Assembly: GCA_013334855.1 (NCBI GenBank)
Contig: JAAXWU010000001.1
Coordinates: 1 to 64,000, forward strand
Reading direction: 5' to 3'
DNA: 64,000 nucleotides
Source: Chlorobaculum sp.
GTDB taxonomy: Bacteria; Bacteroidota; Chlorobiia; Chlorobiales; Chlorobiaceae
The translations under genes were made by a program, and so were the position numbers. Positions 1 to 64,000 of the stretch are shown here, one piece after another. The number at the start of each line of letters is the position of its first letter. The stretch's first letter is position 1. The notes under the pieces are model-generated. The model had not been told where the DNA came from, did not search any database, and saw only the letters and a list, made by a program, of their open reading frames with translations.

Positions 1-90
1 AAGCCCCAGTTTCGACGCTCCATGTGTATCGCCCGACAAATCTGAAGCATGACACCTTTTGTTCCTCTTACGCTAAAAACTCTTTTCAGT

Positions 91-150
91 TGCCCCGGAC
101 TTCAGTCCGGGGTTAACAGACAAAAAATCAGGGCTTTAGCCCAATCTCTT
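91..150 (+). repeat. REP-like palindromic unit (tgccccggacttcagtccgggg ... gggctttagcccaatctctt)
   Basis: Two short palindromes in tandem; the same unit recurs near the RAYT at 4305-4370, 4863-4929 (inverted) and 5031-5097. Confidence 0.75.
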
Positions 151-316
151 TTTAAGGTAACAATTGTGGCTCGTCGTTACCCTTTCACTGAAATTCAGGA
201 TTCTTCCGTCCAACCGCAAAAAATGGCACTCCCCTCTGCGGAATTTTACCTTGATGACGGAGATTGTTTTCTTTCAGAAACGTCCGCTTTCTTTCAATCG
301 CCGAAACGATACGATC

Positions 317-2344
317 ATGACCCTCACCCGCTCTATCGATGAAGAGGCCGTCGCCACCATCAGGCTTCTGGCGGTCGATATGGTTGAAAAAGCCCGCTCC
401 GGCCATCCGGGACTGCCGCTTGGCGCGGCTCCGATGGCCTACGCGCTGTTCACGAAAATCATGCGTTTCAACCCCGCCAATCCCGAGTGGCCGAACCGCG
501 ACCGCTTCGTGCTCTCGGCGGGCCACGGCTCGGCGCTGCTCTACGCCATGCTGCACCTCTGCGGCTACGGCCTCGGCATGGAGGAGCTGAAGCAGTTCCG
601 CCAGTTCGGCAGCCGCACGCCGGGCCACCCCGAGTACGGCCACGCGCCCGGCGTCGAGACCACCACCGGCCCGCTCGGCCAGGGCCTCGCCACCGCCGTT
701 GGCATGGCCGCCGCCGAGAGGTTCCTCGCGGCGAAGCTCAACACCCCGGAGCGCACGCTCATCGACCACTTCACCTACGTGATATGCAGCGACGGCGACC
801 TCATGGAGGGCGTCAGCTCCGAAGCCTCGTCGCTCGCCGGGCACCTGAAGCTTGGACGGCTGATCTGTCTCTACGACAGCAACCACATCTCCATCGAAGG
901 CTCGACCGACCTCGCCTTCACGGAAGATGTCGCCCGCCGCTACGAGGCGTACGGGTGGCACGTCATCTCGCACATCGACGGCAACGACCTCGCCGCCATC
1001 GAAGAGGCCGTGCGCGACGCGCAGGAGGTGACGGACAATCCGTCGCTCATCATCGTCAAGACGACCATCGGCTACGGCAGCCCGCACAAACAGGGCACGG
1101 CATCAGCGCATGGCGAACCGCTCGGCCCGGAGGAGGTGAAGCTGGTCAAGCGGGCGTTCGGGTTTGACGAGGATGCGTCGTTCGTCGTGCCGGATCGGGT
1201 GTACGCGCACTTCCGCGAGGTGGCCGGACGCGGCGCAAAGCTCGAAGCGGAGTGGCAGGCGCAGTGGCAGACGTTCGAGCGGGACGAACCCGCGCTTGCG
1301 GCGGCAATCACCGAGCTGCTCGCGGGCCGTTTCCCCGAAGCGTGGCTGCCCGATCTGCCGGAGTTTCCGGTGGGCGAAAAGCTCGCCACGCGGCAGGCAT
1401 CGAAAAGCGTGCTCACGAGCATCGCCAAAAAGGTGCCTCTCCTTGCCGGAGGTTCGGCTGACCTTGCCCCATCGACCGGAACGCTCTACGCCGGAAGCCG
1501 CGACTTCGAGGCGGAAAGCTATGACGGCTCGACCTTCCACTTCGGCGTCCGGGAGCACGCGATGGGCGCAATCGTCAACGGTATGGCGCTGTCGAAACTC
1601 GTCATCCCCTACGGCGCGACTTTCCTCATCTTCGCCGACTACATGAAACCGGCTCTGCGCATCGCCGCCCTGATGCAGTCGCCCTCGATCTTCATCTTCA
1701 CCCACGACAGCATCGGCCTCGGCGAGGACGGCCCGACCCACCAGCCCATCGAGCAGCTCGCCATGCTCCGCGCCATGCCGGGCTTCGACGTGTACCGTCC
1801 GGCGGACGCGAACGAAGCGGCGGCGGCGTGGCTGATCGCGCTGAAACGCCGCAAACCGGCGGCGCTCGTGCTGACGCGACAGGGTTTGCCGGTGCTCGAT
1901 GACGCTGACGGACGCCTCCGCAGCGGCGTGGCAAAAGGCGGCTATGTGCTGGCGGATTGGGCGGATAGCGACGATGCGGACGACCGGCGGATCATCATCG
2001 TGGCGACCGGCTCCGAGGTGCATCCCGCGCTCGAAGCGAAAGCGCTGATCGAAGCGCAGGGATACGCCACGCGGGTGGTCTCGATGCCGTCGCGGGAGCT
2101 GTTCGCCGAGCAACCGGCGGAGTATCGCGCCGCCGTGCTGCCTCCAGTGGTTCGGGCGCGAGTCGTCGTCGAAGCCGCCGCAACCTTCGGCTGGCACGAC
2201 ATTGCGGGCGACGGCGGCGCGGTCATCGGCCTCGACCGCTTCGGCATGTCAGCCCCCGGCTCGCAGGCGCTGGAGCACTTCGGCTTCACCGCCGCCAACA
2301 TCGCCGCAAAAGCGCTGGAGCTGCTCGACAACTTAACATCATGA
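317..2344 (+). CDS. tkt: Transketolase
   Basis: ORF with start at MTLTRSIDEEAVATIRLLAVDMVEKARSGHPGLPLG; transketolase motifs (GHG, GDGDLMEGVSSEA, DGPTHQPIEQLA). Confidence 0.95.
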   Translation: MTLTRSIDEEAVATIRLLAVDMVEKARSGHPGLPLGAAPMAYALFTKIMRFNPANPEWPNRDRFVLSAGHGSALLYAMLHLCGYGLGMEELKQFRQFGSRTPGHPEYGHAPGVETTTGPLGQGLATAVGMAAAERFLAAKLNTPERTLIDHFTYVICSDGDLMEGVSSEASSLAGHLKLGRLICLYDSNHISIEGSTDLAFTEDVARRYEAYGWHVISHIDGNDLAAIEEAVRDAQEVTDNPSLIIVKTTIGYGSPHKQGTASAHGEPLGPEEVKLVKRAFGFDEDASFVVPDRVYAHFREVAGRGAKLEAEWQAQWQTFERDEPALAAAITELLAGRFPEAWLPDLPEFPVGEKLATRQASKSVLTSIAKKVPLLAGGSADLAPSTGTLYAGSRDFEAESYDGSTFHFGVREHAMGAIVNGMALSKLVIPYGATFLIFADYMKPALRIAALMQSPSIFIFTHDSIGLGEDGPTHQPIEQLAMLRAMPGFDVYRPADANEAAAAWLIALKRRKPAALVLTRQGLPVLDDADGRLRSGVAKGGYVLADWADSDDADDRRIIIVATGSEVHPALEAKALIEAQGYATRVVSMPSRELFAEQPAEYRAAVLPPVVRARVVVEAAATFGWHDIAGDGGAVIGLDRFGMSAPGSQALEHFGFTAANIAAKALELLDNLTS

Positions 2345-3171
2345 ACGACAACAAGATGACACACTGGATCTGTGCGCCGCACGACGCGCTTCTCGAACGT
2401 GCCGCCGCCTTCATCACCGACGCGGCGTACCGGGCGGTGGCCGAGCGGGGCCGTTTCACGCTGGTGCTGTCGGGCGGCAACACCCCGCGAGCGCTGCACC
2501 AGAAGCTCGTCGAAGGGATCAGCGAAGAACGCTACCTCGAACTCGGCTACACCCTGCCCGGCGAGGTGCGCCGAAACGCCAGCAACCCCGAAGCAATCGA
2601 GCTGCCCTGGGCGCACACTCTGCTCTTTCTGGGCGACGAGCGCTACCTGCCGCCGAGCCACCCCGACAGCAACTACGGCATGGCCCGCGAAACGCTATTA
2701 CGCCACGTCTGCGTAAAACCGGAGAACATCCACATGATGCCAACCGAATCGGACGATCCGGCAGAGGATGCCGAACAGTACGAAACACTGCTCCGGGGCC
2801 TGTTCCGCAAACGCGGCGCAGATGCGGACGACGCCCCACCCTCGTTCGACCTCATCCTCCTCGGCCTCGGCGACGACGGCCACACCGCCTCCCTCTTCCC
2901 CGGCGACGAAAAGTCGCTCGACGAAAAAGAGCGCTGGGTGATCGCCGTCAACGCCCCCAACGGCAAACCACCGGGAATGAGGCTGACGTTGACGCTGCCC
3001 GTCATCAACGAAGCCGCCAACGTACTCTTCCTCATCCCGCCGACACGCTACGAGCTTGCCCGAAGCATCACCAACGGCGAGAAGCCGGAGCTACCGGCAG
3101 GGATGGTGAAGCCGAGGAGTGGGAATGTTTGGTGGTTTGTGGAGGGGATGTATTTTAAGAACAGCCTTTGA
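2341..3171 (+). CDS. pgl: 6-phosphogluconolactonase
   Basis: ATGA overlap with tkt; LSGGNTPRALH, GDERYLPPSHPDSNYGMARETLL, LGLGDDGHTASLFPG motifs. Confidence 0.92.
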   Translation: MNDNKMTHWICAPHDALLERAAAFITDAAYRAVAERGRFTLVLSGGNTPRALHQKLVEGISEERYLELGYTLPGEVRRNASNPEAIELPWAHTLLFLGDERYLPPSHPDSNYGMARETLLRHVCVKPENIHMMPTESDDPAEDAEQYETLLRGLFRKRGADADDAPPSFDLILLGLGDDGHTASLFPGDEKSLDEKERWVIAVNAPNGKPPGMRLTLTLPVINEAANVLFLIPPTRYELARSITNGEKPELPAGMVKPRSGNVWWFVEGMYFKNSL

Positions 3172-3610
3172 TAAAAAAGATAAACGCAATAATTCCAACA
3201 CCAATCCATAACGGATTAAAATCACCATCGCTACCACCACTACTAACAGAAGTAGAACCAGAAGAACTCCTGTTTGGATATCTTAGGCGATTTGCTATTT
3301 GATTAACCTCTTTTTTTGCCTGCTGATCCTTATCGTCACCCTCACTAAAATCCCGTGTAAGAAAGTATTGACATTTACGTTCGTCAAAAACCTTCATATG
3401 TTTACTATTTATATCCTTATCGCTATACCCCATCTCTTTATACAAAAGGCATGTATCATTACCTGAGGCATCGGCGCCAAAATTAAACATACAATCCCTA
3501 CATTCAACAACAGAATTGGGGTATTCATAACCTTCAGGATCTATATATTTCGATCCAACAAATGCGCTACGGCCCTTATATCTATTATATATATCAACAC
3601 AGCTTCCCAT
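3155..3610 (-). CDS. Hypothetical protein, Cys-containing, C-terminal TM segment
   Basis: 151-aa ORF in an AT-rich segment; C-term PLWIGVGIIAFIFFIKGCS looks like a membrane anchor; overlaps the pgl 3' end convergently. Confidence 0.6.
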   Translation of the reverse strand: MGSCVDIYNRYKGRSAFVGSKYIDPEGYEYPNSVVECRDCMFNFGADASGNDTCLLYKEMGYSDKDINSKHMKVFDERKCQYFLTRDFSEGDDKDQQAKKEVNQIANRLRYPNRSSSGSTSVSSGGSDGDFNPLWIGVGIIAFIFFIKGCS

Positions 3611-3665
3611 AGTAAATCAAGTAAATTTTAGAAGTTTAGTCTTTTTCGCATCATTTTCAGAACAC

Positions 3666-3902
3666 TCAGAATGCTTTCCCTACACGCGTAAAACTCGAAG
3701 GACTATCTAGTTTTGAAACATAACCGCTAAACGCTTTAAAGCCATTCACATAAAGCGTGTCCTCAGAACCCTCAAAAATAACTGTTGCTAAACCGTTTTC
3801 GTCTGTTTTATGCACAGTATCCGTATTGTAAGTACTTACCGTTTGCATAGAAACGCCGTTCCCCGCATCATCAACAACATAGACTTTAACTACTTTTGAC
3901 AT
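3666..3902 (-). CDS. Small hypothetical protein, possibly Ig/carboxypeptidase-regulatory-like beta-sandwich
   Basis: 78-aa MSKVVKVYVVDDAGNGVSMQTVSTYNTDTVHKTDENGLATVIFEGSEDTLYVNGFKAFSGYVSKL; start after a purine-rich stretch. Confidence 0.55.
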   Translation of the reverse strand: MSKVVKVYVVDDAGNGVSMQTVSTYNTDTVHKTDENGLATVIFEGSEDTLYVNGFKAFSGYVSKLDSPSSFTRVGKAF

Positions 3903-4131
3903 TGCCTTGCTCCTTTTTTCTTTTAAAAAAAACACAAAAAAATTAACAAAAAAAAACGAATTGACAAAGCAATTCATACGAAAAAACCGCGAATCTTTCA
4001 ATAAAGAGCCCGGCCGCAAGCGGCGGGGAATCTGACCCATCGAGATTGAAATGATGTCTTTGAGGCGCACAGAAAAATCTCATACTGCCGACTTCATCAA
4101 AGAAATAAATCATCGCCTTCCCCACCATCCA

Positions 4132-4245
4132 TCACCCGTAAATCCGCGATGATTCCGGCCCCCAGCTATGGACGGGATACAGCTCCGGGGCTTGGCCGTT
4201 GATTGAATCCTTCAGGCTGTCGATGATGGCCCAGGAGTGTTCGAC
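4132..4245 (-). pseudogene. Duplicated 3'-terminal fragment of zwf (includes stop codon)
   Basis: Direct comparison with 5199-5312: 114 bp, 5 mismatches, no indel, same orientation. Confidence 0.93.
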
Positions 4246-4304
4246 TTCGATTCCCATATTCAGGCGGGATTCATCCCGCCGGACATTTCGGCTTTGGTAT
4301 TCAT

Positions 4305-4370
4305 GTTGCCCCGGACTTCAGTCCGGGGAAGAAAAAACCTCCCTCCTCATGGGCTTCAGCCCAATTTCTT
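4305..4370 (+). repeat. REP-like palindromic unit
   Basis: gttgccccggacttcagtccgggg ... gggcttcagcccaatttctt. Confidence 0.75.
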
Positions 4371-4416
4371 ATATTTCAGCTTGACCGGAAGACTTCAACC
4401 CCAATCTCTTCCCAAA

Positions 4417-4848
4417 ATGCCATATATCAAAATCTGGATTCATTGCGTCTGGGCAACGAAAAACCGCTCGGCAATTATGGATCATGACGTTCGCACAAAC
4501 CTCTTCAGCCACATCGCGAAATATGCCGGTAATCAGGGCATTTTTATCGATCGGATTAACGGAAGCAATGACCATGTCCATCTCCTGATCTCTCTTGGTT
4601 CCAATCAGACTATTGCCAGCGTCATTCAGACCATCAAGGGAGAATCATCGTGCTGGATGAACAAAAGTGGTATGATCCCTTTCCGGTTCGCCTGGCAGAA
4701 TGATTATTTCGCCGTTTCCGTCAGTGAATCACAACTCGACACGGTTCGTGCTTATATCGATGCTCAGGTTGAACATCACAGAGTGAAAACCTTTGCCGAC
4801 GAGTATCAGGAGTTCATTGGGAAGTTTGGATTTGCTGACAGGCTCTGA
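4417..4848 (+). mobile_element. REP-associated tyrosine transposase (RAYT / IS200-like Y1 transposase)
   Basis: MPYIKIWIHCVWATKNR...GSNDHVHLLISLGSNQTIASVIQTIKGESSCWMN...FAWQNDYFAVSVS; HxH (HVH) motif plus Tyr; adjacent REP-like palindromes. Confidence 0.88.
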
Positions 4849-4862
4849 TGATTCCGGGGTAT

Positions 4863-4929
4863 GAAGAAATTGGGCTGAAGCCCGGTATTTTTTTTGTCAT
4901 GTAGTCCCCGGCTTGAAAGCCGGGGCAAC
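4863..4929 (-). repeat. REP-like palindromic unit, inverted orientation
   Basis: aagaaattgggctgaagcccgg ... ccccggcttgaaagccggggcaac. Confidence 0.7.
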
Positions 4930-5030
4930 TAAACAGCAATGTAAGAGCTTAATGTCCGTCGGGTTGAAACCCTCCTGAGTATAAGAAGCTGGGGCAATAA
5001 TTGCTCCAGCCATTAAACCTCTCAAACAAT

Positions 5031-5097
5031 TGCCCCGGACTTTAGTCCGTGGTTTATGGATAAAACAAAATAAATCAGGGCTTTAGCCCAATTTCTT
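5031..5097 (+). repeat. REP-like palindromic unit
   Basis: tgccccggactttagtccgtgg ... cagggctttagcccaatttctt. Confidence 0.72.
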
Positions 5098-5198
5098 ACA
5101 ACGGCGGCGATTGCGATTTTTTATTGCCTGGACAATTGAAATGACAATAAAAGTTTGAGTGTCCATGCCAGAATACTCAAAATCCACCCCCACCAATC

Positions 5199-6635
5199 TC
5201 ACCCGTAAATCCGCGATGATTCCGGCCCCCAGCTATGCACCGGATACAGCTCCGGGGCTTGGCCGTCAATTGAATCTTTCAGGCTGTCGATGATGGCCCA
5301 GGAGTGTTCGACGCTGTCTTTGCGGATGAAGTTCATCTGGTTGCCTTCGATGGCGTCGAGCAGCAGGCGGTGGTAGGGCGTGAGGCCCTCGCCCTGGAAG
5401 GTTTCGCGGTAGTCGAACTTCATGAAGACCGGATCGGTGATCATCTGCTCGCCGGGTCGTTTCGCGCCGAAGCGGATGGCGACCGTCTCGTCGGGCTGGA
5501 TGCCGAGCACCACCTGGTTCGGCGTGCTGCACGCTGCGCCGCCGTACGGCCCGTAGTAGTTCTGCGGCGGGCAGCGGAAGGTGATCACGATTTCGGTCAC
5601 GCTTTTGGCGAGATTCTTGCCCGCCTTCATGTAGAACGGCACGCCCGACCAGCGCCAGTTATCGATGTGGAACTTCACGGCGGCGAAGGTCTCGACCTTC
5701 GATTCCGGCGCGACCCCTTTTTCGGCGACGTACCCCTCGTACTGGCCGAGCACCACCGAATCGAGCACCGAGTCGAGGTTGAAGCGGCGCACCGAGCGCA
5801 GGATTTTGGACTTCTCGTCGCGGATCGAGTCGGCTTCGAGATCGACCGGCGGCTCCATCGCGATGGCCGCGAGCAACTGCAAGCCGTGGTTCTGGATGAT
5901 GTCGCGCAGCAACCCGGCCTCCTCGTAATAGCCGCCGCGCCCCCGAATGCCGAAATCCTCGGCGATGGTAATCATGACCTGCGCGATGTACTGCCGGTTC
6001 CAGAGCGGCTCGAAGATGCCGTTGGAGAAGCGGAACACCATGATGTTCTGCACCGGCTCCTTGCCGAGATAATGGTCGATGCGGTACACCTGCCGCTCCT
6101 CGAACACCTCGTCGATGACGCGGTTCAGCTCGTGGGCGCTTTCGAGGTCGTGGCCGTAGGGCTTTTCGGCGACGAGCTTCCGCCACCCGGCGCAGGAACG
6201 CTCGCGTCCGCCCAGTCCGGCAGCACCGAGATTCCTCACAACGGTTGGCGCGAGACTTGGCGGTATCGACAGATAGAACATCAGGTTGCGGCAGGTGCGC
6301 CCGTTTCCCTCGTCGCTCATGATCTCGTCGCGCAGCCTCGCGTAGCCCGCCGGATCGTCGAGATCGACGCGGGCATAAAAGAGGCGGCGGCAGAAGGCGT
6401 CGAGCCTCGCCGCATCGGTGGCGGCTTCGGGCGAGTGCTCCATCAGCCGCTCGCGAACGCTCTGGCGGAACTCGTCGTGGCTCATCTCCTGCCGCCCGAC
6501 GCCGATCAAGCGGAAGCTCTCCGGCATGTGGCCCCAGCGGGCGAGCTGGAAGATCGACGGGAAGAGCTTGCGCGACGCCAAGTCGCTGCTTGCGCCGAAG
6601 ATGACGATGGTGAAGTTGTCGAGAGTGCCGCTCAT
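5199..6635 (-). CDS. zwf: Glucose-6-phosphate 1-dehydrogenase
   Basis: [49 protein letters not shown] motifs. Confidence 0.96.
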
Positions 6636-7549
6636 GGTTTCGCCTCCCCGGCTTCCGGCGACTGGAAGGCGTGGCCGCCGAATTCGTGGCGCAGCGCCGC
6701 GACCACCTTGTCCGAAAAGCTTTCGCTGCTTTGCGACCTGAAGCGCTCGAAAAGCGCACCGGTGATGATCGGAGCGGAGACGCCGAGTTGCACGGCGGCC
6801 TCGACCGTCCAGCGCCCCTCGCCCGAATCGGCCACCGCGCCGCCGAGCCAGCCGAGATCACCATCCCTGGTGAAAGCCTTTTCGGCCAGCTCCATGAGCC
6901 ATCCGCGAATCACCGAGCCGTTCGACCAGACCCGCGCCACCGTTTCGTTGTCGAGGTCGTAGCCGCTGGCGCGAAGCAGGTCGAACCCTTCGCCAATCGC
7001 CTGCATCATGCCATACTCGATGCCGTTGTGCACCATCTTCACGAAGTGGCCCGCGCCGGAAGCGCCCATGTAGCCGCAGCCATTCTCGACGCAGAGGCCG
7101 CGCAAGAGCGGCTCGACCGCCTCGTACGCCTCGCGCTCGCCCCCAACCATCATGCACGCCCCGTGGCGAGCGCCATCGAGGCCGCCGCTGGTGCCGACGT
7201 CGAGCATATGGATGCCCTCTTCGCGAAGCTTTGCAGCGCGGGCCACGGTGTCCGTATAGCGCGAATTGCCGCCATCGATGACAATGTCGCCCGCCTTCAG
7301 AAACGGCGCGAGTCCGTCAATCACCGCATCGACCGGCGGCCCGGCAGGCACCATCATCCAGACGATTCGCGGCGCGGCGAGTTCACTGGCGAGCTGCTGC
7401 AAAGAACCGGCAGGCGTCGCGCCCTTGTCAGCAATCGCCGCAACCGCCTCCGCCGAAACATCATACGCCACCACCTCGTGCCCGAGTTCAAGCAAATGCT
7501 CGACCATGTTGAACCCCATCTTGCCGAGGCCGATGAATCCTGTCTTCAT
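6632..7549 (-). CDS. gnd: 6-phosphogluconate dehydrogenase, decarboxylating (short form)
   Basis: [52 protein letters not shown]; 4-bp overlap with zwf. Confidence 0.93.
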
Positions 7550-7707
7550 ATCTATGCTCCTTTTTGGCAGATAGTACCCCCGCAGGTGGTTATTGGTTCC
7601 GATCCTCCGGCGGCGATTCAGGAACTCATCCTGAACCGGCGCTGTCCAGGCGGCATCTTCCATGTCGCAAGCGAGTCCAGCGGGAGGGAGAGGAAACGGC
7701 GGATCGG

Positions 7708-8178
7708 TTACAGAATGAATTCGAGGTCGCAGCCCTTTTCGGCGGCGCGGGCGGCGAAGTCGCGAAGCTGGCGGAGGAAGTCGAGCGTCTTTGCCGGGTC
7801 GATTTCGCGCCAGTAAGCGATGCGTTCAGGGTCGTCCTGCCAGCCGAGCATGATGCGTTCGGGGCTTTTCCCGCCGATGGTTTCGATGCAGTTGTCGATG
7901 ATCCCGCGCATCGCGCCGATGTTCGCCGATGCGAGAAACACTTCGTCCCAACTGTCAAGTCCGTTGTTCGATTCGGAGATGAACGGCAGTGCGTTGAGCG
8001 CCTCGATGACACCGTAGTGGAAGAGCGCGGCGTAGCTCTGCGCGTCGATCTCAAGTGAATCGTACACCTTGTACTCGCTGTCCGAAAGCTTCACGGAGCC
8101 AACCGTTCCGGCGCGGTAGATCGGCAATTCGCGGTGCTGGAGGTTCTCTTCGTCGATGAGGATGTGTCGAACAGTCAT
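7708..8178 (-). CDS. Conserved hypothetical protein
   Basis: 156-aa ORF with coding-like composition. Confidence 0.7.
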   Translation of the reverse strand: MTVRHILIDEENLQHRELPIYRAGTVGSVKLSDSEYKVYDSLEIDAQSYAALFHYGVIEALNALPFISESNNGLDSWDEVFLASANIGAMRGIIDNCIETIGGKSPERIMLGWQDDPERIAYWREIDPAKTLDFLRQLRDFAARAAEKGCDLEFIL

Positions 8179-8369
8179 GGGATGGGGTGTGCTGAAACGT
8201 TTAATTTATCGCCACTGTTTTTTTCGAATAAATTGATTTGAAATGGCATCCGTTTTATTATAGTTATTTTACATAGAGACGTAAAACAGTCCGGTTCAAA
8301 AACCGGTCATTGAAAAGTATAAAAAGCATCTCAAGAAGCTTACCCTCAATTTTACCTAAACACGAAATA

Positions 8370-10928
<2,559 letters not shown>

Positions 10929-11088
10929 CGCCCCGAAAGATCGTCAGACAGGAAGTAGTACCCTGCCCCATGCTGATCGCGGTAAAAAACCGGAAAGGCA
11001 TGAGGGCAGGTCGTCTTTTCGGCTGAACGGGTTGCAGCCGACGAGACGTACTTCGCATGTCAACCCGTAATGTTACGAAGGGACAACT

Positions 11089-11538
11089 ATGAAAAACAGA
11101 TTGATACTCACTGTACCCCTGCTCTCCGCTACGATGTTACTTCAAGCAGGGTTGACGGCACTCGCCGCCGAGGAAGCGGCATGGTATCAGCCGCCGCCGC
11201 CATCGGCAACCCAGCCGAGCCAAACGCCGAGACCCGTGCCGGTACAACCGGCGCCTCCACCGCCTCAACCCCGGCAGGAGGAGTACCGAGACTGGAGACC
11301 GATGCGGTACGACATGCCGATGCACTACCGGATGATGGAGCCGGAAATGATCTACGGTTATCAGCTCATGTCGTCGAAAGAGTGTCTCGACTACATGAAG
11401 CGGCTGCATTCGGCAAAGAGCTTCGAGGAGCGGGAGCAGCTCCGCCTGGAGCATCACCGCCTCATGCAGGAGCGCGCCCGGAAGCGTCACATGATGCTGC
11501 CAGACATGCCTGGCCCAGGCAGCGCTCCGGGGTGGTAA
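11089..11538 (+). CDS. Exported Pro/Met-rich hypothetical protein
   Basis: Signal peptide-like N-terminus (MKNRLILTVPLLSATMLLQAGLTALAAEE); PPPP-rich linker. Confidence 0.7.
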   Translation: MKNRLILTVPLLSATMLLQAGLTALAAEEAAWYQPPPPSATQPSQTPRPVPVQPAPPPPQPRQEEYRDWRPMRYDMPMHYRMMEPEMIYGYQLMSSKECLDYMKRLHSAKSFEEREQLRLEHHRLMQERARKRHMMLPDMPGPGSAPGW

Positions 11539-11570
11539 GCCATTGGCTTGCCGGAGCCTGATGCAATCAG

Positions 11571-11607
11571 AAGGCCGCCCTCTCCTGGCGGCCTTTCGTT
11601 TTTTTAT
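11571..11607 (+). terminator. Rho-independent terminator
   Basis: aaggccgcc-ctctcct-ggcggcctt stem followed by tcgttttttta. Confidence 0.85.
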
Positions 11608-11809
11608 GTGAAAGATTGAGAGCCAACTTCTGCCGGTCGAGATCATGACGATGAAGCTTCTGCGAAAGAGCTGAAAATCATGACCGTATGACGCCACGAT
11701 ATTGATTTCATACCACTATATTATCGCTTGCCGCCCGGATCTTGACGAACAGGCGAAGGTTGTTGTAACGCACTGATTTGTAGATATTTACCATTGATTT
11801 TGCACCCAC

Positions 11810-12454
11810 ATGGAGCTTTTTTCCAAACTGGCCGACTTTATCCTGCACATTGACGGGCACCTTCAGGTACTCGCTTCGGAGTATGGCGTCTGGCTGTACG
11901 GCATTCTTTTTCTGATCGTCTTCTGCGAAACAGGATTGGTGGTTTTTCCGCTTCTTCCGGGCGACTCGCTGCTCTTCGCCGCCGGATCGCTTGCCGCGAT
12001 TCCACTGTCGCAGCTCAGCCCGCACTGGCTCTTCGCCATCTTCACCAGCGCGGCGCTGCTTGGCGATACGCTCAACTACTGGATCGGCAGAGGACTCGGG
12101 CCGAAGGTGTTCCATTTCGAGAAATCCGCCTTCTTCAATCCTGAGCATCTGAAGAAGACGCACGGATATTTCGAGAAATATGGCGGCAAGACCATCATCA
12201 TTGCCCGTTTTATCCCGATTGTCCGCACCTTCACCCCATTCGTGGCGGGTATCGGCGCCATGCCCTATCCGAAATTCATTTCGTTCAGCATTGCCGGAGC
12301 GCTGCTCTGGGTCGGATCGTTCTGCTATGGCGGATACTTTTTCGGTCAACTGCCGGTTATCAAAAGCAACCTGAAGCTGATGATTTTGGGGATTATCGCC
12401 GTGTCGGTGATGATTCCGGCTGTCGAGTACTTGAAGCATCGACTCCGGAAGTGA
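11810..12454 (+). CDS. DedA family membrane protein
   Basis: ETGLVVFPLLPGDSLLFAAGSLA; GGKTIIIARFIPIVRTFTPFVAGIGAM. Confidence 0.92.
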   Translation: MELFSKLADFILHIDGHLQVLASEYGVWLYGILFLIVFCETGLVVFPLLPGDSLLFAAGSLAAIPLSQLSPHWLFAIFTSAALLGDTLNYWIGRGLGPKVFHFEKSAFFNPEHLKKTHGYFEKYGGKTIIIARFIPIVRTFTPFVAGIGAMPYPKFISFSIAGALLWVGSFCYGGYFFGQLPVIKSNLKLMILGIIAVSVMIPAVEYLKHRLRK

Positions 12455-12537
12455 GCATCGCGGCATCGATGTTCCCGAAAACGGGCAAAAAATAATTATG
12501 GTAATTTCCCGAATCTTCTTATAATCCACTCCTTCAT

Positions 12538-12611
<74 letters not shown>

Positions 12612-12672
12612 CAAGTTTTTCCCTTCTTTATCCGGATGAGTTCCTTTCTCAACAAAAACCGGAATTTCTATT

Positions 12673-13149
12673 ATGGACTTTGAATGCCAATTCGTGTGCG
12701 AGCTGAAAGAGCTTGCACCGACGTCAGCCCTCTTCATTCGCGCGAGCACCACCATGAGCGAGCTCGGGTCGCTGTTTGAGAGCGGCTATCATGATATTCT
12801 GCAACTGCTTGCAAGCCAGCAGAAAGCGCCGTCCGGGCCGCCCTTCGCCCGCTACTTCGGCATGAGCGCCGGGACGTTCGAGATCGAATTCGGCTTTCCC
12901 GTCGAAAACGGTGTCGAGGGCGATGGAAAGATCGTCACCGGCTCGACCCCGTCGGGCAAAGCCGCGAGCTGCATGTATATCGGACCGTATGGCGAGATCG
13001 AGGCGGCCTACGACGCGCTCATGAAGTGGGTTGACGATAACGGCTTTGCGCTGAACGGCGAGGCGTATGAAATCTATCTCGACAATCCCGCCGAAACGCC
13101 GCCAGACCAGCTCAGAACGCGCATCTACCTGATGCTTGCTGAAGGCTGA
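12673..13149 (+). CDS. GyrI-like / AraC effector-binding domain protein
   Basis: IRASTTMSELGSLFESGYHDILQLL...ARYFGM...FEIEFGFPV...YIGPYGEIEAAYDALMKWV. Confidence 0.8.
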   Translation: MDFECQFVCELKELAPTSALFIRASTTMSELGSLFESGYHDILQLLASQQKAPSGPPFARYFGMSAGTFEIEFGFPVENGVEGDGKIVTGSTPSGKAASCMYIGPYGEIEAAYDALMKWVDDNGFALNGEAYEIYLDNPAETPPDQLRTRIYLMLAEG

Positions 13150-13222
13150 CGGGAATTGTATCCCTGTCGCGGTGATTCTATAAAGAGAAAGAACTTTATA
13201 ATTATATCACCGATAGCCTCGC

Positions 13223-14701
13223 ATGAATCTGCGCGATCTGCACTGCATCGTTATCGGAGCCGGTATCGGCGGTCTTGCCACCGGTGCGCTGCTCGCCCGC
13301 CGGGGCGTGCAGGTCACGGTGCTCGAAGCGCGTCACTATCCGGGCGGCTGCGCCTCCACCTTTACCTCCGGCGGCTATCGCTTCGACGCGGGCGCGACCG
13401 TGGGTTGCGGCTTCCACTCCGGCGGGCCGCTTGACAATCTCGGCAAGGAGCTTGGCATCATCTGGCCGGTACACGCCGAGCCGATTGCCTGGCAGTACCG
13501 GCACCGTGACCTTCGCCTTGATCTTTCATCCTCTCGTGAGAATATCATCGCCCGCTTTCCCCGGTCGCAAACTTTCTGGGACGAACAGGCCCGCCTTGCC
13601 CGGACGCTCTGGCGCTTGTCCGCCGATGGCCTGCCCTGGCCCGTCGCCGGTGCCCGGGATGTAGCCGGAATTGCCGGACGGGCGCTCGCGTCACTGCCGG
13701 ACTCACTCCGCCTCCTTCCGTTCGTGAGACAATCCGCACACGAGTGGCTCGCTTCGCACGGTCTCGACGCCGATGCCGATTTCATGCGCTTCATCGACGC
13801 GCAGCTCCTGATCTCCGTCCAGACCACCTCGCGCCACGCCAATGCGCTGAACGCCGCCATCGCGCTCGATCTGCCCGTTGCGGGCACCTGGCGCGTCGAG
13901 GGCGGCATCGGCGCGGTGGCCCGGCTTCTTGCAGAATCGATCGAGCGCGACGGCGGCGCGGTATTGTACAACAAAAAGGTAATCCGGCTCGACAGCATCC
14001 GCAGAGAGGTGCTTGGCGTCGAAACTGCCGATGGTGACGCTCTTGCCGCCGATGCACTGATCGCCAACCTCACGCCTGAATCGCTGGAGGTACTCGACGA
14101 CTCTCCTCCGGCGGGCAAGCAGGATGCGTCGGCCTCCTCCGGCTGGAGCGCCTTCATGCTCTATCTCGGCGTCGATGCCACGATATTCGATCACGCCGGA
14201 GCCGACCATCTGCAAATCGTTGCGCCGGATGGCGAGCTTGGCGAAGGAAGGAGCCTCTTCATCTCGGCTTCACCGGAAGGCGAAGCCGGACGAGCGCCCG
14301 AAGGTCAACGCGCCGTCACCATTTCGACGCACACCGACGCAGCTCCCTGGTTCGAGACCCTGCATCAGGGCCGAGAGCGGTATGAAGAGATGAAAAAGCA
14401 ATATACCGACAGGTCGCTTGCACTTCTCTTCGAACAGCTTCCCGAAGCGCGTGACGCTCTCCACTCGATGACGGCGGCTACACCGCTCTCCTGGGAGCTC
14501 TGGACGGGGCGGCGCTGGGGTCACGCCGGCGGATACCCGCAAACCTCGCTCTTCGGCGTTCGTGGCCCCGCCACGAAATACAATAATCTGTTCCTCGCCG
14601 GGGACTCGATCTTCCCCGGCCAGTCGCTGCCGGGCGTGGTCACCGGAGCACGCCGAACGGTCGAGCTGCTTTCGCAGCGGGCGTCGAAGCTGCGGTGGTG
14701 A
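13223..14701 (+). CDS. Phytoene desaturase/carotenoid isomerase-family FAD-dependent oxidoreductase
   Basis: VIGAGIGGLATGALLARRGVQVTVLEARHYPGGCAST Rossmann; C-term NNLFLAGDSIFPGQSLPGVVTGARR. Confidence 0.85.
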   Translation: MNLRDLHCIVIGAGIGGLATGALLARRGVQVTVLEARHYPGGCASTFTSGGYRFDAGATVGCGFHSGGPLDNLGKELGIIWPVHAEPIAWQYRHRDLRLDLSSSRENIIARFPRSQTFWDEQARLARTLWRLSADGLPWPVAGARDVAGIAGRALASLPDSLRLLPFVRQSAHEWLASHGLDADADFMRFIDAQLLISVQTTSRHANALNAAIALDLPVAGTWRVEGGIGAVARLLAESIERDGGAVLYNKKVIRLDSIRREVLGVETADGDALAADALIANLTPESLEVLDDSPPAGKQDASASSGWSAFMLYLGVDATIFDHAGADHLQIVAPDGELGEGRSLFISASPEGEAGRAPEGQRAVTISTHTDAAPWFETLHQGRERYEEMKKQYTDRSLALLFEQLPEARDALHSMTAATPLSWELWTGRRWGHAGGYPQTSLFGVRGPATKYNNLFLAGDSIFPGQSLPGVVTGARRTVELLSQRASKLRW

Positions 14702-14730
14702 GAAATTGTTGTTTCTCACTGCTTCAGAGA

Positions 14731-14774
14731 TATGGGACTCATGGGACCTTTGGGACTTGTGGGACTTATAGGAG
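14731..14774 (+). repeat. 9-bp-period microrepeat (ATGGGACTC ATGGGACCT TTGGGACTT GTGGGACTT)
   Basis: Direct reading; GGAC core every 9 bp. Confidence 0.85.
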
Positions 14775-14831
14775 GAAGAGGAAGGCGCCGTCGCTTGCCA
14801 CTAATTGGCCTGCTCCGTGTATATTCTTGCT

Positions 14832-16082
14832 ATGGAGCTTCAGGAAAAAATCACGATTCTTTCGGGGGCGGCGCGGTACGACGCTTCGTGCGCGTCGAGC
14901 GGTTGCAGCAACGACACGCCGCGCCGGGGGATGGGCAACACCTCGCAGGGGGGCATCTGCCACTCGTGGGCGGATGACGGGCGCTGCATCTCGCTCCTGA
15001 AAATCCTGCTCTCCAACGACTGCCGCTACGACTGCGCCTACTGCGTCAACCGCTCCTCGAACCCCGTGCCGCGAGCGTCGTTCACTGCTCGCGAGGTGGT
15101 CGATCTGACGATGGAGTTCTACCGGCGCAACTACATCGAGGGGCTGTTCCTCAGCTCGGCGGTCAACGTGAGTCCCGACCACACGATGGAGGCGATGGTG
15201 CGAGTGGCGGAAATCCTGCGTAACGAGGAGCGCTTTGGCGGATATATTCACCTCAAGATCATTCCCGGCAGCAGCCCGGAGCTGGTACGCCGCGCTGGAC
15301 TCGCCGCCGACCGGATCAGCGTCAACATCGAGCTGCCCTCCAGCGAGTCGCTCAAACGTCTCGCGCCGCAGAAGAGCAAAGAGGCGATTCTCGCCCCGAT
15401 GAAGCTCATCGGCGCGGAGGCTGGCGCGAGCCTCGCCGAGCGGCGCAAGAGCCGCAACGCGCCGCGCTTCGCCCCCGCCGGGCAGAGCACGCAGATGATC
15501 ATCGGCGCGAGTCCCGAAACCGACCTGCAAATCCTCCGCCTCTCGCAGGGACTCTACAGCCGCATGAACCTCAAGCGGGTCTACTACTCCGCCTTCGTGC
15601 CGGTCAACAGCGACAACCGCCTGCCCGTGCTCTCGGCGCCGCCGCTCCTGCGCGAGCATCGCCTCTACCAGGCCGACTGGCTTCTACGCTTCTACGGCTT
15701 TTCGGCGGAGGAGATTCTCTCGGACGATGCGCCTAACCTCGACGAATCGTTCGACCCTAAAACCGCCTGGGCGCTGCGAAATCCGGCCTTCTTCCCGGTC
15801 GAGATCAACCGCGCCGATTATGCGACTTTGCTGCGCGTACCGGGCATCGGCGTCACCTCGGCCCGGCGCATCATCGCCGCCCGCCGCTTTGCGCCCATCT
15901 CGCCGGAGGGAATGAAAAAGATCGGCGTGGTGATGAAACGGGCAAAATATTTCATCACCTGTTCGGGGCGACCTTTTGAAATCATCGATCAGCAACCCGC
16001 CCGCCTCCGCCAGCGCCTCCTGCTCGGCGACGGCAGCGAAGCGAAACTACCGAGGCAGCTCGTGTTGCCGGGGCTGGGGTGA
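14832..16082 (+). CDS. Putative DNA modification/repair radical SAM protein (TIGR03916-like)
   Basis: NDCRYDCAYCVNR (CxxxCxxC radical SAM), C-terminal HhH-like RVPGIGVTSARRIIAARR; pairs with the downstream TIGR03915-like protein. Confidence 0.85.
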   Translation: MELQEKITILSGAARYDASCASSGCSNDTPRRGMGNTSQGGICHSWADDGRCISLLKILLSNDCRYDCAYCVNRSSNPVPRASFTAREVVDLTMEFYRRNYIEGLFLSSAVNVSPDHTMEAMVRVAEILRNEERFGGYIHLKIIPGSSPELVRRAGLAADRISVNIELPSSESLKRLAPQKSKEAILAPMKLIGAEAGASLAERRKSRNAPRFAPAGQSTQMIIGASPETDLQILRLSQGLYSRMNLKRVYYSAFVPVNSDNRLPVLSAPPLLREHRLYQADWLLRFYGFSAEEILSDDAPNLDESFDPKTAWALRNPAFFPVEINRADYATLLRVPGIGVTSARRIIAARRFAPISPEGMKKIGVVMKRAKYFITCSGRPFEIIDQQPARLRQRLLLGDGSEAKLPRQLVLPGLG

Positions 16083-16088
16083 GGAAAA

Positions 16089-16122
16089 ATGGATAATTGA
16101 CAATGGATAATGGATAATTGTA
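16089..16122. repeat. Imperfect 'ggataattgacaatggataatggataattg' microrepeat
   Basis: Direct reading; related sequence at 57961-57993. Confidence 0.65.
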
Positions 16123-16210
16123 AGATGGGAAGAGAACGTAGGGTTGGAAAAAAAGATTCCAGCGTTATTTGTCCAGCGCTACGAAACACGATAATCCTTT
16201 ACTTCTTCCA

Positions 16211-16249
16211 TTCGTCCTACAAGACCTATATGTCCTATAAGTCCTATTC
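16211..16249 (-). repeat. 9-bp-period microrepeat, opposite orientation to 14731-14774
   Basis: tcgtcctac aagacctat atgtcctat aagtcctat; reverse complement ATAGGACTT ATAGGACAT ATAGGTCTT. Confidence 0.85.
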
Positions 16250-16269
16250 TTTCAAGCGAAACACAACCC

Positions 16270-17007
16270 ATGAACAAATACCTCTACGACGGCACGCCAG
16301 AGGGGCTGGTGTCGGCCATTGCGGCGATTCTCGATAGCGGCGAAAATCCTGAAAAGACCGTGCTCTCCGTCCGGCAGGATACACTGTTCGAGGAGGGATT
16401 GTTCCTGCGCACCGACTCTGCCCTTGCCGAAGCGCTCTTCGAGCGGCTCCGGCAGCGAGCGCCTGATGCCGTGCAGACGCTCTGGTACTTCACGATGGCC
16501 GAAGCCGACGGGCTGGAGACGAGCCTTTTGCGCTACGTCGCCCTCGCTTTCGAGCATGGCGACCGGGTCAACGGCTACCTGACCCACGCAAGCGTCAAGG
16601 CCATCGTCGGCACGGCCCGCAAGGCTGGCCGTGAATTGCACCGAATGAAGGGTCTCTTGCGCTTCGAACAGCTTCGAGACGGAACCTGGCTGGCTCGGAT
16701 GGAGCCGGACTGCAACGTCCTCCATCCCCTCGCCCGCCATTTCAGCCGCCGCCTGCGCGGGCAGCAGTGGTTCATCTATGACGTCCGCCGCCGGAGCGCT
16801 GCACACTGGAACGGCCGCGACCTCAGCTTCGGTACCCTCGAACAGTTCAGTCGCCCCGAACTCTCCGAAGAGGAAAAAGCCGTCCGGCAGATGTGGCAAT
16901 CCTTCTTCAAGACCATCGCCATCCCCGAACGCAAAAACCCCCGCCTCCAGAAATCCAACATGCCCGCCAAATACTGGAAATACCTCACCGAAAAGCAGGG
17001 GGAGTGA
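16270..17007 (+). CDS. TIGR03915-family probable DNA metabolism protein (DUF4130-like)
   Basis: YDGTPEGLVSAI...; C-term MWQSFFKTIAIPERKNPRLQKSNMPAKYWKYLTEK; adjacent to the radical SAM partner. Confidence 0.85.
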   Translation: MNKYLYDGTPEGLVSAIAAILDSGENPEKTVLSVRQDTLFEEGLFLRTDSALAEALFERLRQRAPDAVQTLWYFTMAEADGLETSLLRYVALAFEHGDRVNGYLTHASVKAIVGTARKAGRELHRMKGLLRFEQLRDGTWLARMEPDCNVLHPLARHFSRRLRGQQWFIYDVRRRSAAHWNGRDLSFGTLEQFSRPELSEEEKAVRQMWQSFFKTIAIPERKNPRLQKSNMPAKYWKYLTEKQGE

Positions 17008-17028
17008 TGCGGAGATGACGCCAACCCG

Positions 17029-18201
17029 CTAATAGAGAAACATCGGCTTGCCCATGACGCTTCGCATCTTCGGGCGGTAGCTGCGCAGGTCGTAGAGTTC
17101 GCTGATATCGACCTGCTTGGTGTTGGCCGACACATCAGCCAGCGGCAGGCAGGTGTAGATACCATTCTGCAGCGCCACCATCACGCCGAAGGTCTTTTTT
17201 TCAACCAGCTCCACGGCAAGCTGGGCGAAGTTGAAGCCCACCATCAGATCGAGCGCATCCGGAATACCCGAACGCATCAGGTAGCCGAGAGGCTGGCAGA
17301 TCACCTCCTGGCCGGTCAGCATCGAGATCGTCTCGCGGGTGAGCTGGCCGATACCGGCATGTTCTTTCCCCTCGTCATCGTACCGGCGACCGCAATATTC
17401 GATCATCTTGCTGCCGATCATCCGCGCCCCTTCGCTGATGGCGATCATGGAGTAGCAGCTCGGGTTGGCCGCCTTGTCCTGAATCACATACTCGGCAAGC
17501 GTTTCGGGATCGAAGGGCACTTCGGGAATAAGGGCGCGGTCAACCCCGGCCAGGTAGGCGCTGATCAGGCAGGTCTCGCCGGTGCTGCGTCCGAACAGCT
17601 CGACGATGGTGATGCGTTCGAGCGAGCCGGAGCTGGTGCGGAGCTGGTGGATGTACTGTACGCTCCTCGTAACGGCCGTGCCAAAGCCGATGCAGTAATC
17701 CGACCCGTAGACGTCGTTATCCATCGTCTTCGGCACCGCGATCACCCGGACGCCCGCTCTGGAGAGATGCTCCGCGTAGCCGAGCGTATCGTCGCCGCCG
17801 ATAACGATGATGACATCGAGACCAAGCGCTTCGATGCCGCGAAGCACATGCACGGTAAGGTCGAAATTACCAGAGTGAAACAGCCCCGCACGCAGCAGAT
17901 GGGACGAACTGCGCAGGAACGCGGGAATCTCTTTCTTCTGGAGGTTGCCGGGATTGACGCGGCTGGTATGAAGCAGGGTGCCACCGGTGCGGTCGATTCG
18001 CCGGACAAGCTCGGAATCGAGTTCGGTGATATGCTCCGCGCGGGAGGCCGGATCATCGGGATCGAAGGCCAGGAGGCCGTTCCAGCCCCGACGGATGCCG
18101 GTCACCCGGTACCCCTTCTCGGCGCTGATGGTCACGATGGTCTTGATGCACGCATTGATGCCGGGTGCGTCGCCGCCTCCGGTCAGGACACCGATATGCA
18201 T
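17029..18201 (-). CDS. pfkA: 6-phosphofructokinase
   Basis: MHIGVLTGGGDAPGINACI; VIGGDDTLGYAEHLSRAGVRVIAVPKTMDNDVYGSDYCIGFGTA. Confidence 0.9.
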   Translation of the reverse strand: MHIGVLTGGGDAPGINACIKTIVTISAEKGYRVTGIRRGWNGLLAFDPDDPASRAEHITELDSELVRRIDRTGGTLLHTSRVNPGNLQKKEIPAFLRSSSHLLRAGLFHSGNFDLTVHVLRGIEALGLDVIIVIGGDDTLGYAEHLSRAGVRVIAVPKTMDNDVYGSDYCIGFGTAVTRSVQYIHQLRTSSGSLERITIVELFGRSTGETCLISAYLAGVDRALIPEVPFDPETLAEYVIQDKAANPSCYSMIAISEGARMIGSKMIEYCGRRYDDEGKEHAGIGQLTRETISMLTGQEVICQPLGYLMRSGIPDALDLMVGFNFAQLAVELVEKKTFGVMVALQNGIYTCLPLADVSANTKQVDISELYDLRSYRPKMRSVMGKPMFLY

Positions 18202-18250
18202 TGGCTGTCATCCCGTCGAAAAGTTGCGGAACAAACGGCGGATTCAGAAA

Positions 18251-18745
18251 TTACTTCCTCGAACGCCTCGTCTTTTTGACATCGTCGCCAGAAGTGTGCT
18301 CCCGGCGGGAGTCGGTCGCGATTTCGCTCGCCGTGCGGGTATCGATTGAATCCGCCGGAGGAATCTGGCCAGGGGCGTTCATCGAATAAAATTCGATCAG
18401 GTTGCCATCCGGATCCATCACGAAGAATGCGCGACCTTCACGGCGATGCGCAGGCTGGGTGACCAGATGCACGCCGCGATCGTCGAGATAGATGGCGGCC
18501 TGATCGACCTCGGTATCCGTGGCCAGCCTGAAGCCGAAATGATCCACCCGTATATCCCGTGCGTCCGCCGTACCGGGCGTCTCGGCCTTGACCAGGACGA
18601 GCATATCGGTATTGAGGCGCAGGTATGAGATATTGGCTCCGGCGCGGTGATCCACCCTGAAGCCGAGAATACCTGCATAGAACTCTTCGGACAACCGTAC
18701 GTCGTTGACCCGAAGCGTAATCTGGTTAATCCCCGTCAGATTCAT
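18251..18745 (-). CDS. VOC/glyoxalase family protein
   Basis: GINQITLRVNDVRLSEEFYAGILGFRVDHR...FFVMDPDGNLIEFYSM. Confidence 0.88.
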   Translation of the reverse strand: MNLTGINQITLRVNDVRLSEEFYAGILGFRVDHRAGANISYLRLNTDMLVLVKAETPGTADARDIRVDHFGFRLATDTEVDQAAIYLDDRGVHLVTQPAHRREGRAFFVMDPDGNLIEFYSMNAPGQIPPADSIDTRTASEIATDSRREHTSGDDVKKTRRSRK

Positions 18746-19079
18746 CTTCATCCTCGGCCTCCGGCGCTCTGGTTTCAGGAGTTTTTTCGAGAACATAGTC
18801 GTACTGGTGATCGAAATACTGCGCGACCGCCTGCTGCGACGGTTTTTCACGGCACTCGAACTCGACGCTGATGGCGATCTGCTCGGGAAATACCTTTTCC
18901 GACTCGGACTCCGAAGCGGGATTGCGGATCATCTCCTTGTACGGCAGCAAACGCTCTTCGAGTTCGGAGCGCTCCTCTTCGTGAATCTCCTTCGCTTTCT
19001 TCGAAATGGCGACAACGGTTTCATAGAGGTTTTCATGCGTACTTCTGAGCTTGTTCAAATCTACTGGTTTGACCGACAT
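18726..19079 (-). CDS. rpoZ: DNA-directed RNA polymerase omega subunit (RpoZ-like)
   Basis: Position directly downstream of gmk; MSVKPVDLNKLRSTHENLYETVVAISKKAKEI; acidic tail. Confidence 0.7.
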   Translation of the reverse strand: MSVKPVDLNKLRSTHENLYETVVAISKKAKEIHEEERSELEERLLPYKEMIRNPASESESEKVFPEQIAISVEFECREKPSQQAVAQYFDHQYDYVLEKTPETRAPEAEDEDESDGD

Positions 19080-19091
19080 GGCAATAGTGCG

Positions 19092-19679
19092 TTATGATTG
19101 TGGAAGAAAATCGGCGATCCGGGAGGCAACCGCATCGACGGTAGTCCCGAGATCGTCATTGACCACTACAAAATCGAATGCATCGGCATGGGAAAGCTCC
19201 ATCTCTGCCCGTTCGAGGCGCGTTTTCAGCGCTTCGGCGCTCTCGCTCTCGCGGGATTGCAATCGCCGGGCAAGCTCCTCCATGCTCGGAGGCTTGAGAA
19301 AAACGAGCAGCGCCCGCTCTCCGAAAATTCTTTTGAGATTCAGGGCGCCCTTCACATCGAGATCGAACAGCAGGTTGCGACCCGCTTCGATAGCCTCGCT
19401 GGTCTTGTCGAGCAACGTTCCATAGAAATTACCGAAAAAGAACTCATGTTCGATGAAGCCGTTCTCGGCAATCTTTTGTTCGAACGCTTCGCGGCTCAGG
19501 AAGTGGTAATCGACGCCGTCGCGCTCCCCTGCCCGCATCTGGCGCGTGGTGGCTGAAACCGAAAATTCGAGCGAGCCGAGGCGCTCCATCACGAGTTTGG
19601 CCACCGTCGATTTTCCGGTGCCGGAGGGGGCTGAAAAAACGATCAACCGGCCCTGACCCGAAACCTGTTCCGTGCTCAT
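19092..19679 (-). CDS. gmk: Guanylate kinase
   Basis: LIVFSAPSGTGKSTVAKLV; ATTRQMRAGERDGVDYHFLS. Confidence 0.95.
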   Translation of the reverse strand: MSTEQVSGQGRLIVFSAPSGTGKSTVAKLVMERLGSLEFSVSATTRQMRAGERDGVDYHFLSREAFEQKIAENGFIEHEFFFGNFYGTLLDKTSEAIEAGRNLLFDLDVKGALNLKRIFGERALLVFLKPPSMEELARRLQSRESESAEALKTRLERAEMELSHADAFDFVVVNDDLGTTVDAVASRIADFLPQS

Positions 19680-19683
19680 AGGC

Positions 19684-20571
19684 TCATTCGATGTTTTGAA
19701 GCTGCTCCCTGACCTTTTCGAGTTCCTCCTTGATATGCACGACTTTCTGGGAGATGTCGGCATTCTGCGACTTCGAGGCGATGGTGTTGGCCTCGCGAAG
19801 CTGCTCCTGCAAGAGGAAATTGAGCTTGCGGCCAGAACCGCTTGAACTGTTGTTCAGCTCTTCGATGAAAAACTTGTTGTGGCTGTTGAAGCGGATGCAC
19901 TCCTCGGTGATGTCGAGCCGCTCGGCGGCCATGACGATCTCCATTTCGAGGCGATCCTTGCTGTATTCGATGTCGCGTCCGGCGATAGCGCTGATTTTGG
20001 CGGAAAGCCGCTTGCGGATCGTTTCGAGATTACCCGCGGCAATCTCCTTGATCACGGCGATCGTGCGTTCAATCTCGTCGATCCTCGCCTTGAAATCATT
20101 GGCAAGCTCCTCGCCCTCTTTCTGGCGCATCTCCTTGAGATGACCGATAGCCTCGACAAGGGCCGATTTGGCGATGGGCCAGATTTCGTCGGGGTGTTCG
20201 AGAATGGTGTGATCCGACTCGAAAATCTCCGAAAAACGAAGCACGTGATCGAGTGTCACCGGAGCTTCAATGTTCGCCTCATGGCGCACGGTTTCGAGAA
20301 GAGCCTTGTAGGCCCTCACTTTCGACGGATTGACAGTCACAGGCAACTGCTCGGCTTCTTCGAGCTGAAGCTGGACGAACGCTGAAATCTTGCCACGCTG
20401 GAAACCGGCCCGGATCATCTCCCTGACCTCGAGTTCCCAGGACAAGAGCTGCCGTGGCAGCTTGACTCCGATTTCGGCGAAACGGTTGTTGACCGAACGA
20501 AGTTCGACCAGCACCTTCATACCCTTGTCCGAGCGTTCGGCGCTGCCGTATCCGGTCATGCTTTCCAACAT
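19684..20571 (-). CDS. YicC family endoribonuclease-like protein
   Basis: MLESMTGYGSAE...; ELNNSSSGSGRKLNFLLQEQLREANTIASKSQN. Confidence 0.92.
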   Translation of the reverse strand: MLESMTGYGSAERSDKGMKVLVELRSVNNRFAEIGVKLPRQLLSWELEVREMIRAGFQRGKISAFVQLQLEEAEQLPVTVNPSKVRAYKALLETVRHEANIEAPVTLDHVLRFSEIFESDHTILEHPDEIWPIAKSALVEAIGHLKEMRQKEGEELANDFKARIDEIERTIAVIKEIAAGNLETIRKRLSAKISAIAGRDIEYSKDRLEMEIVMAAERLDITEECIRFNSHNKFFIEELNNSSSGSGRKLNFLLQEQLREANTIASKSQNADISQKVVHIKEELEKVREQLQNIE

Positions 20572-20648
20572 ACCTTTACCATCTAAACATTCATGAAGAT
20601 GCCTGCGGAGAGGATTCTCCGCAGACTCCGGCAAACAGTATCAACCAA

Positions 20649-20918
20649 TCACTTGCGCAGATCGAGATCGGCGAGCACCTTGCGGTAGCGCTCGATATCG
20701 ACCTTCTTCAGGTAGTTCAGCACGCTCTTGCGCTTGCCGACCAGCATCATCAGGCCGCGGCGTGAATGCTTGTCTTTGGGATGCTGCTGAAGATGACCGG
20801 TCAGATCGGTGATCCGGCGGCTGAACAGGGCAACCTGAACCTCCGCTTTTCCGGTATCCGTCGCAGAATCACCAAACTTCGTAATGATCTCGGTTTTGTG
20901 TTCTTTTGTCAGACCCAT
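20649..20918 (-). CDS. rpsO: 30S ribosomal protein S15
   Basis: TGKAEVQVALFSRRITDLTGHLQQHPKDKHSRRGLMMLVGKRKSVLNYL. Confidence 0.97.
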   Translation of the reverse strand: MGLTKEHKTEIITKFGDSATDTGKAEVQVALFSRRITDLTGHLQQHPKDKHSRRGLMMLVGKRKSVLNYLKKVDIERYRKVLADLDLRK

Positions 20919-20978
20919 GATTGTTCTTGTATGTAGTGTTAATTATAACGAAATAAAAAAACAGTGTTCAATATAGCA

Positions 20979-21944
20979 TTATTTCTTGTAGAATCCCGCC
21001 ACATTTTTATCGAGTTCCAACTGCGCCCTGAGTTCGTCGATGGAGGCGAAACGCTGCTCGGCCCGGATGAAGTCGTGCATCCGTAAAATCAGAAATTTTC
21101 CGTATAAATCTCCTGAAAAACCGATGATGTGCGCCTCGACCCGCACCTCGCCATCCTCGGCGACGGTCGGGCGGCGTCCGATGTTCATCATGGCCGGATA
21201 CTCCTCTCCGTCGATCTGGACGCTCGCCACGTAGACTCCGCAGGCGGGAAGCATCTTGCACCGCTGGGGAAGGGCGAGGTTGACCGTCGGGAAGCCGATG
21301 GCGCGACCAAGCTTGTCGCCCTCGACCACCGTGCCGCTGATCGAGTATGGCGCGCCGAGGCACTCGTTGGCCTGGCGAATCTGACTCGCATCGAGCAGGC
21401 GGCGGATTCGCGTGCTCGATACCGGCGAACCCGAGACGATCACCTCACCCACCACATCGACGCTGAAACCGCACTCCGCGCCGAGCGCGAGCAGCGTCTC
21501 TTCGCTGCCGCTGCGCTTGCGGCCGAAGCCGTGGTCGTAGCCGACGGTAATGTGGCGTGCGCCAAGCATCCCCACCAGCACCTCGCGGATGAACGTTTCG
21601 GAGCTTTTCGAGGCGAACTCGCGGTCGAATCGCACCACAAACAGAAGGTCGATGGACATCGTTCCGAACAGCGCGATCTTCTCTTCGTAAGTGGTCAGGA
21701 GTCGCACGGGACATTCGGAGCTGCTGTCGAGCACGAGGCGCGGATGGGGTTCGAAGGTCACGACGACGCTTCTGAGGCCAAGCTCCCGGGCGTGGCCGGT
21801 CATCGAGCCGATGATATGGCGGTGGCCGACATGCAGTCCGTCGAACGAACCGATGGTCACGGCTGACGGTTCAGCCATCAGCTCGACCGGCGCTCCGGTG
21901 GCGGAATCGAGAACCGTATCGCCCTGAAATACTACGACGCGCAT
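20979..21944 (-). CDS. ribF: Bifunctional riboflavin kinase/FAD synthetase
   Basis: VTIGSFDGLHVGHRHII; VVEGDKLGRAIGFPTVNLAL. Confidence 0.95.
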   Translation of the reverse strand: MRVVVFQGDTVLDSATGAPVELMAEPSAVTIGSFDGLHVGHRHIIGSMTGHARELGLRSVVVTFEPHPRLVLDSSSECPVRLLTTYEEKIALFGTMSIDLLFVVRFDREFASKSSETFIREVLVGMLGARHITVGYDHGFGRKRSGSEETLLALGAECGFSVDVVGEVIVSGSPVSSTRIRRLLDASQIRQANECLGAPYSISGTVVEGDKLGRAIGFPTVNLALPQRCKMLPACGVYVASVQIDGEEYPAMMNIGRRPTVAEDGEVRVEAHIIGFSGDLYGKFLILRMHDFIRAEQRFASIDELRAQLELDKNVAGFYKK

Positions 21945-21956
21945 ACCTCTGCTGTT

Positions 21957-22682
21957 TTACTCTTCGATGGCCAAAGCGGCGGCCCGGCCTATTTCGTCAA
22001 CGATCTCGCTGACGCTCACCGCGTCCGAAAGCCTGAACTCTCCGATAGCGACCCGTTTCAGCTCGGAGAGATAGCCGCCGACGCCGAGCTGTTCGCCCAG
22101 CTCGTGCGCGATCACCCGGATGTAAGCACCCTTGGAGACCCTGATGAAAAAGCGGACACAGGGCAGCGACACTTCGGTGATCTCGAACCGGTGAATCTCG
22201 ATCTGCCGGGCCTTGCGCTCCTTGACCTCGTGGCCCTGCCGAGCCAGTTCGTACAGGCGCTTGCCATTGTGCCAGACCGCGGAGTGCATCGGCGGCTGTT
22301 GCATCCGCTCGCCGACCATCGATGCGGCGGCAGCGCGGATGGCTCGCTCGTCGAGATGCGACACGTCGCGGATGTCGTACTCCCCGGATTCTGTGTCGTG
22401 ACTCGCCGTTTTGGCTCCAAGCCTGATGACCCCTTCGTAGGTCTTGTCGAGAATTTCAAGCGAGGAGATTGTCTTGGTCTTGCGGCCCGTGGCGAGAATC
22501 AACAGACCCGTGGCCTTCGGATCGAGCGTGCCGCAGTGACCGACCTTGCGCTTCGCGCCGCACCGTTTGTACGCACCGCGAATTTTGGCCACCACGTCGA
22601 ACGATGTCCAGTCGAGCGGTTTGTCAACCAGAAGATAGTCGCCCTCCTCGCTCAGGACGGGCCTGCGGAGCTGTTGGCTCAT
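21957..22682 (-). CDS. truB: tRNA pseudouridine(55) synthase
   Basis: LLVDKPLDWTSFDVV...KVGHCGTLDPKATGLLILATGRKTK. Confidence 0.95.
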   Translation of the reverse strand: MSQQLRRPVLSEEGDYLLVDKPLDWTSFDVVAKIRGAYKRCGAKRKVGHCGTLDPKATGLLILATGRKTKTISSLEILDKTYEGVIRLGAKTASHDTESGEYDIRDVSHLDERAIRAAAASMVGERMQQPPMHSAVWHNGKRLYELARQGHEVKERKARQIEIHRFEITEVSLPCVRFFIRVSKGAYIRVIAHELGEQLGVGGYLSELKRVAIGEFRLSDAVSVSEIVDEIGRAAALAIEE

Positions 22683-22709
22683 CGTGAAGCTGATAACTGA
22701 CGCTGCGGG

Positions 22710-23072
22710 TTACTGCTGCTCTTCACTGCGAGCGGGCTTGACCGATTTGAGCAGTTGCTCGATCCGGTTGGCCTGTTCGAAAAGACGATCCTCGTAGAAT
22801 TCGAGCTCCGGAATACGCCGGAACTGGTGGCGTATTTTCGAGGAGAGCGTTTTGCGGATCATCTTGTTTTCGTTGTGCAGATACTCCATCACCTCCGTGC
22901 GCTGCTCTTCGGAGCCGATCACGGAGATATAGACTCTGGCGATACCGAGATCGGCGGTGATTTTCACCTCGGTCACGGTCACCAGGGGGCCGCTTCTGGG
23001 CAGCTCCTTTTCGAAAATAGCGCTCAACTCCCGCTGCAACAGGGAGGAGACTTTATCGGTTCGTATCGACAT
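22710..23072 (-). CDS. rbfA: Ribosome-binding factor A
   Basis: MSIRTDKVSSLLQRELSAIFEKE...IRHQFRRIPELEFYEDRLFEQANRIEQLL. Confidence 0.93.
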   Translation of the reverse strand: MSIRTDKVSSLLQRELSAIFEKELPRSGPLVTVTEVKITADLGIARVYISVIGSEEQRTEVMEYLHNENKMIRKTLSSKIRHQFRRIPELEFYEDRLFEQANRIEQLLKSVKPARSEEQQ

Positions 23073-23092
23073 GGGGCGGCTCTCCTTCCGGC

Positions 23093-25960
<2,868 letters not shown>

Positions 25961-26045
25961 TGGCCTCTCCTGGATGATTATCCTCTTGCCGGAATTCCGC
26001 CGCAATCCGCCGCCCTGACGCCTGCATGAAATCCCGTGGTAATTC

Positions 26046-27650
26046 TCAGTTTGTTTCTTCTTCGTCGTGACGCTCTTCCGGCTCCGGACTCTCGTCCATG
26101 GCGCGCTCTTCCGTATTCATGAGATCGCCCATGAGCAGCCTTTCGTGGCTGTCGTCGAGCAGCGCCTTGAAATCCTCCTCGTTGAACTGCTCGCGCACCG
26201 TGCGGTAAATCGTCTCGGCAATCTTCTTCCAGTAGCGCTTCTCCTCGTCGGTAATCCTGCGTTCGCGCGGCTTGACGGTTTTGTTGCGTCCTTTGGGAAA
26301 TGCAAACAGCTCTTCGGTTTTCTGCGTGCCGACCAGCGCCTCCTCGATCTTTTCGACCCCCGCCTTCAGAATCTTCTTGGCCGTGTCGAGACCGCCGTCG
26401 AGCAACTGGTAGATCATGTCGTCGCCGAACTCCTCGCGGAACTCGATGATGTCGATGTCGTTCGGATCTTCGAGCGATTTGTCGATCACGTCGCGATAGA
26501 CGTCGATTTCGTAGCCGGTCAGCTTCTCGGCCAGATGGATGTTATTGCCATTCTTGCCGATGGCGTACTTGATCTGGTCGGGCTTGAGCATGACGCGCGC
26601 CTTGCGGCTCTTCATGTCGGCATGCACGGTCATGGGGTCGATCTTGGCGGGCTGAAGCGCGCGGGCGATGAAAACCTGCGGCTCGTCGGTGTAGTAGATG
26701 ACGTCGATATTCTCGTTGTTCAGCTCCTTGACGATGCTCTGGATGCGCTTGCCCCGATAGCCGACCGTCGCGCCGACCGGATCAATCCTCGTGCTGGTCG
26801 ATTCGACGGCCACCTTGGCGCGTTCACCCGGAACGCGGGCGATACCCTTGATGACGATCAGACCGTCGAGAATCTCCGGCACCTCGCTTTCGAAAAGCTT
26901 GTAGAGGAAGCGGTCGTCAACGCGAGAGACGATCACCTTCATGCCGCCATCCGGCTTTTCGCGCTCCTCTACCGTGCCGTCATCGAGGCGCGTCTTGACC
27001 CTCTCTCGCTCGATGCGCTTGACGTAGAGCTTCATGCGCGGCGTGCGGCGCGGATTGTCCTTCTTCATCATCTCCGACTTCGGCAGCACCAGCTCGACGC
27101 GGTGATCCTTGGAGGTGTTATAGGTGAAGATCACCTCGTTCGACCTGACCTGGTACACCTCGCCAGCTACCACCTCGCCAACCTTTTCGAGGCAATCCTC
27201 ATAGACAGCCATGCGCTCCAGGTCGCGCACCTTTTTCTGTACCGACTGTTTGATGATCTGTATCGACTTGCGGGTCAGGTAGTCGTCGAGCTTGATCGGC
27301 CCCTCTTCGTAAAAGTCGCCGAGTTCGAGCGATTCATCGATACCGCGCACCTCGTCGATGCCGATTTCGATGGTCGGAAGATCGACCTCCTTGACGATTT
27401 TCTTAAGTATATACACCTCGAAATCGCCACGCTCCGGATTGATGAAGATATTGGACTCCACCTCTGGATCGTAATCTTTCCTGAGCTGTTTCTGGATGAT
27501 CTCCTTGAGCAGGTCGGCAATGTCCATCTTGACCGCGGCGCTTTCGGAGCGCTTGTCCAGAAAGATCTTCGACTGCTCGATTTCGCCGAAAGCGCTGGCA
27601 ATCTGCGCCTTCTGATCATGAGTTTCACCCTTTAGCTGCTTTCTTGGCAT
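26046..27650 (-). CDS. nusA: Transcription termination/antitermination protein NusA
   Basis: RIDPVGATVGYRGKRIQSIVKELNNENIDVI; KH and S1 regions. Confidence 0.94.
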   Translation of the reverse strand: MPRKQLKGETHDQKAQIASAFGEIEQSKIFLDKRSESAAVKMDIADLLKEIIQKQLRKDYDPEVESNIFINPERGDFEVYILKKIVKEVDLPTIEIGIDEVRGIDESLELGDFYEEGPIKLDDYLTRKSIQIIKQSVQKKVRDLERMAVYEDCLEKVGEVVAGEVYQVRSNEVIFTYNTSKDHRVELVLPKSEMMKKDNPRRTPRMKLYVKRIERERVKTRLDDGTVEEREKPDGGMKVIVSRVDDRFLYKLFESEVPEILDGLIVIKGIARVPGERAKVAVESTSTRIDPVGATVGYRGKRIQSIVKELNNENIDVIYYTDEPQVFIARALQPAKIDPMTVHADMKSRKARVMLKPDQIKYAIGKNGNNIHLAEKLTGYEIDVYRDVIDKSLEDPNDIDIIEFREEFGDDMIYQLLDGGLDTAKKILKAGVEKIEEALVGTQKTEELFAFPKGRNKTVKPRERRITDEEKRYWKKIAETIYRTVREQFNEEDFKALLDDSHERLLMGDLMNTEERAMDESPEPEERHDEEETN

Positions 27651-27716
27651 CGCTGTGTGATCTTTTTTTTATAGAATAGTCTGCGATTCGTTCTTGAACT
27701 TCTCGGAACTATGACT

Positions 27717-28247
27717 TTACAAACCGGTCTGCACCACCGCCTTGACGACATCGGCAAGACGAATCCTCACCGGCGGTTCTCCGGCGGTTCTCTTTTTTTT
27801 GCCCGCCATGACGGCCTCGATGGTGATCGACGGCTCCGCGACCTCCGCGCTGACGGCGGCTTCGAGCAGGCGACCCGTAATCTCCTTCGGCTGACGCTCC
27901 TGGTCCAGATAGTTGACGCGAATCAGACGGTTCAGATGCCGCAGGTACTGCCGCCGCACCCTGACCGGCTCGCCGATGCCGGGAGACGAAACGAGGAGAT
28001 CGAAATCTCCCTCCGCCAGCATGAGATGCTCCTGGCACGCTTCGAGACGCGCCCGGATGGCCCGGCTCAGTTTGGCGCACTGGTCGATGCTGACCCCTTT
28101 GTCGGTATCGACGGTCAGCTCGATTTTCCTTCCGCCACCGCGAATGGCCGCTTCGACAACGTACATCTCATCGCCGGTTAAGGCGGAAAGATCGGCAATC
28201 GACTCGCCAATCGCGTTCTGTATCAAATCGTCAATCATCGCGTTCAT
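27717..28247 (-). CDS. rimP: Ribosome maturation factor RimP
   Basis: Upstream of nusA; VEAAIRGGGRKIELTVDTDKGVSIDQCAKLSRAI...LLVSSPGIGEPVRVRRQY. Confidence 0.9.
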   Translation of the reverse strand: MNAMIDDLIQNAIGESIADLSALTGDEMYVVEAAIRGGGRKIELTVDTDKGVSIDQCAKLSRAIRARLEACQEHLMLAEGDFDLLVSSPGIGEPVRVRRQYLRHLNRLIRVNYLDQERQPKEITGRLLEAAVSAEVAEPSITIEAVMAGKKKRTAGEPPVRIRLADVVKAVVQTGL

Positions 28248-28395
28248 CCACTCACTCGATTTTCCAAAAACAAAAAAGTGGGGATACCCCACTCTTAGAA
28301 AACTTGCATTCCCACAGGCCAGTGCTCCAGTGAGCCTCAATGTACAAAAAAAGGGCGCACAAGTCAACCAGCTTTATACGCTTTCGGCAAACCGC

Positions 28396-28602
28396 TCACT
28401 CTTTTTCTTTGATGTGACTGTCGATCACCTCGAACTCCGCCTCCTCGACCGCCTCCCGTCTGCGTGATGAGGAAAAATTCTGCGGACGGCCCGACGGGCG
28501 CTCGTGCTTGCTGCCGCCAATGAAGCTGGTGATGCGAACCAGCCGTCCCACGAGTCGCACCGCCATCCACAAGGCGAAGAGAAGAAGAATGAATTTCAAC
28601 AT
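28396..28602 (-). CDS. Small membrane protein (DUF4834-like)
   Basis: MLKFILLLFALWMAVRLVGRLVR single TM. Confidence 0.6.
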   Translation of the reverse strand: MLKFILLLFALWMAVRLVGRLVRITSFIGGSKHERPSGRPQNFSSSRRREAVEEAEFEVIDSHIKEKE

Positions 28603-28681
28603 ATGGTCAACCTCAAAACATCGTTCAGTCCGGAATAATATTTGATCAAATCAGGATTCAGAGATTCCCGCCTACAAAAAG

Positions 28682-28924
28682 CTACATCCCCGTGAGCAGG
28701 GCGATCAGGCGATCTTTGTCGATGCGGTGCTTGAAGGCCATCTTGCCGTCGATGAGGATGACGGGGATGCTCAGGCCGTAGCGTTCGACGAGGTCGGCGT
28801 CGCCGGAAATGTCGCGCTTCTCGATCTCGAACGGAACGAGCTTCCGCACTTCTTCGAGCACTTCGAGCGCCTGGTCGCAGAGGCAGCACTCCGGCTTGCC
28901 GTAGATGATCACCTGCGGCTTCAT
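28682..28924 (-). CDS. Glutaredoxin-family protein
   Basis: [19 protein letters not shown] (CxxC); [15 protein letters not shown]. Confidence 0.87.
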
Positions 28925-30213
28925 GGCTTCAGCGCCTCCCGCGCCGCCGGTTCGCGCAACACCTCGATGATGGCGTCAAGATCGAGCGAGGTCTGCTCGG
29001 AGGTGACGAGATTCTTGAGCGCATAGATGCCCGACTCGAACTCCGACTGGCCGACGATGAGCGCGTAGGCCGAATTCATGCGGTTGGCTTCGCGCATCTG
29101 CGCTTTCATGCTCCGTGCGGCCAGGTCAATCTCCGTTTTGATGCCCGACTTGCGCAGCCGGAAGGCGACCTGCATGGCGTGGCTGGCAAGCTCCTGCTGC
29201 TGGACGATGACGCAGACGAGCGGCCCGTGCGGGTTGAGCGTCGCGAAGAGGCCCTGCTTCTCCATGACGATCATCAAGCGCTCCATGCCGACGGCGAATC
29301 CAACGGCGGGCAGATCGTTCGATGATCCGAGTTCCCGCGCCAGCCCGTCGTAGCGTCCGCCGCCGCCGATGGCGTCCTGTGCGCCAAGCTCGGAGCTGGT
29401 CACTTCGAAGGCCGTGTGGCAGTAGTAGTCGAGTCCGCGCACCAGCAGGTGGTCGATGTCGTAGGCGATCCCGCGGTCGTCGAGGTAGGCGAGCACCGCT
29501 TCGAACTCTGCCACGGCCTCGGGCTTGAGCGAGGCGTAGAGCCTCGGCGCTCCGGCGATCAATTCCTTCAGGGCGGGATTCTTCGAATCGAGAATCCGCA
29601 TGGGATTCTTTTCGAGCCGCTCTTTCGACGGCTCGTCGAGGTCGGCTTCGTACGGCAGGAAGTAGGCCCGAAGCGCCTCGCGGTAGCGGGCGCGGTCGTC
29701 GAGATCGCCGAGCGAGTTGATGCGCAGCCGCAAGCCGTGCAGCCCGAGCATTTCGAACACCTGCATCATGAAGGTGAGCGCCTCGGCCACCGCCGCGGGC
29801 GACGACACGCCGAGCAGCTCCGCGCCGAACTGCGTGAACTGGCGCTGGCGTCCGGCCTGCGGGCGCTCCTTGCGGAAGAGATCGCTGATGTAGTAGAGCT
29901 TGTGCACCGGAGCCGACGAGAGCAGGTTCTTCTGCAAACAGGCGCGCATCACCCCGGCGGTCATCTCGGGGCGGAGCGTCAGGGAGCGTCCGTTGGGGTC
30001 GGGCAAAAAGGTGAACATCTCCTTGCCGACAATGTCGGTGGTCGCGCCGATGCCGCGCTGGAAGAGTTCGGTGTACTCGAAGACGGGGGTGCGAATCTCG
30101 CTGAATCCGTAGAGCGCGGCAACCGAGCGGATCACCCCCTCGACATAGTGCCACCTCGCCATCTCGTCGGGAAAAATGTCCCGCGTCCCTTTCACTGCCT
30201 GAAACTGCGCCAT
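28921..30213 (-). CDS. hisS: Histidyl-tRNA synthetase
   Basis: [39 protein letters not shown]. Confidence 0.97.
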
Positions 30214-30234
30214 ATCTGCTTGCCTGTCAATAAC

Positions 30235-30705
30235 TTAAATCTGAGGTAAATCCTTCTCCTCTTCCCGGAACAGCGCGAGCACCGCGGCGGGCGTCGCCGC
30301 CTCGATGAGCTTCTTGCGGACATCGTCCTTGCCCGCGATTCTCGTGATGCGTCCGAGCAGTTTGAGGTGCTCGGCGAGCATCGTCTCCGGCGTGGCGAGC
30401 AGGAAGACGATCTTGACCGGCTGGTTGTCGATGGAGTCGAAATCGACCTCGCTGCCGAGCGTGACGAGAGCCATCACCGGCGCCGTCACCGCCGTGGTCT
30501 TGGCGTGCGGCAGGCCGATGTTCTTGCCGATGCCCGTGGACATCTCCCGTTCGCGCTTGCGCACATCCTCGGCAAGCTGCTTGATATCCCTGACCTTTTC
30601 ATGACCGGCCACCATCGCGACCAGCCTGTCGATCACTGCATCCTTTGAACCTGAATCGAGATTCAGGTAGATGTGCTTTTCCGAGAGAAGGGCTTCGATT
30701 TTCAT
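30235..30705 (-). CDS. PTS IIA-like nitrogen-regulatory protein (PtsN-like)
   Basis: MKIEALLSEKHIYLNL...REREMSTGIGKNIGLPHAKT. Confidence 0.88.
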   Translation of the reverse strand: MKIEALLSEKHIYLNLDSGSKDAVIDRLVAMVAGHEKVRDIKQLAEDVRKREREMSTGIGKNIGLPHAKTTAVTAPVMALVTLGSEVDFDSIDNQPVKIVFLLATPETMLAEHLKLLGRITRIAGKDDVRKKLIEAATPAAVLALFREEEKDLPQI

Positions 30706-30916
30706 GGTCGATAACAGCATTGCAGAGTGTAAACGCAAGATCGCGAACCCACGCGAACCGGGGAACCATGCCGGTCAGTCGGCCTCGATGGCGCAACCTG
30801 CGGCGAGGCGCGGAGCCGGAGTTCACGATTCCACCAAAAGAGGAGCACCTCTGAAAAAAAGAGCACAGGAATATAAAAAAAACATCGTTTCCCTCCCGGT
30901 TTCAACCGGCGAAAGA

Positions 30917-31732
30917 TCACCAGTGATGCGAAAGAAAATAGAGCAGCGGGGAGACGAACATCACCGTATCGAAGCGGTCGAGCACGCCGCCGTGCCCCGG
31001 GATGATGCCGGAGGAGTCCTTCACCCCGGCATCGCGCTTGAACATCGACTCCAGCAGATCGCCCGCGGGAGCGACCGCGCCAATCAGCAATCCGGCAGCC
31101 ATCGCCCGTCCGTCGGGGCAACCGCCGATGTACGTCGAGCAGAGCCAGGCAGCCAGAGCGCTTCCGGCAATGCCAACCAGGTAGCCCTCCCAGGTCTTTT
31201 TCGGGCTGATGCGCGGGAACAGCTTCTTTTTGATGAACTTACCGCCAAAGCCGCGTCCGCCGAAATAGGCGAAAATATCCGCCGCCCAGACGCACAGAAA
31301 CAGCAGCAGCACCAGCGCTTCGCCGGAACCCGCGCCTTTGGCTTCGGAAAGCCGGAGCCTGAGCAACGCGCCGAAGCTCAGGTTCACATAGAGCAGGCCG
31401 ACCAGGGTCGCGCCGAGGTTCATGAACTGCGATCCCTGATTCCGCCAGAGTTCAAGCACGTACAGAAGCATGACCACGGCGAGAATCGCCTCCCAGTACT
31501 CGATAAAGCCGAAAAAGAAATCGAGCTGGATGAACGCCGTCAGCGGCAGAAGAACGCCAATCGACGGCGGATGCGCCCGGTGAGTAGCCAGCCGCCAGAA
31601 CTCCCAGGTCGCCATGAGCGCGAGCACGAGCACCAGCCCGAGGAAGTACGGGCCGCCTTGCATATTGAGCCAGAGAAAGAGCGGAATGCCCACGACGGCC
31701 ACCGCCACTCTCTGCATGAGATTGCTTTGCAT
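30917..31732 (-). CDS. cdsA: Phosphatidate cytidylyltransferase
   Basis: Multi-TM; FPRISPKKTWEGYLVG...DLLESMFKRDAGVKDSSGIIPGHGGVLDRFDT signature. Confidence 0.95.
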   Translation of the reverse strand: MQSNLMQRVAVAVVGIPLFLWLNMQGGPYFLGLVLVLALMATWEFWRLATHRAHPPSIGVLLPLTAFIQLDFFFGFIEYWEAILAVVMLLYVLELWRNQGSQFMNLGATLVGLLYVNLSFGALLRLRLSEAKGAGSGEALVLLLFLCVWAADIFAYFGGRGFGGKFIKKKLFPRISPKKTWEGYLVGIAGSALAAWLCSTYIGGCPDGRAMAAGLLIGAVAPAGDLLESMFKRDAGVKDSSGIIPGHGGVLDRFDTVMFVSPLLYFLSHHW

Positions 31733-31745
31733 CGGAACAGAAATT

Positions 31746-32702
31746 TCAGCGATGCCCACGTGGCATCGGGTTATCGGCATCCTGCAATGCCGGCCTCTCC
31801 GGAAAAGAGCGGATCAGCAGCGAAAACAGGAACATTGTAACGGCAACGAGCGCCCACCACCACGGCAAGGAAAGCAGCGTTCCCGAGGTCGCATCGCTCG
31901 GGACGCCTGAATCCACGCCGGTTTTCATCAGAATCAGCGCAGCCAGATTGTTCATGCCGTGAGCGACAGCGGGGGCCAGAAGATTGTCAGACCGCTGATA
32001 AATATAGCCAATATACCACCCGAGCAAAGCGAGGGGCGCGAAATTGAACCACTCCAGGTGAAACATGGCGAACACAATCCCGGTAAACAGCACCGCCCTT
32101 CGCGGCGACAGATTCAGCGCGAGGCTTTTCTGAATGTATCCGCGAAAAAACAGCTCTTCGCAGATCGCCGGCGTCACCACGAGCACCAGCGCCGAGAGGA
32201 TGATCCCTTCATTCGAAACGCCTCCGGCAAGCTTTCGGAGCAACTGGTCGAGCCTGGCCTGATCCTGCATGAGTTTTTTCCCAACGCTCCCGAGGTATGG
32301 CAACAACAGAAGCTGCAACTCGACGATGCTGTACAATGCCGGTTGCAGCAGCAGCATCCCGGCCCCGGCCATCAGCGCCGGACGCACGCCGCCACGCCTG
32401 CCGATGCCGAGCCAGCCGAGCGTGGCTCTGCCGAACAATCCGTCGCCACTGAAGCGGCTGACAAGCCAGAGCACTGGCAGCGCGAGCACCAGAATCTGCC
32501 CGATACCTTGAGCCGCCAGCATTTTCGGCACGAGCGGAGCGCTCAGCCAGCGAAATCCCTCATCCAGAGTGACATCGCCGATCACCAGCATGGTGAGCAG
32601 CGAACCGGCAACCGGGTAGACAGCCAGTACGGAGATCACCACCAGAATGGTGCTGAACAGACCAGGCCGTCCGGTATGTTGCTGACCGTCATTGAAGTTC
32701 AT
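31746..32702 (-). CDS. CPBP family intramembrane metalloprotease
   Basis: VTPAICEELFFRGYIQKSL ... FAMFHLEWFNF ... APAVAHGMNNLAA. Confidence 0.92.
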   Translation of the reverse strand: MNFNDGQQHTGRPGLFSTILVVISVLAVYPVAGSLLTMLVIGDVTLDEGFRWLSAPLVPKMLAAQGIGQILVLALPVLWLVSRFSGDGLFGRATLGWLGIGRRGGVRPALMAGAGMLLLQPALYSIVELQLLLLPYLGSVGKKLMQDQARLDQLLRKLAGGVSNEGIILSALVLVVTPAICEELFFRGYIQKSLALNLSPRRAVLFTGIVFAMFHLEWFNFAPLALLGWYIGYIYQRSDNLLAPAVAHGMNNLAALILMKTGVDSGVPSDATSGTLLSLPWWWALVAVTMFLFSLLIRSFPERPALQDADNPMPRGHR

Positions 32703-32946
32703 GAAGCGCGACGAGCCGGTTATTGATCGATTCTTTGATGAGAGAGCGTAAAGATACCCCTATTTCCCGTATTGCGGGACAATTAACAGAGCGGGGGTCA
32801 TGTTTTCATCCTGAATGAAACGCTTTTTTTGCCAAAAGCTGATTATCTTCAGGGTCACAAATCCATTCCCTGCGTATCTCAGCCTTCGGACTGAATGCGA
32901 GTTCCTGAAAACCGCCCGCTCGACGGGCCTCGATCAAACACTCTGC

Positions 32947-33999
32947 ATGAAAATTCTCGTTACCGGCGCTGCCGGATTCATCGGTTTCCATCTGTGCGAA
33001 CGCCTCGCCTCAAGGGGTGACGAAGTGGTCGGTCTCGATAACATCAATGATTATTACGACCAGCGCGTCAAATACGGACGACTCGCCTTCTCGGGCATCG
33101 ATGAATCCGCCATCGAATACGGCAAGCCTGTGCAGTCGTCGAAACATCCCGGCTACCGCTTCGTCAAGCTCAACCTCGAAGACAAGGAGGGGATCGACAA
33201 CCTGTTCAGGACGGAAAAATTCGATGCCCTCTGCAATCTGGCCGCGCAGGCTGGCGTGCGCTACTCGCTCACCAATCCCGGCGCTTACGTCAGCTCGAAC
33301 ATTGTCGGCTTTGCCAATCTGCTGGAGGCGGCCCGCCACAACAACCTCGGCAACTTCTGCTACGCTTCGAGTTCGTCGGTCTACGGCCTGAACGAAAGCC
33401 AGCCCTTCTCGGTGCACGACAACGTCGATCACCCGCTCAGCCTCTACGCGGCGAGCAAGAAATCGAACGAGCTGATGGCGCACACCTACAGCCACCTGTT
33501 CCGCATCCCGACCACCGGCCTGCGTTTCTTCACGGTCTACGGCCCCTGGGGTCGGCCCGACATGGCGCTCTTCCTCTTCACCAAGGCTGCGCTCGAAGGT
33601 CGCCCGATCGATGTGTTCAACTACGGCAACATGCAGCGTGACTTCACCTACATCGACGACATCGTCGAGGGTGTCGTGCGCGTGCTCGACCATCCGGCCC
33701 AGCCGAATCCCGACTGGAGCGGCGCTGATCCCGATCCGGGAACCTCATCCGCCCCGTACCGGGTCTACAACATCGGCAACAACCAGCCGGTCAGCCTGAT
33801 GGATTACATCGGAGCCGTCGAAAAGGCTCTCGGCAAAACCATCGAAAAGAACCTGCTGCCCATGCAGCCGGGCGACGTGCCATCGACCTACGCCGACGTG
33901 AGCGATCTGGTGAACGACCTCGGTTACAAGCCTGAAACGACGGTGCAGGAAGGGGTGGACAAGTTCATCGCCTGGTACCGTGAATTCTTCAACGTCTGA
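32947..33999 (+). CDS. NAD-dependent epimerase (UDP-glucuronate 4-epimerase-like)
   Basis: MKILVTGAAGFIGFHLCERLASRGDEVVGLDNINDYYD...RFFTVYGPWGRPDMALFLFT. Confidence 0.92.
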   Translation: MKILVTGAAGFIGFHLCERLASRGDEVVGLDNINDYYDQRVKYGRLAFSGIDESAIEYGKPVQSSKHPGYRFVKLNLEDKEGIDNLFRTEKFDALCNLAAQAGVRYSLTNPGAYVSSNIVGFANLLEAARHNNLGNFCYASSSSVYGLNESQPFSVHDNVDHPLSLYAASKKSNELMAHTYSHLFRIPTTGLRFFTVYGPWGRPDMALFLFTKAALEGRPIDVFNYGNMQRDFTYIDDIVEGVVRVLDHPAQPNPDWSGADPDPGTSSAPYRVYNIGNNQPVSLMDYIGAVEKALGKTIEKNLLPMQPGDVPSTYADVSDLVNDLGYKPETTVQEGVDKFIAWYREFFNV

Positions 34000-34002
34000 T
34001 CA

Positions 34003-35307
34003 TTGACCGTGAATAACGTAAAAATTGCCGTGATCGGCTTGGGTTACGTCGGTCTGCCGCTTGCCGTGGAGTTCGCAAGGAAATTCCCGGTGGCCGGTTT
34101 CGACATCAAGCAGGAGCGGATCGAAGAGCTGCGCCGGGGATGCGACTCGACGCTCGAAGTCGATGCGGAGACGCTCGCCTCCGTGCTCGCGGCAAGCAAC
34201 CCGCTGAACGTGGCGGATAGCAAAGGCCTCTTCGTCACCTCCGCCATTGCGGAGATTGCGAATGCGAATATCTACATCGTCACCGTGCCGACGCCCACCG
34301 ACCGGCACAACCGCCCGGTGCTGACCCCGCTGGTCAGGGCGAGCGAGACTGTCGGAAGGGTGCTCGAAAAGGGGGACATCGTCATCTACGAATCGACCGT
34401 CTACCCCGGCGCGACCGAGGAGGATTGCGTGCCGGTGCTCGAAGAGGTCTCCGGCATGGTTTTCAACGAGGACTTTTTCGCGGGATACTCTCCCGAGCGG
34501 ATCAACCCCGGCGACAAGGAGCACACGGTCACGAAAATCAAAAAGGTGACCTCCGGTTCGACCCCCGAAGCCGCCCGCAAGGTCGATGATCTCTACCGCT
34601 CGATCATCACGGCGGGCACGCACCTGGCCTCGTCGATCAGGGTGGCCGAGGCGGCCAAGGTGATCGAGAACTCCCAGCGCGACATCAACATCGCCTTCGT
34701 CAACGAGTTGGCGATGATCTTCAACCGCATGGGCATCGACACCCTCGAAGTGCTCGAAGCGGCGGGCAGCAAGTGGAACTTCCTCCCCTTCCGGCCCGGT
34801 CTGGTGGGCGGCCACTGCATCGGCGTCGATCCCTACTACCTGGCGCAGAAGGCGCAGGAGTACGGCTACCATCCCGAGATCATCCTCGCGGGCCGCCGCC
34901 TGAACGACAACATGGGCAAATATGTCGCTTCGGAGGTGGTCAAGCTGATGATTTCGCGTGATCTGAAGGTCAAAGGCGCGAGGGTGCTGATGCTCGGCAT
35001 CACCTTCAAGGAGAACTGCCCCGACATCCGCAACACCCGCGCAGTCGATATTGTGGCCGAGCTGCGCCAGTACGGCGTCGAGGTGCACATTCACGATCCC
35101 TGGGCCAACCCCGAGGAGGTGCGGCACGAGTACAGCCTGGAGTGCATCGAAGAGCCGTGCGGAGACAAATACGACGCCGTCATTCTCGCCGTCGCCCACA
35201 AGGCGTTCGCGGACATGGACATCCGCTCGCTCTGCTCCTGCCGGAACGCCGTGGTCTACGATGTCAAGGGTGTGTTGCCAAACGACGCTATCGACGGCAG
35301 ATTGTAA
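34003..35307 (+). CDS. Nucleotide-sugar dehydrogenase (TviB/WbpA-type)
   Basis: [44 protein letters not shown] start. Confidence 0.92.
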
Positions 35308-35310
35308 CGG

Positions 35311-36378
35311 ATGAAGCTTCTGTTCGTCAACTCCGCCAGAGAGTGGGGCGGCACCGAAAAATGGACGCGAATGGCCGCCCGCAAGCTTGCGGAGACGCAT
35401 GAGGTTTCGCTCGTCTACCGCAAGGAGGTCGTCGGCACTAACTTCGACCTGCCGAAATTCCGCCTCCCCTGCCTCAGCCATGTCGATCTCTACACGCTCT
35501 TGCGGATGGTCGCGATCATCCGCAAGCATGGGATAGAAGTGATCATTCCGACCAAGCGCAAAGACTACCTGCTCGGCGGCCTGGCCGGACGGATGACCGG
35601 CGTACCGATGATTTTGCGGCTCGGCGCGGACCGGAAGCTGCGCTGGCCCTGGCAGCGCTTCATGTACCACACCCTCAGCAGCGGCATCATCGTCAACGCG
35701 AGCAAGATCAAAAAGACGCTGCTCGAAACCAGCTACATTCCCGCCGATAAAATCCGGGTCATCTACAACGGCCTCGACACCACCGAACTCGACCGGCGGC
35801 GCTTGGAAGAGCCCGTCGCCAAACCATTTCCGATCACCATCACCGGCCTTGGGCGACTCACCTGGAACAAGGGGTACGACTTCCTCATCCGCAGTTTCGC
35901 CCGTTTCGTCGAAGCGAGCGGCAACCGCGACGCTGGCCTCGTCATCATCGGCGACGGAGCGCAGAGGGAGGAGTTTGCGAAGCTGGCGGCGGAGCTGGGG
36001 CTGCGGGATCGGGTGCTCTTTCCCGGCTTCCAGCAGAATCCCTACCCGTGGCTCGCCGTGAGCGACATTTTCGCCGTCACCTCGACCAACGAGGGGCTGC
36101 CGAACGCCCTGCTCGAAGCGATGTACCTCGGCAACGCCCCCATCAGCACCCGGGCGGGGGGCGTCGATGAGGTGATCGACGACGGCCAGAACGGTCGTCT
36201 ACTTGATTACGGTGACGAGGAGGCGCTGGCGAAAGCATTGCAGTCGCTCGTCGAATCGCCGGAGCGCCGGGCAGAGTTCGCGAAAAATGCGCGGGAACGG
36301 ATCATCGATCAGTTTTCGTTGGATCGGATGTCGAGCGAAATCGCCGGTTTCTGCCGGGAGGTGGCAAGAAAAGCATGA
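35311..36378 (+). CDS. Glycosyltransferase (GT4-like), tandem paralogue 1
   Basis: MKLLFVNSAREWGGTEKW...ITGLGRLTWNKGYDFLIRSF...AVTSTNEGLPNALLEAMYLGNAPISTRAGGVDEVI. Confidence 0.9.
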   Translation: MKLLFVNSAREWGGTEKWTRMAARKLAETHEVSLVYRKEVVGTNFDLPKFRLPCLSHVDLYTLLRMVAIIRKHGIEVIIPTKRKDYLLGGLAGRMTGVPMILRLGADRKLRWPWQRFMYHTLSSGIIVNASKIKKTLLETSYIPADKIRVIYNGLDTTELDRRRLEEPVAKPFPITITGLGRLTWNKGYDFLIRSFARFVEASGNRDAGLVIIGDGAQREEFAKLAAELGLRDRVLFPGFQQNPYPWLAVSDIFAVTSTNEGLPNALLEAMYLGNAPISTRAGGVDEVIDDGQNGRLLDYGDEEALAKALQSLVESPERRAEFAKNARERIIDQFSLDRMSSEIAGFCREVARKA

Positions 36379-36424
36379 AAACGAGACGACACGATTTGGA
36401 CAAATTCGGCAAACCCGTGAGCAG

Positions 36425-37507
36425 ATGAACTTCCTCTTCCTGAACTCCGCAAGCCGCGGATGGGGCGGCAACGAGCAGTCGATCACGCTGACCGCCAGAA
36501 TCCTCTCGGCGCGGCACGAGATCGTCTTCGCCTACCGCGAGGAGGAGATCGGCAGCCATCTGAACTTTAAGAAATACCAGCTCCCCTTTCTCTTCGAAGG
36601 CGACCTCTACACCATCGCCCGTCTCGTGCAGATCGTCAGAAAGCACCGCATCGACGTAATCATCCCCTCCAAGCGCAAGGATTACGCCATCGCGGGCATC
36701 GTCAGCCGCCTGTGCGGCACGCTCAACATCCTCTGGCTCGGAGCGCGGCGCGAGCTGCAAAACAGCATGGTGAACCGGCTCGTCTACGGAACGCTGGCGG
36801 ATGGCATCATCGTCAACGCCCGGCAGATCAAAGAGACGCTCGCCGCGAGCGGCGTCGTTGAAGAGCGTAAAATCAAGGTGCTCTACCGGGGCATCGATTC
36901 AACCGTGCTGGATCGCTATCTCCGCCATCCCGGCAAAGAGGCTGGCGTGCCGATGATGATCACGGCGATGGGGCGGCTCGACAAGAACAAGAGCCACGAC
37001 CTGCTCTTGCGGGGCTTCGCACGATTTCTCAGCCTCCAGCCCGGCATCGAGGCGCGACTGGAGATTCTCGGCGAAGGCAACGAGCGCCCGAATCTTGAAC
37101 GGCTCATCGCCGAACTCGGCCTCGATGGGCGGGCCGTCTTGCGCGGATTTTGCTCCGATCCCTACCCCGATCTCGGCTACAGCGATGTGTTCGCCATGAC
37201 CTCCGAGAGCGAAGGACTCTCCATCGCCCTGCTCGAAGCGATGTACCTCGGCAACGCGCCGGTTTCGACCTACGCCGGAGGCGGCGTCACCGAAATCATC
37301 GACAACGGAAAAAACGGCCTGCTCTTCGAATACGGCGACGAAAAAGCGCTTGCCAGCCATCTCCTGAAATTCTACCTTGAACCGGAGTATCGGCGCAAGA
37401 TCGCCGACGCGGCGCGCAAAAGCGTGGCCGAACGCTACTCGGCAGAGCGCGTCGAGCGTGAGATCGTCGAGTTCTGCAAGGAAGTTCAAGCATCGAAGCA
37501 TCCATGA
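36425..37507 (+). CDS. Glycosyltransferase (GT4-like), tandem paralogue 2
   Basis: MNFLFLNSASRGWGGNEQS...AMTSESEGLSIALLEAMYLGNAPVSTYAGGGVTEII. Confidence 0.9.
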   Translation: MNFLFLNSASRGWGGNEQSITLTARILSARHEIVFAYREEEIGSHLNFKKYQLPFLFEGDLYTIARLVQIVRKHRIDVIIPSKRKDYAIAGIVSRLCGTLNILWLGARRELQNSMVNRLVYGTLADGIIVNARQIKETLAASGVVEERKIKVLYRGIDSTVLDRYLRHPGKEAGVPMMITAMGRLDKNKSHDLLLRGFARFLSLQPGIEARLEILGEGNERPNLERLIAELGLDGRAVLRGFCSDPYPDLGYSDVFAMTSESEGLSIALLEAMYLGNAPVSTYAGGGVTEIIDNGKNGLLFEYGDEKALASHLLKFYLEPEYRRKIADAARKSVAERYSAERVEREIVEFCKEVQASKHP

Positions 37508-38616
37508 ACATTCTCTTCATCAACTCCATTGGCCGCAACAAATTCGGCGGCGGCGAAAAATGGATGGTCAACGCCGCCAGGGGGCTGGCCGACCGGGGCC
37601 ACAACGTTGTACTGGCGAGCAAGCGCGACTCCCGGCTGCTGGAGTACGCCTCAGAGCGCGGCGTCCGCACCGAAGTGATGGAGATTCGCGGCGACTTCAG
37701 CCCGCTGGCGACGCTGAAAATCGCCTCGTGGATGAAAAAACACCAGACCGACATCCTCATCTGCAACCTCAACAAGGATGTGCGCGTCGCGGGCCTGGCC
37801 GCCCGGCTTGTCGGCCACCCCGTGGTGCTGGCGCGTCACGGCATGTTGCTGTGCAGCCGCAAATGGAAGCACAAGCTCTCGCTTACCCGCCTCACGGACG
37901 GCATCATCACCAACAGCCGCACCATCCGCACGGCCTACGCGGAGTATGGCTGGTTCGACGCCGATTTCGTCAAGGTGATCTACAACGGCCTCGTCATTCC
38001 CGGCAACGTCACGGCGTACGACTTCGCCTCGCGCTTCCCCGGCAAAAGGATCATCTACAGCGCTGGACGCCTGTCGAAGCAGAAAGGGTTCGAGTACCTG
38101 ATCGACGCCGCCGCCATTCTGAAACGCAAGCGCGACGACCTCATCTTCGCCATCTCGGGCGAAGGCAAGCTCGAAAGTGAACTGAAAAGCCGCGTCAAAG
38201 CGCTCGGCCTCGAAGCGTCGTTCATCTTCCTCGGCTTCACGCCGGACATCTATCCGTGCCTCATGGGGTGCGACCTCTTCGTGCTCGCCTCGCTGTTCGA
38301 GGGGATGCCGAACGTCGTCATGGAGGCGATGGCGATGCAGAAGCCGGTCGTCGCCACCGACGTGAATGGCGCAAGAGAGCTGATGGGGGCGAGCGAAGAG
38401 AGCCTCGCTTGCGACACGGGCCTCATCATCCCGCCGAAAAATCCGCAAGCCATCGCCGAAGCGATCGAGAAGATCATCGACAACCCGGCGCTTCTCGAAG
38501 CGTACGGCAGAGCCGGGCACGAGCGCGTCGAGACGCAATTCACCATCCCGATCATGGTCAACAATCTCGAAAAGCACCTGCAAGCCAAGCTCGCCGAGAA
38601 AGCCGGACGGCACTGA
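37504..38616 (+). CDS. Glycosyltransferase (GT4-like), tandem paralogue 3
   Basis: MNILFINSIGRNKFGGGEKW...IYSAGRLSKQKGFEYLIDA...LASLFEGMPNVVMEAMAMQKPVVATDVNG. Confidence 0.9.
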   Translation: MNILFINSIGRNKFGGGEKWMVNAARGLADRGHNVVLASKRDSRLLEYASERGVRTEVMEIRGDFSPLATLKIASWMKKHQTDILICNLNKDVRVAGLAARLVGHPVVLARHGMLLCSRKWKHKLSLTRLTDGIITNSRTIRTAYAEYGWFDADFVKVIYNGLVIPGNVTAYDFASRFPGKRIIYSAGRLSKQKGFEYLIDAAAILKRKRDDLIFAISGEGKLESELKSRVKALGLEASFIFLGFTPDIYPCLMGCDLFVLASLFEGMPNVVMEAMAMQKPVVATDVNGARELMGASEESLACDTGLIIPPKNPQAIAEAIEKIIDNPALLEAYGRAGHERVETQFTIPIMVNNLEKHLQAKLAEKAGRH

Positions 38617-38715
38617 GCGGGGGCGACTGACGGATTTTACCGTACCTGCGGTCGTCATTGCGAAGTGCCGGGAATTCGTTGTCCGCAATGGTTGAACTCA
38701 CTCCTCTCCTCTTCC

Positions 38716-38940
38716 CGTCATCGCGAGGCCCGACAAGTCGGGACGTGGCGATCCATCTTTAGGGCCTTCGCCGTTTCGGCATGGATTGCCGCGTCGCTTC
38801 GCAGCTTTCCATGAACTGACAGAGGAAGAGGACGGGCACAAGACCCGTCCCTACAATCGGAAAAAATTGGTTTTTGTCTGGAAGTTCAAGGTTCACGCGG
38901 GGTATCGTGTCCCGACTTGTCGGGATGGCTCGCGATGACG
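38716..38940. mobile_element. MITE-like element with terminal inverted repeats (cgtcatcgcgag...ctcgcgatgacg)
   Basis: Left cgtcatcgcgaggcccgacaagtcggga; right tcccgacttgtcgggatggctcgcgatgacg read as reverse complement; no ORF. Confidence 0.65.
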
Positions 38941-38992
38941 ACAGCAACGTTCGACAAGCTCCCGAGGAGAAAGGAGAAAACGCGGCGGGCGC

Positions 38993-39751
38993 TCAACCTG
39001 GACGGTAACGCGGAACGAGGTGCTCCAGCTCCGGCTCGGTGGCGAAAAGATTATAGCGACGGGCCAGTTCGCGAAGCACCTTGATATCGGCATAGACATG
39101 CCGCAGCAAAGGCTGATTGTGGATGTGCTCTCCACCGAGGTAATCGTTCCTTTTCTGAACTCCGATACCGCAAATGACGTAGTCGGCATCCCGACCATGC
39201 TCGGAGATGGCCAGCACGAGCGCGAGAATGCCGGTTGACGGCCTGAACACCGCCCCGCAATCCTTGCGCCTGTCGACGAGACGCTTCAGAAAAGTGGTCG
39301 TCAGCGAACCAGCATACCGGATTTTTTTGTTCACAGGCAGCCGGAAAAAATCGCTCGTGACAATCGGATCGTAACAGCCGCTGACTCTGCCGACAATTTC
39401 GCGGCGTTCATACGCCGATACAGCCTCGACCGGCGAGCTGAAACCGGCCTCGTCGAGCACCTTTTTCAGCATGTCCAGATTGCCGGTTCTCGTCAGAATC
39501 ACTTTGTCGGGCCGCGAGGCGACAATCATCTCCCACTGCTGTACGCAGCGCTCCCGGTCCGACCTCCCTTCCTGGCGCTCTTTCGGATGAATCAGATCGG
39601 GACTCAGTACGCTCACCACGCTCGGAAACCGGCTGACCGCGTCAGCATAGTATCCGATGGCGGCGTTGGCACAGTAAACAGCATCGCCTGACGGGATTTC
39701 AGCTCCTGGCTTGGAGCCGAGCACCACGACCAGCTTTTTCTTCACGCTCAT
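38993..39751 (-). CDS. Putative glycosyltransferase with GT29 (sialyltransferase) sialylmotif S-like segment
   Basis: FRPSTGILALVLAISEHGRDADYVICGIGVQ; next to neuC/neuB/neuA. Confidence 0.6.
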   Translation of the reverse strand: MSVKKKLVVVLGSKPGAEIPSGDAVYCANAAIGYYADAVSRFPSVVSVLSPDLIHPKERQEGRSDRERCVQQWEMIVASRPDKVILTRTGNLDMLKKVLDEAGFSSPVEAVSAYERREIVGRVSGCYDPIVTSDFFRLPVNKKIRYAGSLTTTFLKRLVDRRKDCGAVFRPSTGILALVLAISEHGRDADYVICGIGVQKRNDYLGGEHIHNQPLLRHVYADIKVLRELARRYNLFATEPELEHLVPRYRPG

Positions 39752-40032
39752 GATTGAAACATTGATGACAGCACATGTGAACCTCTGGGGTAGGCGTCGA
39801 TGTGCGCCGTCCGGAAATTCACTCCTGAAGCCGCTTTCTGACAGCCATGCAAGGTATCCAGAGATGCATACCCTGTCCTGAAAATCGGCGTGTATGTATA
39901 AAGATAAAAAAAGCGCACATTAATTCGTTAACGACAGCATCAGCTCGATCGAATCAGCGCTCGAAGCGCCCCGCGAGGGTCACGCCATTATCCCGGTACA
40001 GATGCTGGCGTCGTAACGGACGGTTGCATCGG

Positions 40033-41181
40033 CTACATGATCGCCCAATCGACAAAGGTCTTCTGCGTGGCGATCTTCCAGAAATCAGGCCCTTTCACGA
40101 TGCGGTAAAATTTTTCGTCACTTCCGCCATTGCCGAAAAGGGCGCTGACCTGACGATCCCGGCCCCGAATCTCGATCAGAGCCTGGCGGATGGCGGATGA
40201 CTCGACCGGCGCATTCAGAATGCTGCTGCATTTTGCCCGGTTGTTTTGCCTGGTGCCCAGGTTGATGGTCGGTACGCCAAAATGGGGCGCTTCCCGCACC
40301 CCCGCGCTCGAATTGCCGATGATGAAATCGGCATGTTTCAGCACCGTCAGGAAGCTCTCGAAACGCATCGAGGGATAGAGGCGAATCCGCTCCATGCCTT
40401 CGAGTTTCCGGTATCTGGAGAGGATAATGTCCGTGCCGATGTCGTTGTTGGGATAGATGACGATATAGTTCAGATTCGATTCGAGCACCTGTTCGACCAC
40501 CGTGTCGATCTGGCGCGGCATATCGTCGATCTCGGTCGTGACGGGATGAAAAATCAGTATCCCGTAGTGCTGGAAGTTGAAGGCGTAGTACTTCCTGACC
40601 TCATCTATCGACGGCAGGGTGCTCGAATTCATGACATCCACGTCCGGCGAACCGATGACATGGATGCTCTCGCTTCTTTCGCCAAGCTGTATCAGCCGGT
40701 TTTTGGCCGATTCGTTCGAGACGAAATGGATGTGCGAGAGCTTCGAAACGGCGTGGCGAATCAGCTCGTCCACGGTTCCTGAAACTTCGCCCCCCTCGAT
40801 GTGCCCGACAAGCAGGTTGTTCAGCGCGCCAACCGCCGCTCCCGCCAGAGCCTCCACCCGGTCGCCGTGCACGATCAGCAGCTCGGGCCTGGTCTCCTTG
40901 ACATAGTCCGACAAGCCGCTGATGGTTTTCGACAGGATGTGATCCATGCTGTCGCTGGCGTTCTGGTTGATGAACTTGTGAATGTTCCTGAAGCCCGCTT
41001 TTTCGACCTCGATGCAGGTGTAGCCGTACTTCGAGAGCATATGCATGCCGGTCACGAAGATGTTCAGCTCGAACTCCTCGTCCGCCTGGATTCTCGACAT
41101 CAGGGATTTCAGCTTGCCGAAATCGGCGCGGGTGCCGGTCAGGAAGACAATTCTTCGTTTCTTGCTCGTCGTCATGTGCAT
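40033..41181 (-). CDS. neuC: UDP-N-acetylglucosamine 2-epimerase (hydrolysing), NeuC-like
   Basis: IVFLTGTRADFGKLKSLMSRI...VHGDRVEALAGAAVGALNNLLVGHIEGGEVSGTVDELIRHAVSKLSHIHF; start overlaps neuB stop (TGATG). Confidence 0.9.
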   Translation of the reverse strand: MHMTTSKKRRIVFLTGTRADFGKLKSLMSRIQADEEFELNIFVTGMHMLSKYGYTCIEVEKAGFRNIHKFINQNASDSMDHILSKTISGLSDYVKETRPELLIVHGDRVEALAGAAVGALNNLLVGHIEGGEVSGTVDELIRHAVSKLSHIHFVSNESAKNRLIQLGERSESIHVIGSPDVDVMNSSTLPSIDEVRKYYAFNFQHYGILIFHPVTTEIDDMPRQIDTVVEQVLESNLNYIVIYPNNDIGTDIILSRYRKLEGMERIRLYPSMRFESFLTVLKHADFIIGNSSAGVREAPHFGVPTINLGTRQNNRAKCSSILNAPVESSAIRQALIEIRGRDRQVSALFGNGGSDEKFYRIVKGPDFWKIATQKTFVDWAIM

Positions 41182-42221
41182 CAAACGCTTACATCCTTTT
41201 GTTTTAGCTGATACCCTTTTTTGATGGGCGACCTGGCGGTTTTGCCGAACAGGCCTTCGTAGTCGTTGACGCCAAAATCTCCGCCGCCGGGCCGCTTGAC
41301 CCAGATGTTTTCCGGCGAGAGCGCCTCTCCGGGAGCGATGTCCGTGATTGCCACGACGGAGGCGAAGGCGAAGGCGATGGTCGGCGCTTCCGCATCGACC
41401 GGCCCTTTTACGCCTCCCCGCGCTTCGAAGAGAATGTTCGAGCCTGTGATCAGTTCGGCAAGCGCTTTCGGGTCCATCGAACAGATAATATCGGGACCGG
41501 GACGGCTCATGCTGTCGGTGAAGTGACGTTCGAGAATCGACGCCCCGAGCGCGACCGCGCCGAGACAGGGGTAGTTGGTGGTGGTGTGATCCGAAAGGCC
41601 GACCACGGCGTCCGGGAAGGCCTCCTTGAGTTGCCGGATGGCGTCGAGCCGGACGAGGCCTGGCGGCGTCGGGTAGACGTTGGTGCAGTGCAGGAGCGCG
41701 AAGGGAACCCCGGCCTGCCTGAGAATTTCGACCGACGGACGAACCGAGTCGAGCGTGTTCATGCCGGTGCTCAGGATCACCGGCTTGCCGAAACCGGCGA
41801 TATGCTTGATGAGCGGATAGTTGTTGCACTCGCCGGAGCCAATTTTGTAAGCTGGAATGTCGAACTCCGCCAGCCGGTCAGCCGCCGCACGGGAGAAGGG
41901 CGTGCTGATGAAGATCGCGCCGCGTTGCTGGACGTGCCGCATCAGCGCCCGCTCGTCATCTTCCGACAAGGCGCACCGCTGCATGATCTCGTAAATGGAG
42001 ATGTCCGCGTTGCCGGGAATCACCGAGCGGGCCTCTTCGGACATTTCATCCTCGATGATGTGGGTCTGATGCTTGACGATCTCCGCCCCAGCATCGATAG
42101 CCGCGTCCGCCATCGCGATGGCGAGGTCGAGCGATCCTTCATGATTGATGCCGATTTCAGCGATAACGACCGGCGGATGGTCATCGCCGATGAAGCGATG
42201 AGCGATTTTCATTTCAGCCAT
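41181..42221 (-). CDS. neuB: N-acetylneuraminate synthase family protein, NeuB-like
   Basis: VVIAEIGINHEGSLDLA...YKIGSGECNNYPLIKHIAGFGKPVILSTGMNT; C-term SAF-like. Confidence 0.93.
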   Translation of the reverse strand: MAEMKIAHRFIGDDHPPVVIAEIGINHEGSLDLAIAMADAAIDAGAEIVKHQTHIIEDEMSEEARSVIPGNADISIYEIMQRCALSEDDERALMRHVQQRGAIFISTPFSRAAADRLAEFDIPAYKIGSGECNNYPLIKHIAGFGKPVILSTGMNTLDSVRPSVEILRQAGVPFALLHCTNVYPTPPGLVRLDAIRQLKEAFPDAVVGLSDHTTTNYPCLGAVALGASILERHFTDSMSRPGPDIICSMDPKALAELITGSNILFEARGGVKGPVDAEAPTIAFAFASVVAITDIAPGEALSPENIWVKRPGGGDFGVNDYEGLFGKTARSPIKKGYQLKQKDVSV

Positions 42222-42903
42222 GCAGTTGTTCCAGAAGTTTTTCAACGAGGACAAGGTCTTCTTCGGTGTCGATATCCGCGCTCTCCTGCTTGCTCATCAC
42301 GAACGGCACGCTGCCGTTGGAGGGAAAGCCGCCGCGTTTGAGGAAGTCGGATACACGGAACACATAGATCGCCCCGTTGGGAATGTAGGTCGCGGGGAGA
42401 TCCTGGCGGCGGCAATTCGAGAGTTTTTCATCAAAGAGCGATTGCAGTCGCCCGTTTTCATCGATTTTGAATGACTTGTATGGCGAGGCCGTCAGCTCGG
42501 TGACGCTGAGCAACGTCGTCCGGTTCAGTTCGGCCATCCGGCAGAGGGCGGCGTCGATGTGCTTTGAGGTTCGCAAGGGCGAGGTCGGCTGCAAATAGAC
42601 GATACAGGGGTTCTGCCGCCGCAGCTCTTCGGGCAGCCACTCGATGAAGTGCATGACCACATCGACAGCGGAAGCTTCGTCCGTAGCGAAATCGGCAGGC
42701 CGCCGAACTTGCTCCGCTCCAAGGCTCGCGGCGAGTTCGAGGATTTCAGCGTCTTCCGATGAGACGAATGTCCTCTCGACAAGCGCCGAGCGGCGGGCGG
42801 CGGAGACGGTATATTCGAGCAGCGGCTTGCCGCCGACCAGACGGAGATTCTTCCGCCGGACGCCCTTCGAACCGCCTCGCGCCGGAATCAGCGCGAGCAC
42901 CAT
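42214..42903 (-). CDS. neuA: Acylneuraminate (CMP-nonulosonate) cytidylyltransferase, NeuA-like
   Basis: MVLALIPARGGSKGVRRKNLRLVGGKPLLEYTVSAAR...YLQPTSPLRTSKHID. Confidence 0.93.
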   Translation of the reverse strand: MVLALIPARGGSKGVRRKNLRLVGGKPLLEYTVSAARRSALVERTFVSSEDAEILELAASLGAEQVRRPADFATDEASAVDVVMHFIEWLPEELRRQNPCIVYLQPTSPLRTSKHIDAALCRMAELNRTTLLSVTELTASPYKSFKIDENGRLQSLFDEKLSNCRRQDLPATYIPNGAIYVFRVSDFLKRGGFPSNGSVPFVMSKQESADIDTEEDLVLVEKLLEQLHG

Positions 42904-42913
42904 GTTGCCGCCA

Positions 42914-43024
42914 TCAGGCATAATATCCGATGGCCGCATTAGCGCAGCAGACCGCATCGCCAGGGGGAATATCGGTGCCCGGCCTGGAGCCGAGCGCTAC
43001 GACCAGCTTATTCTTCACGTTCAT
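42914..43024 (-). pseudogene. Truncated 5' remnant of a paralogue of the 38993-39751 gene
   Basis: Reads MNVKNKLVVALGSRPGTDIPPGDAVCCANAAIGYYA*; 28 of 36 residues identical to MSVKKKLVVVLGSKPGAEIPSGDAVYCANAAIGYYA. Confidence 0.9.
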
Positions 43025-43288
43025 TGTTCAGATTACGTCAAATCACGAGACATACCGCAATACGCTCTATCGATAGCCGCTATCCGCAGGCTCACGCCGA
43101 AACCCGTCGTCAACCCGATAGACACACGGGTCCGCTCCATCGAATGCCAGGATGAAACCTGATCGAGGGACAGCCGGATCTGCGCGACGCCGACTCGACT
43201 CTTTGTGCAACCGTTCGATAACATACAGGTCAAGAGAAAAGAGCTTTTCATCAGACGTTTGCCTCTTTCATCCCTGTCCCCTCTTTCT

Positions 43289-44032
43289 TCAAAGATACTC
43301 TTCGCCCTGCAGGAGCTGTTCGGCTTCTTTGAGCTGTTCAAGGGTGTTGATGCCGCGGATTTCGTTAGCGTCGGCCACCTTGAAGGCGCACACCTTTTTG
43401 CCTTTGCCGAAGCAGATGCCGAAGACGTCGGTGAGGTAGTACTCCCCCTGGGCGTTCTGGTTGGTGATGCCGTGCAGGGCTGAAAACAGCTCGGCGGAAT
43501 TGAAGACGTAGACGCCGGAGTTGATCTCATTGACCACCCTCTCCTCTTCGGTGGCGTCCTTGTGCTCGACGATCTTCAGCACCTCTTCGCCGCCGCCGTT
43601 CCTGATGATCCGTCCGTACCCCGCTGGATCCTCCATTTCAGCGGTCAGCACTGTCGCGACCGCCTGGCGCGAACGGTGGAAGCCGATCAGCTCCCTGAGG
43701 GTTCGCGCAGTGAAGAGCGGCGCATCCCCGGAAAGAATGATGACCTCGCCTTCGAACTCCTTCAGGAACGGCTCCGACTGCATGACGGCGTGGCCGGTGC
43801 CGAGTTGCGGCTGCTGCAGGGCGTATTCGACCGGAAAGCTCGCGGTTGCCTGGCGAACCAGGTCGGCCTGGTGGCCGACGATGAGCACGATCTTTTCGGG
43901 ATCGAGCGCCTGCGATTTTTCGATCACGTAGGCCACCAGCGGCTTGCCGTTGGCTTCGTGCAGCACCTTCGGAAGATCCGATTGCATCCTCGTGCCTTTA
44001 CCGGCGGCCATGATGACAATTGCAAGACTCAT
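43289..44032 (-). CDS. GlmU-like UDP-N-acetylglucosamine pyrophosphorylase domain protein (no LbH acetyltransferase domain)
   Basis: MSLAIVIMAAGKGTRMQSDLPKVLHEANGKPL...QLGTGHAVMQS; only 247 aa. Confidence 0.9.
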   Translation of the reverse strand: MSLAIVIMAAGKGTRMQSDLPKVLHEANGKPLVAYVIEKSQALDPEKIVLIVGHQADLVRQATASFPVEYALQQPQLGTGHAVMQSEPFLKEFEGEVIILSGDAPLFTARTLRELIGFHRSRQAVATVLTAEMEDPAGYGRIIRNGGGEEVLKIVEHKDATEEERVVNEINSGVYVFNSAELFSALHGITNQNAQGEYYLTDVFGICFGKGKKVCAFKVADANEIRGINTLEQLKEAEQLLQGEEYL

Positions 44033-44062
44033 AAAGTCGCTTGTCGAAAGGTTGATGAGTTT

Positions 44063-44449
44063 TCAGCCAAGATATTCGTCTTCGTTGCCGACGCGATGGC
44101 GGCGCTTCGGATTGTTCATCCGGTCAACGATCAGCACCATCGGTTTCCACTGGCGGGCCTCCTCCGGCTCCATCTCGGCGAAGGTCATGATGATGATCTC
44201 GTCGCCGGGCAGCGCGCATCGGGCCGCCGCGCCGTTGAGCTGGATTTCGCGCAGGCCATGGGTTCCTTCGATAATGTAGGTCTCGAATCGCTCGCCATTG
44301 TTGTTGTTGACCACCAGCACTTTTTCATTGGCCATCATATCGACCATATCGAGCAGCTCCTTGTCGATGGTGATGCTTCCTTCATATTCAAGGTCTCCAC
44401 TGGTGACGATGGCGTTGTGGATCTTGGATTTGAGCATGTGTAATTTCAT
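44063..44449 (-). CDS. panD: Aspartate 1-decarboxylase
   Basis: [24 protein letters not shown] (GS self-cleavage site); [18 protein letters not shown]. Confidence 0.95.
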
Positions 44450-44470
44450 ACTGGTACAAACAGAGTCGAA

Positions 44471-45016
44471 TTATTTAGATAAAGCTTCACCGCTGGCATG
44501 GAAAATCCGGTAGCGTTTCATCGCCTCGTCGCTTTCGAAGCCATACCCGCGAATGGAGCGCGAGGGGCCGGTGATGGTGACGTATTTGTCTGACCGTATC
44601 ATACGGTCGTTGCTGGTTCTGGAGATATGTTCGGTGCGCAGAACCGTGCCATCCGCCGAACGGATGACGACGTTGTCGAACGCCTCGATATCGCGATTGT
44701 CATGCACGATGCCCCGGCCTGCCGTCAGGAGTGTGGCTGTGCCGTCGCGGTTGAAGAGCTGCACGCTGACTCCGCCGTCGAGACGGATCTCCTGTTTCTC
44801 GCCCTGACGGTATTCAGAGGCATGGCGGGCGCTGACCACCGTTTTGGTTCTGCCGTTGTCCGAAACCACAAGCGTGACATTCCAGCTCTCCTGGGCGGGC
44901 ATATCTTTTCCCGAAACAGCCGCCGTCGACATGCGAGACTCCCCTTTGGGAGCGCTGCAGCCGACGGCGCTGAACACTATTGCCAGAAAAAGACCGGTTG
45001 TCCGGAAAGAATGCAA
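44471..45016 (-). CDS. lptC: LPS export ABC transporter periplasmic protein LptC-like
   Basis: Lipoprotein-like N-terminus (FSAVGCSAP); SDNGRTKTVVSARHASEY...; LptC-like beta repeat. Confidence 0.75.
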   Translation of the reverse strand: MHSFRTTGLFLAIVFSAVGCSAPKGESRMSTAAVSGKDMPAQESWNVTLVVSDNGRTKTVVSARHASEYRQGEKQEIRLDGGVSVQLFNRDGTATLLTAGRGIVHDNRDIEAFDNVVIRSADGTVLRTEHISRTSNDRMIRSDKYVTITGPSRSIRGYGFESDEAMKRYRIFHASGEALSK

Positions 45017-45034
45017 GGGAGTTCCGAAAGAGGG

Positions 45035-45586
45035 TTACTTGATGTTCAACTGATCGAGCACCTTGTAGGTGATGTCCGACTGCTCATCGCCGTAGACGCG
45101 AGCATTCTTGTCGAAAATCATGCCGTAGCCATCCTTCTGGGCGACCGCGGCGACGGTGGCGTCGATCTTCTGACGGATTGGGGCAACCAGCTCCTGCTCC
45201 TTTTTGGCCAGAAGGCTCTGCTTTTCCAGGGCGCTTTTCTGCAAGGTCTCCTGCTGGTCGCGAAGAGCTTTTTCCTTGACGGCGTTCGCCTTGCCCGTTT
45301 TCTGATATGCCTGGACTGCCTGCTGGAATGCGGTCTGCTGCTTGGCCAGCTCCGCGCCGCTCTGGTTTTTCATCGTCTGGAGGCTCTGCTCGGCAGCCTT
45401 GGTCTCCGGCATCATCTGGAAAATTTTGCCGTAATCGACGACGCCGATTTTCTGGGCTATTTCAGCCGCGAAAGCCTGCTGGGCGGAAAAGGTCATGCCA
45501 AGCGTGAGAGACATGAACAGAAATCCCGAAAGTGCTTTTTTGATTCCTTTTAACTCTGACATGAGCGTTGTGTTTAAGTTATTCAT
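45035..45586 (-). CDS. OmpH/Skp family periplasmic chaperone
   Basis: Signal peptide; IAQKIGVVDYGKIFQMMPETKAAEQSLQTMKNQ, coiled coil. Confidence 0.88.
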   Translation of the reverse strand: MNNLNTTLMSELKGIKKALSGFLFMSLTLGMTFSAQQAFAAEIAQKIGVVDYGKIFQMMPETKAAEQSLQTMKNQSGAELAKQQTAFQQAVQAYQKTGKANAVKEKALRDQQETLQKSALEKQSLLAKKEQELVAPIRQKIDATVAAVAQKDGYGMIFDKNARVYGDEQSDITYKVLDQLNIK

Positions 45587-45737
45587 AATACGGTACAACG
45601 TGTACGGTTCTTTGTCTTTTCATCGAATCGATACTTCGAAAAGTAATAATTCCGGTTTTAAAATACTATTTCGGCTGAGAAAAACAGGATAAGAATGAGT
45701 GACATTCAGCGTCGCCGCCATGCAGGTTTCGCGGGAC

Positions 45738-46880
45738 TCACGGAGTGCGTTTTCTGAAAATCTGGCCCGGCTCCTGCTCGACGATCCTTTTCATTTCGAG
45801 TTCGAAAAGATGCACGAGCAGCATGTCGATCTTCAAACCGGTTTTTTCGGCGATGAGGTCGATGTGCATCGCGCCCGTCTGGAGCGCTTCGACGATGCAC
45901 GCCTCCTCGATGTTCAGGGCGAGCGGCTCGGCAGCCTCAACCTTCTGCTTCAGCGCGGGATTGCGCGCCGGATCGAGTTCGGTGAGAATATCTTCGGCGG
46001 AGTGCACTGGCTTGGCCTGGTTCTGCTGGATGAGCCGGTTCGCGCCACGCGAGGCGGCCGAAAAGATGCTGCCCGGCACGGCAAAGACCTCGCGGTTCTG
46101 TTCGAGGGCGCAGGAGGCGGTGATCATCGAGCCGCCCTTGATGTCCGATTCGACGATCAGCGTGCCCTGCGTCAGGCCGGAGATGAGGCGGTTCCGGCGC
46201 GGGAAGTTGCCCGGCTCGGGTTTGCTGCCGATCCACTCCTCCGAGACAATCGCGCCGCGTTCGAGAATCCGCGGCCAGAGCCGCCCGGCGGGATCGGTGT
46301 AGATGCGGTCGATGCCGCAGCCGAGCACGGCGACCGTCACCCCGTCGCTCTCGACCGCCGCGCGATGCGCCATCGTGTCGATGCCGTAGGCCAGGCCGCT
46401 GAAAATGGCGTAGCCGCTGCTCGCCATTCCCCGGCAGATGAATTCGGTGGCCTGCTTGCCATATCCGGTGGCTTTGCGGGTGCCGACGACGGCGAGCGAG
46501 GGCAACGAGAGCGCTTCTGAGTTGCCGCGCACGAAGAAGAGCAGCGGCGGATCGTAAATCTCCTTCAGGAGCGACGGGTAGAGCGGATCGAGAATGGTGA
46601 CGACCGAGGCCCGCAGCCGCTCCGCCCGCGCAAGCTGCTTTTCGGCCTCCTCGCGAGCCTTCCCCCGCCACGGCGTGCTTCTGAGCCGTTCGGCGGTTTC
46701 GCGGGCGATGGTCTCGCCGATGCCGGGAATCTGGCGCAGCGCGTCGTAGTCCGCTTCGAGCAGCGAGGGAACAGCGCCGAAACGGTTGATGAGGGCGCGT
46801 GCTCTGGACGGGCCGATGCCGGGAAGCTGGGAGATGATGAGCAGCAACAGCGCAACGCTTTGCTCGGAAGTCGTTGTCAT
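45738..46880 (-). CDS. dprA: DNA processing protein DprA
   Basis: VVGTRKATGYGKQATEFICRGMASSGYAIFSGLAYGIDTMAHRAA...VLGCGIDRIYP-like. Confidence 0.96.
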   Translation of the reverse strand: MTTTSEQSVALLLLIISQLPGIGPSRARALINRFGAVPSLLEADYDALRQIPGIGETIARETAERLRSTPWRGKAREEAEKQLARAERLRASVVTILDPLYPSLLKEIYDPPLLFFVRGNSEALSLPSLAVVGTRKATGYGKQATEFICRGMASSGYAIFSGLAYGIDTMAHRAAVESDGVTVAVLGCGIDRIYTDPAGRLWPRILERGAIVSEEWIGSKPEPGNFPRRNRLISGLTQGTLIVESDIKGGSMITASCALEQNREVFAVPGSIFSAASRGANRLIQQNQAKPVHSAEDILTELDPARNPALKQKVEAAEPLALNIEEACIVEALQTGAMHIDLIAEKTGLKIDMLLVHLFELEMKRIVEQEPGQIFRKRTP

Positions 46881-46938
46881 GATCGGGATCAGGGGTAGTG
46901 AAGAGAGCCGGGGGGAGGGGTTTCCCCCCGGAAATGTC

Positions 46939-47937
46939 TCAGAAATCGCGCTTCATGAGGATATTGGCGAACCCTCGCAGATAGCCTCGCCCCTCCTCGA
47001 ACGGCAGGGCTTCAAGCGCCGCAAGCGCCGCTTCGGTATCCTCGTTGATCTTCGCCCTGGTCTCCTCCAGTACGCCACAGCGCTCGAAGATCGCCTTGAC
47101 CGCCGGGACGTTGTCGGGCGTGGTGCCCTTGTTGTCGAAGATCGACTGCAACAGCTCGCGGTCAGCGCCTTCGGCCAGTTCGAGCGAGCGGAGCAGGAGC
47201 CAGGTCTTCTTGCCGTTGATGACGTCGCCGCCCGGCACCTTGCCCGACTTGCCGTCTCCGGCCATGATGTCGAGGTAGTCGTCCTGAATCTGGAAGGCGC
47301 GGCCAATCTTCTCGCCAAAGGTGACCAGTGCCGCAATCTGCTCCGGAGTGCCGTCACCAGCCACGCCGCCCGCTTCGAGCGCCGCTGAAATGAGACGTCC
47401 CGTTTTCTTGGCGATCATGTCGAGATAGTCGGCGATGGAGACATCCGTTCGCTGTTCCAGCTCCATGTCGAGCGCCTGCCCTTCGCAGATGACGATGTTG
47501 GCGTCGTTGAAGATGTGGATCATCTCCGCGTGCCGGGAAGTGAGCTCCTTGAGCGCCAGCTCGTAGGCGTAAGCGATCATCATGTCACCCGACAGGATAG
47601 CCGAGTTGACGTTCCACTGCTTGTGCACGGTCGGGCGGCCATGCCTCAGGTCGGCAGCATCCATGATGTCGTCGTGCATCAGGGTGAAGTTGTGCAGCAC
47701 CTCGATGCCGAGAGCGACGCCAAGCGAGTTTTCGGAAGAGCCGCTGACCGCTTCGGCGGCGAGCAGAGCCAGGAACGGGCGGATTCGCTTGCCCTTGCCT
47801 TCGAGGATGTATCGCGCCGGGCCATAGAGCGTGCTGGGGCTCTCTTGCTGGAAGCACTGGGCGAGCGCTTCGTTGATTCGTGCGTGGTATTGACGGTACT
47901 TGGACTCAACCTGCTCCTGGGTTATCTGTAAAGTCAT
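46939..47937 (-). CDS. Polyprenyl synthetase family protein (FPP/GGPP synthase-like)
   Basis: GKGKRIRPFLALLAAEA; LMHDDIMDAADLRHGRPTVH; FQIQDDYLDIMAG. Confidence 0.94.
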   Translation of the reverse strand: MTLQITQEQVESKYRQYHARINEALAQCFQQESPSTLYGPARYILEGKGKRIRPFLALLAAEAVSGSSENSLGVALGIEVLHNFTLMHDDIMDAADLRHGRPTVHKQWNVNSAILSGDMMIAYAYELALKELTSRHAEMIHIFNDANIVICEGQALDMELEQRTDVSIADYLDMIAKKTGRLISAALEAGGVAGDGTPEQIAALVTFGEKIGRAFQIQDDYLDIMAGDGKSGKVPGGDVINGKKTWLLLRSLELAEGADRELLQSIFDNKGTTPDNVPAVKAIFERCGVLEETRAKINEDTEAALAALEALPFEEGRGYLRGFANILMKRDF

Positions 47938-47948
47938 GGCTCCGGTGC

Positions 47949-49022
47949 TCAGGGTTTGTGATTGATGGGTGCTCGTTTCAGTTCTTCGATGGTGGCCGAT
48001 CCGGTCAGGAACATCGCCGCCTTGAGGTCGCTGGACCAGACACGGATCATCTCGTCGAGCGTTCCGGCGTGGAGCGCGACGAGCATGTGGCGTGCGGAGG
48101 CTGCAATGTCCGCGCCGAGCGCGATCGATTTGGCGACGTCGAGGCCGTTGCGGATGCCACCCGACGCGATCACGCTTACCGCTCCGTACCCGGGGTTCTG
48201 CTGCTTCAGCGCCGCGATGCCGGTCAGGCACTCGGCGGTCGGGATGCCCCAGTTCAGCAGCTCGTCGAGCGCCGAGGGGCTGAAGCGCTCCTCGTGGCCG
48301 AAGCGGTCGATATAGCGGTGTTCTTCGACCTTCTGCCAGCTTATGCCCCCCGCTCCGGCCACGTCGATGGCCTTGACGCCCGCATCGGCGAGCTTTCGTG
48401 CGGCGGAGGCCGAGATGCCGCAGCCGACCTCCTTGGCGATCACCGGCACGGCGATGGTCGCGGTGATGTCGCTAAGCCTGTCGAGAAAGCCGCTGAAGTT
48501 GGTGCTCCCCTCCGGCTGGAAAAGCTCCTGCGCCGGGTTGAGATGAACGATCAGCGCGTCGGCTTCGATGAGGTCGATCAAGATGGCGAGCTGGTCGCGG
48601 CTCAGTCCGGCGGCCACTTCGGGCGCGCCGATGTTGGCGTAGATCGGGATCGACGGCGCGGATTTGCGGACAATCGAAAAGCTTTCGCGGTGTGACGATC
48701 CTTCGAGCGCTTGCCTCATGCTGCCAACGCCGAGCGGGATGCGGAAGCGTTCAGCGGTTTCGGCCAGCGTGCGGTTCAGGGCGAGCGCGTCGCCATAACC
48801 GCCGGTCATCGAGGAGATCATGAAGGGCAGGCCTATCTTCTTGCCGAGGAACTCCGTCGAAAGGTCGATTGCCGAGGCATCGATCTCCGGCACGGCGTTG
48901 TGCTCGAACCTCCACGCGCCGAGACCGGTATCCTGACGGTCGAAACAGACCTCGCGGTGCAGACAGATATCGACGTGGCTGTGCTTGCGTTCAGCGGTTA
49001 TGGCGGCGCTTGTCTCTTGCAT
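47949..49022 (-). CDS. fni: Type 2 isopentenyl-diphosphate delta-isomerase
   Basis: [51 protein letters not shown]. Confidence 0.95.
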
Positions 49023-49134
49023 TGGCGGTTTGTGATACGCTCCTTGATCCGGGATGATTTTCAGAGGTGCTCTTAAAAGTATAACTTATGGCTGACTTCC
49101 CAAACTTTTTATCAAGCCCCGTCGCTATCCCGGA

Positions 49135-50400
49135 ATGTTCAGAACCCTGTTCGATATAGCCATCAGGCACATTCTCGGGCGCAGACGCCAGACGCTGACC
49201 ACCATGCTCGCCGTTTCGGTCAGCACGATGGTGCTCATCACCACCATTTCGATGACCCGGGGACTGCTCGACTCCTTTACCGACACCATCATCGATGCCG
49301 CGCCGCACATCCGCATCAAGGGCGAGAAGATCTATCCCGTGCCGACCAACCTGTTCGAGGCCGCCGGAGCGGGGATGGCCTTCGTGGCGGATCATATCGG
49401 CAGGGATGAACCCGAACAGGTGCGCAACTACGGACGGATTCTCGAAATTGTCTCCTCTCCGGCTTTTGCGGGAAAGATTACCGCCGCCTCGCCCTTTGTC
49501 GACTCGCAGATCATGGCGGTCAAGGGGAACCGAAACCAGCCGGTGCTGCTCAAGGGGGTGGAGATCGACCGCGAGGAGCGCGTCAGCCACATCGGGCGCA
49601 GCCTCGTGTCGGGCGATCTGGTGCTCTTCCGCAAAACCCCCGACGCCCTGCTCGTCGGGCGCTCCGTGGCCACCGATCTCGGCTTGGAGCTGAACGACCA
49701 GCTCACCATCATCTCGCCCGACGGCAAAAGCCGCCAGGCAAAGGTGGCAGGAATCTTCTTTACCGGCATCAACGCCGCCGATAACAGCATTCTCGCGTCG
49801 CTCAAGTTCGGCCAGATCGTCGAGGGTCTGCCGCCGAACAAGGTCACCGGCATCTCGCTGAAAGTGACCGATCCGATAGATAACGCGCCGCTGGCTCGCG
49901 ATCTCGAACGGATCACCGGCTACCGCTGCCTGACCTGGCAGGAGGAGAACGCCAGCGTGCTGGTGCTCTTCAAGCGGATCGGCTCCATCGTGCTCTCGCT
50001 CGTGGGGTTCGTCGGCGTGGTGTCGGGATTCGGCGTGGCCAACATCCTCGTGACGACGGTCTTCGAGAAGAGCCGCGACATCGCCATCATGAAATCTTTC
50101 GGCTTCTCATCGGCGCAGATGGTCGGGCTGTTCATCTTCGAAGGCTTTCTGGTCGGGCTTGGCGGCGCAATAGCGGGCGGCATTTTGGCGACTGGCACTA
50201 TCGGCCTGATCGCCAGCCTGCACATCGAAAGCTCGCAAGGGCCGCTGACCAAAAGCGGCATCAGCATGTCCTGGAACCCCTGGTACTTTTTCTTCGTCAT
50301 CGTCGTGACGGTGCTCATCAGCACGATAGCAGCGGCAATCCCCTCGATCCGCGCCGCAAGGCTGGAGCCGGTCAAGGTGCTGCGCGAGAGCAACGTGTAG
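49135..50400 (+). CDS. ABC transporter permease (FtsX/MacB/LolC-type)
   Basis: MFRTLFDIAIRHILGRRRQTLTTMLAVSVSTMVLITTISMTRG; C-terminal FtsX-like TM block. Confidence 0.9.
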   Translation: MFRTLFDIAIRHILGRRRQTLTTMLAVSVSTMVLITTISMTRGLLDSFTDTIIDAAPHIRIKGEKIYPVPTNLFEAAGAGMAFVADHIGRDEPEQVRNYGRILEIVSSPAFAGKITAASPFVDSQIMAVKGNRNQPVLLKGVEIDREERVSHIGRSLVSGDLVLFRKTPDALLVGRSVATDLGLELNDQLTIISPDGKSRQAKVAGIFFTGINAADNSILASLKFGQIVEGLPPNKVTGISLKVTDPIDNAPLARDLERITGYRCLTWQEENASVLVLFKRIGSIVLSLVGFVGVVSGFGVANILVTTVFEKSRDIAIMKSFGFSSAQMVGLFIFEGFLVGLGGAIAGGILATGTIGLIASLHIESSQGPLTKSGISMSWNPWYFFFVIVVTVLISTIAAAIPSIRAARLEPVKVLRESNV

Positions 50401-50904
50401 CGGGAGGAAGATACTTGGGGATAATCTCTCGATTTGGGATCAAAAGAAATAGCAGATAATGGCCATTTATTATTACTGCCAGACGTCATGCATTATAATA
50501 TTGAGTACGAATACGATTGCATAACAACAGATATGGTGCGTGACTCAAACAATTAGTTGCCCGAAATTCTTTATGTTGGAGTTATAATAGAATCCCTCCT
50601 AATACCTTTCGGTGCTTTTGGCATGACTCAAAGAACTATTACCAGCAAAATTTTTCTTTGTCATTTCTGTGGCCTGTAAGGACAGAGTGATATAGAATTT
50701 TGCTTCTTCTGAAGCAATCAATCGTTATAGTCTGACTGACATTCAGGTAATAAAAAACGGCTCTTCTATCTTTTGAGCCTCCTCATGCAGACTATAACTT
50801 GACATCGAATATTGAAAAGCAGGATTTCATTTTCATTGAAGGGCTTTTTCGGTATGATTATTTTTTCTATAATTCAAAAGAATGATAATGAAAAGGCATC
50901 GATC

Positions 50905-51297
50905 ATGGATGAACTCGAAGGCAAGCTGAGGGAGTTGCTCGAAAAGCATGGGGGCATCAGGCTGGCGTTGCTGTTCGGCTCGGTGGCCAAAGGCACGGCG
51001 GGGTTCGAAAGCGATCTGGATATTGCGGTCGATAAAGGGCGTCCGCTCGAAGTGGAGGAGATCATCGCGCTCATTGAGGAGCTTGCCATGCTGACCGGCA
51101 GGCCAATCGATCTGATCGATCTCGCCACCGTCGGCGAGCCGCTGCTCGGGCAAATTCTCGCCGGGAACAAAAGGATCATCGATAATTCGGCGGAGTATGA
51201 GACGCTGATAAACAGGCACAGCTATAACCTGGAACACGTTGTGCCCCAACAAAGAAAAATCCTTGAAGAGAGAAGAAATGCTTGGCTTGGGCGATGA
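50905..51297 (+). CDS. MNT-type minimal nucleotidyltransferase (MntA-like)
   Basis: LALLFGSVAKGTAGFESDLDIAV (GSx10DxD-type NTase motif). Confidence 0.87.
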   Translation: MDELEGKLRELLEKHGGIRLALLFGSVAKGTAGFESDLDIAVDKGRPLEVEEIIALIEELAMLTGRPIDLIDLATVGEPLLGQILAGNKRIIDNSAEYETLINRHSYNLEHVVPQQRKILEERRNAWLGR

Positions 51298-51494
51298 TCG
51301 CTTATTTAGCGCCGGAATATTGCGTATTTTCTTGTTTAGTGTTACTGGTTTCAGAAATCCAATATGCCCGGCATGTATTGGACGTACTTCACTGAGCAGC
51401 AGGGGAATTGACGGGAGTGCGTAATGGTTTGTGGTATATTCACAGTCAACTATATTAACGCTATATTGTATTTTGAACGGAGGAAGGAAAAGCA

Positions 51495-52559
51495 GTGATA
51501 AAAAAAGCGACTATCAGAAATCTTACAGTATTTTCGGATACTGAACTTGAATTTGGCAATAACCTCAATGTCATTATAGGTGAGAACGGAACAGGTAAAA
51601 CTCATCTGCTGAAATTGCTCTACTCGATTTTAGCTGTAAGTTTTGATGCTAAGAAAAAGTCCCATGCACTACTTCCTACGAAGTCGATGTATCAGCTCCA
51701 GCTTGCTGAAAAGCTTGTGAATGTATTTAAATCTGAGTCTCTTGGAAGAATCGTCAGGAGAAAGCAAGGGCGTGAACGGTGTGATATACAGCTCGATTTT
51801 CTGAAACCTGCTTTCGATATAGCATTCGATTTTGCTACCCAAAGCAAATCGGAGGTGAATATTGTGAATATGCCTGAGGCGTGGTCTGATATAGCTCCGG
51901 CTTTTTTGCCTACAAGAGAACTTTTGACGATTTATCCTAATTTCGTTGCTGTTTATGAAGGACACTATCTTGAATTTGAAGAAACTTGGAGAGATACATG
52001 CTTGCTGCTTGGTGGATTATTGCAAAAAGGTCCTAAAGAAAAGAAGATTCGCACATTGCTTGCACCTCTTGAAGAGGCGATGAATGGTCAGATCGAGCTG
52101 GATAAAAATGGCCGGTTTTATCTGAAAAACAGCAGTGGCAGAATAGAGATGCCTTTGGTCGCTGAAGGATACAGGAAGCTTGGTATGCTTGCCAGATTGA
52201 TAGCGACTGGAGCGCTTCTTGAAAAAGGGTATCTGTTCTGGGATGAACCTGAAGCGAATCTCAACCCTCGAATCATCAAAGCTGTTGCCAAAAGTATTCT
52301 TGATTTGAGCGGTTCAGGCATTCAGGTTTTTATTGCAACACACAGTTTGTTTCTTCTGCGTGAACTGGAGATTCTTTTGTCAGATCGTCGATATAAGGCA
52401 GTCGACGTTCGCTTCTTCGGTCTCCATGATACTTCTGAAGGAGTGAAGGTTACGCAGGGGCCTTCAGTGGATGAGATCGGTGATATCGCGTCTCTTGATG
52501 AATCACTGGCTCAGTCTGACAGATTTCTTGGGTTCGGAGGTGATGATGAATCAGTGTGA
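51495..52559 (+). CDS. AAA/ABC-type ATPase (AAA_15/AAA_21/OLD-like)
   Basis: Walker A GENGTGKT, Walker [29 protein letters not shown]-loop. Confidence 0.9.
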
Positions 52560-53052
52560 TGTCGATGGATTGAGCTTCAGTTTTCCGGAGAATTGGAAAA
52601 TAGCCAGATATGATGATTGGGCGTTTTACCGCAATCAGTTTTCGAGAATGTGGAATGAGATAAAAGCAGTCGATATGATTGCTCTCGATCTGTCATTGAC
52701 TTTCTGGCTGATAGAGGTCAAGGATTATCGAATAAATCGAAGGACAAAGCCGACCAGTCTGCCAGATGAAGTTGCCAGAAAGGTTTATGATACTCTTGCA
52801 GCAATACTGCCAGCAAAGATCAATGCTGCCAGTGCAGAAGAGAAGCAGATGGCCACAGATATCAGCAGTGCGCAAAAAATTCGGGTCGTTTTGCATCTGG
52901 AGCAACCGCGTCAGGATTCCAAGCTGTTTCGACGTGCTATTGATCCAGCCGACGTTCAGCAAAAAATACGAAAACTGCTTCATCCTGTAGATGCTCATCC
53001 GAAAGTTGTCGAAAAGAGGGATATGAGGGGTTTGGCGTGGAGTGTTGATTGA
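52543..53052 (+). CDS. Small protein with PD-(D/E)XK nuclease-like motif, partner of upstream ATPase
   Basis: Overlaps ATPase 3' end by ~17 bp; [24 protein letters not shown] (D-x(n)-ExK). Confidence 0.75.
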
Positions 53053-53109
53053 ATCGATGAACCTTTCAGGTCAACCCGTTGCAGCAGCGTCCCTGGTTCT
53101 ATCCAATTC

Positions 53110-53967
53110 CTACCGCACAATTGTAGGATATAATTTCGACGTCACGAGTATCAGCGCGGTGAGGACTCCGGTGAGGACGGCGAGGTCGGTTCCGATGCCG
53201 AAGGTGCTTGTGCCGCCCTGTACCATCAGGGCGCGGAGGAGGTCAACGAGGTAGGAGAGCGGGTTGAGGTGCGCGACGACTTTGAGCCAGCCGGGCATGA
53301 TCGAGATGGGGTAGATGGCGTTGCTGGCGAAGAAGAGCGGCATCGTCATCACCTGGCCGATGCCCATGAAGCGTTCGCGGGTTTTGACGAGGCAGGCGAA
53401 CATGAGCGAGAAGGTCGAAAAGAGCGCTGCACCGAGCATGACGGCGAGCATCACGCCGCCGAGCGCCAGTGGCGACCAGTTGAGCTGGATGCGCATGGCG
53501 AAGGCCATCACGTAAACGATCACCCCTTGCGCCAGCGCCCGCATTCCCGCCGAGACCGCCTTGCCGAGCACGAGCGCGCCGCGTGGCGCGGGGCTGGCGA
53601 GCAGCTTTTGCAGGATGCCGAGGTCGCGCTCCCAGATCACGCTGATGCCGAAAAAGATCGCGATGAAGAGCACACTTTGCGCCAGAATGCCCGGCGCGAG
53701 GAAGCTGAAGTAGTCGAGTTTGCCGGTCGGAATGGCGTGAAGCTTGCCGAAGACCTGGCCGAAGACCAGCAGCCAGAGCGCGGGCTGGATCGAGCGGGTC
53801 ACGATTTCCGACGGGTCGCGGCGCAGCTTGACCAGCTCCGTCGAGACGATGGCCGCCGTGTCGCGCAGGAAGACGGCGGGGTTGAGCCTCTCAGCCCAGT
53901 CGCCGTGCGGTTTTCCGGGCGCGGGCGACATCCTTGAAGTTGGCTGTGTCACTGAACTCTCCTGCAA
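53110..53967 (-). CDS. ABC-2 type transporter permease (DrrB-like)
   Basis: IQPALWLLVFGQVFGKLHAIPTGKLDYFSFLAPGILAQSVLF. Confidence 0.92.
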   Translation of the reverse strand: MQESSVTQPTSRMSPAPGKPHGDWAERLNPAVFLRDTAAIVSTELVKLRRDPSEIVTRSIQPALWLLVFGQVFGKLHAIPTGKLDYFSFLAPGILAQSVLFIAIFFGISVIWERDLGILQKLLASPAPRGALVLGKAVSAGMRALAQGVIVYVMAFAMRIQLNWSPLALGGVMLAVMLGAALFSTFSLMFACLVKTRERFMGIGQVMTMPLFFASNAIYPISIMPGWLKVVAHLNPLSYLVDLLRALMVQGGTSTFGIGTDLAVLTGVLTALILVTSKLYPTIVR

Positions 53968-54700
53968 AGTGAATGAATACCTCGTCCATCGACTCGGTGC
54001 CCGCCTGCCGCTTCAGCTCCTCCGGCGATCCCTCGGCGGCGATGAGGCCTGACTTCATGATGGCGATGCGGTCGCACAGATCCTCGGCCTCATCCATGTC
54101 GTGCGTGGTGACGAGGATCGTGGCGCCGAAGGAGCGGCGCAGCTCCTTGAGCCGGTCGCGCACCTGGTGGCGGGCGGCGGGGTCGAGGCCGATGGTCGGC
54201 TCGTCGAGAAAGAGCACCTGCGGGCGATGCAGCATCGACTGGGCGATTTCGAGCCGCCGGATCATGCCGCCCGAGTAGGTGCGCACCAGCTTGCCGCCCG
54301 CCTCGGTGAGGCCCATGAAGGCGAGGGCGTCGTCGATGCGCTTCTTGCGCTCGGCTTTCGGGACGCCGTAAATGCGGGCGAAGAGCAGCAGGTTCTCGAA
54401 GCCGGTCAGCGCTCCGTCCGCCGAGATCATCTGCGACACGTATCCCATGTGCTTGCGGACGCCGACGGGATTGGCGAGAACGCTGCATCCGGCGACCGTT
54501 GCCGTGCCGCTCGATGGCGGCAGCATGGTGGTGAGCATCTTGATGGTCGTCGTCTTGCCCGCCCCGTTCGGCCCGAGCAGGCCGAAGATTTCGCCCGACG
54601 GCACGACGAGGTTCAGCTCTCTGACCGCCACGAGCGAGCCGAACGAGCGGGTGAGCCGGTTGGTCTGGATGGCGATGCTGTCGGCTGTCGGTTGCGGCAT
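53891..54700 (-). CDS. ABC transporter ATP-binding protein (DrrA-like)
   Basis: LLGPNGAGKTTTIKMLTTMLPP; YSGGMIRRLEIAQSMLHRPQVLFLDEPTIGLDP. Confidence 0.94.
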   Translation of the reverse strand: MPQPTADSIAIQTNRLTRSFGSLVAVRELNLVVPSGEIFGLLGPNGAGKTTTIKMLTTMLPPSSGTATVAGCSVLANPVGVRKHMGYVSQMISADGALTGFENLLLFARIYGVPKAERKKRIDDALAFMGLTEAGGKLVRTYSGGMIRRLEIAQSMLHRPQVLFLDEPTIGLDPAARHQVRDRLKELRRSFGATILVTTHDMDEAEDLCDRIAIMKSGLIAAEGSPEELKRQAGTESMDEVFIHFAGEFSDTANFKDVARARKTARRLG

Positions 54701-54859
54701 GGTCTCAGTAGTCGAATAACGTTACGGACGTGTCTTGAAAGTAAGGTACGGTTCGGCGACGCTTTCCGCAACATCCGAAACGGCCTGGCGGATCGGAATT
54801 TCAGGGTGAAAGGGTATCTTGCGGTATGGTATCGGGTTAAATCCATCAATCCTTCACAC

Positions 54860-56311
54860 ATGGCCATTCTTTCCATCGATCAGGGCACGACCGGCACCAC
54901 CTGCATGGTGTACGACGAGGCGGGTCAGGTGCTTGCCCGCGCCTACCGGGAGCTGACGCAATACTATCCGCAGGCGGGATGGGTGGAGCACGATCCCGAG
55001 GAGATCTGGCGGACGGTGGTCGAGTGCGTGAGGGAGGTTCGGCGGTCGTGCACCGAACCAATCGAGGCGGTTGGCATCACCAACCAGCGCGAAACCACCG
55101 TGGTGTGGAATCGCCGGAGCGGCGAGCCGCTGCATCGCGCCATCGTGTGGCAGTGCAGGCGTACGGCAGAAATCTGTACCCGTTATCGAGCTGAGGAGGA
55201 GGCGATCCGCTCGAAGACCGGCCTGCCGCTCGACGCCTACTTCAGCGCCACCAAGATTCGCTGGATTCTCGACGCGCATCCCGAACTCGATCCCTCCAAC
55301 CTGCTCTTCGGCACCATCGACACGTGGCTCATCTGGAAACTGACCGACGGTAAGGTTCATGCGACTGACCTCACCAACGCATCGCGCACGCTGCTCTTCG
55401 ACATTCACGAGCGACGCTGGTCGTCCGATCTTTGCGAGCTTTTCGGCGTACCGGAGTCGATGCTACCGGAGGTGCGCGAGTCGATGGACGGCTTCGGCGC
55501 AGTGAGCACGATTGCAGAGCTTGGAGGCGTACCGGTAGCGGCCGTGGCGGGCGACCAGCAGGCGGCGCTCTTCGGACAGTGCTGCTTCGAACCGGGCTCG
55601 GTCAAGAACACCTACGGTACCGGCTGCTTCATGATGATGAACACCGGAGCGGAGTGCGTCCGTTCGGCCCACGGCCTGCTCACGACCCTCGCGCTCGACG
55701 GCGCGGGGCGGGCCTGCTACGCGGTCGAGGGATCGGTGTTCATCGGCGGCGCGGTGATGCAGTGGCTGCGCGACGGCTTGCAGCTCATCCGAAGCGCCGC
55801 CGAGTCCGAAGCGATTGCCCGCTCGGTGGAGTCCAACGGCGGCGTCTGGCTCGTGCCCGCCTTCGTCGGTCTCGGCGCACCGCACTGGAACATGGAGGCG
55901 CGGGGCGCGATTACCGGGCTGACGCGAGGTTCGTCGCGGGCGCACATTGTCCGTGCGGCGCTGGAGTCGATCGCCTACCAGTCGCACGACGTCTTCCGTG
56001 CGATGGTGGCCGACACCGGCTTGCCACCGCAGGTGCTGACCGTCGATGGCGGCGCAGTGAACAACGCTTTTCTGATGCAGTTCCAGGCCGACCTGCTCGA
56101 CGTGCCGGTGCTCAAGCCCCGGAACATCGAATCGACCTCGCTCGGCGCGGCCTGCCTCGCCGGTCTGAAAGCCGGAGTGTGGCGCTCCGCCGACGAACTG
56201 CGAGCGCTCAACGGGGTGGAGCGGGTCTTCAGCCCCGCTATGCCGGAGACCGAACGAGCGGCGCTGCTGTCGGGCTGGCAGAAAGCGCTACGCCAGACGC
56301 TCGCCTCGTAA
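54860..56311 (+). CDS. glpK: Glycerol kinase
   Basis: MAILSIDQGTTGTTCMVYDEAG; GAITGLTRGSSRAHIVRAALESIAYQ. Confidence 0.95.
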   Translation: MAILSIDQGTTGTTCMVYDEAGQVLARAYRELTQYYPQAGWVEHDPEEIWRTVVECVREVRRSCTEPIEAVGITNQRETTVVWNRRSGEPLHRAIVWQCRRTAEICTRYRAEEEAIRSKTGLPLDAYFSATKIRWILDAHPELDPSNLLFGTIDTWLIWKLTDGKVHATDLTNASRTLLFDIHERRWSSDLCELFGVPESMLPEVRESMDGFGAVSTIAELGGVPVAAVAGDQQAALFGQCCFEPGSVKNTYGTGCFMMMNTGAECVRSAHGLLTTLALDGAGRACYAVEGSVFIGGAVMQWLRDGLQLIRSAAESEAIARSVESNGGVWLVPAFVGLGAPHWNMEARGAITGLTRGSSRAHIVRAALESIAYQSHDVFRAMVADTGLPPQVLTVDGGAVNNAFLMQFQADLLDVPVLKPRNIESTSLGAACLAGLKAGVWRSADELRALNGVERVFSPAMPETERAALLSGWQKALRQTLAS

Positions 56312-56330
56312 ACCGTTCAAACCAAAGAAG

Positions 56331-56543
56331 ATGACACACATCGACCATCCCAACGAAGCCGCGCCGAAGTCCGTCGTTTGCCCGATCTGCGGCCAGCAGT
56401 TCACCTGCGGAATGTCCTCCTCCTGCTGGTGCGCCACGCGGGTGGTTCCCGAACCGGTGCGGCGCTCCCTCGCCGAACGCTACGAAACCTGCGTCTGCAG
56501 CGCCTGCCTCGACCGGCTGATCGAAGAGGCGAAAGAGGAGTGA
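56331..56543 (+). CDS. Cysteine-rich CWC-like family protein
   Basis: CPICGQQFTCGMSSSCWCATRVVPEPVRRSLAERYETCVCSACLDRL. Confidence 0.8.
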   Translation: MTHIDHPNEAAPKSVVCPICGQQFTCGMSSSCWCATRVVPEPVRRSLAERYETCVCSACLDRLIEEAKEE

Positions 56544-56562
56544 GGCGGCGGCGGTGAGCGCT

Positions 56563-56662
56563 AAAAGGACAGCAAGGACTTAAAGGTTGTGAAGAAATGA
56601 TCTCTCCTTTGTTTTTCTGTCCTTGCTGTCCCTGACGTCCTTTGCGTCCTTGATTGTCTTGC
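56563..56662. repeat. 9-bp-period GGAC/GTCC microrepeat forming an imperfect hairpin
   Basis: aaaaggacagcaaggactt ... tgtccttgc tgtccctga cgtcctttg cgtccttga. Confidence 0.75.
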
Positions 56663-56782
56663 TCTTCCGAAAAATTAGTTTCGAATCGGGCGCACGGTTT
56701 TCATTCCAGCCCTGTTGTTTCATATACTTCAGAAGTTGAAATGTGTTTTCCCGGAAACGATAACCGATATGGAGCGTCTGAA

Positions 56783-57112
56783 ATGATGAAATCACTGAAA
56801 GTTGCGACGCTGATCGCTGTGATGGTCGGCATGGGTGCGGCCGCTTATGCCGCGCAGAATCCGTCAGCGGAGTATGGCAAAAAGCTCTTCAACGATCCGA
56901 CACTTGGCGGTGCTACAGCTTCGAAAAGCTGCAACAACTGTCATCCGTCAGGCAAGGGAGTTGAAAATGCCTGGAAGAATCCGAAGCTTGGTGAGCAGAT
57001 CAATACCTGCATCACCGGTGCGCTGAAGGGAAAAGCTCTGCCGATGGAGTCGGTGCAGATGCGTTCGCTCATCATGTACCTTCAGTCGCTCAAACCGGCT
57101 TCGATAAAGTAA
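56783..57112 (+). CDS. Periplasmic class I c-type cytochrome
   Basis: Signal peptide; SCNNCHPSGKG heme site (CxxCH); C-term LIMYLQSL. Confidence 0.9.
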   Translation: MMKSLKVATLIAVMVGMGAAAYAAQNPSAEYGKKLFNDPTLGGATASKSCNNCHPSGKGVENAWKNPKLGEQINTCITGALKGKALPMESVQMRSLIMYLQSLKPASIK

Positions 57113-57128
57113 AAATCAGTAAACAGTT

Positions 57129-57965
57129 ATGAATGTGAAAAAAATATCGATTCTTGGATGCGGCTGGCTTGGATTACCGCTTGGCCGCTATCTCGCCGGA
57201 GAGGGGTTCACCGTCAAAGGCTCCACGACGAGCGAGCGCAAGATCGCCGCTTTGAAAGAGGCCGGGATCGAGCCTTATAAAATCGTCATCGGCGAAGCGC
57301 TTGAAGGCGACATTGCCTCCTTCCTCGACAGCGACATCCTCGTTCTCGACATTCCGCCGGGGCGCGGCGAGGCGGTGGTCGAGCATCATGTCGGCCAGAT
57401 TTCGCTGCTGATCGACGCGCTCGCCGATTCACCGGTGAGGTACGTGCTCTTCGTCAGCTCGACCTCGGTCTATCCCTCTCCTGGCCGGGAGGTTGTCGAA
57501 ACTGACGCGGAGGATCCCGAGGTCGCCGACTCGCTGGCTGGCCGCGCTTTGCTGTACGTCGAGGAGATGCTGCGCTCGGAGTCCTCGTTCAGCACCACGG
57601 TGTTGCGCTTCGGCGGGCTGATCGGCCCCGGACGCAATCCGGCGGAGTTCATGCAGCGCATGACGGAGATCGCCAATCCCGGCCAGCCGGTGAACTTCAT
57701 CCACCTCGACGATTGCATCGGTATCATCGCTGCGATCATCCGGCAGGGTGAATGGGGCGAAGTGTTCAATGCCTGTGCGCCGCTCCATCCGACGCGGGGC
57801 GAGATTTACAAAGCCGCCGCCGAGAGCCACGGCCTCGCTGCGCTGCCGGAAGAGCCGTCCGGCAGCAAGGACTTCAAGCTCGTCAACAGCGACAAGCTCG
57901 TCACCAAACTTGGCTACACCTTTCTGCGCCCCGATCCGCTCGCGATGGCAAGGGGGAGCAATTGA
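57129..57965 (+). CDS. NAD(P)-binding SDR/epimerase-like protein (YeeZ-like)
   Basis: ISILGCGWLGLPLGRYLAGEGFTVKGSTTSERK; VRYVLFVSSTSVYPSPG. Confidence 0.88.
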   Translation: MNVKKISILGCGWLGLPLGRYLAGEGFTVKGSTTSERKIAALKEAGIEPYKIVIGEALEGDIASFLDSDILVLDIPPGRGEAVVEHHVGQISLLIDALADSPVRYVLFVSSTSVYPSPGREVVETDAEDPEVADSLAGRALLYVEEMLRSESSFSTTVLRFGGLIGPGRNPAEFMQRMTEIANPGQPVNFIHLDDCIGIIAAIIRQGEWGEVFNACAPLHPTRGEIYKAAAESHGLAALPEEPSGSKDFKLVNSDKLVTKLGYTFLRPDPLAMARGSN

Positions 57966-57993
57966 TAGTTGACAATTGATAATGGATATTTGA
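57961..57993. repeat. Imperfect 'ttgatagttgacaattgataatggata' microrepeat
   Basis: Related to 16089-16122. Confidence 0.55.
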
Positions 57994-58261
57994 ATAGTAT
58001 GAGCTGGTCTCAAATGATTGTATCCGAAAAGATTAGCTACACCATCGACCTCGAATTGTGATTGTTTTCAGGCTCAGGCTTCGCTTTTTGGCAACGAAAT
58101 GGCAAGGTCTGAGCCTGGACTTTCCGAAACCCGAATCGTGGTGATCTCTTCACTTTTACCGATCCATCAGGCTACGACAATACGTCGCATCGATGAGTGG
58201 ACAGAACAACGAACAGCGTTATTTTTCATTGTCCGGCATAAATCCAAAACTGGAGATTCCG

Positions 58262-59035
58262 ATGAGCAGAGGAGTGAAAATCGGCATCGCGATTGTCGTC
58301 ATCATTGTGGCGGGAATTGCTTCGGTGTTTTTGCTGACTTCGGGAATGGAAAAGAGAGCGGATGCTTTCTTCAACGCCGTAAAGCGACATGACATCGCCA
58401 AAGCGCATACGTATCTTTCGGAGGATTTCAAAGCCAGCACGGACGAGATCTCGCTGAAGGAGTTTCTGTCAAAAGGCGCAATTCTGAACTTCAAGTCGGC
58501 AAGCTGGAGCAATCGCCAGATCAGCGGCAATCGCGGCCAGCTCGATGGCTCCATCACGACCGAATCCGGCGGCGTGGTGCCGCTGAAGCTGAACTTCGTG
58601 AAGGAGAACGGCGAGTGGAAAATCTACTCGATCCAAAAGCCGGTTGCCGGTCTTCAAGCTACAGAATCGTCACCCTCAGCGCCTTCTCAGAGCGAACAGG
58701 CGACGCTCGTGAAGCAATCGATGCATGATTTTCTCGTTTCGGTCAGGCAAAAAGAGATGAGCCATTTCCACAGCACCCTGTCGCGGATGTGGCAGAAGCA
58801 GGTGTCAACGGAGGAGCTGAACGCGGTATTCATCAACGTTATCGAATCCGGCGCGAACTGGCCAGCGGTGGACACGCTCGATCCTGTGCTATCGCCCGTC
58901 ATGAAGATGGATGAGCATGAGGTGTTGACGCTGAGCGGCCAGTACCCGACTAATCCCGTGCTCAGGTTCGAGATGAAATACGTGTACGAAGGCGTCGCCT
59001 GGAAGCTGATCGGCTTCAGCCTTGAAGCGAAGTAG
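58262..59035 (+). CDS. Membrane-anchored hypothetical protein (two NTF2-like/DUF4864-like units)
   Basis: N-terminal TM (GIAIVVIIVAGIASVFLL); two ~100-aa segments with similar FFNAVKRHDIAKAH / FLVSVRQKEMSHFH openings. Confidence 0.65.
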   Translation: MSRGVKIGIAIVVIIVAGIASVFLLTSGMEKRADAFFNAVKRHDIAKAHTYLSEDFKASTDEISLKEFLSKGAILNFKSASWSNRQISGNRGQLDGSITTESGGVVPLKLNFVKENGEWKIYSIQKPVAGLQATESSPSAPSQSEQATLVKQSMHDFLVSVRQKEMSHFHSTLSRMWQKQVSTEELNAVFINVIESGANWPAVDTLDPVLSPVMKMDEHEVLTLSGQYPTNPVLRFEMKYVYEGVAWKLIGFSLEAK

Positions 59036-59287
59036 GGTTTGGGACTGAGGACGGGTGCGTTTGAAAGAAAATGCTGGATGAGGGGGTGAATGGAAATTCA
59101 GTTCTTGAAAATCGGGCGTATGGTTGGTAAATATCAATCTGGTTGATGGGTCTTTTATTATGTTTTTGAAGTTATCGTATACAAAAAAAGGCTTTTTGCG
59201 TTTTCTGAATCAGGCAGATAAGTCTAAACAATGTTCGGCGTCGAGTGGTCAAGTGGCTGAAACTTTAGCTGAGAGTCAGGTAAAACA

Positions 59288-60130
59288 ATGTTCAATTTGT
59301 TGATGTTCAATGTTGATTGGTCGGCTGGTAGAGTCTCCGTACCGTCTGGGCGAATTTTTGAGTACACCGATGACCACATCAGTGCTCAGTTCCGGGATGG
59401 CAGCAATAACCTACTGTTAGATCGCCTAACTTCCTTGCCGTGTCTTTTCTGTGAAGAAGGCACCACAAATGAAGCGGCATATGTAGGTCAAATCAATCGA
59501 GTGCGCATCACTGGCAAGGACATGTCTCTGGAAATTAGATTCGATACGGAGGTGCCTCCTCTACAAAACAGCATAATGTACGCGAACCGCACCCAGTTGG
59601 ATATGCCTCATGAATTCGAATTTTCAAGAAATCATTGGGCTGTGAAGGATGTGGATCTTTACCGCTTCCTGCTTCAGACTGTTCGTCCACGTCGCCAGCG
59701 TCCGAAAGTGTTTGAGATCGCCGAGCACGAAAGCATCGAGCCTGCCCTCGCATCGGCAATGATGCCTTTCGATTCGGCCTTTAACGTTGTCTATGAAAGT
59801 ATTCGCGAGGCCGCTGACAATGCAGGGCTACGGTGCAGGCGAGCCGATGACATTTGGGAGAATGTCGCGATTATCCAAGATGTTGTTTCACTCATTGACC
59901 GCTCTAGAATTGTTATTTGCGACTGCACGGGACGAAACCCAAACGTGTTCTATGAGGCTGGAATCGCCCATACACTTGGGCGTGACGTAATCCTTATTAC
60001 ACAAAGCGACCATGACATTCCTTTCGACCTTCGGCATCTTCGGTATGTCCGTTATCTAAACAACGGAGAGGGGCGCGCAGAGCTAATGCAGTCTTTGCAA
60101 AATAGAATGAATACACTATTGGGGCATTGA
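59288..60130 (+). CDS. Protein with C-terminal nucleoside 2-deoxyribosyltransferase/TIR-like domain
   Basis: SAMMPFDSAFNVVYESIREAADNAGLRCRRADDIW...RSRIVICDCTGRNPNVFYEAGIAHTLGRDVILITQSDHDIPFDLRHLRYVRY. Confidence 0.85.
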   Translation: MFNLLMFNVDWSAGRVSVPSGRIFEYTDDHISAQFRDGSNNLLLDRLTSLPCLFCEEGTTNEAAYVGQINRVRITGKDMSLEIRFDTEVPPLQNSIMYANRTQLDMPHEFEFSRNHWAVKDVDLYRFLLQTVRPRRQRPKVFEIAEHESIEPALASAMMPFDSAFNVVYESIREAADNAGLRCRRADDIWENVAIIQDVVSLIDRSRIVICDCTGRNPNVFYEAGIAHTLGRDVILITQSDHDIPFDLRHLRYVRYLNNGEGRAELMQSLQNRMNTLLGH

Positions 60131-60234
60131 GGTGTAACGCCCAACCAAACACTTGTGCGGATGTAAAAAGCCGCCCAGACCGTTCACTTCGATGTTCTAC
60201 ACAATAACAAACCAAGCAACAGGAGAAACACGCG

Positions 60235-60606
60235 ATGATCCCGGAGAAACTGAAAGAAATCATGAAACAGGATGGTGTGGTTGCCATCGCTACGCTGGGA
60301 GCTGATGGGCCGCATATGGTCAATACCTGGAATAGCTACCTCAGAATTTCACCAGATGAACGCCTGTTTATCCCGGCTGGTTTCATGCACAAGACGGAGG
60401 CAAACGTTGCCTATAATCCGGATGTTTTGATAACACTCGGAAGTAGCAAGGTTGAGGGGTTGCATGGGGCGGGGGCCGGTTTCCTGATCAAGGGAAAGGC
60501 AACGTTCGTGACATCCGGGCCTGATTTTGATTTCATGAAAGAGACGTTCAGTTGGCTGCGCGCCACTTTGGCCGTTACCATTGAATCAGCTACTCAAACC
60601 TGGTGA
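60235..60606 (+). CDS. Pyridoxamine 5'-phosphate oxidase-family FMN-binding protein
   Basis: MIPEKLKEIMKQDGVVAIATLGADGPHMVNTWNSYL split-barrel. Confidence 0.83.
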   Translation: MIPEKLKEIMKQDGVVAIATLGADGPHMVNTWNSYLRISPDERLFIPAGFMHKTEANVAYNPDVLITLGSSKVEGLHGAGAGFLIKGKATFVTSGPDFDFMKETFSWLRATLAVTIESATQTW

Positions 60607-60794
60607 AACTCAAATGCATGATCGCTTGCTCTCACCTTGACCCCGCTGCCTAAGCGGAACCATTGCCAGAATCAGCGGATGTGAGGCCACTGCCCCCCCC
60701 CCGCTCGCCACAAAACATTTGCATCTGACAGCGCTATTCCTGAGATTGTGTTTGAGACTTACACATCCGTCAGGCGTTCAGTAACCAGTTACCG

Positions 60795-62228
60795 ATGGGC
60801 AGTGAAATAGCAAAAACCGAGTTCAGCGCGGAGGAATTCCGGCAGTTTCAGCAGAACCTGAGGAAAGAGACCCGGGTTCTGATGGATTGGTTTTCCTCGG
60901 ACGCTTTTGAGAAGCGCCAGATGATGTGCGGCATCGAACTCGAAGGGTGGCTCGTGGACGGCGATTTCAATCCGGCGGCGCGGAACGACGAGTTCCTCGC
61001 GCGGGTCAACAGCCCGCTGGTCGTTGCGGAACTGTCGAAGTATAACTTTGAACTCAATGTCGCGCCACACCCGCTCAACCGTCAGCTCCCGGAGTTTCTG
61101 AGGAGCGAGCTTCAGTTTCTCTGGAACTCCTGTTCACGCCACGCCCGCGAGATGGGGTGCCAGACCCTTTTTACCGGCATTCTGCCAACCGTGCAGGACA
61201 GAATGCTCACGCTCGAAAACATGTCGTCGATGCAGCGGTTTCACGCCCTGAACCGTGAAATCCTGCGCTCGCGCTCGCTGCATCCACTGAAAATTCACAT
61301 CGAGGGCGCGAACGAGCGGCTGGAGGTGGTGCATCACGACGTCATGGCCGAGGCGGCGACCACCTCGCTGCAAATCCACTTTCAGGTTCCCTTCAGCCGG
61401 GCCGCCGCGTTTTATAACGTCGCGCATGTGCTTTCGGCTCCGATGGCTGCGCTCTCGGCCAACTCACCGTTCCTCTTCGGGCGCGAGTTGTGGGATGAGA
61501 CTCGCATCCCGCTTTTCGAGCAGGCGGTAAACACGCCGTCGTTCGTCGATCCCGCCGGAAGACCGGTGTCGCGAGTCACCTTTGGGCACGATTACGTTCG
61601 CGAGTCGCTCCGGGAGGTGTTCCTCGAAAATCTCGACGGTTTCCCGGTGCTGCTGCCGGTTCTCTTTGACAACGATCCCGGCATGATGCATCACCTGCGG
61701 CTGCACAATGGCACGATCTGGCGCTGGAACCGGCCACTGATCGGCTTTGGCGACGATGGCCGCCCGCACCTGCGCATCGAGCACCGCGTCCCGGCGGCGG
61801 GTCCGTCGATCCCTGACATCGTGGCGAACATCCTCTTTTTCTACGGCGCGATGCTCCACCTGCAACCGGAGGTGCCGCAATCCGCCATATCGTTCGAACA
61901 AGCGCGGACGAACTTTTACGCCGCCGCCCGCTCGGGCCTCGACGCAATGGTCACGTGGAGGTCGGGAAGCGCCATTCCGGTCGAGACGCTCATCATGCAG
62001 CACCTGATCCCCGGCGCGATTCTGGCGCTGGCTGAAATTGGATTCGACAGCAGCGACCTGCGCCACTACCTCGTCGAGGTGCTCGCCGAGCGAGTGGCGA
62101 CGCGGCGCAACGGCGCATGGTGGCAGAAAGCTTTTGTCGCAAGGCACGGCCGCGACTTCAAGGCGTTGACGCAGGCGTGCCTCGAAAACCAGAGCCGTAA
62201 TATTCCCGTCCACGAATGGAGCCTCTGA
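60795..62228 (+). CDS. Glutamate-cysteine ligase-family (GCS2) protein
   Basis: MMCGIELEGWLVDGDFNPAARND...NFELNVAPHPL...SANSPFLFGRELWDETRIPLFEQ. Confidence 0.85.
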   Translation: MGSEIAKTEFSAEEFRQFQQNLRKETRVLMDWFSSDAFEKRQMMCGIELEGWLVDGDFNPAARNDEFLARVNSPLVVAELSKYNFELNVAPHPLNRQLPEFLRSELQFLWNSCSRHAREMGCQTLFTGILPTVQDRMLTLENMSSMQRFHALNREILRSRSLHPLKIHIEGANERLEVVHHDVMAEAATTSLQIHFQVPFSRAAAFYNVAHVLSAPMAALSANSPFLFGRELWDETRIPLFEQAVNTPSFVDPAGRPVSRVTFGHDYVRESLREVFLENLDGFPVLLPVLFDNDPGMMHHLRLHNGTIWRWNRPLIGFGDDGRPHLRIEHRVPAAGPSIPDIVANILFFYGAMLHLQPEVPQSAISFEQARTNFYAAARSGLDAMVTWRSGSAIPVETLIMQHLIPGAILALAEIGFDSSDLRHYLVEVLAERVATRRNGAWWQKAFVARHGRDFKALTQACLENQSRNIPVHEWSL

Positions 62229-63265
62229 ACGACTATCCCGTCCCGGCGCTGCATCGCTTCGAGCGCCTGCCCGACGGCTTCATCGACACACCGGTCGAGC
62301 GGCTCGGCAAGATACTGCCCGGTCCGTCGCTCATCCGCATCGAGGGCGAACCGGGGCCGCCGCTCTTCGTGTCGATCCTCCTGCACGGCAACGAGACCAC
62401 CGGCTTCGACGCCATGCAGCGGATTCTCGCCGGATACGACGCGCCACGTCGGCTGTTGCCGAGGCCGGTGCTGCTCTTCGTGGGCAACGTTGCCGCCGCC
62501 GTGCGGGGAGTGCGCAAGCTCGACGGGCAGGCCGATTACAACCGCATCTGGCACGACGAGCGCTACCCGGAGCATCGGCTTGCGCGAGAGGTCATGGCGG
62601 AGGTCGCAAAAGCAGCGCCGCTCGCGGCCATCGACCTGCACAACAACACAGGCAAGAACCCGCACTACGGCTGCGTCAACCGGCTCGACGACGCCACGCT
62701 CAGCCTTGCCCGGCGCTTCAGCAGAACCATGGTCTGGTTCACCCAGCCACAGGAAGTGATTTCGATCGCGCTGTCGCGCATCTGCCCCTCGGTGACGCTC
62801 GAATGCGGCGTTTCGGGCAACGCTGCCGGAACGAGCCATGTGGAGAACTACCTCCGCCACTGCCTCGAACTCTCCGCCGAAGCGCTCTTCACGCCGCCGC
62901 CTAATCACCTCAGCGACCTCTTCCACACCACGGCGCGGATTATCGTACCCGAAGGTGTGCGCGTGGAGTTCGGGGCGAGTTCGGACAATGCTGATCTTTG
63001 TCTGCGCGAAGACCTGGAATGCCTCAACTTCGAGCGCGTGCCAGAAGGCGCGGAGCTGGGAAGCTATCGCGGAAGCGTGACGCCGCTCGTGGTGATCGAC
63101 AACGAAGAACGCGACGTCACCAGCCGCTACCTCCGCTTCAGCGAAGAGCGCATCATCACGAAGCTGCCAATCGTGCCCTCGATGTTCACCCGCGACGTGC
63201 GCGTCATCATGCAGGACTGCCTCGGCTACATCATGGAGCCGTACGAAGTGAAGCGGGAAGTTTAA
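62216..63265 (+). CDS. Succinylglutamate desuccinylase/aspartoacylase family protein
   Basis: LFVSILLHGNETTGFDAMQRIL (H..E zinc site); ADYNRIWHDERYPE; AAIDLHNNTGKNPHYGC. Confidence 0.9.
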   Translation: MEPLNDYPVPALHRFERLPDGFIDTPVERLGKILPGPSLIRIEGEPGPPLFVSILLHGNETTGFDAMQRILAGYDAPRRLLPRPVLLFVGNVAAAVRGVRKLDGQADYNRIWHDERYPEHRLAREVMAEVAKAAPLAAIDLHNNTGKNPHYGCVNRLDDATLSLARRFSRTMVWFTQPQEVISIALSRICPSVTLECGVSGNAAGTSHVENYLRHCLELSAEALFTPPPNHLSDLFHTTARIIVPEGVRVEFGASSDNADLCLREDLECLNFERVPEGAELGSYRGSVTPLVVIDNEERDVTSRYLRFSEERIITKLPIVPSMFTRDVRVIMQDCLGYIMEPYEVKREV

Positions 63266-63528
63266 AAAGGATCGTCCCGACGGATCGTAATTGAAAGTGG
63301 TTTTCCCGCAAAATATTCACATTACATAAATGCCGCTCTGTATTCGACAACCGGGAGGGCCCGTTATGCTCACTGATTTCCGATCCAGAACCGGTATTTC
63401 TGCCACTCGTGAATTATTCAGCCTATATTTTTGTAAAAGGTTCGAGGAAAGAAGTTCGATCTTCGCTATTGTCAAGAGTTTTTTGACCAGGTTCACCAGT
63501 ATTCAGAAGAACTTATTTTGTGACAATC

Positions 63529-64000
63529 ATGACTGACTATCATTGCCACCTGCTTCCGGGCATAGATGATGGCCCTTCATCCGTAGACGAATCCATCGAG
63601 ATGGCTCGACTGCTCAGTAAAGCCGGATACGACACGGTCTACTGCACGCCTCACCTGATCAAGGGACGGTATGAGGCTGATAACAATAGCGTTAAAAAAA
63701 GTATAAACGACCTTCAGGAAGCGTTGAACCGGAACGGTATTCCCTTGAAGTTGCTTCATGGAAGAGAGTACTATCTCGACAGCAATTTCATGGATTATCT
63801 CGATGACCTCATGCCTCTTGAAAATACATCAAATGTGCTGATTGAAATTCCGCCGCATACCTATCCGGGCATGGTTGAGGATTCGCTTTCCGCAATAATG
63901 CGACAAAATCTCACGCCAATGCTGGCGCACCCCGAACGCTGTGAGCTATTCGTCGAAAAAAAAATCACCGATGTTCCCAGAAAAAAAGCGACGTTAAAAA
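63529..64000 (+). CDS. Tyrosine-protein phosphatase (CpsB/YwqE PHP family), truncated at window end
   Basis: MTDYHCHLLPGIDDGPSSVDESIEMARLLSKAGYDTVYCTPHLIKGRY; open to window end. Confidence 0.9.
   Translation, partial: MTDYHCHLLPGIDDGPSSVDESIEMARLLSKAGYDTVYCTPHLIKGRYEADNNSVKKSINDLQEALNRNGIPLKLLHGREYYLDSNFMDYLDDLMPLENTSNVLIEIPPHTYPGMVEDSLSAIMRQNLTPMLAHPERCELFVEKKITDVPRKKATLK

What the first reader, a model, noticed from the sequence alone, without database searches (positions are those of the whole stretch)
51495..53052. Candidate undescribed two-gene defence module: AAA/OLD-like ATPase + PD-(D/E)XK-like effector
The ATPase ([31 protein letters not shown]) overlaps by ~17 bp a ~169-aa protein with [20 protein letters not shown], a D...ExK pattern of PD-(D/E)XK nucleases. 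The block is visibly AT-richer than its surroundings, sits between two ABC-transporter loci and lies next to an orphan MNT gene. The layout parallels known ATPase-plus-nuclease defences (Gabija, Septu, PARIS, OLD-type), but the partner is neither an obvious HNH, TOPRIM nor UvrD protein.
Basis: partly seen in the sequence, partly recalled or inferred. Interest (0 to 1): 0.62.

Follow-up and report, generated by a model that had tools for sequence, protein, structure and literature searches.

The report
HEC-02 ATPase-nuclease pair in green sulfur bacteria
This is a two-gene unit, an ATPase plus a small DNA- or RNA-cutting enzyme, that probably helps a green sulfur bacterium resist viruses; the pair is already catalogued as candidate defence system HEC-02, so it is a real but not a new find.

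Summary
The two genes are real: a 354-aa OLD-type ABC ATPase (51495-52559) overlaps by 17 bp a 169-aa protein (52543-53052). 'Undescribed' is wrong. PADLOC-DB v2.0.0 holds both as HEC-02 ('Hma-embedded candidate'), matched full length at E 1.9e-151 and 6.8e-62. OLD-ABC + PD-(D/E)XK pairs inside BREX/Hma loci are also in print (PMC12839542). The nuclease call is supported: E58 and K60 are invariant and D44 is 45/46 in 46 relatives. The D..ExK block aligns with NERD nucleases by profile-profile comparison, well above controls. Foldseek found no significant solved match. In 50 relatives from many phyla, the ATPase gene lies next to the nuclease gene in all 49 that are not cut by a contig end. Twelve sit in Hma systems, nine with Hma genes on both sides. 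In this genus the pair sits in a gene-swapping site between a DUF4130 gene and an ABC permease. That site is empty in five genus mates and holds SIR2, MntA-HepT or PDC-S01 candidate defence genes in others. The 'orphan MNT' is an MntA left after its partner HepT was lost. Most likely role: the ATPase senses infection and releases the nuclease. Defence activity and target are untested here. Already known; modest interest.

The parts
51352..53110 (+). Low-GC cassette shared with G014/G015: about 140 bp upstream region plus both genes, inserted next to the ABC permease
   Evidence: blastn homology to L027/L028 starts at 51352 (82-83%), and runs on into the permease; GC 39-45% vs 60-66%
51495..52559 (+). 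OLD/AAA_21-type ABC ATPase, HEC-02 ATPase subunit (354 aa), no TOPRIM domain
   Evidence: PADLOC PDLC04146 E 1.9e-151; Pfam AAA_21 1.4e-17; AF2 pLDDT 87, Foldseek to Rad50, SMC heads, PtuA and OLD nuclease
52543..53052 (+). Small PD-(D/E)XK-like nuclease, HEC-02 nuclease subunit (169 aa)
   Evidence: PADLOC PDLC04145 E 6.8e-62; E58/K60 invariant, D44 45/46; profile-profile match to NERD over D..ExK
50812..51297 (+). MntA-like nucleotidyltransferase (antitoxin of the HepT/MntA pair), HepT missing; neighbour, not part of the HEC-02 unit. The coding part homologous to G001 starts about 50900
   Evidence: NF047752 71.2 bits vs cut-off 60; 80% DNA identity to MntA of G001 at the same site; no HepT in window
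53110..53967 (-). ABC-2 permease, right border of the variable insertion site
   Evidence: same border in 13 of 21 genus mates
16270..17007 (+). DUF4130 gene, original left border of the site, now about 34 kb away in this assembly
   Evidence: ORF; homologous stretch in G020 ends beside the site; DUF4130 family call on relatives

Best explanation
The pair is a stand-alone copy of the candidate anti-phage system HEC-02. The OLD-type ABC ATPase acts as sensor and regulator. Its partner is a small PD-(D/E)XK nuclease effector, held with the ATPase and released or switched on when the ATPase meets an infection cue (inferred). It then cuts DNA or RNA and stops phage growth, possibly with loss of the cell (inferred). 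It reached this genome by horizontal transfer into a site, between a DUF4130 gene and an ABC permease, where candidate defence genes come and go. Shown here: family identity, obligate pairing, conservation of both active sites, nuclease motif, defence-rich contexts, hotspot insertion. Inferred: complex formation, trigger, substrate, and protection against phage.
For: Full-length HEC-02 matches for both proteins, and all 46 partner relatives match HEC-02. ATPase gene directly upstream in 49 of 50 relatives, the 50th cut by a contig end. Twelve relatives sit in Hma systems, nine with HmaB upstream and HmaC downstream. Walker A, Walker B and H-loop residues and D44/E58/K60 are conserved. hhalign to NERD: probability 81%, E 1.2e-5, score 38.9 against at most 24.6 in 14 control families, on the D..ExK block. 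AF2 model pLDDT 92 with D44 just before one strand and ExK in the next. Hotspot. Purifying selection. Tree mixing phyla. Published precedent: PMC12839542, PMC12988326.
Against: Foldseek of the nuclease model found no significant match among solved structures. Most Pfam nuclease matches of relatives are weak (best 4.8e-4). No phage-challenge result for HEC-02 was found in the library searched. Some relatives lie among housekeeping genes (e.g. trpE/trpG in Methylobacter).
Confidence: 0.8

Rival explanations
1. A back-up unit that guards another defence: the ATPase senses phage proteins that inhibit restriction-type systems (as AriA of PARIS senses Ocr) and unleashes the nuclease; in Chlorobiaceae it works away from Hma.
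For: Insertion between HmaB and HmaC in many relatives; published proposal that OLD-ABC modules act as back-up effectors in BREX and Hma-type loci.
Against: 38 of 50 loci show no Hma gene in the stretch held, including all six Chlorobiaceae (some contigs are short), so guarding Hma cannot be its only job.
Confidence: 0.3
2. A toxin-antitoxin or addiction module: the nuclease is a toxin and the ATPase its regulator, kept for its own maintenance rather than for defence.
For: Small overlapping operon; two copies on plasmids; patchy presence.
Against: Recurrent embedding in Hma systems and in a site with other candidate defence genes; no relative of the partner found in phages or viral contigs.
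Confidence: 0.12
3. A DNA repair or recombination pair (Rad50/RecF-like ATPase plus nuclease) with a housekeeping role.
For: ATPase fold matches Rad50 and SMC heads.
Against: Patchy: 6 of 395 genomes in the phylum have a strong match; AT-rich insertion with empty sites in relatives; cross-phylum transfer.
Confidence: 0.04

Closest known systems
HEC-02 (PADLOC-DB v2.0.0; Hma-embedded candidate, Payne et al. preprint 10.1101/2024.01.29.577857)
   Same: Both proteins match its models over their full length; two-gene operon; relatives embedded between HmaB and HmaC
   Different: This copy is not in an Hma system; it sits in a Chlorobiaceae insertion site beside an MntA remnant
OLD-ABC + PD-(D/E)XK pairs in BREX and BREX-related (Hma) loci (PMC12839542)
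   Same: Same pairing of protein kinds and same genomic setting in relatives
   Different: The paper's individual loci were not compared here (supplementary data not read)
PARIS (AriA/AriB)
   Same: OLD-type ABC ATPase with a separately encoded nuclease; AriA models hit the ATPase weakly (E 4.5e-20)
   Different: Effector is PD-(D/E)XK-like, not TOPRIM; the HEC-02 model scores far better (1.9e-151)
Septu (PtuA/PtuB)
   Same: ABC ATPase plus small nuclease; PtuA is among the best structural matches of the ATPase
   Different: Partner has no HNH match

Membership tests
HEC-02 | Nuclease subunit matches the HEC-02 model | tested here: met
   PDLC04145 E 6.8e-62, residues 2-168 of 169
HEC-02 | ATPase subunit matches the HEC-02 model | tested here: met
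   PDLC04146 E 1.9e-151, residues 2-347 of 354
HEC-02 | The two genes are adjacent, in one operon | tested here: met
   17-bp overlap; conserved in 49 of 50 relatives
HEC-02 | Embedded in an Hma system (how candidates were found and named; I do not take it as a defining feature, and whether PADLOC's rules require it was not checked) | tested here: not met
   No Hma gene in the window by PADLOC scan of 41 window ORFs; met in 12 of 50 relatives
PD-(D/E)XK nuclease superfamily | Catalytic D..(D/E)xK motif conserved | tested here: met
   D44 45/46, E58 46/46, K60 46/46; aligns with NERD D..ExK
PD-(D/E)XK nuclease superfamily | Common core fold | tested here: inconclusive
   AF2 order of strands and helices fits but Foldseek gave no significant match
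PARIS | AriB TOPRIM/DUF4435 partner | tested here: not met
   No such family for P0001 in Pfam, NCBIfam or PADLOC
Septu | PtuB HNH nuclease partner | tested here: not met
   No HNH or PtuB match for P0001
Gabija / class 1-2 OLD | TOPRIM domain fused to the ATPase, GajB-type helicase beside it | tested here: not met
   ATPase ends at 354 aa with no TOPRIM match; no helicase neighbour
Anti-phage defence system (function) | Protects cells from phage | not testable with these tools
   Needs a phage-challenge assay

The most novel reading that the evidence does not exclude
HEC-02 is an autonomous immune unit with its own trigger: a nuclease with an unusual invariant YDDWxFY motif, controlled by an OLD-type ATPase, spreading as a small cassette between Hma systems, plasmids and chromosomal defence sites across phyla.
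Probability: 0.35. Interest if true: 0.5.

Novelty: already known. Interest (0 to 1): 0.3.

Why it matters
HEC-02 is catalogued but, as far as the papers searched show, untested and with no mechanism. The data here give it a testable anatomy (catalytic residues, obligate partner), show that it occurs on its own outside Hma systems, and reveal a small defence-gene insertion site in green sulfur bacteria. If it works, it adds a PD-(D/E)XK case to the group of OLD-type ATPases that control separate nucleases (PARIS, Septu).

Tried and rejected
Foldseek of the nuclease against solved structures: no significant hit. Sequence search of the nuclease alignment against PDB: nothing. Phage and viral contig searches with the nuclease: none; the ATPase has only distant matches in two unannotated phage records. 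E. coli genomes: none. pPIWI_RE_REase in 297 genomes of the phylum: nothing rang, so no profile could be built. Profile comparison with SduA_C (Shedu): aligned the same D..ExK block but with only 2.5% probability, so not claimed. PARIS, Septu and Gabija membership rejected (see membership test). A long gene downstream of the pair in Methylobacter looked like a third component, but it is a large membrane-type protein with no family match, kept only in that lineage. Rfam and tRNA scans around the locus: none. Promoter and terminator scan no better than shuffles.

Full report
OBSERVATION. The stretch is 39-45% GC inside a 60-66% GC setting. Against the two nearest relatives, dN/dS is 0.11-0.13 (ATPase) and 0.12-0.15 (partner), so both genes are kept by selection.

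IDENTITY. PADLOC-DB v2.0.0 matches both proteins over their full length to HEC-02: partner PDLC04145 E 6.8e-62, ATPase PDLC04146 E 1.9e-151. All 46 aligned relatives of the partner also match HEC-02. HEC means Hma-embedded candidate; PMC12988326 says several HECs have shown antiviral activity, naming HEC-06, and PMC11411939 discusses HEC-05 and HEC-06 from the Payne et al. preprint. No paper on HEC-02 itself was found in the library. The preprint is not held, so I cannot say whether HEC-02 was tested there. PMC12839542 describes OLD-ABC ATPases paired with PD-(D/E)XK nucleases in BREX and Hma-type loci, and notes that such couplings had been reported before.

ATPASE. Pfam AAA_21 and AAA_15. 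The AF2 model (pLDDT 87) is closest to Rad50 and SMC heads, PtuA of Septu and retrons, with the Thermus OLD nuclease also among the listed matches. Walker A G29/N31/G34/K35, the E224-G225-x-R227-K228 motif (which I read as the ABC signature), Walker B D250 and H283 are invariant; E251 is conserved in 41 of 42. It has no TOPRIM domain, so a nuclease function would have to come from the partner.

NUCLEASE. Pfam and NCBIfam give no family. Across 46 relatives E58 and K60 are invariant and D44 is present in 45; Y23, D24, W26, F28, Y29 and K80 are also invariant. The AF2 model is confident (pLDDT 92, pTM 0.89), with D44 just before one strand, E58-x-K60 in the next, then a long helix and another strand, which fits the PD-(D/E)XK core order. 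Profile-profile alignment to 17 NERD nucleases gives 81% probability, E 1.2e-5, score 38.9, and lines up the D..ExK block; 14 unrelated control families score at most 24.6 and the reversed profile 13.4. Foldseek against PDB finds nothing significant. Some relatives weakly hit pPIWI_RE_REase and NERD in Pfam. I conclude that it is very likely a PD-(D/E)XK-type nuclease, while the fold is not independently confirmed.

RELATIVES AND PAIRING. One scan of genome contigs returned 50 relatives in Chlorobiota, Pseudomonadota, Cyanobacteriota, Planctomycetota, Chloroflexota, Bacillota, Thermodesulfobacteriota and others. The ATPase gene lies directly upstream in 49, usually with a 1-17 bp overlap or a 1-11 bp gap; in the 50th (L071) the contig starts there. 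Two more complete pairs are on plasmids. The partner tree mixes phyla, with Chlorobiaceae beside Methylobacter, which indicates horizontal transfer.

CONTEXT. Twelve of the 50 loci contain Hma genes beside the pair: HmaB upstream and HmaC downstream in nine, HmaB only where the contig ends soon after in three (L053, L055, L067) (PADLOC counts). Other neighbours include Septu PtuB, a CBASS cyclase and TIR genes.

THE SITE IN THIS GENUS. The ABC-2 permease to the right was found in 13 of 21 genus members. In five of them (G002, G003, G011, G012, G016) its 3' end lies about 13 bp from a DUF4130 gene: an empty site. In G014 and G015 the pair sits exactly between the two. In G020 the site holds PDC-S01, and in G001 a SIR2-TPR gene with HepT and MntA; both borders are seen in each. 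G010 and G006 carry a SIR2 gene and HepT/MntA beside the permease, with the far border not seen. In the window the permease side is intact, MntA (80% DNA identity to G001) is left without HepT, and homology to the pair's cassette begins at 51352. So the 'orphan MNT' is best read as a remnant of an earlier cargo of the same site (inference).

REARRANGEMENT. In the window the DUF4130 gene is at 16270-17007. The 33 kb between it and MntA match two stretches of G020 about 60-100 kb away, one of them inverted. This is either a real rearrangement at the site or a joining error in a 233-contig assembly; it does not affect the pair.

MECHANISM. By analogy with PARIS, Septu and other OLD-type ATPases with a separate nuclease, I propose that the ATPase senses an infection cue and controls the nuclease. 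The pairing, residues and context are shown; the complex, trigger, substrate and outcome are inferred. Confidence about 0.95 for HEC-02 identity, 0.8 for a defence role, 0.6 for the sensor-effector mechanism.

VERDICT. A real, intact member of an already catalogued candidate defence system. Ordinary as a discovery; of moderate interest as an untested system with clear mutants to make, and for the small defence-gene site in green sulfur bacteria.

Noticed in passing
window 16270-17007 and 53110-53967; L118, L154-L158: Variable insertion site between a DUF4130 gene and an ABC-2 permease in this genus: empty in five genomes, otherwise HEC-02, PDC-S01, or SIR2-TPR with MntA-HepT.
   Followed up: partly
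window 50812-51297: MntA antitoxin gene without HepT; homology to the complete MntA-HepT pair of G001 stops at the HepT start.
   Followed up: yes
window 17023-50409: 33-kb block of housekeeping genes that in G020 lies 60-100 kb away, part of it inverted; real rearrangement or assembly join.
   Followed up: partly
window 59288-60130: 280-aa ORF whose C-terminal part matches a PADLOC TIR effector model (E 2e-9, residues 165-261), partial match only.
   Followed up: no
L023 (G023:C202): A second, divergent HEC-02-type ATPase (PDLC04214, E 1e-127) in a Chlorobiaceae genome that also carries the window-type pair.
   Followed up: no
L030:4180-6876: 898-aa protein with HD-CE and HATPase domains just downstream of the pair in a Chlorobiaceae MAG; no PADLOC match.
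   Followed up: no
L038 and L039: Nearly identical nucleases in a cyanobacterium (Nodosilinea) and a Planctomycetaceae MAG: recent transfer or a wrongly binned contig.
   Followed up: no
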